Assembly (NCBI GenBank): GCA_026709065.1 | Contig: JAPOTS010000090.1 | Coordinates: forward strand, 1 to 41,612 | Length of the DNA: 41,612 nt | Reading direction: 5' to 3' | From: Bacteroidota bacterium | Lineage (GTDB): Bacteria; Bacteroidota; Rhodothermia; Rhodothermales; Bin80 | Part shown: one piece after another, positions 1-41,612 of the stretch | How the letters are laid out: the number at the start of each line of letters is the position of its first letter | Numbering within the stretch: position 1 is the stretch's first letter | Translations under genes and position numbers: made by a program | Notes under the pieces: model-generated | What the model was told of the DNA's origin: nothing | What the model saw: the letters and a program-made list of their open reading frames with translations, nothing else | Databases searched by the model: none

Positions 1-299
1 TAGTCGAATTTATACAAATTTAAACATGTCAAGTCGGATTTCCGTCACAAGGTAGAGCTAGATCTGCCCAAGATAGCCATGAATGCCATAGCAGATGTGT
101 GGGTAGATTCTTGAATTGTGACAACAGCAGAGGTAGCTTGGTGCGAGGACATGGATTGAAAAATAGGTCTAAATCTCATTGCTATAGCAAATTAATGACT
201 ACAGGGCAGGGTAGCTTTCAAGATATTCAGAATGAGAATTTCTAAAAAGAAAGTTCTTTCTGTGCGGAAATAAAGGGTTGAGCAACCCTGATTTGTTGT
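1..299. other. left edge, no gene recognised
   Basis: No convincing gene is seen. A short open stretch on the plus strand runs from about 4 to 112 with no ATG near its beginning and stops at a TGA, with no recognisable motif. The minus-strand end of the decayed PIN-domain gene may extend a little into this segment. A small perfect hairpin (GGGTTG-AG-CAACCC) lies near 275-289. Confidence 0.4.
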
Positions 300-711
300 C
301 CAAGAATATTTTTAACTTTCGATCATATTCCAGCAACTTTAAATTATACGTCTCTAATAATGGATCTTTGATTCAATGGCAGTTGATAAATGACCAGCGT
401 CTTTAATTCCTGTGTCGTGATACTTCCATTTTAATTCACGGGCACGCTCTGCTGGTATAGTCAATCGTTTTGATACATGAATATTCAAAGAGATCTCTAA
501 TTTTTTGCTTGGATTCTTCTAGCTTAACAGTCTGAGGTTCAAGCCATAATATCTCGGACAATGTCATTGCCGATGTAATAATTGTGGTTTTGCCTTCAGA
601 TGCTCTGGCTAGTATTGAACTACATTGCTCTGCCCTATCATATTCTTCTTTGAGATACGCTATAAACACATAGCTATCCCAATATCTGAGAAGAAGATCA
701 TGAGTGCTCAT
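300..711 (-). pseudogene. PIN-domain (VapC-like) toxin, frameshifted
   Basis: PIN-domain proteins are Mg-dependent ribonucleases, usually the toxin of a toxin-antitoxin pair. The intact part starts at an ATG at 711 (MSTHDLLLRYWDSYVFIAYL). It holds the first acidic residue in the YWDS motif and the second in the TLSEILW motif, then stops at 436 just after the residues TIDYTSRACP. Reading the next frame from about 455 restores the expected second half (PAERARELKWKYHDTGIKDA, then HLSTAIESKIHY), where D-A-x-H-L is the classic third acidic block of PIN domains. A further frame change near 345 gives DPLLETYNLKLLEYDRK, resembling the final TxDxxLL block. At least two indels therefore break the gene. 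The start overlaps the end of the upstream partner by 14 bases. An ATG at 750 would also fit, but the residues before 711 do not look like PIN sequence. The nuclease is almost certainly inactive. Confidence 0.72.
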
Positions 712-1461
712 TGAGAGTCCCCCTGATTTTCGACAGTGGAAACAATTCACTATCAGATCTAAATACTCGGATTTGCTCTGCCATGACTCTTGAGAGATTT
801 CCCTTGTTGTTGTATTTGACGATACCCCGAACTGATACTCGCTTTCTGAATGCTTTTAATGCTTTTTGTTCTAAATGAGGATCGTCGGTAACACAGTCAA
901 CGGGTAAGCCGTCAAGGCACCGGTATACCACCATTTTAAACCCTTTGCGATCCGATAAAGTACTTAAATGTCCTTCGACATTTCCGTAGAAGAGTGAGCC
1001 TTCTTGGGCTCAAGTATATGGCCTACGTTTTCAGCAATTGTTGAAGACAATGAAACTTGTTTTCCGTCAGAACTGATGGAGACTGTTTTTCCTTGTCCAT
1101 TGATTGCTAAATTCGCCATTTCTCTGATATGATTTAATACTTTTGTACTGAAAAATATATTAGGTTGATTGTCTTTCATGGCGTTTGACCCTAACTGAGC
1201 CAAGCCCTGATGGATAACAGGTGCAACATTCTGTACGGTTTGTACAGAATCTTGTTTATCAGGATTATTCATCGCCCGAATGAGCGCACTCCCTTCCTCA
1301 ACAGTAATTGCCCATTCGGAAGGACTGGTATTGGGGGATAGATCCTCTGACACTCCAGTGATAAGCCCAACAAATGCTATAATAGTATCCGCAAATTCCT
1401 TAGAGTTGAATACGCCTTCAAGACGCAATTCCACTCTCTCTTTTTCAGAATCGGAAAACAT
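698..1461 (-). pseudogene. Putative antitoxin/partner of the PIN toxin, frameshifted
   Basis: Two reading frames appear to be one gene. The first runs from the ATG at 1461 to a stop at 964 (165 codons, beginning MFSDSEKERVELRLEGVF). The second is open from about 1010 to 698 and reads AQEGSLFYGNVEGHLSTLSD and then a C-terminal part with KRVSVRGIVKYNNKGNLSRV. The second frame is already protein-like upstream of its first ATG (934), so an indel near 990-1012 explains the split. The joined product would be about 250 aa. The C-terminal half (VEGHL, GKRV-like V-x-G-x-V-x-Y, then I-x-V-F) looks like a small beta-rich domain, and I do not know a named family for it. Its overlap with the PIN gene suggests that it is the antitoxin side of the pair; that role is inferred from position only. 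Confidence 0.55.
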
Positions 1462-1800
1462 GTTAACTAGATCTATTTTACTGAGGAGTTGAGCTTAGTT
1501 AATGCAAGATAGAATATAAATGTTTTATTCTTGAAACAGGCTATTCATATTAACTTTTACTTAACAGATTGCCGAATTTTATCGCGTTTAATGTTGAATT
1601 CGATAGTGTTCTTTTTGTACGCGTCAACTGGTAGCACCATCTATAATGACCTCGTAATGTTATCTGTAAAGATTTGTCCAAATAAATGTTGGATTACTTT
1701 ACAACATGCTTCACATCCATAATAATGATCCATTCAAAAACAGGTAAACACAATGATGCCTTCTTAACAGGTCCATCTATTCTGTATGATTTGGGGTGTA
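1462..1800. other. intergenic, nothing recognised
   Basis: This AT-rich stretch lies between the divergently decaying partner gene and the end of the desaturase-like gene. Short plus-strand open frames are present but have no recognisable content. No hairpin with a clear T-run was found. Confidence 0.4.
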
Positions 1801-2694
1801 TTAATTGGATTTTTTACGGGATCCGTGGCGACCTATTCCGTGTACACTTTGACTTAAGAACGTTTTGGGAAATTTCTCTATATCCTCAAACCCAAGTTCA
1901 ATATCACGACCATTATGAGGGATTGAAGCCGTCTTGAACAAATAGTCCCACAGGCTGAGACTAATTCCGTAATTAATTCCATAAGGATGGCCATCAGGCC
2001 AATGTTTGGCATGATGCCAAATATGCATCTGTGGGCTATTGATAATATATTTCAGTGGTCCTAAGGGAATCCAAATGTTACTATGGTTGGCATGTCCGAT
2101 CACAAGTGTGATTAAATAGACAATGAAATACTCTTCAAGCCCGAAGCCAATCATCGCTAACGGAATATATTGAAGTCCATTATAGACCACATTTTCCATC
2201 CAATGGAATCGGAGATGCGCAGCAAAACCCATCTCTTCAACTGAATGATGTACCTTGTGGAACTCCCATAATGCTGGAACACGGTGTAAGAGCCGATGAA
2301 CATTCCAGTGAATAAAATCACGAATCACAAATAGCATGATCAATTGGACCCACGCAGGGAGTGCTCCCACTTGAATGGCGACTAAATTGGTAATGCCAAT
2401 GCTAGATAAAGCATCATTGAATAGATTCACAAGCACCATACTCGCCGCATTGAAAATAAATAGCGAGAACAGAAAATAATTGAAAAACACGTAGAACAAA
2501 TCAAGCCAAAAATCATGCCTGAACTTTTGTTGCTCTTTGCGCCAGGGGGCAAAAAGCTCTAAGAGAAAGAAAAATCCGCTCACTCCAATGAGCCAATAGA
2601 AATAGTTATGCCAGTGAGGAATGGTGATTTCCGTCCACAAATAATAGGCGTAGGCTTCATAACCGCTCAAAAAAATGTCCCAATACTTCTGCAT
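1801..2694 (-). CDS. Sterol desaturase / fatty acid hydroxylase family membrane protein
   Basis: This 297-aa integral membrane protein has the histidine clusters of the di-iron fatty acid hydroxylase superfamily. HWNVHRLLH lies near residue 128, HKVHH near 146, and HANH followed by HIWHHAKHW in the last third. These boxes bind two irons and use O2 and an electron donor to hydroxylate or desaturate lipids. Hydrophobic segments flank the boxes (around 30-50, 65-90 and 110-130). The real substrate cannot be told; bacterial members act on sterols, hopanoids, carotenoids or fatty acids. The gene starts 5 nt after the recG stop, so it is probably co-transcribed with recG, although a functional link is not obvious. 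The length is normal for the family and no damage is seen. Confidence 0.88.
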   Translation of the reverse strand: MQKYWDIFLSGYEAYAYYLWTEITIPHWHNYFYWLIGVSGFFFLLELFAPWRKEQQKFRHDFWLDLFYVFFNYFLFSLFIFNAASMVLVNLFNDALSSIGITNLVAIQVGALPAWVQLIMLFVIRDFIHWNVHRLLHRVPALWEFHKVHHSVEEMGFAAHLRFHWMENVVYNGLQYIPLAMIGFGLEEYFIVYLITLVIGHANHSNIWIPLGPLKYIINSPQMHIWHHAKHWPDGHPYGINYGISLSLWDYLFKTASIPHNGRDIELGFEDIEKFPKTFLSQSVHGIGRHGSRKKSN

Positions 2695-2699
2695 TTCAC

Positions 2700-4790
2700 T
2701 TAGTCCATACGAGCAAACCCTTCCATACGCGATAGAATAAACTGTTCAAAATGGCTGCGCAGGTACTGGTGCTCGGGTAAGTTGAGATCTTGATCTGTAC
2801 TGTTGAGATGTGCAACGGCTTGACCGGCATGATATACAATCTTATCGTCTTCTATGATATCAGCGAGCTTGAACTCCGGCAATCCACTTTGCCGTGTTCC
2901 GATTAAATCTCCAGCGCCACGAATCCTTAAATCAGCTTCACTTATCTTAAATCCGTCTGTGGTACTCTCAATGACCTTCAATCGTTCTTTGGATTCTGGA
3001 GACTGTCGCCAATCAGCCATCAGAACACAATAGCTCTGATGGGTTCCTCGCCCAACCCTTCCTCTGAGCTGGTGCAGTTGACTGAGTCCAAATCTCTCGG
3101 CATGCTCAATGATCATGATCGTGGCTTCTGGTGTGTCTACCCCTACTTCTATAACTGTTGTCGCAACTAGCACCTGATAATATCCAGACTTGAACTTCAT
3201 CATAACGGTTTCCTTTTCTGAACTCTTCATCTTGCCATGTACAAGCCCTACTTGATAGTTTTGACAGATTAGTTGCCACGCCTTAAATCCTGCTTCTGCA
3301 TTTTTCAAGTCACTCTTTTCACTCTCCTCAACTTGAGGGTAAACAATATAGGCCTGCCTCCCTTGATTAAGTTGTTCCATCACCATTCCCTCCATCTCGG
3401 ATCTACGAGTCTCCCAAAGCAATTTAGTAATAATCGGTTTTCGACCTTTGGGAAGTTCTTGAATCGTAGTCATGCTGAGATCACCATATCGCGTTAAGGA
3501 GAGAGAGCGGGGAATGGGGGTTGCACTCATCAACAGCACATGAGGATTACTCCCTTTTGCCACCAAGCTAGCGCGTTGCTCAACCCCAAAGCGGTGTTGT
3601 TCATCCACCACTGCTAAAGCCAAATTGTTAAACGTTACATGCTTCTGGAAAAGCGCATGCGTTCCAACAACTATATCAATTGTTCCCGTGGCGATTTGTG
3701 CCAGCACTTGATCTCGATTGCTCTTTGCCTGACCTCCAATCAATAGCCCTACAGAGATCCCAAGCGGTTGAAGATACCGCGACAGGCTGGCATATTGTTG
3801 CTCGGCAAGAACCTCCGTTGGGGCCATGAACGCACCCTGATATTTACTATCTACGACTAAAATCAATGCTGCTACTGCGACGACCGTCTTGCCACAGCCA
3901 ACATCTCCCTGAATCATTCTGTACATCGGAAACCCACTGAACAAATCTCTCTCAATCGTTTTGAGTGCATCCTTTTGACCGTTCGTTAATTCAAATGGCA
4001 GGATATCGTTGAAGAATTTCTTGTAGTTCGTCCCGTAGTGTTTCATTTTGATTCCACTCTGCTCAGCGCGCTTTTTTTTGACTCGCTGCATAACTAATTG
4101 AAAGAAAAATAACTCCTCAAATTTAAGTCTATACCTTGCCTGATCTAGCTCATCATGATTTCTCGGAAAATGGATTGCTCGTAGCGCAACCCTTCCATCA
4201 ATCAGTTGATAATTACTCCGGATCCATTTCGGTAAAATTTCTGGGAACTCCAAGCCTCTGGCTTTGATGAGTTGGTAGATTATATGGCGGAATGATTTAC
4301 TATTCAAACCGACTCCCTGCAACCGCGCCCCACCAGGATAAAGGGATATGATCCGTCCTGTTGAAAGTTGAGGTCCCCCTTCATCAAGTCGGTCAAAGTC
4401 TGGGTGTATCATCGTCCACTTATTCCCATATCGGGATACTTCGCCCGTAAATGCAATCTTATGACCATGAATAAACACTTTACTCATCCATTGAATTCCC
4501 TTGAACCAGATCAATGTCATATGCCCATTCCATTCATCTCTAACACTTACTTCCAAACGCTCCCGATGACGCCCCCTGACGATCTCTACTTTGGTAACTG
4601 CAGCAATGATCGTAACTGTTTCCCCTACGGAATCTAATTCAATAATGTGAGCGACATTTGAATGGTCAAGATAGCGTCTGGGGAAATAATGTAGCAAATC
4701 AAGACAAGTCTTCACACCTGCCTTTGCTAGCACTTCTGCGCGTTTGGGGCCGACTCCCTTAAAGTATTGGATGGTCTCAGAAAAAAACAT
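2700..4790 (-). CDS. recG: ATP-dependent DNA helicase RecG
   Basis: RecG is a monomeric superfamily 2 translocase that regresses stalled replication forks and processes branched recombination intermediates. The 696-aa protein has the usual length. The N-terminal wedge/OB region begins at FFSETIQYFKGVGPKRAEVL with a helix-hairpin-helix-like KGVGPKRA. Walker A is GDVGCGKT at 295-302, the DEQH box is at 396-399, and MSATPIPRSL lies about 25 residues further on. The C-terminal helicase half carries VATTVIEVGVD and QLRGRVGRG, the motif VI arginines. The start at 4790 leaves only about two residues before the conserved region, which is normal. The desaturase-like gene follows 5 nt downstream. The gene is intact. 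Confidence 0.97.
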   Translation of the reverse strand: MFFSETIQYFKGVGPKRAEVLAKAGVKTCLDLLHYFPRRYLDHSNVAHIIELDSVGETVTIIAAVTKVEIVRGRHRERLEVSVRDEWNGHMTLIWFKGIQWMSKVFIHGHKIAFTGEVSRYGNKWTMIHPDFDRLDEGGPQLSTGRIISLYPGGARLQGVGLNSKSFRHIIYQLIKARGLEFPEILPKWIRSNYQLIDGRVALRAIHFPRNHDELDQARYRLKFEELFFFQLVMQRVKKKRAEQSGIKMKHYGTNYKKFFNDILPFELTNGQKDALKTIERDLFSGFPMYRMIQGDVGCGKTVVAVAALILVVDSKYQGAFMAPTEVLAEQQYASLSRYLQPLGISVGLLIGGQAKSNRDQVLAQIATGTIDIVVGTHALFQKHVTFNNLALAVVDEQHRFGVEQRASLVAKGSNPHVLLMSATPIPRSLSLTRYGDLSMTTIQELPKGRKPIITKLLWETRRSEMEGMVMEQLNQGRQAYIVYPQVEESEKSDLKNAEAGFKAWQLICQNYQVGLVHGKMKSSEKETVMMKFKSGYYQVLVATTVIEVGVDTPEATIMIIEHAERFGLSQLHQLRGRVGRGTHQSYCVLMADWRQSPESKERLKVIESTTDGFKISEADLRIRGAGDLIGTRQSGLPEFKLADIIEDDKIVYHAGQAVAHLNSTDQDLNLPEHQYLRSHFEQFILSRMEGFARMD

Positions 4791-4899
4791 TATTCTTCAT
4801 GGCAAATTATAAGCAATCAGATCGAATTTTGCTATTGATCTTGGTATCAAACCATGATCTATCACGGCATCCTTTGGTATGAATCTTATCTGATGTGAT

Positions 4900-5640
4900 T
4901 CAATTGGCATCTGGGAGTTGGAGTCCGATTGGAAATGTAGCTAGATATCCTGAATCAGATGGGGACAAATCAAGCATCAATTGTTTGCCTCCATAACGGC
5001 GGAATATCCAATCATTTAAATTTCTTATCCGCCTCGATTTTAAGTGACGATAGGCGTTTGTAGAGTAAACCTGATCAGTAATATTATCATCAAAATATAA
5101 TTGAGTTGTAAACTCAAATATCCTATCATCTTTATCGATCGTACTTATCTTCAAATGTACATGTACAGTTCGCCCAGGATACCTTCCAGGGTAGATGGTC
5201 ATGAATTTTACCAGTCCAGTGTCACTTGTAAATTGATAACCACGTAAAAATTTCTCATTTCGCAGGTCTTCCCCTTGGTTGCGAAACCCGGAATATCGCC
5301 CATCAAGATCACAGTGCCATAGATCCACTCTTGCCCCAGTAAGTGGAACAGATTGATTTTTATCAACTTGCATAGCCTGTATTTTGATCTCAATTGGTAG
5401 TCCCGATGATACGGATTTTGTGTCGGGATCTACTCGAATATCCGACCGTTCTAATTTGACATCTGCGAAAAAAGGCCCTTCAGTCTGCTGAGGACGCATC
5501 ATACATACAGGAAGTGATTTAGCGTGACTCAGTTCACTTGAAGGTGGATGTTCTGTGCCTACAAAGAAGCCAGCCCCAAAAAGCTGAATGACCTTTCTTC
5601 GGGTAAATACTTGACCGATTTGTATATCTTCATTATCCAT
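4900..5640 (-). CDS. Secreted intradiol ring-cleavage dioxygenase-like protein (Tat substrate)
   Basis: This 246-aa protein resembles the catalytic fold of protocatechuate 3,4-dioxygenase and catechol 1,2-dioxygenase, which open catechol rings using a non-haem Fe(III). The N-terminus has a twin-arginine motif (FTRRKVIQLFGAGFF), which fits export of a folded metalloprotein. TEGPFF marks the domain start. DLWHCDLDGRYSGF supplies the first tyrosine ligand, and YPGRYPGRTVHVHLKI supplies the second tyrosine and both histidines, so the four iron ligands are present. Exported members of this family are common in environmental bacteria; most are uncharacterised, and some cleave lignin- or humic-derived catechols. 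It stands alone, with no beta-ketoadipate pathway genes nearby. The second ATG-containing frame inside it is a shadow. Confidence 0.85.
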   Translation of the reverse strand: MDNEDIQIGQVFTRRKVIQLFGAGFFVGTEHPPSSELSHAKSLPVCMMRPQQTEGPFFADVKLERSDIRVDPDTKSVSSGLPIEIKIQAMQVDKNQSVPLTGARVDLWHCDLDGRYSGFRNQGEDLRNEKFLRGYQFTSDTGLVKFMTIYPGRYPGRTVHVHLKISTIDKDDRIFEFTTQLYFDDNITDQVYSTNAYRHLKSRRIRNLNDWIFRRYGGKQLMLDLSPSDSGYLATFPIGLQLPDAN

Positions 5641-5846
5641 TTGTCTTTAATTGTATTCCGATGGGTCAAATTATACTGTGATCTCATAGGTTATACCGAT
5701 ACATCAGTATGATCATATAAATTACTGTATTTGTGGATATTATTTATTGTGCTGAATCTATCAATCGCCTTGATTGAGCGTGAAGAATCTCCCAGAATTG
5801 GATATGTCATACACTGGTGACCACTATTGCATTGAATCTCACATTA

Positions 5847-5885
5847 GGGTTATTTCAAAAGTTTAATCTATTTTTGAAACAACCC
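5847..5885. repeat. stem-loop repeat, copy 1
   Basis: A 14-base arm GGGTTATTTCAAAA (5847-5860) and its partner TTTTGAAACAACCC (5872-5885) pair at 13 of 14 positions around an 11-base loop. A near-identical hairpin occurs at 14646-14685. Both lie in the noncoding region upstream of a plus-strand gene. No run of T follows on the plus strand, so a simple terminator is not the obvious reading. A small dispersed palindromic element is the alternative. Confidence 0.6.
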
Positions 5886-5974
5886 CTATGGCCGTTTAAT
5901 AGGGAGGCTTATAGAACATAGTTTACTGTCTGGAAATAGCGTTGACCTCTTAGTTCATCCTGTATCGTTCACTG

Positions 5975-6550
5975 ATGCTAAACCATTACTCTATATTTTC
6001 TGATGAAAATATCATCCATGATCTCCTACCCACAGTGGTTATTATGGGGGCGGAATCCACTGGAAAAACTACACTTGCAGAAGCATTAGCTGTTCACTAC
6101 AATACGGCTTGGGTTGAGGAGTATTTACGTTTATTTGTAGCGGCCAAAGGTGATGTTCCTATTGAGTCTGATGTATATGATATTGCGCAGGGACACTTAG
6201 ATCTTGTTGCCAAAAAGAACTCTCAAGCTTACAGAGTTTTATTCCTTGATACCGACCTATATACGACATGTGTATACCAACGAATCTACTTTGGTCAATG
6301 CCCGTTATTGATTGAGCGTGCAGCTAGGCAGTATCAGTCAAAACTCTATCTATTTACCGAACCAGATATTCCTTGGGTTGCAGATCCGGGCCAACGCTCT
6401 GGTCCAGATGAAAGACTTAGTTCCCACAAATTACTGCTTAAAGAGGCAAGATTGCATTCCCTTAATATGGTTGCCATTCAAGGAACACATGAAGATCGTT
6501 TAACAACATCCATCAAGGCTGTTAACCATACCTTAATGAACCACATATGA
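5975..6550 (+). CDS. NadR-like P-loop kinase (ribosylnicotinamide kinase-type)
   Basis: The 191-aa protein is a single P-loop kinase domain of the NadR/AAA_28 type. Walker A is GAESTGKTTL near residue 27, followed by the family-typical WVEEYLR, a LFLDTDLYTT strand corresponding to Walker B, and the C-terminal segment DIPWVADPGQRSGPDERL, with the DGxR-like loop of NadR kinases. In NadR this domain phosphorylates nicotinamide riboside to NMN. The nucleotidyltransferase and repressor domains of full NadR are absent, and no pnuC transporter is visible beside it. The protein could therefore be a stand-alone NR salvage kinase or act on another nucleoside; the first is more likely. The start chosen leaves a short 20-residue tail before the P-loop. 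Confidence 0.85.
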   Translation: MLNHYSIFSDENIIHDLLPTVVIMGAESTGKTTLAEALAVHYNTAWVEEYLRLFVAAKGDVPIESDVYDIAQGHLDLVAKKNSQAYRVLFLDTDLYTTCVYQRIYFGQCPLLIERAARQYQSKLYLFTEPDIPWVADPGQRSGPDERLSSHKLLLKEARLHSLNMVAIQGTHEDRLTTSIKAVNHTLMNHI

Positions 6551-6950
6551 GAATTGAACCATTATATGATGAAACATCTCATTAACCATCTTACACGATG
6601 AGTTTCTTACCAATGTACCTGACACTGTTGACACAAAATATTCCAAATCGCTGATGGACTGTCACTATTGGAACCAAGACTTGGATTAATGGATAACTGC
6701 CGAGTTAATCTACCTTAATCAAGTATTAAAAATGACTATGAACGGCTGTCGGTTGGGCGAGTTATTTAGATATTTTGCTCCGAATGATAGGCTTACAGCA
6801 GATGACATTAACCGTTACAGTTGTAAGTTCTGTCATAAAATTATATCAAAATGTTAGATTGAAATCTTAGATGAGATCAATGAATTGATCAAAAGTTTGA
6901 ACTAAACTCCAAGACAGAGGATTATCAGCAAGGATATTGAACTGTGGTGA
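6551..6950. other. intergenic with a short interrupted open frame
   Basis: No full gene is seen. A plus-strand frame from about 6732 to 6906 reads NGCRLGELFRYFAPNDRLTA and continues to FCHKIISKC, then a TAG, then IEILDEINELIKSLN and a stop. The frame is protein-like on both sides of the TAG and could be a relic of a small gene with two cysteines, but it matches nothing I recognise. Confidence 0.3.
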
Positions 6951-7822
6951 CTACTCCCTAATTTGGTGCTGTAAGCAGTCATAGCCGATACCTGAAGTTG
7001 CCACTACGGAGATTAAATTCAGATTAGTGAAATTATTTGACTTAGTTAAATTCTCTTGTTTATGCTCAATGTAGGTTCCTACACTATTAAAATCCTGATG
7101 CAGAGTATAACTAAACCTGATTCCAGCTACAATTTTATGAGTCAAGATATATTCAAATCCACCATGCCCCGTAGCTAATAATACAATATCGTCCAAATCT
7201 TCATGTTGGAATGAATCAAAGCTTGATAGATCGTCTATACAAGCTGTAGTTTCGCATGAAAAACGTTCCTCAAAATACAAATTAGTAATTGTCGCCCAGG
7301 AGACACCCGTTTCTAAACCCAGATACGGTTGAAATGAACGCTCTTGAAGCGGTAATAGATTCACGAGCGTATTGATCCGTATAGAGGCGATTTGCAAATT
7401 GCCGATCGTTGCATTTACAGTTGAAATCGCTCCTGAATTTGGATCAAGCTCTGGGGCAGGCGAACCATCAAGCAATGTTAGCATGTTGAACATTTGCACC
7501 AGATTACGAGATGAATATTGTAGATTCAAATCTATCCGCAAACTCCATTCTCTCTTCCGATTCCAGCGTGAAAGACAAATCCAGGATCCGTTGGAATTTC
7601 ATAGAACCATCAATACCCAGGCTGTGAGTTGGTCATATCTAATGGCTCAGAGATACACAGACGACCTGGGTAGGAACGGATCAAGATTAAATCCTTCCTG
7701 TTCTAATTGCCCACTGAAAGATGGCCCTGCTCCCAGTTCAAAGTACCAACTACTATTCTGCGCATTTACCGTCAAGGGCAGAGCATCAAAGTAATGAATG
7801 GAAGAGTGAAATGTAATTTTAT
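6951..7822 (-). pseudogene. Outer-membrane beta-barrel protein, degraded
   Basis: The longest surviving frame (7541 to 6951, 196 codons) has alternating polar/hydrophobic strands such as RSFQPYLGLETGVSWATI, GGFEYILTHKIVAGIRFSYT and NLISVVATSGIGYD, typical of OmpA-like or OMP_b-brl barrels. It has no signal peptide of its own. The missing front is readable upstream in other frames. A signal-peptide-like KLHFTLPFITLMLC begins at an ATA (7822) where ATG would be expected. TVNAQNSSWYFELGAGPSFS follows, then a stretch with TDPGFVFHAGIGREN, leading into the surviving frame. Three or more indels and the lost start codon mark it as a dead gene. In Bacteroidota such single barrels are common surface proteins of unknown ligand. 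Confidence 0.65.
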
Positions 7823-8237
7823 GGTGATTGGTGATGTTCTAACGGGGATTCAATTATAATTCCCGTGGATTATGAGGTATACCCTAAGCTCATCGTTTCG
7901 TCGTGTTGTTTACGAGTCAAGCTTCTTTATGGGTATCAGATTTTACATGGCTTAACTTGATGATAATCATTTCTGTTAGACACTCAATATGGCTAGACCT
8001 GACTTGTATACGAACTTGCATTTTAACATTCCATCTACCCATTTATCATGATATTTAGCTCATTCAATATCGCATGTCCACTGATAATGAACTTCATTGG
8101 ATTGAATCTTATCTCTAAATTTGATTCTTGCGCCTTATCTGCCTGCCATTGAATAAGTTTGAGCACTCTATATTCATTGAATAGGGCAGTATGCATTATC
8201 ACGTATATAATTCCCAACAAAATACGTGAATTGAATA
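7823..8237. other. intergenic, hairpin only
   Basis: Short open frames here are shadows. The only structure noted is the perfect 7-base inverted repeat at 8200-8228, downstream of the formylglycine-generating-enzyme gene. Confidence 0.4.
8200..8228 (-). terminator. possible hairpin after the sulfatase operon
   Basis: CACGTAT (8200-8206) and ATACGTG (8222-8228) form a perfect 7-bp stem around a 15-base loop, about 10 bases beyond the last stop codon of the operon. No T-run follows on the minus strand, so intrinsic termination is only a possibility; the element may instead protect the RNA 3' end. Confidence 0.3.
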
Positions 8238-9095
8238 TTAGGGTAAATCTTTGACCAACCGAAATCCCACATGGTACAATGCAGTCTCGGGAGTAGAATG
8301 ACTGCGTGCTGTAACTCGATACCCATGACACCAACCTGGTTCGCATAGAAAACTTCCACCGCGTTGCACCTTCTCGCTACGTTCATTAGAATGAAATTCT
8401 TTATTGCGATCGGCATATGATCGATACCAGTCATTCGTCCACTCCCATACATTTCCTCCCATGTCAACTAACCCTGCTGGAGTCTCTCCATATTGTCCAA
8501 CGGGTGAAGTGGTCGCATATCCATCAGCATTAGAATTGAATCGTGGAAACGAGCCATTCCAAACATTGGCCCTGTACTGCCCATCAATCATCAACAAATC
8601 CCCCCAAGGATATTTCCCATCACTACCTAATCGCCCAGCATATTCCCATTCAATTTCTGTGGGAAGACGCTTACCTACCCACTTCGCATATGCAATCGCA
8701 TCATGCCAAGATACCTGCGTCACTGGGTGATCATCTGAGGCTGGCGGGTAATCTGGCCCTAAAGGTAATGCCCAATATGCGCCTGCCCTTAACTCCCATT
8801 GTCTGGTTGAGTCATTAAAAATTCCAGCATCTCCAAATTTTTCTGCTTGCGTGATATAATTAGTTGCATCAATAAATTCTCGAAACGCTGCAACGGTCAC
8901 CGGAGAAACATCCATAAAAAACGACTGAACTTTGGCTCTGAAAACAGGCCGCTCATGAGGGAGTCCACTGTCTGAACCGATTTGAGTTCTACCTCCAGGA
9001 ATAAACACCATTCCACTGGGTGCCACAGGTCGTGGACTTTGAGCACACGCACTAAGAAACAGTAACCCCGCCAAGATTTTATTTATTAGTCCCAC
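8238..9095 (-). CDS. Formylglycine-generating enzyme (sulfatase-modifying factor), lipoprotein
   Basis: FGE family enzymes oxidise a cysteine in type I sulfatases to C-alpha-formylglycine, the catalytic residue of those enzymes. The 285-aa protein starts with a lipoprotein signal (LLFLSAC, Cys 17), so it is probably membrane-anchored outside the cytoplasm. The FGE-sulfatase domain begins at GMVFIPGG. It shows VSWHDAIAYAKWVGKRLPTE, then EWEYA, GGNVWEWTNDW and the C-terminal RGGSFLC-EPGWC. The cysteine pair Cys 251/Cys 256 has the C-x4-C spacing of the copper-binding active site of true FGEs, which many family members lack. It overlaps the upstream sulfatase by 10 bases, and that sulfatase has the CxPxR target. 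It is therefore very likely the dedicated activator. The position of the modification (periplasmic rather than cytoplasmic) is inferred from the signal. Confidence 0.9.
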   Translation of the reverse strand: MGLINKILAGLLFLSACAQSPRPVAPSGMVFIPGGRTQIGSDSGLPHERPVFRAKVQSFFMDVSPVTVAAFREFIDATNYITQAEKFGDAGIFNDSTRQWELRAGAYWALPLGPDYPPASDDHPVTQVSWHDAIAYAKWVGKRLPTEIEWEYAGRLGSDGKYPWGDLLMIDGQYRANVWNGSFPRFNSNADGYATTSPVGQYGETPAGLVDMGGNVWEWTNDWYRSYADRNKEFHSNERSEKVQRGGSFLCEPGWCHGYRVTARSHSTPETALYHVGFRLVKDLP

Positions 9096-10471
9096 TCTGG
9101 TACCTCTAACTGACTTGGAATATCCTCAATAGTTGCTAAATGACGTTCTACCATATCTTGGATTTCAAGAACAACATTAGGCTCTTCCATTGCCACATTA
9201 AATCGTTCGCGTGGATCTCTGTCTAAATGGAAGAGTAATGGAGGATCATGAAATACGGGCTGATCTCCGACATAGGCGCTCTGTGTGATGTAATGCGCTT
9301 TCCATGGACCCTTACGTGCGGCCCAAAGCCGAGTCCCCCGATAATAAAAAATGTCCTCTCTCACAGCGGTAGCGTGATCAGTAAGAACAGGCATGAGATC
9401 AACCCCATCCAAAATCAAGTCATCGGGAATTTCTATCCCTGCGAGATGTAAGATGGTTGGCATTAAATCCATAGTGGTTCCCAGTGACTGAGTCGTAAAT
9501 CCTTCTGGAATAGTTTCAGGCCACCAGGCGATGGTTGGCACTCGCATTCCCCCCTCCCAAGTACTGCCTTTCCCATCACGTAATAACCCAGCACTCCCTC
9601 CATCCAAACCAACGGTAAGCCATGGGCCATTATCACTGGTAAATAGAACCAGCGTCTTTTTATCTAAACCTGTCTCTCGCAATACTTGGAGTATTTCGCC
9701 AACACTCCAATCTAATTCCTCTATCACATCTCCATACAGACCGCGTGAACTCTTACCCTCAAAATCATCGGATGCAAATAGTGGAATGTGCGGCATCGTA
9801 TGAGGCAGATATAGAAAAAATGGCGAATCAATGTTGTTACGAATAAAATTGATTGATTCGTCTGTATACCTCCGAGTGAGTAGACGCTGATCAGGTTCCG
9901 TCTCAATGATTTCAATTCCTCGTATTAGAGGAAGGGGAGGATAAGTTTTTACTCTTTCTCCTGGGCTCACCGATGGAGTCATATCATTAGAATAAGGAAT
10001 CCCAAAATATTCATCAAAACCATGATCGGTGGGCAAATGGCCTTGAACATGACCCAAGTGCCATTTACCAATTGCTGCACTTATATATCCCGCCTGCTTC
10101 AAGGCTTCGGGAATCGTTATTTCGGATACAGGAAGTCCACCCTGACTTGGCGGGAAAAGAACTCGATATCGATCATTAACCATTCCACTTCTGACAGGTA
10201 GTCTTCCAGTCAAAAGCGCCGCACGGGCTGGCGTGCAGACCGAAGCTCCTGTATAAAACTGAGTAAACCGTAAGCCCTCGGCTGCCATTTGATCCAGATT
10301 CGGAGTTTGAATCGTTGGATGACCATAGACTCCTAAATCACCATATCCCAAGTCATCTGCAAAAATGATGATAAAATTAGGGCGCGTATCTACATCCTGT
10401 TTGCCTGAATTTATATTAGTTGCAACTAGTCCAAGACAAAGAATTGGTATGTATAAAAGAGAATAATGCAT
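9086..10471 (-). CDS. Secreted type I sulfatase (arylsulfatase A-like)
   Basis: This 461-aa sulfatase hydrolyses sulfate esters. A signal peptide (LLYIPILCLGLVATNI) precedes the alkaline-phosphatase-like fold. The metal-binding aspartates are in IIIFADDLGYGD (39-40). The modification motif is SVCTPARAALLTGR, with Cys 79 the residue converted to formylglycine. Further family marks are GKWHLGH, FFLYLPHTMPHIP, TSDNGPW and GKGSTWEGGMRVP near the C-terminal metal site. The substrate is not predictable; marine Bacteroidota use such enzymes on algal polysaccharides such as carrageenan, fucoidan or ulvan, but no sugar lyase or SusC/D pair is next to it. It lies 17 nt after an ABC exporter gene and overlaps its FGE, so the three probably form one transcript. 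Confidence 0.94.
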   Translation of the reverse strand: MHYSLLYIPILCLGLVATNINSGKQDVDTRPNFIIIFADDLGYGDLGVYGHPTIQTPNLDQMAAEGLRFTQFYTGASVCTPARAALLTGRLPVRSGMVNDRYRVLFPPSQGGLPVSEITIPEALKQAGYISAAIGKWHLGHVQGHLPTDHGFDEYFGIPYSNDMTPSVSPGERVKTYPPLPLIRGIEIIETEPDQRLLTRRYTDESINFIRNNIDSPFFLYLPHTMPHIPLFASDDFEGKSSRGLYGDVIEELDWSVGEILQVLRETGLDKKTLVLFTSDNGPWLTVGLDGGSAGLLRDGKGSTWEGGMRVPTIAWWPETIPEGFTTQSLGTTMDLMPTILHLAGIEIPDDLILDGVDLMPVLTDHATAVREDIFYYRGTRLWAARKGPWKAHYITQSAYVGDQPVFHDPPLLFHLDRDPRERFNVAMEEPNVVLEIQDMVERHLATIEDIPSQLEVPEWD

Positions 10472-10488
10472 TCTGCTAAATCAAGATA

Positions 10489-12294
10489 TTATTTTGTATA
10501 TATATTTGTAGCGAAATCCTCACCCGGATTAACATATAAATCTTGTTCATATCGGTGCTGATGATCATACAGCTCCCGATAGCGTCCTTCCATCCTATAC
10601 AGCGTATCATGATCACCAAATTCAACAACCCTTCCCTGCTCCATTACCAATATCTGATCAGCATTACGAATCGTCGAAAGGCGATGCGCAATGACAAATG
10701 TCGTTCGCCCCTGACGTAAATTTCTAAAACCTTCCTGAATGAGTGCTTCACTTTCTGTATCCAAATTTGAAGTCGCTTCATCAAGAACCAGAATTTTTGA
10801 ATCTGATAAGATTGTACGTGCAATAGAAATTCGTTGCCTCTGGCCTCCACTGAGTTTGATCCCCCGCTCCCCCACGATCGTATCATATCCATCTGGAAAG
10901 CTTTCAATAAACTGATGGGCGTTCGCGATCCGACTCGCATCTTGAATTTCCTTCAATGTGGCATCTGGATGCGCATAGCGAATGTTATCTGCAATGGTGC
11001 CATCAAACAGAAAATTCTCCTGCATCACCACCCCTAAATAGTTGCGATAATCCTTTATCTTGATCGTAGCTAAATCCCTGCCATCAATGAGGACACGTCC
11101 CTGCTGAGGTTGGCTGAATCCCATAATGATGCTGACAAGCGTACTCTTCCCTGATCCACTTGGTCCCACAAGTGCAGTCGTAGTTTCCTCTGCGGCTCTC
11201 AAAGAAACCCCTTGGATGACTGGCACGGTTTCGTCATAACGGAAATGGACATTTTCTAAAACCACCTCTCCACGCATGGTACTGAGCGCAGTTCGTTGAT
11301 GCTCATCTTCGTCTTCTCGGATATTGTTTAAAAGCCCTTGGATTCGGTCAAGTCCAGCAAATGCCTCAGACACCTGGGTGCCAATCATGGCCATCTGAAC
11401 AATTGGAGCGACCATCACGCCGACCACAAAGAGATACATCACAAAATCGCCAAGCGTGATAACATCATTGGTGATGGCTCTGCCACCAAGAATGATCATC
11501 ATAGCACCGATAACACCAGCAATCACTAACCCTAACGCAACCGTTGCAGAAGATCCTCGGATGGTTTTGACGATCAGTTTGAATAAGCGCTCAACACCTT
11601 CACTGAACTTGATCTGCTCACGAGACTCCGAGCCATACACCTTAACCAACCATATTCCCCCTAGCGTTTCTCCAAGTGATCCCGATACCTCTGACCGTAT
11701 TTTTTGACGCTTCCTATAAATAGGGCGCAACTTTCTAAATGCATAGACCATCAGAAGCCCAAAGATGATCAAAACCACAACGATGATAAGGGTTAACTGC
11801 CAAAAGAGAACAAATAGAATGATGAGTGCGATGATCGCAGTCATCATCCCACCAGCAAGCATCACAATTCCAGTTCCCATTAGATTACGAATTCCTTGTG
11901 GGTCATCCATGATCCGTGATAACAATTCTCCGCTCTTGTGTCTCTCAAAATATCTCACTGGCAAATGAATGACATGCTCATGGATCTTGCGACTCATGTC
12001 CATGATGGCTTTCTGAGCTACGATCCCAATCACATTTGACAACAAATACGATGTTCCTGCCTGAACAACTGTGGCCCCTAACGCAAAGAGTGCAAGAGGT
12101 ATGAGCAGCTCCATCCGACTGTTGGCGATCACTTCATCAATCAGCCACTTACTAGTGCCAGGCAATACAAACCCACTCACACGATTGATGATCATCAAAA
12201 TCAAGCCTAATAACATTGTTTTACGATGATCCCAGATCAACTGACATGCCCCCCGCCATGATGACCCTGAATTACGTTGATTCTTATCTGTCAA
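10489..12294 (-). CDS. ABC exporter, fused membrane and ATPase domains (MsbA/MDR-like)
   Basis: The 601-aa half-transporter has an N-terminal six-helix type IV ABC membrane domain (about residues 20-310) and a C-terminal nucleotide-binding domain. The latter shows Walker [11 protein letters not shown]-loop VMQENFLFDG, signature LSGGQRQR, Walker B ILVLDEATSNLD and the H-loop IAHRLST. Such homodimers flip lipids, export lipid A precursors or pump drugs. The coupling helix regions look intact. The sulfatase and FGE genes follow closely, and I cannot tell whether the transporter is functionally tied to them or only shares a promoter. It is not clearly lpxA-linked, so naming it msbA would be overreach. 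Confidence 0.93.
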   Translation of the reverse strand: MTDKNQRNSGSSWRGACQLIWDHRKTMLLGLILMIINRVSGFVLPGTSKWLIDEVIANSRMELLIPLALFALGATVVQAGTSYLLSNVIGIVAQKAIMDMSRKIHEHVIHLPVRYFERHKSGELLSRIMDDPQGIRNLMGTGIVMLAGGMMTAIIALIILFVLFWQLTLIIVVVLIIFGLLMVYAFRKLRPIYRKRQKIRSEVSGSLGETLGGIWLVKVYGSESREQIKFSEGVERLFKLIVKTIRGSSATVALGLVIAGVIGAMMIILGGRAITNDVITLGDFVMYLFVVGVMVAPIVQMAMIGTQVSEAFAGLDRIQGLLNNIREDEDEHQRTALSTMRGEVVLENVHFRYDETVPVIQGVSLRAAEETTTALVGPSGSGKSTLVSIIMGFSQPQQGRVLIDGRDLATIKIKDYRNYLGVVMQENFLFDGTIADNIRYAHPDATLKEIQDASRIANAHQFIESFPDGYDTIVGERGIKLSGGQRQRISIARTILSDSKILVLDEATSNLDTESEALIQEGFRNLRQGRTTFVIAHRLSTIRNADQILVMEQGRVVEFGDHDTLYRMEGRYRELYDHQHRYEQDLYVNPGEDFATNIYTK

Positions 12295-12674
12295 AATCTT
12301 TTCCTATTATGATTAGGGCTAAATAATATACCCCCAATTTGATCAATAAACTGATACATTCAAACTGAGCCCTATAGGCAGAAATGATTTCACCATGAAC
12401 ATAGCTCATAAAACTTAATGATTGACTCAATCTTCCACCTCCGTGTTAATAAGAAAAATCATTCTAAATCCCATCATGTGATTGATCAATATTATTGACG
12501 CTTTGTTCAATTCTTTAAGCTAATGCTCTTGATCATTACCCCAAAATTGATGTGTATCATCGGCGCTGGACTTGAACATAAACCTAACACTTGTCAGTAC
12601 AACCAACCATTCACAGAGATTATTGTACTGTTTTCAGAACGTATCATCATAATCACACATTACTTCCTTGAACC
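12295..12674. other. divergent intergenic region
   Basis: This 380-base stretch lies between the outward-facing ABC exporter and sugar dehydrogenase genes, so it must carry both promoters. I could not fix either promoter by eye. It is AT-rich with several TGATCAA-type short palindromes (for example near 12483 and 12533), which are too common to call sites. Confidence 0.4.
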
Positions 12675-14375
12675 ATGCTGATAATTCGCCGTCTCAATGC
12701 TCTTCTCCTGTTAATTATGATGATTCCAACCGCTTGGGGGCAACCGCAAGTTGAACTTGAACGAACCTTTACAGCACTCTCTTTTGATCGCCCTGTTGAT
12801 CTTCAACATCATGCCAATAACCTATTCGTGGCTGAGCAAAGAGGAAGGATTTGGATGTTCAATAATGATCCAGAGGTTCAAGATCGATCTATGTTTTTAG
12901 ATATCCGCGACCGCGTGCGATCAATAGGCAACGAGGAGGGTTTACTTGGGCTTGCATTTCATCCAGACTTTGCTTCCAATGGATACTTTTTTGTCAATTA
13001 TACTGCTTCAAGTCCGCGGCGTACCGTCGTTTCACGCTTTAAGGCAGATTTGTCTGGGCAAGTCCGAGTAGACCCAAGTAGTGAACGTATTGTCTTGCAA
13101 GTTAACCAACCTGCAAGTAACCATAATGGTGGGCAACTAGCCTTCGGCCCAGATGGCTATCTTTATATTGCGTTGGGCGATGGAGGAGGCGCAGGGGATA
13201 CCTACCAACATGGGCAAAATACGCAGTCACTTTTAGGGACAATTTCTAGGATTAATGTAGATCAACTTCCCTACATGATTCCCCCAGATAACCCTTTTGT
13301 AGGTTCACAAAACGGTCGCCAGGAAATTTTTTCTTGGGGATTACGTAATCCATGGAGATTTAGTATTGATTCCAACACAGGAGTGATCTATACTGCGGAT
13401 GTCGGGCAGAATGAAATTGAAGAGGTGAACATTATTGAGAACGGTAATAACTACGGCTGGCCGATCATGGAAGGAACCCGGTGTTTTCGCCCCCGCTCCA
13501 ATTGTAACCAAGACGGCCTCTCCTTACCCATTTTTGAATATGATCACTCATCAGGTCCAGCTTCGGTAACAGGGGGTTATGTGTATCGTGGTCCTAGCGT
13601 TCCTGATCTCACTGGCTTATATCTTCTCGGCGATTTTGTGGATGGCAGGTTTTGGGGCCTACGCTATGATGGAACGAAATTAGTTGAATCCTACCTGCTG
13701 ATCAATACGACTCGATCCCCTCTTTCCTTCGGAATTGATCATCAAGGAGAAGTCTATATGCTAGCAAATAATGGAAGCATCTATAGATTTACTGCCGTTG
13801 GAGGCTCTCTTGGATTTGCGTCATTTATTGAACCACTCCAGTTCACTCGTCATGCCCCTATCCCAGAAACGATTTTACCTTCTGCACGCGGTGGATCAGG
13901 ATCATTTACCTATTCTATCACCCCATCACTTCCATCTGGGCTTACATTTAATCCGATTAATCGGACGTTATCAGGCACACCTGATGAAGGACTGAACTCA
14001 ACTTTGTTCACGCTTTTTGCAGAGGATAGTAATGGTCTTAAAGGCTCTACTCAATTTAATCTATCCATAGTGGATCCTACTCACACTGAGGCAACCGGTG
14101 AGGCTTTGGCTGGATTTCTATTGCATGGGCATTACCAATCCTCAGAATATACCTATGTCAGTTTTGACCTTGGTGAATCTGCAATCATCGGTGTGGATGT
14201 TTTTGACTTAATCGGTCGCCAGATCGCTCAACAGTCCCCGCGTTTGATAGCTTCAGGATCACAGCAAACTATAGAAATTCCAACGCATTCACTTCCTTCT
14301 GGAACCTATATCTACCGTATACGCATAGAGGCAGATTCTGGAATCAATACGGTGTCTAAACTTCTTCTTAGGTAA
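12675..14375 (+). CDS. Secreted PQQ-type sugar dehydrogenase-like protein with T9SS sorting domain
   Basis: This 566-aa secreted protein has three parts. After a signal peptide (LLLIMMIPTAWGQ) comes a six-bladed propeller of the soluble glucose/aldose sugar dehydrogenase (GSDH) family. It shows the VAEQRGRIW blade, GLLGLAFHPDF, SNHNGGQLAFGPDGYLYIALGDGGGAGD with the catalytic-histidine region, EIFSWGLRNPWRFS, GQNEIEEVN and NYGWPIMEGTRC. These enzymes oxidise aldoses using PQQ and calcium. Residues from about 385 to 470 look like a putative Ig domain (SGSFTYSITPSLPSGLTFNP). The last 85 residues resemble a Por secretion tail (VFDLIGRQIAQ and LPSGTYIYRIR, ending VSKLLLR), which directs export by the type IX system. 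PQQ use is assumed from the family; many environmental homologues are untested. The gene stands alone. Confidence 0.88.
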   Translation: MLIIRRLNALLLLIMMIPTAWGQPQVELERTFTALSFDRPVDLQHHANNLFVAEQRGRIWMFNNDPEVQDRSMFLDIRDRVRSIGNEEGLLGLAFHPDFASNGYFFVNYTASSPRRTVVSRFKADLSGQVRVDPSSERIVLQVNQPASNHNGGQLAFGPDGYLYIALGDGGGAGDTYQHGQNTQSLLGTISRINVDQLPYMIPPDNPFVGSQNGRQEIFSWGLRNPWRFSIDSNTGVIYTADVGQNEIEEVNIIENGNNYGWPIMEGTRCFRPRSNCNQDGLSLPIFEYDHSSGPASVTGGYVYRGPSVPDLTGLYLLGDFVDGRFWGLRYDGTKLVESYLLINTTRSPLSFGIDHQGEVYMLANNGSIYRFTAVGGSLGFASFIEPLQFTRHAPIPETILPSARGGSGSFTYSITPSLPSGLTFNPINRTLSGTPDEGLNSTLFTLFAEDSNGLKGSTQFNLSIVDPTHTEATGEALAGFLLHGHYQSSEYTYVSFDLGESAIIGVDVFDLIGRQIAQQSPRLIASGSQQTIEIPTHSLPSGTYIYRIRIEADSGINTVSKLLLR

Positions 14376-14882
14376 ATTCGTAGAACTGAGATAGTTTCTA
14401 GCGCTTAGTAAATACACTGATTTAATTTGTGTTTTCTGTGTCAAATTGGATCATCGCATGTGGAATCGTTACCTTTGCCCATAGGATTAATTGATTTATC
14501 TGGAAATGCAGAGTTACATTGACTGAGCCGCGCGAAGCAATTCACAATAGATTCCTATCGATTTAGTCTAATACTTGACGTTATCAAAAGATCAAAGTCC
14601 AGCGTTATAAATTGCCTACATCCGTAGTGTTGTCTCTTGGTATTGGGGTTGTTTTCAAAAGATTCACCTGCTTTTGAAACAACCCACTCGGTATGATTCT
14701 CAACTATATCATTTTTTGGAATTTTGATAAAAATCTTAGTAGATTGTCACCGTATTCTCAAAGGCATACATTGTACAACATCTAACTTTTGGAAATCTAT
14801 CTCACTATTTGATCAATTAAATCTTGAACACGCCTGTCTATTGCAAGATTTCTAAACTACCTGTACCCGTAATTATTGTCTA
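14376..14882. other. intergenic with repeat hairpin
   Basis: No gene is seen in these 507 bases. The region contains the second copy of the stem-loop repeat (14646-14685) and probably the promoter of the downstream gene. Confidence 0.45.
14646..14685. repeat. stem-loop repeat, copy 2
   Basis: GGGTTGTTTTCAAAAG (14646-14661) pairs with CTTTTGAAACAACCC (14671-14685), with one unpaired T and a 9-base loop. The right arm is identical over 14 bases to the right arm of the hairpin at 5872-5885. The flanks of the two copies do not resemble each other. Confidence 0.62.
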
Positions 14883-16100
14883 TTGGTATTCATGTTTAAA
14901 TGTGTAAAATCATTTGGATTTGTCCTCTTCTTTCATTTATTGACTGTTGATTGTATTGCTCAAATTCAATTTGAAGGGGATATAACTGGATGGAAAGTCA
15001 ATGGGAAAATAATTAATCCAATCAATATTCCTGAGGAGCTACCAGATTTCACTGGAGATTTGTCATTCCAAGCCAATATAGAAAATCGTAACTCCTTTCC
15101 AGTTCCTGTCAAAATCAATGATATAGCCTACCTACTCTGGCGAGATAGATTAGTAGAATCTTGCCAATCAAGTCCTACAGAAATTATACTCCATTATAAT
15201 CCACCACGAACGACACTCAGCCTTGGACCTGGACGATTTCGCCTGGGCAAAGAGAGGTCTGCCAATCAGAGAGATCCCTCTTTTATGATTTACTCATTCA
15301 AAGGAGCATCCAATCAAATCGATGTCTATGTAAGTTATGGAATTTTTTTGGATCCTAATGGTGATGTTTCGGGGGGAATTAGAAGCCTGAATACACGTTT
15401 CATGAGCACTCAAATAGATATCAACCCTCTACATTTTCAATCTGTTGACAGTTTAACTGCCCTTTCGGTGATTACATTTCCAGATCATCATATGCGAGTA
15501 GGGACTCAGAGAATGCAGATGCCGTCAGGTAAGTATGACTTTATGATTGAATCTCATTCAGACAGACCCCAGGGCACCTCTATTTCAAATAGTGAAATAA
15601 CCCTACCAATTTATGATCAACCCGGCATTCAGTTGAGTGATGTCCTACTGGCCCATTCAATTGAAGAAATAGAACCCGATCGCACATTAAGTCCTTACGA
15701 AATTATACGAAATGGACTCTCAATCATGCCTGCATCTCGTAATGAATTTTTCAATGAGTCCCCCATGTATCTTTATTTTGAGATCTATGGTTTAACTTTA
15801 GATGCCATGGAAACCACAGATTATGAAGTTGAAATTAAATTAGATCCGAAGATGTCTGGCAGTAGTTTTCGTCGTTTCACACGGAGAATTTTCTCAAAAA
15901 AGAAACGGGGGACATCTATCAGTTATAGAGAGAGCGGTCCAAAATCGGAGGCATCTCTATATCAGATTGTTGATGTCAGCCAACAGAAAACTGGAGTATA
16001 TACACTTACATTGGTTGTTCGGGATCTTAGGACGGGCCAAAATTCTAAACGTAAACAGGATATAGAGTTATACAGTTGGAACTGTTATACGTGGAGTTAA
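14883..16100 (+). CDS. Secreted protein of unknown function, GWxTD-protein-like C-terminal region
   Basis: The 405-aa product starts with a signal peptide (FGFVLFFHLLTVDCIAQ, probable cleavage after CIAQ). The rest is predicted soluble and beta-rich. The stretch LSDVLLAHSIEEIEPDR and, further on, SPMYLYFEIYGL with a following D-Y-E-V-E-I strand resemble, from memory, the non-catalytic C-terminal beta domains of GWxTD-type secreted proteins of Bacteroidota and Gemmatimonadota; the GWxTD motif itself is not seen. A basic patch FRRFTRRIFSKKKRG lies near residue 335. No enzyme motif was found. The first ATG is at 14883 and a second Met is four codons in; either gives a good signal. The neighbours give no clue. 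Confidence 0.65.
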   Translation: MVFMFKCVKSFGFVLFFHLLTVDCIAQIQFEGDITGWKVNGKIINPINIPEELPDFTGDLSFQANIENRNSFPVPVKINDIAYLLWRDRLVESCQSSPTEIILHYNPPRTTLSLGPGRFRLGKERSANQRDPSFMIYSFKGASNQIDVYVSYGIFLDPNGDVSGGIRSLNTRFMSTQIDINPLHFQSVDSLTALSVITFPDHHMRVGTQRMQMPSGKYDFMIESHSDRPQGTSISNSEITLPIYDQPGIQLSDVLLAHSIEEIEPDRTLSPYEIIRNGLSIMPASRNEFFNESPMYLYFEIYGLTLDAMETTDYEVEIKLDPKMSGSSFRRFTRRIFSKKKRGTSISYRESGPKSEASLYQIVDVSQQKTGVYTLTLVVRDLRTGQNSKRKQDIELYSWNCYTWS

Positions 16101-16115
16101 GGGCAGGTTATCGGT

Positions 16116-17379
16116 CTATTGAAAATCGGACTCTCCATCCTTGCCTCTGCCCCGCTCGTAATTGTCTAAAAGCCATGTACGGAAAGAGGGAATGGGGATA
16201 CCGTAAGTTTCATCTCCGCGTGAAGCAACTACCCCACGATGAAGTAAGTCTTTAAACATTTCGGCGGCCACTTCGGACGAGTGGTCCTTCGCTAGAGCAT
16301 TGATGAGATACTCTTTTTCAATTGGCGAATCGGGTGGTAGATCAGAGAATATTCGTGCAAGAACTTGACGCTGGTGCAGAGTGATGTCCGTCATACGTGC
16401 ATTGTAATAAGAATCGCGCTCCTGATCCCCCTGCTCAAGAATAAACTCCAACCCTCCGCCTGTCATCTGTCCTTGGTGAGACTCGAGATATTCCTTTGCG
16501 GGGATGGCATAGGCGATAATGTGCTGGAGCCACCCATTTGATCTCAATACTATGGCATCAATCCACGCAGATGTGTCTCCAACTGCTCCGCCGGCCTTCG
16601 TGAGCCAATCGCGAATCACTGCCCGCTCCTCTTCCCTACCTAAATGATCAAGATGGTTAACGCAGCCACGCGCAAACCTGAAACCTCTAAGGTTTTGTAT
16701 ACACTCTCGGTAATACCTAGCCCGGCTGTGAGGAGCACCACAGGTTTTCCTATTTCACCATTATGGATGGCATCCAGAGTATCCATGGCCACCGCTCTGT
16801 CATCCGGTAGAATGCTTCTCAGCTTTTGTGCCTCGTCAAGTATCAGGATCAACCCCGACTCTGGTGCTAGTTGCTTGAGTATTTGCTTAGGACTTGCGTG
16901 CCCAGCAACTCGCCTCACGCCCCCTAACTCAAAGAACTTGACTCCAACTGAGGCTGCGACTGTGCGATCAAGCACATGTGCCCTGCCATTGACTGTACCA
17001 GTTCTGCTGGATTAGACAATTCCTGTGATCCAATAGACGCAACCGCCCACTCGGGGGCCTCATCGCAGAGTTTGTCAAGCAGTGCCGACTTCCCAGCATC
17101 TGGTGCTCCTTGTATAAGGAAAGTGGTTCCCCGATTCTTGCCTCGTGCGTTGTCCAATAGTTTTCTAAAGCGTTCTCTAATGTCTTCGCGCCCATAGAAA
17201 AAACCCGCAGGACCGCGGTCAATGTCTGTGTAGTATGGTGGGATTCCCGTCCCTTCTCAGGATCTGACGGTTTGGATGGGTTGATTCCTAAATACAGCAA
17301 CATGTTTATGTTCGTTGGCGAATGTATGGATGATCTCAACACCACCGGGTGTGATTTGTTCAGTGAAAGAACTACTCAT
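16116..17379 (-). pseudogene. AAA ATPase (AAA_16-like), broken by a stop and two frameshifts
   Basis: The pieces assemble into one gene of about 420 codons. It begins at an ATG at 17379 (MSSSFTEQITPGG) and meets an in-frame TGA at 17257-17259. It then continues in the same frame through GPAGFFYGREDIRERFRKLL, with Walker A at GAPDAGKSALL. Near 16975 the frame changes to one reading MLDRTVAASVGVKFFELGG and LILILDEAQ, the Walker B. Near 16645 it changes again to HLDHLGREEERAVIRDWLTK and a winged-helix-like C-terminus ending at 16116. FYGRE followed by an ATPase is the usual start of AAA_16/Orc-like regulators and defence ATPases. The last 167-codon frame is open but lacks the ATPase core, so it is unlikely to work alone. 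GC content is higher than in the flanks. Confidence 0.75.
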
Positions 17380-17801
17380 TCCTGAATGATTCGCCACTCA
17401 GGTATATTTTCCCAACTTACCTAAAAAGAAATCAAGTTTCTGCTTTGCCAAATTGGTAAACATGGCGTGCTAGGAATCTAAGATGTAGCATTATTCTCAT
17501 TGATGAGTGACTGTATGTTGTGCGTAAGCGAGCGCATACCAATGCACCCCCGCGGATATTGAAACCACATCATAGGCTCGATCTTCCCAAAAGCAAAACC
17601 TATCAAGAAGGCGCTGGTGCTAATAATATGTCGATCCGCCCACGATGGAGCGTATTCACAATTGATTTCGTTTGATTGAGCAACAAATTGGAGAAGTTGA
17701 TCAGAAGGCTAAACTCTTTCGGTCAGTACGAAAGGGAGTCCATATTCAGCAGACCGGAATGAGTATTTAGGGAAATCCTAACATCCTTAAAAATTATGGT
17801 T
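17380..17801. other. decayed mobile DNA, weak IS110-like trace
   Basis: No complete gene is seen. A plus-strand frame at about 17664-17772 reads LIEQQIGEVDQKAKLFRSVR followed by KGVHIQQTGMSI. This weakly resembles the linker and PGVGPxTA region of IS110 transposases. The evidence is thin, but the segment abuts a clearer transposase relic. Confidence 0.25.
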
Positions 17802-17985
17802 TTACCGCACTTGTTGTGCATAAAGATCTATTCAACTGCTGAACAACAAAACTGCACACAGAAATTCTCGAATTTTCTGATCCTCCTCCGACAGTTTTTA
17901 CGGCCTGAATCTTTTCATTGATGCGCTCTGCTCAGGCATTGGATTGGAGGCGCAGAGCACACTCCTGTAAAATATCTTTTGTATG
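17802..17985 (-). mobile_element. ISL3-type transposase C-terminal relic
   Basis: Reading from 17990 downwards gives HTKDILQECALRLQSNA, a TGA, then AERINEKIQAVK. After a frame change it gives REFLCAVLLFSS, a stop, and IDLYAQQVR. SNAxAExxNxKIQ followed by a FR-x-FENFR-x-A-x-LFF-like block and LDLYPQ is the end of DDE transposases of the ISL3 (IS204/IS1001/IS1165) family. One frameshift and two stops show that it is dead. The rest of the transposase is not present. It begins right at the end of the lipase-like gene. Confidence 0.6.
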
Positions 17986-17993
17986 CCACAGCT

Positions 17994-19313
17994 TCACTGA
18001 TTTTCAATCATATAACGACCTTGATCATGATGATTAACGGGCTCTTGAACTCTCTCTGAACTGTTATTTGTTACTGTTGAATTAAACCAAGCCCTCGCCC
18101 CCGCAATGGCACTTAAACCACACGATGTATGCCCACTCTGTGGACTCGGATCTACTAAGGTCGCAATGGAACCGAATCTCTGAACTGCAATCTGTGCATT
18201 TTCAATTGGAACTAATGCATCTGCGGCGCAATGATACAACCGAATCGGAGAGCGGGGCTTCCAGTTGATCAGATCATTCTCACGTAAACGTTGAATCATC
18301 TTATGGTTCATGTCTTCTTTGACTCTCTGTAATACATCACTGCGAACAATCTGCTTAGGAATTTCGGGCATTGCTGCATTGACATCCGCACTACTATGAG
18401 TTCCATCAAACAATGGCGGCAGAGTTTCATCATAAGGACTCGCCAAGTAATCAGATGGGCTCTCATAAAGACCATATGCTTCACTAAAACTCATTAAGAT
18501 ATAGGGAAGAAAATATGGCTGACCGTATGGTTCATCCCGTAGCATAAGCTCAAACATGGTTCCACTGAGATCATAAGGGCCTGCCATTGGAGCTGATGCA
18601 ACAACCTTATATTCATCGGAGACATCTGCCTCGATTGCCCGATGCGTTGCCAGTGTAATATACCCTCCCGCAGAATATCCTGTGAGAAATACCTCCTGAG
18701 AAATACTCCAAGACTCACTAGTTGCCCATTGCGTTACAGACCGCAACATATCAATCACAGTTGTGGCCGACACATCTGCTATCAAATAAGGGTGGAACTC
18801 TGTTGATGATCCTAACCCAATCATATCTGGCATCACTGTCAAATAACCATCACCCGAAAAAATCATGCCCACAAGAATTTGATTCAGACCTCCCCTAGAT
18901 GGTACCGACAACCGATTCACCGTTGTGAAGCTGTGAAACGAAACGACTGAGAGCTCACTGAATGCAGGTTGCGGAATTAATACTGCACCCGAAGCTAACG
19001 TCATCTCACCTTTCACATCAACGGTCATGTACTCCATGATATACACATTCACACCATATCTTGCCGTGATTGGAAGTCCAAAATCTTCAAATACTTGATT
19101 GACCTCCCCAGAAGTATACCTCTTAAGTTCATCAACTCGTATAATTTCGCCTCTGGTAGTAGCAGCCTCTGAAGGACTATCCGGTTCAGACGAATCACAT
19201 CCACAAAAAATAATCAGCAACAGTGATGCGACAATCGCTGACCACTTACTGATTAGCTGTAAACCATTGCCGCATAACATCTTCTGAGGGTTTGCCTTGG
19301 GGAGTAAAGCCAA
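17994..19313 (-). CDS. Secreted alpha/beta hydrolase, lipase-like lipoprotein
   Basis: This alpha/beta-hydrolase is of the secretory lipase type. The nucleophile elbow is LTGYSAGGYITL, the acid is probably the aspartate in YHCAADALVPIEN, and the histidine is in SGHTSCG near the end. These form the Ser-Asp-His triad for ester hydrolysis. A hydrophobic signal ending IIFCGCDSS suggests a lipoprotein. The longest frame starts at 19313, but the ATG at 19280 (MLCGNGLQLISKW) is more likely because it gives a normal n-region; either way the start overlaps the end of the GH113-like gene, implying translational coupling. The last roughly 20 residues after the hydrolase fold (VQEPVNHHDQGRYMIENQ) look unstructured and end where a transposase relic begins, so the natural C-terminus may have been changed. 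Substrate unknown. Confidence 0.85.
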   Translation of the reverse strand: MALLPKANPQKMLCGNGLQLISKWSAIVASLLLIIFCGCDSSEPDSPSEAATTRGEIIRVDELKRYTSGEVNQVFEDFGLPITARYGVNVYIMEYMTVDVKGEMTLASGAVLIPQPAFSELSVVSFHSFTTVNRLSVPSRGGLNQILVGMIFSGDGYLTVMPDMIGLGSSTEFHPYLIADVSATTVIDMLRSVTQWATSESWSISQEVFLTGYSAGGYITLATHRAIEADVSDEYKVVASAPMAGPYDLSGTMFELMLRDEPYGQPYFLPYILMSFSEAYGLYESPSDYLASPYDETLPPLFDGTHSSADVNAAMPEIPKQIVRSDVLQRVKEDMNHKMIQRLRENDLINWKPRSPIRLYHCAADALVPIENAQIAVQRFGSIATLVDPSPQSGHTSCGLSAIAGARAWFNSTVTNNSSERVQEPVNHHDQGRYMIENQ

Positions 19314-20316
19314 GTTGAGCGGTTCGCCGTCGTTCTAGATCTCCATGCCATTTCCAAATTATGACACCAGCGAACCATGGCTCATTCCAAAATTGATTGA
19401 AAAATGCTGTATATAACCGAGCCTGTAGTTCACTGTTTGAGTCGGTGACGCCGATTTCATTGCGTGAAGGCCATCTCCATGGTTGTGCTGCGGCATCATC
19501 TACATTTCTATAACCAAGCTCTGTAAATAGAATCGGGCGGTCATAATGCGTCGATAGATCAGATAACATTTTCTGATAGGGGTACCATCCTTCGGCTAAC
19601 ATCTGCTCGGATGGATTAGGCTGATCTGATAATTCAAAATACGCCTGTACACCGATGTATTCTAATAAATGCCAAAACTTAATATCTTCATACTCCTCCC
19701 ACCAGTTCGCTGCGTAGGTGAGCTTCCCATCATAAACTGAGCGAACTTGTTGAATGAGCATTTTCCAGTAGTCAGGACGCTCATGTGCACTTCTGGCCAG
19801 CTCGGTCCCAATGACAAGAACATCTGCTCTAATCTCTTGTGAAAGATGGGCATAATGCATCAGAAATGCCGTATAATCGGATTCCCATGACACCCAACTC
19901 TGTTCATTGATGTAACCGATCTCGTTGCGTGATTGACCCCCAACATTATAGCCACCAAGCCATAAATGTGGCTTTAAAATGATGTATAGTCCCAAGCTAT
20001 CCGCCGATTTAGATAGCTCCCGAATCCCTTGATCACTCTCACTGTACCACCTCGCGTTTGGGTTCATACGTATTTCAGTGGACTCAATACTACTCTGAAA
20101 TCCAAATTGTACAAGCGTGATATGGGTTACCCCTAATCGCTTGAGTTGCGGCAACAAGGCATCCGATGGTTTATTGCGGGCATCAAGGGTCACCGATTGG
20201 ATCTTTACCCCACGATCTGAGTGTCGACTTTCGGAGGTACAATTCACTTGGATCATACAGACCCCCAACATCATCAAGGCCCTCAATAACCTGTGTAAGA
20301 AATGATCTTCGCTCAT
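19246..20316 (-). CDS. GH113-like glycoside hydrolase, lipoprotein
   Basis: The 356-aa protein looks like a TIM-barrel glycosidase of the GH113 (beta-mannanase) group. Conserved marks are LGVTHITLVQFG (strand 2), LYIILKPHLWL, LVIGTELARS with the likely acid/base Glu 172, the YAANWWEEY strand, and ILFTELGYR with the likely nucleophile Glu 266. VIIWKWHGD closes the barrel. The N-terminus has a short hydrophobic stretch and a lipobox-like VNC (Cys 26), so it is probably an anchored periplasmic or surface enzyme. GH113 members cleave beta-1,4-mannan, but many homologues in Bacteroidota are untested. It is the first gene of a two-gene unit with the lipase-like hydrolase. No insertion or damage is seen. 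Confidence 0.82.
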   Translation of the reverse strand: MSEDHFLHRLLRALMMLGVCMIQVNCTSESRHSDRGVKIQSVTLDARNKPSDALLPQLKRLGVTHITLVQFGFQSSIESTEIRMNPNARWYSESDQGIRELSKSADSLGLYIILKPHLWLGGYNVGGQSRNEIGYINEQSWVSWESDYTAFLMHYAHLSQEIRADVLVIGTELARSAHERPDYWKMLIQQVRSVYDGKLTYAANWWEEYEDIKFWHLLEYIGVQAYFELSDQPNPSEQMLAEGWYPYQKMLSDLSTHYDRPILFTELGYRNVDDAAAQPWRWPSRNEIGVTDSNSELQARLYTAFFNQFWNEPWFAGVIIWKWHGDLERRRTAQLGFTPQGKPSEDVMRQWFTANQ

Positions 20317-20545
20317 GATGAACTATCAGTTAACATGTCAAAACAATTCCATTAATTCATTCAGTGATGTGAGAAACGTTAGATCGTGTATCCAATAGAT
20401 TTTACAAACGGTTTAAACTGATGATCAAAGACGAATCCACATTCAATTGTTAATGCGAGTACTACATCAATGATTGAATCCTAACGAATTGATGAGTTGG
20501 TGGATTAATCATTCATTAATATAAGATTGAATCACTAACAACTCA

Positions 20546-20563
20546 GGCAGGTCTCTACCCGCC
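20546..20563 (-). terminator. hairpin after uvrA
   Basis: On the minus strand GGCGGGT-AGAG-ACCTGCC forms a 7-bp stem with one G-T pair and a 4-base loop, 12 bases beyond the uvrA stop. A weak T-containing tail (TGAGTTGTTAG) follows. The compact GC-rich stem makes it the best terminator candidate in the window. Confidence 0.45.
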
Positions 20564-20574
20564 ACACTGCAAGA

Positions 20575-23418
20575 TCACTTATGTGCCTCTTCCGAAAAGA
20601 CTTCTCGCAGGAGATGTCCTGTATAAGTATCTTGCTTACTCATCTGTTCAGGAGATCCCGCAAATAAAATCTCACCTCCATCCTCACCCCCCTCGGGCCC
20701 CATATCAACGACATAATCTGCAACCTTGATGACATCTGAATTATGTTCAATCACTAATACCGTATTACCCTTATCCACCAACTTCTGTAATACATTCAAT
20801 AGCAAGCGGATATCCTCAAAATGGAGGCCAGTCGTCGGTTCATCAAGTAAATAAAGGGTGTTTCCACGCCCAATTTTAGAGAGTTCCTTTGCCAATTTCA
20901 CACGCTGTGCCTCTCCACCAGAAATCGTGGTGGACGACTGACCAAGTCGAATATAACCGAGACCCACAGACAAAAGCGTATCCAGTTTACGGGTAATCTT
21001 AGGTACATTTGCAAAAAAAGCTGCTGCTTCGGTCACACGCATATTCAGAACTTCAGAAATATTCTTCCCCTTGTATAGGATATCTAATGTATCCTGATTA
21101 TAGCGCTTACCCTGACAAGTTTCACATTCCACATAAACATCCGACAGAAAATTCATCTCCAAACGAGTGATCCCAGCTCCCGAGCAGGTCTCACATCGCC
21201 CCCCATGAACATTAAATGAAAATCTACCCGGCTTATAGCCCCTAGATTGGGCCAAAGGAGTACTGGCAAATAAGTCCCGAATCGCCGTAAATAAGGTGAT
21301 GTAGGTAGAGGGGTTGGATCGGGGAGTTCGGCCGATAGGCTTCTGATCAATATTGATCGCTTTCGTGATATGTTGAACCCCCTTGATTTGCTTAAAGGGG
21401 AGGCGTTTAGAGGAATGTGCACCTGAGATATGCTCATTCAAGGCTGGAACGAGCGTTTGATTTATCAGAGAACTCTTTCCTGAACCACTGACCCCCGTCA
21501 CACACATAAATACACCCATCGGAATTTTGAGAGTTACATCTTTGAGATTGTTACCCTTAGCCCCAGAAAGAGCGATATATTTTGTTTTGAACTTGCGCCG
21601 CTTTTTGGGGATATCAATACTCCGCTCACCAGTCAGATAAGGTAATGTAAGCCCCTTTCCAATTGTTCCATTTTGCTCAAGTGCATTCGGAGGACCCTGA
21701 CAAACCACCTCCCCACCCTGCTCACCTGCACCAGGACCTAAGTCAATCACATGATCCGCTGATTCTATCATGTCACGATCATGCTCAACAACAATCACTG
21801 AATTCCCCAGATCCCGCAACCTCCTCAGTGAGTTGATTAATCGACGATTATCTCGCGCATGCAATCCAATTGACGGCTCATCCAAGACATACAGCACTCC
21901 AGTAAGCTGTGAACCGATCTGAGTGGCTAATCGAATCCTTTGGCTTTCTCCACCAGATAATGTCATAGCCTGACGATCTAAGGTTAGATATCCGACACCG
22001 ACATCAATCATAAAGGTTAATCGCTCTCGAACCTCTTTGATGATTGGAGCGGCAATCAGGGCCTGTCGCTTTGAAAACTTGACCGTTTCTAAAAAATCAC
22101 GCAAATCCATCAAGTTCATCTGAACCAAATTGGCGATTGACCTCCCGTCAATTTGATAGGAAAGAGCTTGTTTATTGAGACGATCTCCATTACAGAATGC
22201 ACATGTCTTGGTCACCCTGTACTGATCCATCTTTGCCTTTTCCTTTTTATCCGCGAAAAAATTATAGACATAGTCTAGCTCACCGAATAATCCTCTGGCC
22301 GAGGAAAGTGAGAATACTCCTTCACCTTGAATAAAACCAGATTCTGTACCATAAATCACCAAATTCCATGCCTCTTCACTAATCTGTTTAATGGGAGTAT
22401 CTAGGGTGAATTTATACTTGGCCAGCATCCTTTTTACTCCACTAAAAAACGCTGAGGCCCTCAACTCAGTAATGATCTTTATCCCGCCGTCAGCAATAGA
22501 ACGTTCAGGATCAAGGATCAGCTGTTGCTCATCCCAAGTCTCAATAACACCTAACCCAGAACAATGACGGCATGCAGAAGATGGTGTATTGAACGAAAAC
22601 GTCTTGGGTGATGCCTCAGGGTAAGATTGTCCAGTTTCTGGGTCATATAGAAATCGACTGAAAATGCGATCCCCTTTTGACTCCTCTGCTATAATAATGA
22701 CCCCATCCCCCATTTTCAGAGCGGTCTTGATTGACTTTTCTATCCTCTCTTCCATGTCTTCCTCAATCAAAAGTCGATCAATCACAACCTCAATGGTATG
22801 TACTTTGTAGCGGGCTAGCTTCATACCAGGGCTGATATTTTTGACTGTCCCGTCTACCCTAACCTTTGCATATCCTTGCTTAAATAACCTCTTAAATAGG
22901 TCTTCGTAGTGTCCTTTTCGCTCTTTAACCACAGGTGCTAAGATGTTGATTTTGGCACCAATTGGATATTTTAGAACAGACTCAATAATTTCTGAGGTGG
23001 ATTGACGAACCAGTGGCTTCCCAGATACTGAAGAAAATGAGGTCGCTGCCCGAGCGTAAAGCAAACGTAGAAAATCATAAATTTCCGTCACAGTGCCGAC
23101 AGTAGAACGCGGATTACGAGAGACCGTCTTCTGATCAATGGCAATAACTGGAGAAAGCCCATCTATGTGGTCTACATCTGGTCGCTCTGGCATTCCGACA
23201 AATTGCCGGGCATAAGCGCTGAGGCTTTCAAGATACCGCCGTTGCCCCTCAGAAAAAACGGTGTCAAAGGCCAGAGAGCTTTTCCCTGATCCAGAAAGTC
23301 CAGTGACTACAACAAGTGCATCACGGGGAATATCAACATCCAGATTCTTTAGATTGTGGACTCGCGCTCCGCGAACGGAAATATTTTCTGCAATCCCTTC
23401 TTGGTTAAGCCCCCCCAT
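20575..23418 (-). CDS. uvrA: Excinuclease ABC subunit A
   Basis: UvrA is the damage-sensing ATPase of nucleotide excision repair. It forms a dimer that loads UvrB. The 947-aa protein has normal length. Two ABC modules are present: GLSGSGKS at 40-47 with [12 protein letters not shown], and GVSGSGKSS with [12 protein letters not shown]. Both Walker B regions ([12 protein letters not shown] and [12 protein letters not shown]) are intact. The C-terminal zinc module CETCSGAG...CETCQGKR is complete. The N-terminal zinc module keeps only its second pair (ACRHCSGLG); the first pair is replaced by YDPETGQSY. The gene starts 21 nt after rpoZ, suggesting co-transcription. The ATG at 23418 is slightly upstream of the conserved start ([13 protein letters not shown]). 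Confidence 0.97.
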
Positions 23419-23439
23419 AAATAGGCCAATGATCGAGTT

Positions 23440-23742
23440 TTACTTGAGCGATTCAATCGCGGGATCCCGGTAGTACACTTCGGAATTAAACATCTCGTCA
23501 ATTGCAATCTGGGTCGGCTTGGGTAATGCTTCGTGCTCCATTGAGATTTGACGTTGCTCTTCCTGAAATTTTGCATCTTCAAGTTCTGGATCAAATCCTT
23601 CAAAATATGCTAAACTGGTGTCAAGGTCCGACTTCATTCGAATCGCAACTTGTCGAGCACGTTTGGATAAAATTGCAACAGTTTCAAACAGATTACCTGT
23701 CTGTCCCACAAGTGTATCAATATCAACGGTTTTAATTGCCAT
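23440..23742 (-). CDS. rpoZ: RNA polymerase omega subunit (Bacteroidota type)
   Basis: This 100-aa protein begins [20 protein letters not shown] and continues with [12 protein letters not shown], the conserved block of Rpb6/omega proteins of Bacteroidota and relatives, which helps assemble beta-prime into RNA polymerase. The acidic C-terminal half ([19 protein letters not shown]) is typical of that lineage. It lies directly upstream of uvrA on the same strand. The name rests on family resemblance to short divergent omega proteins; there is no competing interpretation that fits as well. Confidence 0.82.
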
Positions 23743-23766
23743 CAGATTTTATTAGATTAAAGAAAG

Positions 23767-24276
23767 ATGAATTGCCTTACTACTCCCGTCAACTCATTAG
23801 GTTTCTTTTTTTCAATGATCCTCATATTATTGGGGCTTGCAGCATGTACTCCAATGGAAGATCCTCAGTATACAGAGGAAGATCTTGCTGCGTTGATATC
23901 ATTTGCATCCGTCGGTCGTGGTCTTCAGGCATCTCTGGATACAACCACCACTCAAATCATCACCGATCCATCAACTTGGATTGCTTACCGTGATTCTCTT
24001 CAACCGCTACAACCCTTTACCACCGTAAATTTTGAACTGGAAACACTCTTATTGGCTGCTGTCAGAGTCAACTCAGGGGGGTATGATTTACGCTTTGAAC
24101 TTGTTGAAAGCCTTCGCGATACGCTCGTGGTGACCTACCGATTATTTACCCCCGGTGCTGATTGTCGCCCCTCTTTTGCATCTGGAATTCCATTTGAAGT
24201 CATTCGGATCCCTCAATCTCAAAATGAAGTGCGATTTGTCCAAATCACTGAAGCCTTAGACTGTACCTCTTCCTAG
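23767..24276 (+). CDS. Small lipoprotein with PrcB_C-like domain
   Basis: The 169-aa protein has a lipoprotein signal (ILILLGLAACTP, Cys 27). It then has an acidic linker and a compact beta domain. The stretch FTTVNFELETLLLAAVRVNS, followed by GGYDLRFELVES and DTLVVTYRLFTPGADC, follows the PrcB_C pattern (a V-x-F strand, S/T-GGY, then two strands and a P-G turn). PrcB is the non-enzymatic partner of the spirochaete protease complex; stand-alone PrcB_C lipoproteins of unknown role are common in Bacteroidota. Two cysteines near the end (C137 and C165) could form a disulphide. It diverges from rpoZ with only 24 nt between starts, so their promoters must overlap the coding edges. Confidence 0.75.
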   Translation: MNCLTTPVNSLGFFFSMILILLGLAACTPMEDPQYTEEDLAALISFASVGRGLQASLDTTTTQIITDPSTWIAYRDSLQPLQPFTTVNFELETLLLAAVRVNSGGYDLRFELVESLRDTLVVTYRLFTPGADCRPSFASGIPFEVIRIPQSQNEVRFVQITEALDCTSS

Positions 24277-24497
24277 ATTATCCTTACATCAATACAATTT
24301 TACACATGCGGTTCTATCACATTTTGTGTGGAAACGATTGATTTTGGTTCCGCCACATTTATTTTTTATACAAGATACATTTAGAGAATCCTTGTTGCTT
24401 CACTCTCTAAATTAGGATCTCGCTGGCTATTACAATGTGGAAGTAGATACGAGGCTACATCCAGTAGATGTTTATGTATCGAGTCTACAATGCATTA
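24277..24497. other. noncoding flank of transposase relic
   Basis: No gene is seen. This AT-rich stretch leads into the transposase fragment at 24498. It may hold more decayed transposase, since frames change often, but I cannot align it. Confidence 0.35.
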
Positions 24498-24644
24498 TTT
24501 ATCCCCTGTCCAATGAGCAGAGAAAATTACGGAAAAATCAAAGAGATTAAAAGCATTGGAAGAGGCTTCAGAAGATTTGAAAACTTCCGCGTTGCTATCC
24601 TCTTCTTCTGCGGAGGTTTAGACCTGTACCCACAAATATCGTGA
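24498..24644 (+). mobile_element. ISL3-type transposase C-terminal relic, second copy
   Basis: The plus strand reads ENYGKIKEIKSIGRGFRRFE and then NFRVAILFFCGGLDLYPQ, ending at TGA 24642-24644. GFRxFENFRxAILFFxGxLDLYPQ is the conserved end of ISL3-family (IS204/IS1001) transposases. The fragment is open for about 40 codons, but the upstream catalytic core is missing. It faces the opposite way to the relic at 17802-17985 and is less decayed. Confidence 0.68.
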
Positions 24645-25109
24645 TAGAACCATCGTAATATTTCCATTTATCAACATAACCATTCAATTAAACCTCTGCC
24701 ACCACAGATACATCAAGGATATATAATTATATGAACTTTTAAATCAGATTTTGCTCTCTCCAATTGCCACTAGTAGGTTGGCGAATGATTATGTTCTAAA
24801 ATGTGACAAAGCTCAGTATAACCACATAGTAAATAATGCGATGTGGTGCTATCACTATCTCCAACTGTAAAAATATCTCCCTTAGTTGAACAAGAGATCC
24901 ATCTTGAATTGAGGTCTTTAATTGATGTAGACCTTGGTTCTACCTGAATGGTTTTTGCTTACTTATGGATTTTTCTGTTAGTCGCTACTTCGCTTGCTTC
25001 TGTCAAATGCTCGCCATTTGCCACGAAAATTGAAATTGCAATAGAATCAGTCAAGAAAATTCTTAACCGCTTACTTTACTCTACAACTTCATACGGGAAT
25101 TGAAGATGA
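24645..25109. other. intergenic with one small open frame
   Basis: The only item of note is a plus-strand frame at 24948-25103 (51 codons) starting MVFAYLWIFLLVATSLASVK. It has a hydrophobic N-terminus like a signal or membrane segment, then a lysine-rich tail. It converges with the ABC ATPase gene. No homology is recognised and it may be chance. Confidence 0.25.
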
Positions 25110-25859
25110 TTATTCAGCTACCGCGGTTGATGTATCCTGTTCTGCCAGTATTGGGGCCTCTACGCGCACATCACTTTCTACTAAACCGTCCCGTAGTCGA
25201 ATGATTCGTCGCGCATGATGGGCAACCTCTTCTTCGTGCGTGACAACCATCAACGTATTTCCTCTTCTGTACAATGTCTCAAAAAGGAGCATAATTTCGC
25301 GGCCAGTTTTAGTATCCAAATTCCCGGTTGGCTCATCAGCAAGAACTAAGGCCGGATTATTGACCAGTGCTCGCGCGACAGCAACACGCTGGCGCTGCCC
25401 CCCCGACAGTTCGTTCGGTTTGTGTGTGACACGATCACTGAGCCCAACTTGATCAAGTGCACGCTCCGCCATTTGACGGCGTTGTCCTCTAGTCTTTCCG
25501 CTGTAGATCAACGGTAATTCTACATTCTGGAGACAGTTCACACGAGGTAACAAGTTAAAGGTCTGAAACACAAACCCAACTTCCCGATTTCGAATCTCTG
25601 CCAGCTCATCATCTCCCATCTCACCCACATTCTGACCTCGTAAAAAATAACTCCCCTGAGAAGGTGTGTCCAAACAACCAATCATATTCATGAGAGTTGA
25701 CTTGCCTGACCCACTGGGCCCCATCACGGCAACATACTCATTTGCGTAGACATCTATACTGACCCCGTCTAGCGCGCGGATGACCTCAATCCCCATCTTG
25801 TAAATCTTCTTTACATCACTCAACGAAATGAGGGATTCGTTATGTACTCCACTGTCCAT
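25110..25859 (-). CDS. ABC transporter ATPase (MacB/LolD type)
   Basis: The 249-aa cytoplasmic ATPase belongs to the MacB/LolD group, which powers type VII ABC (mechanotransmission) permeases. Walker A is [15 protein letters not shown], the Q-loop is [11 protein letters not shown], the signature is [15 protein letters not shown], Walker B is [13 protein letters not shown], and the H-loop is [14 protein letters not shown]. The [10 protein letters not shown] turn is typical of the group. It is the last gene of the TolC-MacA-ATPase cluster, 16 nt after the adaptor. The membrane permease (MacB-type FtsX domain) that should accompany it is not found in the window, so it must be encoded elsewhere or lost. 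Confidence 0.92.
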
Positions 25860-25875
25860 CTTTACAATTGTCGTC

Positions 25876-27216
25876 CTACTGTTCCTTTACCATGTCCCCA
25901 TCACTTAATTCACGACTGACAGCACTATAAGGGCCGTTGACCACACGCGCACCTTGTTCTAAACCTGTCTGAATTTCAATGAACTGGTCATCAGAAATAC
26001 CCGTTGTAACGGCAGTCGCAACAACCGACATATCTTCACTGACAACAAAGACCATCCGTTGGAGATCCTCATCGTCAGACTCGGGTTGCGTGATAGTCGT
26101 GTCAGACTCGCTGTCCTCAGATGCCTTAGCAGTGCGCTGGCGTTCAATAGCACTGAAATCGCGCACTGTTACAGATTGAATCGGGATAGTGAGCACATCG
26201 GATACTGTATCGGTGAAGATGTCAACCGTCCCACTCATCCCTGGACGGAAATTTGCAAAATCCTCTGTAGCTGGAGATTCCCCCAAGAGCCCCGCCTCCG
26301 ATGTACCAAGATCTCTTGCATCAGCATTATGTGGATCTAAGATTCGGATCTTCACTGGAAAATTCGTGACCTGCTCCTGAAATGAACTTCCTTGAAGTCG
26401 AGCAGAATTTGCAATTTCTGTGACCAATCCCCTGAACTGACGATTTGGGTAAGCGTCAACCTCAATCAATGCTGTATCTCCGAGAGCAACATTGACAACA
26501 TCATTTTCACTGACTTCAACCTCAATTTCCATCTGATCAAGGCGCGCAACGGTCATCACCGATGTACCTGATTGCAACTCGTTACCAGTAACCCGTTCTC
26601 CCAATTCAATATTGAGCTGACTGATGGTCCCCGACATTGGCGCATATAGAACTGTTTTACGGAGTTGCTCGCTGAATTCACGTAAGCGGGCCTCCGCGCT
26701 CTCAACATTGAATTTTGATGCATTTAGATTTGCTTGTGCAATCTTATACTGGGTATCACTTTGCTCGTATTGATCAAGCGAGATCACATTCGCATCAAAG
26801 AGTTGACGCTGGCGCTCCACAGTCTGCTCCTGTAATAGAAGATTGGCTTCTTGTTGAGCAAGATTTGCCTTGGTCTGTGACAACTGCGCTTCGGCCTGCT
26901 CTACCTGCGCCTCGTAAAAATCGGACTTAATGCGAGCGAGAATTTGACCTTTCTGAACCCTCTGACCTTCAACAACTGGGAGTTGAACAATTTCACCAGA
27001 CACATCAGGGCTGATGACAATTTCAACTTCAGGTTGAACGCGCCCAGAAGCGGTCACGGTTTGCGTTACCGTCCTCGTTTCAGCGGTCACTATTTCTACC
27101 TGTAAACCATCTTCAGATCTAAATTGGTTACCAATGAATCCAAGAATTACAAGAAAAACTAAAGCCACCCCAATGATAATCAGGATGTTACGGGTGCGGT
27201 TTTTTTTCTTTGCCAT
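25876..27216 (-). CDS. MacA-type periplasmic adaptor (membrane fusion protein)
   Basis: This 446-aa adaptor joins an inner-membrane pump to TolC. After a basic start ([10 protein letters not shown]), one membrane helix ([19 protein letters not shown]) anchors it. The barrel-sandwich/lipoyl half begins [21 protein letters not shown] long alpha-hairpin follows (about residues 95-185, rich in [23 protein letters not shown]). The second lipoyl half has [20 protein letters not shown], and the beta-barrel and membrane-proximal domains reach [13 protein letters not shown]. An acidic low-complexity insert ([19 protein letters not shown]) interrupts the last domain. It starts 5 nt after the TolC gene. 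MacA-type adaptors work with MacB-type permeases to export peptides, glycolipids or macrolides; the cargo is unknown here. Confidence 0.9.
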
Positions 27217-27221
27217 GTGAA

Positions 27222-28583
27222 TTAATCAAATAATGGACGAGCGGGATCTAACTCCCCAGTGTAAAAACGAATTAACCGTTTGCGAACATAAATGGTATAG
27301 CGGGCAGTAACTTCGTCCTGAGAGGCCTGCACAAAATCCGATTGTGCCTGAGTCAATTCCACCAGCGTTGCAGCCCCCACATTATAGCGCTCGCGCGCAG
27401 CCTGCAGTGCCTGCTCACGAAACTCTAATTGCCTGCGAGTGACCTCCAATTGTTTTTCTGCCGTTAAATAATCTAGGTAAGCTTGGCGAATCTCTACCCC
27501 GATCTGCTGTTGCGTAGCCTCGACATTGAGTTTTGCGTTCTCGTATGAGACCTGTGCCCGTTGAATTTGTGTTTTAGACCGAAAACGATTAAACACAGGG
27601 ACATTGACCGATACCGATAACGACTGGGCTCGATTCCGTTCAAGTTGATCTCCAAATGAAGAAGAAATACCACTGTTAAAGCTCGTACCAGCCCCCGCAG
27701 AAAAACTCAGTTGAGGAAGTGTACTGCTACGTGCTACACGCACTCCCTGCTCTGCCGCTTGAACGGCAACTTCCTGTGAACGTAAATCACCGCGTTGCCT
27801 CTGTGCACGCATATAGAGATCCGTGAGATCTAACTGCTCGGGCTCAAACTGAACATCTGCCAATTCAGGAATCACAAACTCGTAATCCCCTAATGGATCT
27901 AGCCGAAGAATCTGGAGCAGATTTGCCTCAGAAATTTGCACCAACTGTTCCGCTTGAATGATGCCCAACTCCGCAGTTTCAACGGCTGCCTGTTGCTGAT
28001 AAAGATCGGATACTGGACGCGTCCCTACACGTACGAATTCCTCAATTTGAGATAACAGTTGCGTCGCAGCAGTCAAATTTTCTTCCTGCACTTTAATCTG
28101 CTCAGAGGCTTGGATGTAGGCCAGAAATTGACTTGCAACCTGAAAGACGATCAATTGCCTCTGGCGTTCAAGGCTCAGATCACTTGAAATGACAGCTAGT
28201 CGACTTTGACGAAGATTGGCCTGGGATTGAAACCCATCAAATACATTAATAGACGTAAATGCATTAAGATTGAATCGCGTATTGGTCGTCGTGCGCAACT
28301 CACCCACATTGGTGTCAAAGGACAACCCAAAATTGGTTCCAGTCCCTGTAGACACATTGAAACTCGGCAGAAATGCTGACCGCGCAGATTGTACATTGAT
28401 TTCGCTTAGGCGGACCTGATTCGCGCTCTGTCGAAGCTGTGTATTTTGATCTAAGGCAATTCGGACGGCTTCCTCAAAGCTAATGATCTGTTGCGCTTGA
28501 ACGACTGATGCTGAGACAGTCAAAGCAAAAAAGCCTGCAAAAAAATAATTGGATAATGTCCGAAAAGTCATATAGTGTATCAA
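27222..28583 (-). CDS. TolC-family outer-membrane efflux channel
   Basis: The 453-aa protein has a signal peptide (LTVSASVVQAQQ) and two tandem outer-membrane efflux repeats rich in Q, A, E and R. ISFEEAVRIALDQNTQLRQS opens the first. The second shows RVARSSTLPQLSFSAGAG with NVPVFNRFRSKTQIQRAQ, the typical strand turn before the second helical hairpin. TolC trimers form a beta-barrel with a periplasmic helical tunnel that docks to MacA-like adaptors. It is the first gene of the efflux operon and lies 106 nt after the sigma factor stop, far enough for its own promoter. The length and repeat structure are normal. Confidence 0.92.
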   Translation of the reverse strand: MIHYMTFRTLSNYFFAGFFALTVSASVVQAQQIISFEEAVRIALDQNTQLRQSANQVRLSEINVQSARSAFLPSFNVSTGTGTNFGLSFDTNVGELRTTTNTRFNLNAFTSINVFDGFQSQANLRQSRLAVISSDLSLERQRQLIVFQVASQFLAYIQASEQIKVQEENLTAATQLLSQIEEFVRVGTRPVSDLYQQQAAVETAELGIIQAEQLVQISEANLLQILRLDPLGDYEFVIPELADVQFEPEQLDLTDLYMRAQRQRGDLRSQEVAVQAAEQGVRVARSSTLPQLSFSAGAGTSFNSGISSSFGDQLERNRAQSLSVSVNVPVFNRFRSKTQIQRAQVSYENAKLNVEATQQQIGVEIRQAYLDYLTAEKQLEVTRRQLEFREQALQAARERYNVGAATLVELTQAQSDFVQASQDEVTARYTIYVRKRLIRFYTGELDPARPLFD

Positions 28584-28689
28584 GTTAAATTAGAGCATTT
28601 AAGGCAAGGCTCATAGATTTAGTACGAATGTACATCAAAGTAGTTACATCAAACGCTACGGCTGAGCATGTAACAGAATGCCGAGATGA

Positions 28690-29535
28690 TCATGCGTGAA
28701 ACTTCAGATTTTCACGCCGATGTTTTTGCCGAAGTTTACGAATCGCTTTTTCTTTGATCTGACGGACTCGTTCACGGGTAAGATCAAACCGAAGTCCAAT
28801 CTCTTCTAAGGTGAGTGGATGCTCTCTACCGACACCAAAAAAGAGGCGTGTGATTTCTGCTTCGCGTGGACACAGTCCACTGAGTGCTACCTCAATATCA
28901 ATCTTGAGAGATTCGCCTCGAAGTGGTTCATCGGGAGGAGCGACCTCGTCGCTAGGTAAGATATCTAGTAGGCTATTTTCATCTTCGTCATTAAAGGGTG
29001 CATCAATAGACAGATGGCGGCTTGTGCGCTGCATAGCGTTCCTGATCTTTTCGATATCAATCTGGAGATCCACAGACAACTCCTCAAGGTTTGGATCTCG
29101 TTCATGTTCTTGCGACAATCTAGCACTGCTTTTTCGAATCTTACTAATCGTACCGATTTGATTTAACGGCAAGCGTACAACTCGGCCCTGTTCAGCAAGG
29201 GCTTGGAGGATAGATTGGCGAATCCACCACACGGCATAGGAAATGAATTTAAAGCCGCGGGTTTCATCAAACCGTTTAGCGGCTTTAATGAGTCCATAGT
29301 TGCCCTCATTGATCAAATCAGTAAGATGAAGGCCTTGCCCTTGAAACTTCTTTGCGACTGAGACAACAAAACGAAGGTTGGCACGCGTCAGCTTCAAGAG
29401 TGCGTCTTCATCTCCCTGTTTAATGCGTCGAGCAAGTTCTGCCTCTTCTGCGGCAGTCACAAGGTCTATCTGGCCAATCTCCTTGAGATATTGATCCAGC
29501 ATTCGCTGGCGGCGTGAAACGTACATGGAAGTCAA
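28690..29535 (-). CDS. rpoD: Primary sigma factor, sigma-70 family (RpoD/SigA-like)
   Basis: The 281-aa sigma factor contains regions 1.2 to 4.2 and lacks the long region 1.1, as in Bacteroidota primary sigma factors. Region 1.2 is [15 protein letters not shown]. Region 2 holds [27 protein letters not shown] and [15 protein letters not shown], with the -10 recognition and melting residues. Region 3 holds [15 protein letters not shown]. Region 4 holds [20 protein letters not shown], the -35 helix-turn-helix. A start at the second ATG (29526, MYVSRRQR) is equally plausible. The promoter consensus it reads cannot be shown here; Bacteroidota use the unusual -33/-7 sequences. The symbol is by family; a close stress paralogue cannot be excluded. 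Confidence 0.9.
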
Positions 29536-29632
29536 TGCAGTAGATGTGTTTCAAATAATTTACTTAGATGTGATTAAAAGCGTTAACACAGAAACTTCTT
29601 TCATGATCCATTTTCGGGGAATTTTTGATGAA

Positions 29633-31960
29633 TTATATGTCCACGGATTGTTTCTTCAGAATAAATAATCCTTCTCTACGGCTGGTCACGATAATCATTC
29701 CGCTCTCAAAGTATGGGTAACTACTCCAAGTGCCGTTGAACCCTGCATCATTATTTCCGTAAGGTGTGGTATCAAAAAATCCGATCTCTCGGGGATCTTC
29801 GGGAGATGACACATCAATGATGCGCAGACCGCTTGAATTGTTGGTCTGATACATCAGATCACCGTGTACATATAAGTTGTGATCAGTCGCTGATGTGGGT
29901 CCATATAATTCGTGGATCATAATTGGATCACTCAATTCTCTGACATCCCAGACAATGGTTCGGGTTTTTTCAATCCTACCAGAAATTTCATCAAGTTCAT
30001 CATTTTGAAAGAAGAATGATTGATCTTCTGAGAGCCAGCCTTGATGGACATAGCTTGCATGCGGGTATGACCCTGTGGCAATTGCAATTGGGTTTTCCTT
30101 GTTGGTCACATCAACAATACTAATCGCAGTTTCGTTCGCACTAAAACAGATTTCTTGTCCGGCATGCTTAGAGTCTGGCCCATTATAGATGACACATTGG
30201 GCATCATGGCTGTAACCAGTCTTGCTACGCCCAGTCGTTTCGTCAGCGAAGCATCCAACAAAGATTGGCGATTGAGGTTCACGAATATCGATCATATGTA
30301 ATGCACCCCCACAGGTCTCTCCACCACCAGAGGCACCAACCACATAGGCATATCCTGTCTCTTCATTGATGACGATGTTATGTGCACTGTGAATGAGATC
30401 ATAATGTGCTGTCGTCGTAAATTCAACCGGCACATCGGTAAGATCTCTGAGTTGTGTTAGATCAAAGATTTGCATTCCATGCTCTTGAGCCCTATCCGCA
30501 ACAATAAAGGCATGATCTTGAAAGACTTTTATATCTCGCCATGTACTTCCTGGAGCGCCCTCGGTGCGGGGCAATGTTCCAAGATATTTTGGATGAGCAG
30601 GATCGCTCAGATCAATGAAAACCGTTCCTTCCATATGTCCAATGATCCCATATTCAACGCCGGTGACTGGATCTTCCCATCCCCAAACATCATTGAGTCT
30701 GACCCCGCGGTTCATCCCCATTTCATCATTGGGCAGAAAGGACACGAGATCCACAAGTCCGCAATCAAATTGCCCTGCGATCCCTTCATCACATGACACC
30801 TCGGATTTACGGGAAATATTACCGCTTGCATAGAAAAGTTCTTGTATGACCTCCCAAGAATCGCGCCTGTGTGCAAGGAGATCTGCACTCCCTTCCCCAT
30901 AGGCTGCAGTCGGACGGCCAATTACAAGAACACCGTCATTAAACATAATCTTAGACTCTGCTGTAATTATGATTTCTGGAAGGATATCATACTGTGGGTT
31001 GATGAACCCATCATTGAGGATTGAATAGAGGCGTACATTTGGTTCAGCAGACGCAATTGATAAGCGCCATGGTACTCCAAGCGCCACCTGTTTTGAATGT
31101 AAGATCTGAATCTGAGAACCAAACAAAAAGGTTCTCTGCTGATCTTCAGAACTCATAAGCGCTACCCGCTCCCATGAAGAATTTTCTTTGGTTTTTCGGT
31201 GCCATACAGCAACCGCACCCGCACCATAGTTATGCCCTACTGCACCAATGACGGCATGATCTCCGCTGAGATCCAGGGTCATTCCATACATAGAGTCTAA
31301 AGACAAATCATCACCGCAAGGTAGTATGGTGGATAACTCCCATTGATCGCTCTGAATTGCATATAGATATGCAGCACATGCTCCTGGAGCACCTACGAGC
31401 AAAGTAGCATCATCAATAGACAGGGCAACCCCAAATTGTGAGGCCTCATACTCAGACGGCTCATCTAATTGTGTTTGACGCACCCCTTCACCCTGAGCAT
31501 TTATTGAATATAGAACAACCCGTCCAGATGATCCGTTGGGCAAAGAGGTTCCAACGGCAAGCCAACCACTATCAAATGAGAGAGCACCACGACCAAAATT
31601 AGGAATTGTATCTTCTATAATCAGATCTGATAATGTAAACTCCGTATCTCCATCTTCTTGGCTAAATAGATAAATCTTTGAACCATCAGCCACTGCGAGC
31701 ACACCATTATCATAGTCAACATTTGCCCCAAAGCCATCCCCCACATGCGCATCTAATCCTTGTAATGAATTGTTGAGAATCCATCCGCCATTTTCACCTT
31801 GCACATAAATATGCACTGTACCCGGTGTTTGAAATCCACCTGATTCACCGACAAAAAGATAACCATCCCCAGTTGCAAGTGCTTGGCCAAAGCGATCCAT
31901 CGCGTCATTGGCTCCAACAATTGAAGTGAACAAGAACGCTAAAAGGGTAATTGCCATCAT
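29633..31960 (-). CDS. Choice-of-anchor B family secreted protein (FG-GAP plus LVIVD repeats)
   Basis: The 775-aa secreted protein opens with a signal peptide (LLAFLFTSIVGAND). The first half (to about 390) consists of FG-GAP-type blades (DRFGQALATGDGYLFVGESG, FGANVDYDNGVLAV, FGVALSIDDATLLVGAPG). The second half carries the choice-of-anchor B block: RLNDVWGWEDPVTGVEYGI, GTVFIDLSDPAHPKYLGTLP, ATDHNLYVHGDLMYQTNNSS and GTWSSYPYFESGMIIVTS. Several LVIVD-like I-D-V/D-L-S repeats form a propeller. Family members are surface or secreted proteins with a variable C-terminal anchor; this one ends LKKQSVDI with no anchor or T9SS tail, so it may be released. Ligand unknown. A tRNA gene lies just upstream. 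Confidence 0.88.
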   Translation of the reverse strand: MMAITLLAFLFTSIVGANDAMDRFGQALATGDGYLFVGESGGFQTPGTVHIYVQGENGGWILNNSLQGLDAHVGDGFGANVDYDNGVLAVADGSKIYLFSQEDGDTEFTLSDLIIEDTIPNFGRGALSFDSGWLAVGTSLPNGSSGRVVLYSINAQGEGVRQTQLDEPSEYEASQFGVALSIDDATLLVGAPGACAAYLYAIQSDQWELSTILPCGDDLSLDSMYGMTLDLSGDHAVIGAVGHNYGAGAVAVWHRKTKENSSWERVALMSSEDQQRTFLFGSQIQILHSKQVALGVPWRLSIASAEPNVRLYSILNDGFINPQYDILPEIIITAESKIMFNDGVLVIGRPTAAYGEGSADLLAHRRDSWEVIQELFYASGNISRKSEVSCDEGIAGQFDCGLVDLVSFLPNDEMGMNRGVRLNDVWGWEDPVTGVEYGIIGHMEGTVFIDLSDPAHPKYLGTLPRTEGAPGSTWRDIKVFQDHAFIVADRAQEHGMQIFDLTQLRDLTDVPVEFTTTAHYDLIHSAHNIVINEETGYAYVVGASGGGETCGGALHMIDIREPQSPIFVGCFADETTGRSKTGYSHDAQCVIYNGPDSKHAGQEICFSANETAISIVDVTNKENPIAIATGSYPHASYVHQGWLSEDQSFFFQNDELDEISGRIEKTRTIVWDVRELSDPIMIHELYGPTSATDHNLYVHGDLMYQTNNSSGLRIIDVSSPEDPREIGFFDTTPYGNNDAGFNGTWSSYPYFESGMIIVTSRREGLFILKKQSVDI

Positions 31961-31996
31961 ACTTAGGATAATAAGAGGTTTGTTGAGTGATTTAAT

Positions 31997-32073
31997 TGGT
32001 GGGCCCTACGGGATTTGAACCTGTGACCTCTCGCGTGTGAGGCGAGCGCTCTAAACCTCTGAGCTAAGAGCCC
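31997..32073 (-). tRNA. tRNA-Val (anticodon CAC), CCA encoded
   Basis: On the minus strand the acceptor GGGCTCT (5' end 32073) pairs with AGGGCCC, followed by discriminator A and an encoded CCA (31999-31997). The D arm is GCTC...GAGC. The anticodon stem CTCGC/GCGAG encloses the loop CTCACAC, giving anticodon CAC for GUG valine codons. The T arm has the TTCAAAT loop and one A-C mismatch in its stem. The 5' end overlaps the stop codon of the anti-sigma-like gene upstream. Confidence 0.94.
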
Positions 32074-32521
32074 CAAACTGAGAAATTTTATTTAATTTTT
32101 TAGCGTAAACTCTATTGATCCTCCAATTGTTCGCATTGTAGTCAAGTGCGATTGAGTGCGAAGCAATTGGCATACTTGAAAGAGGAATTCGAACTGATCT
32201 TGTTATGCCAGCGACTAAGGCAACTGACAAAGCAATTGCAACAGCTGTTCCAATCAGTATACTTGAATGGGGAGGTCTAATTGAATTTGACAGAGGTAGG
32301 CATTGAGATAAACGCTTCTTCACGCGTGAACGTAAGCCACTTGGAGTTCTGCATCGACATTGGCAAAGTAATGAGTGGGTTCCGCGCAAGCGTTTGATGT
32401 GCTGAGCAAGTTTTGCATCCTGTTGAACGCATTCCTCAAATGCAGCACGAACCGAACAGTCCATGGTGTCGTCTACATATTCACACAAAAATTCGTCCAT
32501 CCAAGACGGTTGATTCATCAT
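32051..32521 (-). CDS. Anti-sigma-factor-like single-pass membrane protein
   Basis: This 156-aa protein has a cytoplasmic N-terminal domain with the layout of anti-sigma factors (DEFLCEYVDDTMDCSVRAAF, then helical EECVQQDAKLAQHIKRLRG and LLCQCRCRTPSGLRSRVKKR). One membrane helix at about residues 87-106 (SSILIGTAVAIALSVALVAG) and a short periplasmic tail follow. The HxxxCxxC zinc motif of ZAS proteins is replaced by LLCQCRC, so zinc binding is uncertain. No ECF sigma gene is adjacent; holA lies upstream. Its stop (TAG, 32051-32053) falls inside the D arm of the tRNA-Val gene, so its last ten or so codons are tRNA and leader sequence. The start could also be at the second Met. Function is inferred from architecture only. 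Confidence 0.62.
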   Translation of the reverse strand: MMNQPSWMDEFLCEYVDDTMDCSVRAAFEECVQQDAKLAQHIKRLRGTHSLLCQCRCRTPSGLRSRVKKRLSQCLPLSNSIRPPHSSILIGTAVAIALSVALVAGITRSVRIPLSSMPIASHSIALDYNANNWRINRVYAKKLNKISQFGALSSEV

Positions 32522-32622
32522 CAGAGGAAGTATCTATTGCCATACATACTGATCTATATGAATGCCTTAACTAAAGGTTTCATGATTTTATCGTTTAGTC
32601 TTTTAATGATTGAATGTCAACG

Positions 32623-33693
32623 CTAGTATTGGCGCAAGGGTTCAGACGCTAATTGTGTCACCAACAATGTGATGACGAGACGAGGGCCACGCTTAGATAG
32701 CCCTTTAATTTCACAATCCGCGCTTAATAGGAGTTGGATTGCCCGATGGACATCCTGAAGTGACCAGTTTGCAGTTGCATTATAATATTTGAATAGCAAG
32801 TTCGGTGCGACCTCCAGTTTTTGAGCGATCGTGTCGCGATCCAGTCTTTTGTCTTTCAATTCATGAAGTTTCAAAACTCTGATTAAAAAGTTGGACAGTA
32901 TCGCTATAATTCGTAATGCTTCGCCTTGTCTGGAAGAGGATCTCACAAGTAATTGCTCTGAGATTCGATGTGCATCAACGGCCCGGCGCTGAATCACTGC
33001 GTCTTGAAGCTCAAATATATTGATTTCACGCGTTTGGCCACTGGCTTGCAAAACGTCTTGACTGGTAATTATTTTTTGATCGCGATCCCCAACATAGGTG
33101 ATCAGCTTTTCAATTTCATTAACGATTAATTCTAAATTATTTCCCAAAAAATCAATCAGCATCCCATCAACCCCATTTTCCAATTGATACCCATTCTTCA
33201 AGATATGTTCACGGGCAAATGTTCTAGCCTGATTCTTATCAAGTCTTGGAAATTCTGCAACCTTAACGCTTTTTTTGTTACGATTCAATGCATTGTAGGG
33301 GGATATATTTAACCGGGGCTTCCCATCGCATAACAGAAGTACGACTGCTGCGGGATTCGGTTGTTTTGCAAGTAGTGCGAATAATTTATTGTTTTTCAGG
33401 CGATCAAACCTACGAATGATGACTATGCGCCGTTCAACCATCATGGGAGCCATCTGACAAACGCTTAATGCTGTTTGAGCTGTGACCTCATCGCCATACA
33501 TTATATCAAGATTAAAGTCTTGATCATCGGGGGCAATAGCATGCTCAATCAGTATTTTCTGAAGTTGATTTGGCAGATATGAGTCATCTCCATGCAAGAG
33601 GTACACGGGCATAATTCTATTCTCCCGAAACTCCATTTGAATTTCTTCAAATTGCTGAATGGCAGGCTTTTTGCCTTTATTTCTGTATGTCAT
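32623..33693 (-). CDS. holA: DNA polymerase III delta subunit
   Basis: HolA is the clamp-loader subunit that opens the beta sliding clamp. The 356-aa protein has the family pattern: MPVYLLHGDDSYLPNQLQKI at the domain I start, FNLDIMYGDEV, APMMVERRIVIIRRFDRL, AAVVLLLCDGKPRL, then FLGNNLELIVNEIEKLITYV (the classic LxxELEKL-type block), DIVASG-like DVLQASGQTREINIFELQDA and a C-terminal collar (LIRVLKLHELKD). The frame starts with about 28 residues before this pattern; MPVYLLHG at residue 28 would give a normal length. The ATG at 33693 overlaps the stop of the upstream DinB-like gene by 4 bases (ATGA), so translation is coupled. Nothing appears damaged. Confidence 0.88.
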   Translation of the reverse strand: MTYRNKGKKPAIQQFEEIQMEFRENRIMPVYLLHGDDSYLPNQLQKILIEHAIAPDDQDFNLDIMYGDEVTAQTALSVCQMAPMMVERRIVIIRRFDRLKNNKLFALLAKQPNPAAVVLLLCDGKPRLNISPYNALNRNKKSVKVAEFPRLDKNQARTFAREHILKNGYQLENGVDGMLIDFLGNNLELIVNEIEKLITYVGDRDQKIITSQDVLQASGQTREINIFELQDAVIQRRAVDAHRISEQLLVRSSSRQGEALRIIAILSNFLIRVLKLHELKDKRLDRDTIAQKLEVAPNLLFKYYNATANWSLQDVHRAIQLLLSADCEIKGLSKRGPRLVITLLVTQLASEPLRQY

Positions 33694-34148
33694 GAATGAT
33701 CCCGATAAAGAAGCTGGGCAATCTCGCGAAGTGCATCGGCATCTTGATGGGTCGCAGTTAAGATTAAATCATAGACATTCTTTCCGTCTGATACCTCTTG
33801 CATCCAATCTTTAAGATCAAGTTTTAATGCAATTTGAATCACACGTTGCCGTGCTTTTTCTACTTCTGTGAGAATCTCACTAATGGGGATGCGGTTCCAA
33901 TCTTTATTGCGTGCTTTGCGGGATTTCTTTGTGCCTTGGAGTTTCTTCAATGCGGGGAGTAGTTCATTTTTATCCCGCATAATAATTGAACCATAATATT
34001 GTTTTACAGATAAGCCTCGATCGGTATTGGTAATCTGGGCTTCATGCATCCGTGATATAACCTGACGTAGCGCACTAATCTCGTCAATGAGATAGCGCAT
34101 TTGATCAATCAATTCGGTGCGCCGAAACTCAGAACCCGAATCAGGCAT
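33690..34148 (-). CDS. DinB-like four-helix protein, uncharacterised
   Basis: The 152-aa, all-helical protein has the outline of the DinB_2/DUF664-type four-helix bundle: a first helix [20 protein letters not shown], a middle [20 protein letters not shown] resembling the W-x-R-x-x-x-E-x-x-x-A-R helix, and a last [19 protein letters not shown] matching the H-x-x-D/x-x-H-x-x-Q/I end helix. Many DinB-fold proteins bind a metal with three histidines and act as thiol S-transferases; only one or two histidines align here, so enzymatic activity is doubtful. It overlaps nuoI by 8 bases and holA by 4 bases, so the three genes form a tight unit. Confidence 0.55.
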
Positions 34149-34851
34149 GATCGGATGGCGTTCGACCTTTCCACGTATTGGTTGAGGCGATCGGAGTCTC
34201 CGATCGCAGGTGAGTGTTTTTCAAAGAGGGCATTTGGGTGTCCGCCAAGTCCTCAATGATCTCTTGATCCCGCAAGCTATGGAGGTTGTTGTCTTTACGA
34301 TGCTCCCATGGATCTTCGTTTTCTTGTTTATTGCGTGCTTCATCCAAGTATTCTAATCGGTCTGTGAGGCGTTCTTTGGGTACCAGTAAGCGATCAAGTC
34401 CGAAGATGGCTTCATCCCGATCATGAAAGGTAAGGTCATACTCTTTCGACATAACGATCGCTTCCTCTGGGCAGACCTCTTCACAAAATCCACAGTAGAT
34501 GCAACGAAGCATATTGATTTCAAACCAAGCTGGCTCGCGCTCTTTACTACTATTAGGATCCTCTACTTCACGTGACTGCATTGAAATGGCCATTGGAGGA
34601 CATGCTTTGGCACAGAGATTACACGACACGCATCGGGGTGAGCCTTTTTCCTCAACCAGAACCGGGCGGCCTCGATAGGAGTCGGGCGGCTCCCACAACT
34701 CATCAGGATACTCCGTCGTATACGACGGTTCCTTGATCATTTTTCGAAAACTATAGCCGAGGCCTTTAAATATTTCTGGGAGGTACAACCGCTCCCAGAA
34801 ATTGAGTTTTCGTTCGTTTTCAGTTTTGGTATTCTTCGGTATTCCTGGCAT
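34141..34851 (-). CDS. nuoI: NADH-quinone oxidoreductase subunit I (two 4Fe-4S)
   Basis: NuoI carries clusters N6a and N6b, the relay between the peripheral arm and the quinone site of complex I. The 236-aa protein has the two 8-iron ferredoxin motifs: [16 protein letters not shown] and [36 protein letters not shown] precedes the first; this is the usual NuoI lead-in. The amphipathic N-terminal helix ([20 protein letters not shown]) attaches it to the membrane arm. The C-terminal 60 residues beyond the usual end are charged and poorly conserved. No other nuo gene is in the window, so nuoI is detached from the complex I operon. It follows der by 40 nt. Confidence 0.92.
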
Positions 34852-34891
34852 AGAATTGAGTCAAGTCTTTTGTGATTATCATAACGAGCAT

Positions 34892-36217
34892 CTATTGTTC
34901 CATTTTTTCTGAAGATGTTTTTCTTCGAAATGCTAAAGTGATTGGAACGCCCTTGAATCCATAGGCTTTTCGTAGTTGATTTTCTAAATACCGTGCGTAA
35001 CCTGTCCCGACCCCTTGTGGGTGGTTACAAAAGAAGGCAAACAGTGGTGGCTTTACCCCGACCTGCGAAACATACTTGATTTGCACATGCCGACCGCGCC
35101 AACTCGGAGGATGATGCCGGCCAATCGCCCGCTGCATGGTCTGATTGAGTTCTGATGTTGGGATTCTGAATTCTGCATTCTGTTTGATTTCCAGAGCAAG
35201 ATCCAAGACTTGATGGGCACGTTTACTAGTGAGCGCTGAAATAAATAGGATTGGTACATAGTCCAGTGTTTGTAGACGCTCCTGGATTGATCGCTCCATA
35301 TCTCTGGCGGTATTGGTTTCTTTTTCAACGAGATCCCATTTATTGACCACAATGATGAGCCCTTTCATGAGATCCTCTGCTTCTTTGAGGACATGAATAT
35401 CTTGTGCCTCCAGCCCGATGGTTGCATCAATGATCACAGTAGCGATATCGCAATTTCGGATTGCGCGCTCGGTGCGTAGTGTTGCATAAAACTCAATATT
35501 TTCGTGCACTTTGGTTCGTCGTCTGAGCCCCGCTGTATCAACAAGGATTACATTTTGTCCGTTGTAGATCAGTTGAGCATCTACTGCATCGCGGGTTGTT
35601 CCACTGATTTCTGTGACGATTGAGCGTTGTTTACTCAACAGTGTATTTGTCAATTGAGACTTCCCAACATTTGGCCTGCCAATTAGTGCGACTCGGACCC
35701 CTTCTGCATCCTCTTGCGTCTCATCGGACGGTAGAAGTGTGATGATGGCATCAAGAAATTCTCCTGTCCCCATACCGTTAGTCGCGCTCACTGGAAAGAC
35801 TTCACCGAGACCAAGGGTATACATGGAGGATGCGTCCCATCTAAGCTGTTGATTATCTGCTTTATTGGCTGCGACAATGACAGGTTTATCCGTCCGACGG
35901 AGGATCTGAGCCATTTCTTCGTCTAATTTAGTGACTCCTGCCGTGGTATCCGTGACCAGCAAAATTATATCGGCTTCCATGAGGGCAATCTCAACCTGCT
36001 CTCGAATTGCCCGCTCAAAACGATCAGCACTTCGGGGAACATACCCTCCAGTGTCCACCAGTGTGAATTCTTCTCCATTCCAGATCACTTGGCCATAGAC
36101 CCTATCCCTCGTGACACCTGGTGCGTCATGAACAATTGCATGACGTGATTCAGTCAGTCGGTTAAAGAGCGTTGACTTACCTACATTCGGTCGACCAACA
36201 ATTGCAACTAGGTTCAT
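34892..36217 (-). CDS. der: Ribosome biogenesis GTPase Der (EngA)
   Basis: Der has two tandem GTPase domains and a KH-like C-terminal domain, and it matures the 50S subunit. In this 441-aa protein the first G1 is GRPNVGKST with DTGGY and NKAD; the second is GRPNVGKSQ with DTAGLRRR and NKWDLVEK. The KH-like domain begins near residue 355 and holds RHPPSWRGRHVQIKY-like sequence and LENQLRKAYGFKGVPITLAF. The start at 36217 (MNLVAIVGRPNVGKS) is the only sensible one. The gene is the first of the der-nuoI-dinB-like-holA run. Length and all motifs are normal. Confidence 0.97.
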   Translation of the reverse strand: MNLVAIVGRPNVGKSTLFNRLTESRHAIVHDAPGVTRDRVYGQVIWNGEEFTLVDTGGYVPRSADRFERAIREQVEIALMEADIILLVTDTTAGVTKLDEEMAQILRRTDKPVIVAANKADNQQLRWDASSMYTLGLGEVFPVSATNGMGTGEFLDAIITLLPSDETQEDAEGVRVALIGRPNVGKSQLTNTLLSKQRSIVTEISGTTRDAVDAQLIYNGQNVILVDTAGLRRRTKVHENIEFYATLRTERAIRNCDIATVIIDATIGLEAQDIHVLKEAEDLMKGLIIVVNKWDLVEKETNTARDMERSIQERLQTLDYVPILFISALTSKRAHQVLDLALEIKQNAEFRIPTSELNQTMQRAIGRHHPPSWRGRHVQIKYVSQVGVKPPLFAFFCNHPQGVGTGYARYLENQLRKAYGFKGVPITLAFRRKTSSEKMEQ

Positions 36218-36396
36218 GCCGATTGTGTGAAATTTTTCTGATCATCGGATTCTATGATCTTTGATTCGTTTTATTTTGTTGAATCCAGTAGCTGATTAAT
36301 CTTAGTCAAAGCGGGTTCTAATTTGTGCCTTTGGGCGGTTTTGATCAATTGTACAGCATAAGCGAGTCTGCACGAAGAATAGGCATCCCACAAATC

Positions 36397-36705
36397 TTAA
36401 TTCATTGCGTCGTGGGACATGAGAAATTCAACGGCATCGTAAATTGTCCATGAGGTAGATTTCACTCCTTTGACCAAGAATTCCGACCAGATATTTTTTT
36501 CTTTCATTGCATGGGTGAACGCCTCATAAGCGCGTTTTTCGGTCGCACTCATCACATCCAAAATGTAAATTGACGGTATTTCTCCTTTACATTCGCTCAG
36601 AATGTCATCTGTGTATTGTTTCAGAGTATCAAGCCCTAACTCCATAATCACACTTTCTACAACCTCAGCCCAACCTTTCGAATTCCTTTTTTCTGATTTA
36701 CTCAT
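36397..36705 (-). CDS. Hypothetical small soluble protein
   Basis: The 102-aa protein begins with a basic stretch (MSKSEKRNSKGW) and is otherwise predicted alpha-helical and acidic: AEVVESVIMELGLDTLKQYT, then DILDVMSATEKRAYEAF-like helices and a C-terminal WTIYDAVEFLMSHDAMN. I recognise no domain. The codon and residue usage look like real protein. It sits alone at the border between the der cluster and the gene-poor accessory segment, and upstream of it on the minus strand nothing clear is found for 1.2 kb. An uncharacterised accessory protein is the best description. Confidence 0.5.
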   Translation of the reverse strand: MSKSEKRNSKGWAEVVESVIMELGLDTLKQYTDDILSECKGEIPSIYILDVMSATEKRAYEAFTHAMKEKNIWSEFLVKGVKSTSWTIYDAVEFLMSHDAMN

Positions 36706-37379
36706 TGACTAAAATAATTCACTTGGTTCGTTCTTTGAATTTATTTCTTTGAAACACCGATTCTTATTTCAACATTACCCTGTTATCTCTGTCTGCTATC
36801 AATAAATTTTGGAGTATTGACTCTTACATGCTAACTTAATTTCTCCATTTAACCACAACTCCACATCACTGCCCCATCTATTGATAAAGCTTGATCATTT
36901 CTATCACCACGCTGTGGGAAATATCTGGTGAATCCAAAAAATCAAGCTTTTAAAAATTTTAACTTTCCAGCGCGAACTTTGATCAAAATTTACAAACTTG
37001 CGTTTCAGCCTGACATATAGATGACCAAACCCATTCATCAAAACTCTTATCATTCAATCTATGTCCTAATCTCCTACCCAATAATAATGGAGTCCAAAAA
37101 ATTAAGACCGTGTATGTGGCTTAACACCAATCATATTGTCAGAATCAATATTTTCCATGATAGTAGTATACGGAAATATGGTTCTCGTGAGAACGGTCCG
37201 TGGTTCCATATCGTCTCTATCCCTGACGATGCCGTATGATCTGGTGACCACTCCAGCAATTTAGGCAAGTCAAGATAGTAAACCTCCCAGACTGATTGAT
37301 CACCTAAGGTAATTTTTTTCAGTAATCTTCAATTTTGACGATCTGAAGTTCCGTAAGTCAAAAAAGGTTGGTGAGATAA
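36706..37379. other. long noncoding stretch
   Basis: This is AT-rich (visibly more than the window average) with stops in all frames beyond short runs. The plus-strand open frame near 37021-37239 has no recognisable content. Nothing else is seen. Confidence 0.4.
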
Positions 37380-37785
37380 ATTAAAGAGTGCTTATTCCAG
37401 TATTGGCCATTTGTTCCCGACTACGATGCAATTAAGAGATTACGTTCCATCATCTCTATCGATCTCAGAATCGTCCTGAGTTCAGTGCTGGATAACCTGC
37501 TCGCGGCTGGCTGTAAGTACCAACTGGTTTATTATGAGCCCCGTGCACAAGGCACCGCGCGGAATCAGCGCTACATCATCGCGAGCTTGTTCCCGTTCTA
37601 ACCTTTAGGCCTACCGTTGCCCGAAAAACTATCTTACCGCACTTGAGGATCAGTACACACGCGAGAGGCTAACTACGTGTTTAAGATGCACCCAGACATG
37701 GCATCCTGCTAAGGGGCCGGACGGGGATTATGCTATCCACATTCCCTCCATTGCAGACGTATTTGATGTCCGAATATTTGCCTGA
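37380..37785 (+). pseudogene. Remnant of an unidentified gene, frameshifted
   Basis: A plus-strand frame without ATG is open from 37380 to a stop at 37599 (YDAIKRLRSIISIDLRIVLS, then LDNLLAAGCKYQLVYYEPRA). A +1 frame picks up from about 37610 to 37785 (RCPKNYLTALEDQYTRERLT, then GPDGDYAIHIPSIADVFDVR). Both frames read like protein and the segment is more GC-rich than its flanks, suggesting a foreign gene that lost its start and took an indel. I could not assign a family. Confidence 0.4.
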
Positions 37786-37982
37786 CAAATTGTAGACGCT
37801 GAAAAGCAACCCATCTCGAAACATCATTCAAGAAAGAAAGAGCGAAGAGGCAATCAAGGGCTTCACGGCAACCAAAATGCCTTTGGTGGAATCGTTTGGG
37901 TGCACACGTTATAATTCCCAAAATACTACGACCTACAAGTGTTCAATGCAGATGTTTTTACAAAAAAGATATATATAGCAAA

Positions 37983-40004
37983 TCACACCCCCAATTTTTT
38001 GAAGAAGACTTTGTTACGTATAAGAGCATCTTTTATGACTTTATCCCAGCTCATTACTTCAATATATAGTTTTGGCCCTTGAGCCCATGAGAACCAGCCA
38101 AGTCCATCGGGCATGGGTGTAAAACTCCTCTCAAATGTGAGCCATTCAACGATTCGAGGAGTTATGTCACACACAATGTAGCCATAAGCAGGGGTATTCT
38201 CATTCACTTTACATGGGCGTCCAGATGGAGTTGAGTACTTGCCCCTTCGGATATCAATTACATATCCAATGAGTTGATCAATCGGATTACCCGAACTATT
38301 TCGTCTAGTAAAATCATCAAGCATCGGACGCTTAAACTCAATGACAGTAATTGGATTAGACTCAGTTTCATCTCCTCTAAAAAGAACACGATTATCATAA
38401 ATGAGTAAATCAGGCCGCCCCAAATTTCCACCCCCAAGTTGCTTATCCGAGGTGACAAAGTTGGAGAAATTTAGGCGTTCATCAATGAGCCAAAGGTTGT
38501 GACTATCAAAAGGTGTTGAATCTGAATCTTTTCCACGTGGAAAAATAATGTCGTGAACAGCACCTTCATGGAGATAATCACCATGCTCGTCTTTCTCTAA
38601 ACTTTTTTGAATCAACTCAAGTATTGATCTACGAAAGGCAACATAGCGGACAAGGTTATCTTTGCTGGTTTGAGATGCTTGATCAACTATTTTAGTAACA
38701 TTCAAATCAATGTTGGACAAGTTACCATTGGTAAGTACCTTTATAACTTCATCTCGGATATGACGCTCCTGAACAAGTTTTTCTCCATGTAAATACTCTT
38801 CAATTTGCTCATCACTGGCATTCAAGGGAAGATGGGTTAAGTCAGATTCAGCAAGGACATTTTTCAGCCAAATTGCATCGGAGTCTACATACTTTTGAGC
38901 ACGCTCCCGCTTTTTAGATTTGCGAGTCTCAAATTCATCACCGATAGCAATACGGGCAAATTCAGCAACTTGCTTCTCAATGTCTTCTTTTCCAATCAAC
39001 TCAAATAAATTAAGATCATTCCCAAATTCAAACCCTCCACGTTCCACGGACACATTTTGATCAAGGTAATCGCCAAACACGTAAGCTTTGACAATATATT
39101 TGGTATCGGGGTCAGTAGGTTCATAAAAGGCATCCTCAAATTCAGGAATATATTTCTTGATGGGCGTTTCAATCACTTCACGATGATGGGCGATAAGGCT
39201 GATCTGATTGGTGAGAGTTCTTGGGTTATAGATTTTGAATATGCGAACCTTGAAATTTTCTCGTGGGGCTTGTTGAGGTAACTCAAAGTCATGACCTCCT
39301 GGCTCAATTTCTTTAATGAATTTTAAATACTCATTGAGAATGATCGTCTCACCGCCATCTATTTCAGAGAGAATGATTTGAGGAGGTGAAAAATTTTCAT
39401 GAACAAAAAATGGTAGAATACGAGGCACAAGAACTTTCGCAATAGTGTCAAGCCGAAGGTCAAAGGAAGTAGATCCTATCCATGTGTGCAAACGAATAGT
39501 AGTTCCAGTATCATCACGATCAGTTTCATCAGTTTTCAGATTTTCTATGATTTCGGTGTTTCTACCCATTGAGAACTGACGGCACATCAATCGGTCATCG
39601 TTAGCCCTATAAATACTTTCCACTGTGAAATGCTGAAAATGCTTAATACATACAAATCGTCCAAAGCCTCTGCCGCCTTGATTTATCTTTTGATCCGTGT
39701 ATAACGTATCAAAGGCATCTAGGTGGACATCATTAAAGCCGACTCCATTATCGGTAATTTCAAATCCTTCTACAGAATGAAGTCTAGCCTCAACATCACG
39801 CTGTTTGCTACGCAAGACACGTATGTGAACTTGACCATCAGATCCCCTTTCAGCTTCCTGAATGGATTCTATAGCGTTCACAATGACTTCAACTAGCGGA
39901 GTATACGCAGTTGTTCTGGGAAGTATATTGTTAACGGCTCTACCAATATTGATTTTACTCATTGATGAGATAACTTGATGGGAATGAGTTATACATATTG
40001 CCAA
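37983..40004 (-). CDS. GHKL ATPase fused to a PD-(D/E)XK nuclease domain
   Basis: The likely start is the second ATG (39962, MSKINIGRAVNNILP), giving 659 aa. The front is a Bergerat-fold ATPase of the HSP90/MutL/histidine-kinase type: N-box LVEVIVNAIESI (Glu 25, Asn 29), G1 DNGVGF (Asp 71) and a glycine loop GGRGFGRF at 96-103, then GTTIRL. The middle (about 200-430) is helical and uncharacterised, with a lysine/arginine-rich KSKKRERAQK. The C-terminal part looks like a restriction-endonuclease fold: RPDLLIY (Asp 518), VIEFKRP (Glu 542, Lys 544) and NPIDQLIGY (Gln 563). A switchable ATPase tied to a DNA nuclease suggests a stand-alone anti-phage or DNA-quality system. That function is inferred; no partner gene is near, and the surroundings are decayed accessory DNA. 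Confidence 0.8.
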   Translation of the reverse strand: MAICITHSHQVISSMSKINIGRAVNNILPRTTAYTPLVEVIVNAIESIQEAERGSDGQVHIRVLRSKQRDVEARLHSVEGFEITDNGVGFNDVHLDAFDTLYTDQKINQGGRGFGRFVCIKHFQHFTVESIYRANDDRLMCRQFSMGRNTEIIENLKTDETDRDDTGTTIRLHTWIGSTSFDLRLDTIAKVLVPRILPFFVHENFSPPQIILSEIDGGETIILNEYLKFIKEIEPGGHDFELPQQAPRENFKVRIFKIYNPRTLTNQISLIAHHREVIETPIKKYIPEFEDAFYEPTDPDTKYIVKAYVFGDYLDQNVSVERGGFEFGNDLNLFELIGKEDIEKQVAEFARIAIGDEFETRKSKKRERAQKYVDSDAIWLKNVLAESDLTHLPLNASDEQIEEYLHGEKLVQERHIRDEVIKVLTNGNLSNIDLNVTKIVDQASQTSKDNLVRYVAFRRSILELIQKSLEKDEHGDYLHEGAVHDIIFPRGKDSDSTPFDSHNLWLIDERLNFSNFVTSDKQLGGGNLGRPDLLIYDNRVLFRGDETESNPITVIEFKRPMLDDFTRRNSSGNPIDQLIGYVIDIRRGKYSTPSGRPCKVNENTPAYGYIVCDITPRIVEWLTFERSFTPMPDGLGWFSWAQGPKLYIEVMSWDKVIKDALIRNKVFFKKLGV

Positions 40005-40275
40005 TCAATACGTTACAAGAATAGTAAAATATTCTAAAATTGAACAAATTGTATTCTGTCCATAGGATTATTTCGTCTATCCCATCTAAAATTTCTGTGT
40101 AGATGGGATAGGTAAAGGACATTGATGAGTCAGAAATCGCTGGATGGAGAAATTCGGATGAGATACCTGAAGTTTTAGGTGCAGGTTCAAGCCAAATTTT
40201 TTGTTTCTACCTCAAAGTTCTTAACAAAACTATTAATTCATGGTCTAAAACGAGCTCACTGAACGTATCAGCAAC

Positions 40276-40476
40276 ATGACATCAACCAACGTATTGAACC
40301 GCATTGATAATTTGACTCTTTGATTGGAAACCAAGATTGATGCGCAGAACACAAAAATTGACGCTCTGACCACAAAATACAACCTTCTGATTTGGGCAAT
40401 AGGGTTCGCTGGGCTCATCATCTCGGCAGCTATTGTATTCGACTGCAGTGGTGGAAATTCAGGCTACAATCAGTAA
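40276..40476 (+). pseudogene. Small coiled-coil membrane protein with an in-frame TGA
   Basis: From the ATG at 40276 the frame reads MTSTNVLNRIDNLTL, a TGA, then LETKIDAQNTKIDALTTKYN, a helix NLLIWAIGFAGLIISAAIVF and a stop at 40474. The heptad-like I-D-x-L-T repeats and single C-terminal membrane segment are typical of small phage- or mobile-element-encoded coiled-coil proteins. In-frame coding also extends upstream (ELTERISN). The TGA at codon 16 makes it a probable pseudogene; recoding is unlikely. Confidence 0.5.
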
Positions 40477-40556
40477 GCCAGGATCTCAAATCTCAAAAAA
40501 CGGGCTTTTCTGGACGGGCACTAGTATAGGAAATACCGTATATGATATAATCATTA

Positions 40557-40850
40557 TTATGATCGATTCGGAGCACTAGCCATATCCGCCAAAAACATTG
40601 GAGCAAAGTATCCTTGAGGATCAGGTATCCAACCTGCCTGATCATATGTTCGTTGAGGCTTAGACCTAACTGGTGCACATACGAATATACGTTTCTCGGA
40701 AGAAGTGATTCCAAAGTAGTTATAATTCAAAATAGAATCCATATCCTGAACTGAGAATGCGATCAAAGGGTCATGACTCCTTGGATTGAGTTGAATGTCC
40801 TCAATGAGGACACTGTTCAGCGATAACTGGTGTGTAATGATATTTCTCAT
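40557..40850 (-). CDS. Hypothetical small protein
   Basis: A 97-codon frame starts at an ATG at 40850 (MRNIITHQLSLNSVLIEDIQ) and ends SAPNRS. It contains a proline- and aromatic-rich C-terminal half (WIPDPQGYFAPMF). No motif or membrane segment is recognised and no ribosome binding site stands out. It may be a chance frame or a decayed fragment. Confidence 0.3.
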   Translation of the reverse strand: MRNIITHQLSLNSVLIEDIQLNPRSHDPLIAFSVQDMDSILNYNYFGITSSEKRIFVCAPVRSKPQRTYDQAGWIPDPQGYFAPMFLADMASAPNRS

Positions 40851-41612
40851 GAGTTCAAGAGGTTTAAATATCTACGATCCTCCTACAAAACACTGGGGCT
40901 TGTGAGGATGCCATCAGTAAAAAAACAGACGAACACTATCAGCGTGATTACAGTCTAAGTTCTTCAATTTATGGTATTATCTATGGCTACTTTAAAAACG
41001 TTTAAAGATGAGCATTGAAAATGTGAAATATTGGCAGGTTTCGAATTTTCTGAGGTACATCAAACTTTTTTTCATCAAAAAACGCGCCTGAGTGGCATCT
41101 AAGCACATTTGGGCTAAAATCGAAGATTTGTAAATCCAGCACCCCACAGAGACCAGGAAAAACGGAGAGGAATACGAGAGAAAAACCGTACCCAGAGGGC
41201 CTGGATGCCACTTTATTATAGAAATTTTGTGTTATCGGACAGGCACTATATATAAGGCTATGACGCTGATGGATCTACGGCATTTGTATGACTCCGTTCA
41301 ACAATCTCAACTTTATCGTTTGATCATTGACTGAATTGAGTGATTCTCCTCGCACCATATTGTTGAATGATTTTGAGAGTCTCAATGATATGTCAATTTG
41401 AGTTCTGATAGCGGATAATGGAGTTCAGCATGATAATTCCATATAACTTAACTCGTTTCCCTTTCAAAGTACTTGGATCGTTTAATCGGGTGAGTCATAC
41501 CTTTGAAATTCTCGTACGAAAAGTAGAATGTTTCCCCATGCACCCTTAGAAAATTGATCCGAATTGTGACTCATCACCCAATTTAAGGCGAAGGATTCAA
41601 TAATTTTTGTAT
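40851..41612. other. right-edge gene-free stretch
   Basis: No convincing gene is seen in 760 bases. The minus-strand open frame at 41002-41211 has no protein-like pattern. A 9-base inverted repeat is present at 41091-41212. The window ends without a gene running off the edge that I can recognise. Confidence 0.4.
41091..41212. repeat. short inverted repeat pair
   Basis: AGTGGCATC (41091-41099) and GATGCCACT (41204-41212) are perfect 9-base inverted repeats 104 bases apart. Spacing and lack of coding content would suit the ends of a tiny nonautonomous element, but a chance match is quite possible at this length. Confidence 0.25.

Follow-up and report, generated by a model that had tools for sequence, protein, structure and literature searches.

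The window, the whole 41,612-nucleotide stretch analysed here, carries at 37983..39962 on the minus strand a gene encoding a fusion of a GHKL ATPase and a PD-(D/E)XK nuclease. We read this gene as a predicted single-protein anti-phage system of the paraMORC3 or GHKL-type Shedu (VcSduA-like) kind, with a probability of about 0.85. It is very likely a real and functional defence gene, as predicted from its motifs and full-length homologues, because a family member in Vibrio cholerae has been shown to protect against phages. The initial annotation of this DNA held up in its domain content, its ATP-gating logic and its defence role, but not in the novelty that it gave the layout. The two-part GHKL-nuclease arrangement, which it could not connect to a named system, is already known: paraMORC3 was described in 2008 (PMC2292703) and VcSduA was shown to be anti-phage in 2025 (PMC12137116), so that no new kind of system is revealed. 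The finding places this defence family in a Rhodothermales MAG genus, where one genome holds three divergent copies from two clades.

The gene and its domain architecture

The open reading frame is intact, with 659 codons from an ATG on the minus strand. An alternative in-frame TTG start lies at 40004, 42 bases upstream of this ATG, and a reading on the plus strand was rejected because it contains 20 stops. The Bergerat ATP site consists of E25, N29, D71-N-G73-V-G75-F76, G96-G-R-G-F-G-R102 and G153-T-T, and the PD-(D/E)XK site of D518, E542-F-K544 and Q563; the claim that both sites are complete within one polypeptide was confirmed, with every residue named for it in place. HATPase_c was the sole significant Pfam match (28.8 bits, 1.8e-6) and exceeds the Pfam curated cut-off of 26.4 bits, indicating that the ATP-site motifs are not due to chance. 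HSDR_N scored below threshold over residues 506–551 (Pfam, 0.099). NCBIfam and PADLOC models gave no match to the protein, even when profiles were used, and a PDB sequence search returned nothing useful.

An AlphaFold2 model of the full-length protein, built with 19 sequences (mean pLDDT 78.7), shows a GHKL domain and a middle domain, joined by a helical linker to a C-terminal domain of the alpha/beta type. The GHKL (Bergerat-fold) ATPase domain (~residues 1–186; 39405..39962, minus strand) contains E25, N29, D71xGxG75 and G99xGR102 and is assigned from HATPase_c, Foldseek and the invariant motifs. It is followed by an S5-like or clamp middle domain (~residues 187–324; 38991..39404, minus strand) with invariant R261 and R308, recognised from the secondary structure of the model and from Foldseek and named S5 after Iyer 2008 (PMC2292703). 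Foldseek with the whole model matched the first part of the protein to Hsp90, TopoVI-B and GyrB, with E down to 1e-11, and these alignments extend into the middle domains of all three; no Pfam S5 match was found in the window protein. The helical linker (~residues 325–454; 38601..38990, minus strand) is drawn from the model helices at residues 325–340, 342–362, 364–372, 384–412, 415–432 and 437–454. The C-terminal PD-(D/E)XK nuclease domain (~residues 455–659; 37986..38600, minus strand) carries E495, D518, E542xK544 and Q563, and its assignment comes from hhalign against SduA_C with controls and from Foldseek. Because the GHKL-S5 half dominates the search, Foldseek with the full model finds the ATPase half only. 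Among viral proteins, the full model matched mostly Hsp90, topoisomerases and phage RIIA proteins.

Family assignment of the C-terminal nuclease

The endonuclease core that had been proposed for the C-terminal part resolves to the PD-(D/E)XK family by both profile and structure comparison. The C-terminal 232 residues modelled alone gave a moderately confident structure (pLDDT 74.7) whose Foldseek matches included McrC, Nt.BspD6I, FokI and NotI, all of them PD-(D/E)XK enzymes, with E values of 0.004–0.06. None fell below E = 0.001, and no Shedu protein appeared among the 50 matches listed, with Shedu structures present in the PDB.

A profile of the nuclease domain was aligned by hhalign to a profile of 15 SduA_C domains from genomes of the same phylum. 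Over the 149 aligned columns the score was 52.9 and the probability 94%. The alignment takes in the PD, ExKxP and Q motifs and the closing IEV..DK / IEV..D(K/E)L. As controls, none of 100 column shuffles scored above 20.8, and neither the reversed profile nor the N-terminal parts exceeded 12.9. When the SduA_C profile was restricted to its core set, the probability was 9.9%, so that the match depends on the divergent members; the HSDR_N profile was a close second with 91.6% over 74 columns. A single-sequence search of the window protein with Pfam SduA_C gave no match. Mrr_cat and McrC were rejected as the profile family, since neither profile matched. Given the dependence of the SduA_C match on divergent members, the near-equal HSDR_N score and the Foldseek matches, the domain is placed, on these comparisons of sequence and model, as a PD-(D/E)XK nuclease of the Shedu/HSDR_N neighbourhood, in which Shedu appears to be the best full-domain match, though not decisively. 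The window nuclease thus resembles Shedu SduA (SduA_C, PF14082 / DUF4263) in aligning over the whole domain; it differs in that classic SduA has no GHKL ATPase and in that HSDR_N is almost as near.

Comparison with paraMORC3 and VcSduA

Iyer, Abhiman and Aravind (2008) described paraMORC3 as a GHKL-S5 protein with an extra C-terminal restriction-endonuclease fold bearing E-D-ExK, sporadic in distribution, prevalent in proteobacteria and Bacteroidetes and with a subset of stand-alone genes (PMC2292703). Measured against that published description of the 2008 members, nothing speaks against membership of the window protein. It has the GHKL ATP motifs (HATPase_c above the cut-off; invariant in 28 sequences) and the C-terminal E-D-ExK, with E495 and D518 invariant and E542xK544 kept in 26 of 28. 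The gene stands alone, and the family is patchy in its order and is carried on plasmids that are mostly proteobacterial.

VcSduA, the V. cholerae Shedu protein A1552VC_00276, combines a GHKL ATPase with a DUF4263 nuclease at its C-terminus, confers phage protection in both Escherichia coli and V. cholerae, and works alone (PMC12137116, 2025). Its defence is lost with E27A or K557A, and its growth kinetics fit direct restriction in which the host stays viable (PMC12137116). Its authors link VcSduA with both paraMORC3 and Shedu type I-D (PMC12137116). The window protein shares with VcSduA a single polypeptide with N-terminal GHKL motifs I–IV, a clamp-like middle and a C-terminal PD-(D/E)XK domain, encoded by a stand-alone gene. 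The essential E27 and K557 of VcSduA compare with E25 and K544 of the window protein, for which the equivalent residues in the same alignment are E27/K556 in the V. fluvialis and Salinivibrio members and E27/K558 in the Acinetobacter member; the link to VcSduA is one of matching architecture and residue numbers, made through the V. fluvialis and Acinetobacter members. With Shedu type I-D as described in that paper, the window protein shares the N-terminal GHKL ATPase, with E25 as the equivalent of E27. The window copy probably differs from VcSduA in clade, as it falls in the other clade from the V. fluvialis member, to which it is ~30% identical.

The idea that ATP would gate DNA cutting, put forward in the initial annotation, is supported, and dimeric clamp closure itself is the step that we infer. 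MutL (nuclease type) and Hsp90 are ATP-gated GHKL-S5 dimer clamps, and MutL couples its clamp to a C-terminal nuclease. The MutL nuclease has another fold, whereas the window C-terminal domain is of the PD-(D/E)XK type; moreover, MutL and Hsp90 are both vertical housekeeping genes, whereas the window gene is patchy and mobile. We envisage that the protein would dimerise through its GHKL domains upon ATP binding, and that the S5/linker clamp would then shut on invading DNA or on a DNA-protein complex. In the closed state two nuclease domains would be placed on the DNA, which would be cut, and ATP hydrolysis would reset the clamp. Host DNA may be spared if productive closure needs a phage-specific feature such as ends, topology, modification or a replication protein.

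Conservation and selection

Conservation was assessed in 28 sequences, namely the window protein and homologues at 25–83% identity. Residues E25, N29, D71, G73, G75, G99, G101, R102, R261, R308, H470, N489, E495, D518 and K544 are invariant in all 28; E542 is kept in 26 of 28, with Ala in two sister copies, and Q563 in 27 of 28, with Glu in one. Comparison of the window gene with its 83% identical copy gave a dN/dS of 0.14, which corresponds to purifying selection, with values of 0.17 for residues 1–427 and 0.09 for residues 428–659.

The two sister copies that lost the ExK Glu are 57–58% homologues (L005:8001-9974 in G006 and L006:8001-9974 in G007) in which it is replaced by Ala (ALKYP) within an intact frame, and the dN/dS between the two species is 0.23. 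To judge from their sequences, these copies may have lost nuclease activity and yet be retained by selection inside defence islands, so that a role without cutting, or an altered site that still catalyses, is conceivable. Extended to the window protein, such copies would fit a blocker that acts by clamping or compacting phage DNA in an ATP-driven step, with a secondary part left to the nuclease, and MORC-family relatives do compact DNA. However, the nuclease is the most constrained part of the window gene and retains all of its catalytic residues, and K557A inactivates VcSduA (PMC12137116), making a nuclease-independent blocker extremely unlikely. It is also doubtful, if somewhat more probable, that the window clade forms a distinct branch in which the clamp, and not the nuclease, senses and partly blocks, in which case selection would maintain nuclease-dead copies in other defence islands, where, as ATPase-only proteins, they would regulate or partner neighbouring systems. 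The nuclease-intact and nuclease-altered close homologues form a natural set in which the role of the ATPase clamp can be studied.

A defence hotspot beside der

The housekeeping anchor of the variable site is der, an EngA-like double GTPase gene at 34892..36217 on the minus strand, which is present in 10 of 10 genomes of the genus while its flanking cargo varies by species. Upstream of der, G008 carries GmrSD and an Eco57I-type IIG enzyme, G002 carries GmrSD, and G006 and G009 (the latter at a contig end) carry an MmeI-type IIG enzyme; no recognised defence gene was found there in G004, G005 or G010. Because sister species hold GmrSD or type IIG enzymes at this site, the stretch upstream of der (window 36218-41612; L055, L056, L058 and L061) is a defence hotspot of the genus, and the window gene takes the same der-side place as these defence genes. 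Of the contextual evidence for defence, this locus provides the strongest test. The window gene is an occupant that a current defence database misses, as no model in the PADLOC release used recognises its protein.

The gene had been described as the only long intact one in a gene-poor segment, and this is the case, with 36706-37982 and 40005-41612 both lacking any open reading frame above 97 aa. The right end of the window is the end of the contig, so that a single flank of the gene is readable. The decayed stretch beside the gene contains a 97-aa open reading frame at 40557-40850 and, at 40324-40473, a fragment resembling a coiled coil with a membrane segment. At the der hotspot of two other genomes, a short open reading frame beginning LIDFWRWSGSMLSDNTTRG occurs without a Pfam or PADLOC match (L058:5286-5903 in G002 and L059:7819-8253 in G010).

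Distribution and movement of the family

The genome from which the window comes holds three copies of the gene: the window copy (C71), C75 (47%) and C21 (29%). In the family tree, C71 and C75 share one main clade, and C21 belongs to the second, where the Vibrio fluvialis and Acinetobacter members also lie. The family occurs in 5 of 10 members of the genus; a search of 104 further genomes of the order found none, and E. coli genomes searched with the V. fluvialis member likewise gave no match. Members were found on 57 plasmid records, mostly from proteobacteria, of which 28 are conjugative. One member lies near the integrase of the temperate phage vB_RanS_PJN03, and full-length members occur on 24 IMG/VR contigs. 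Three IMG/VR contigs were scanned for neighbours (L065, L035 and L071), of which two encode a phage integrase and the other has an SU10-type capsid gene.

Between the window species and G008, dS was 0.67 for the window gene and 0.59 for the C75 gene, compared with 2.9 for der, the one housekeeping gene used as reference. Similarity to the G008 copy stops at the edges of the gene (37960-39964), and that copy lies in a different context, with SMC- and ClpB-like neighbours. The low dS relative to der, the similarity ending at the gene edges and the different G008 context together suggest that the window gene has most likely been passed from one species to another and from site to site. A decaying family copy split into two overlapping frames is present in G008 (L029:8958-10996), and a short decayed remnant with three TGA stops in G002 (L012 / L028 near 7301); such copies point to gene turnover.

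These observations bear on whether the protein could be a host DNA-repair or chromosome-maintenance factor, MutL- or MORC-like, with no part in defence. The GHKL-S5 architecture is indeed common to MutL, TopoVI-B and Hsp90, and C75 and C21 sit alone among housekeeping genes, with metK/fabF-like and his/metG-like neighbours. Such a function is nevertheless very unlikely for a gene that is patchy within its genus and order, frequent on plasmids, present in a phage and in viral contigs, exchanged between species and subject to the turnover seen in G002 and G008, and whose der-side site is filled by other defence genes in sister species. For the anti-phage reading, the location in the der-side hotspot and the movement between species under purifying selection strengthen the defence role that the initial annotation had advanced by inference.

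Defence neighbours of homologues

The neighbours of homologues agree with this role, which is well supported by relatives that lie beside defence genes or are carried by conjugative plasmids or a temperate phage. Across the homologues surveyed, members repeatedly lie beside defence genes, type I, IIG and III restriction-modification genes among them, and a consistent placement in housekeeping operons, which would have spoken against a defence role, was not found. The 57–58% homologues L005 and L006 lie near ankyrin proteins matching PDC-M72A, and L006 is also accompanied by a DruE-like (Druantia-E-like) helicase and a UvrD helicase. Plasmid members adjoin an AAA ATPase–UvrD helicase pair with AbiE genes in one case and type II CBASS genes in another. 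The Novosphingobium and Spirosoma loci have little defence company beside the family member.

Several members lie beside restriction-modification (R-M) genes, as would be expected if the window protein were an accessory subunit of an R-M system encoded elsewhere, working with a methylase or helicase partner and cutting unmodified DNA only. A member on a Celeribacter plasmid overlaps a type IIG gene (Eco57I domain) by four bases, the viral-contig member L043 follows type III Mod and Res as the third gene, one plasmid member is next to type I R-M genes and a Shedu protein and others follow type I R-M genes, and the 83% identical copy adjoins a C5 DNA methylase; paraMORCs were likewise located mainly in R-M operons (Iyer 2008, PMC2292703). 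However, the partner class varies from locus to locus, and neither the window copy nor its paralogues C75 and C21 have a linked R-M gene. The window genome also lacks a close homologue of the C5 methylase beside the 83% copy, with only local matches of 40–56% over 60–100 residues. As VcSduA works alone (PMC12137116) and a stand-alone subset of paraMORCs was already noted in 2008 (PMC2292703), dependence on such a partner is unlikely, and the single-protein system is preferred.

The 61% homologue (L024) lies among genes for an OLD-family nuclease, a pAgo, a SIR2 protein (PDC-S65) and a patatin. At L024:12147-15713, the pAgo is of the long type (PDLC02394, 1645 bits) and is found beside the SIR2 protein and the OLD-family nuclease.
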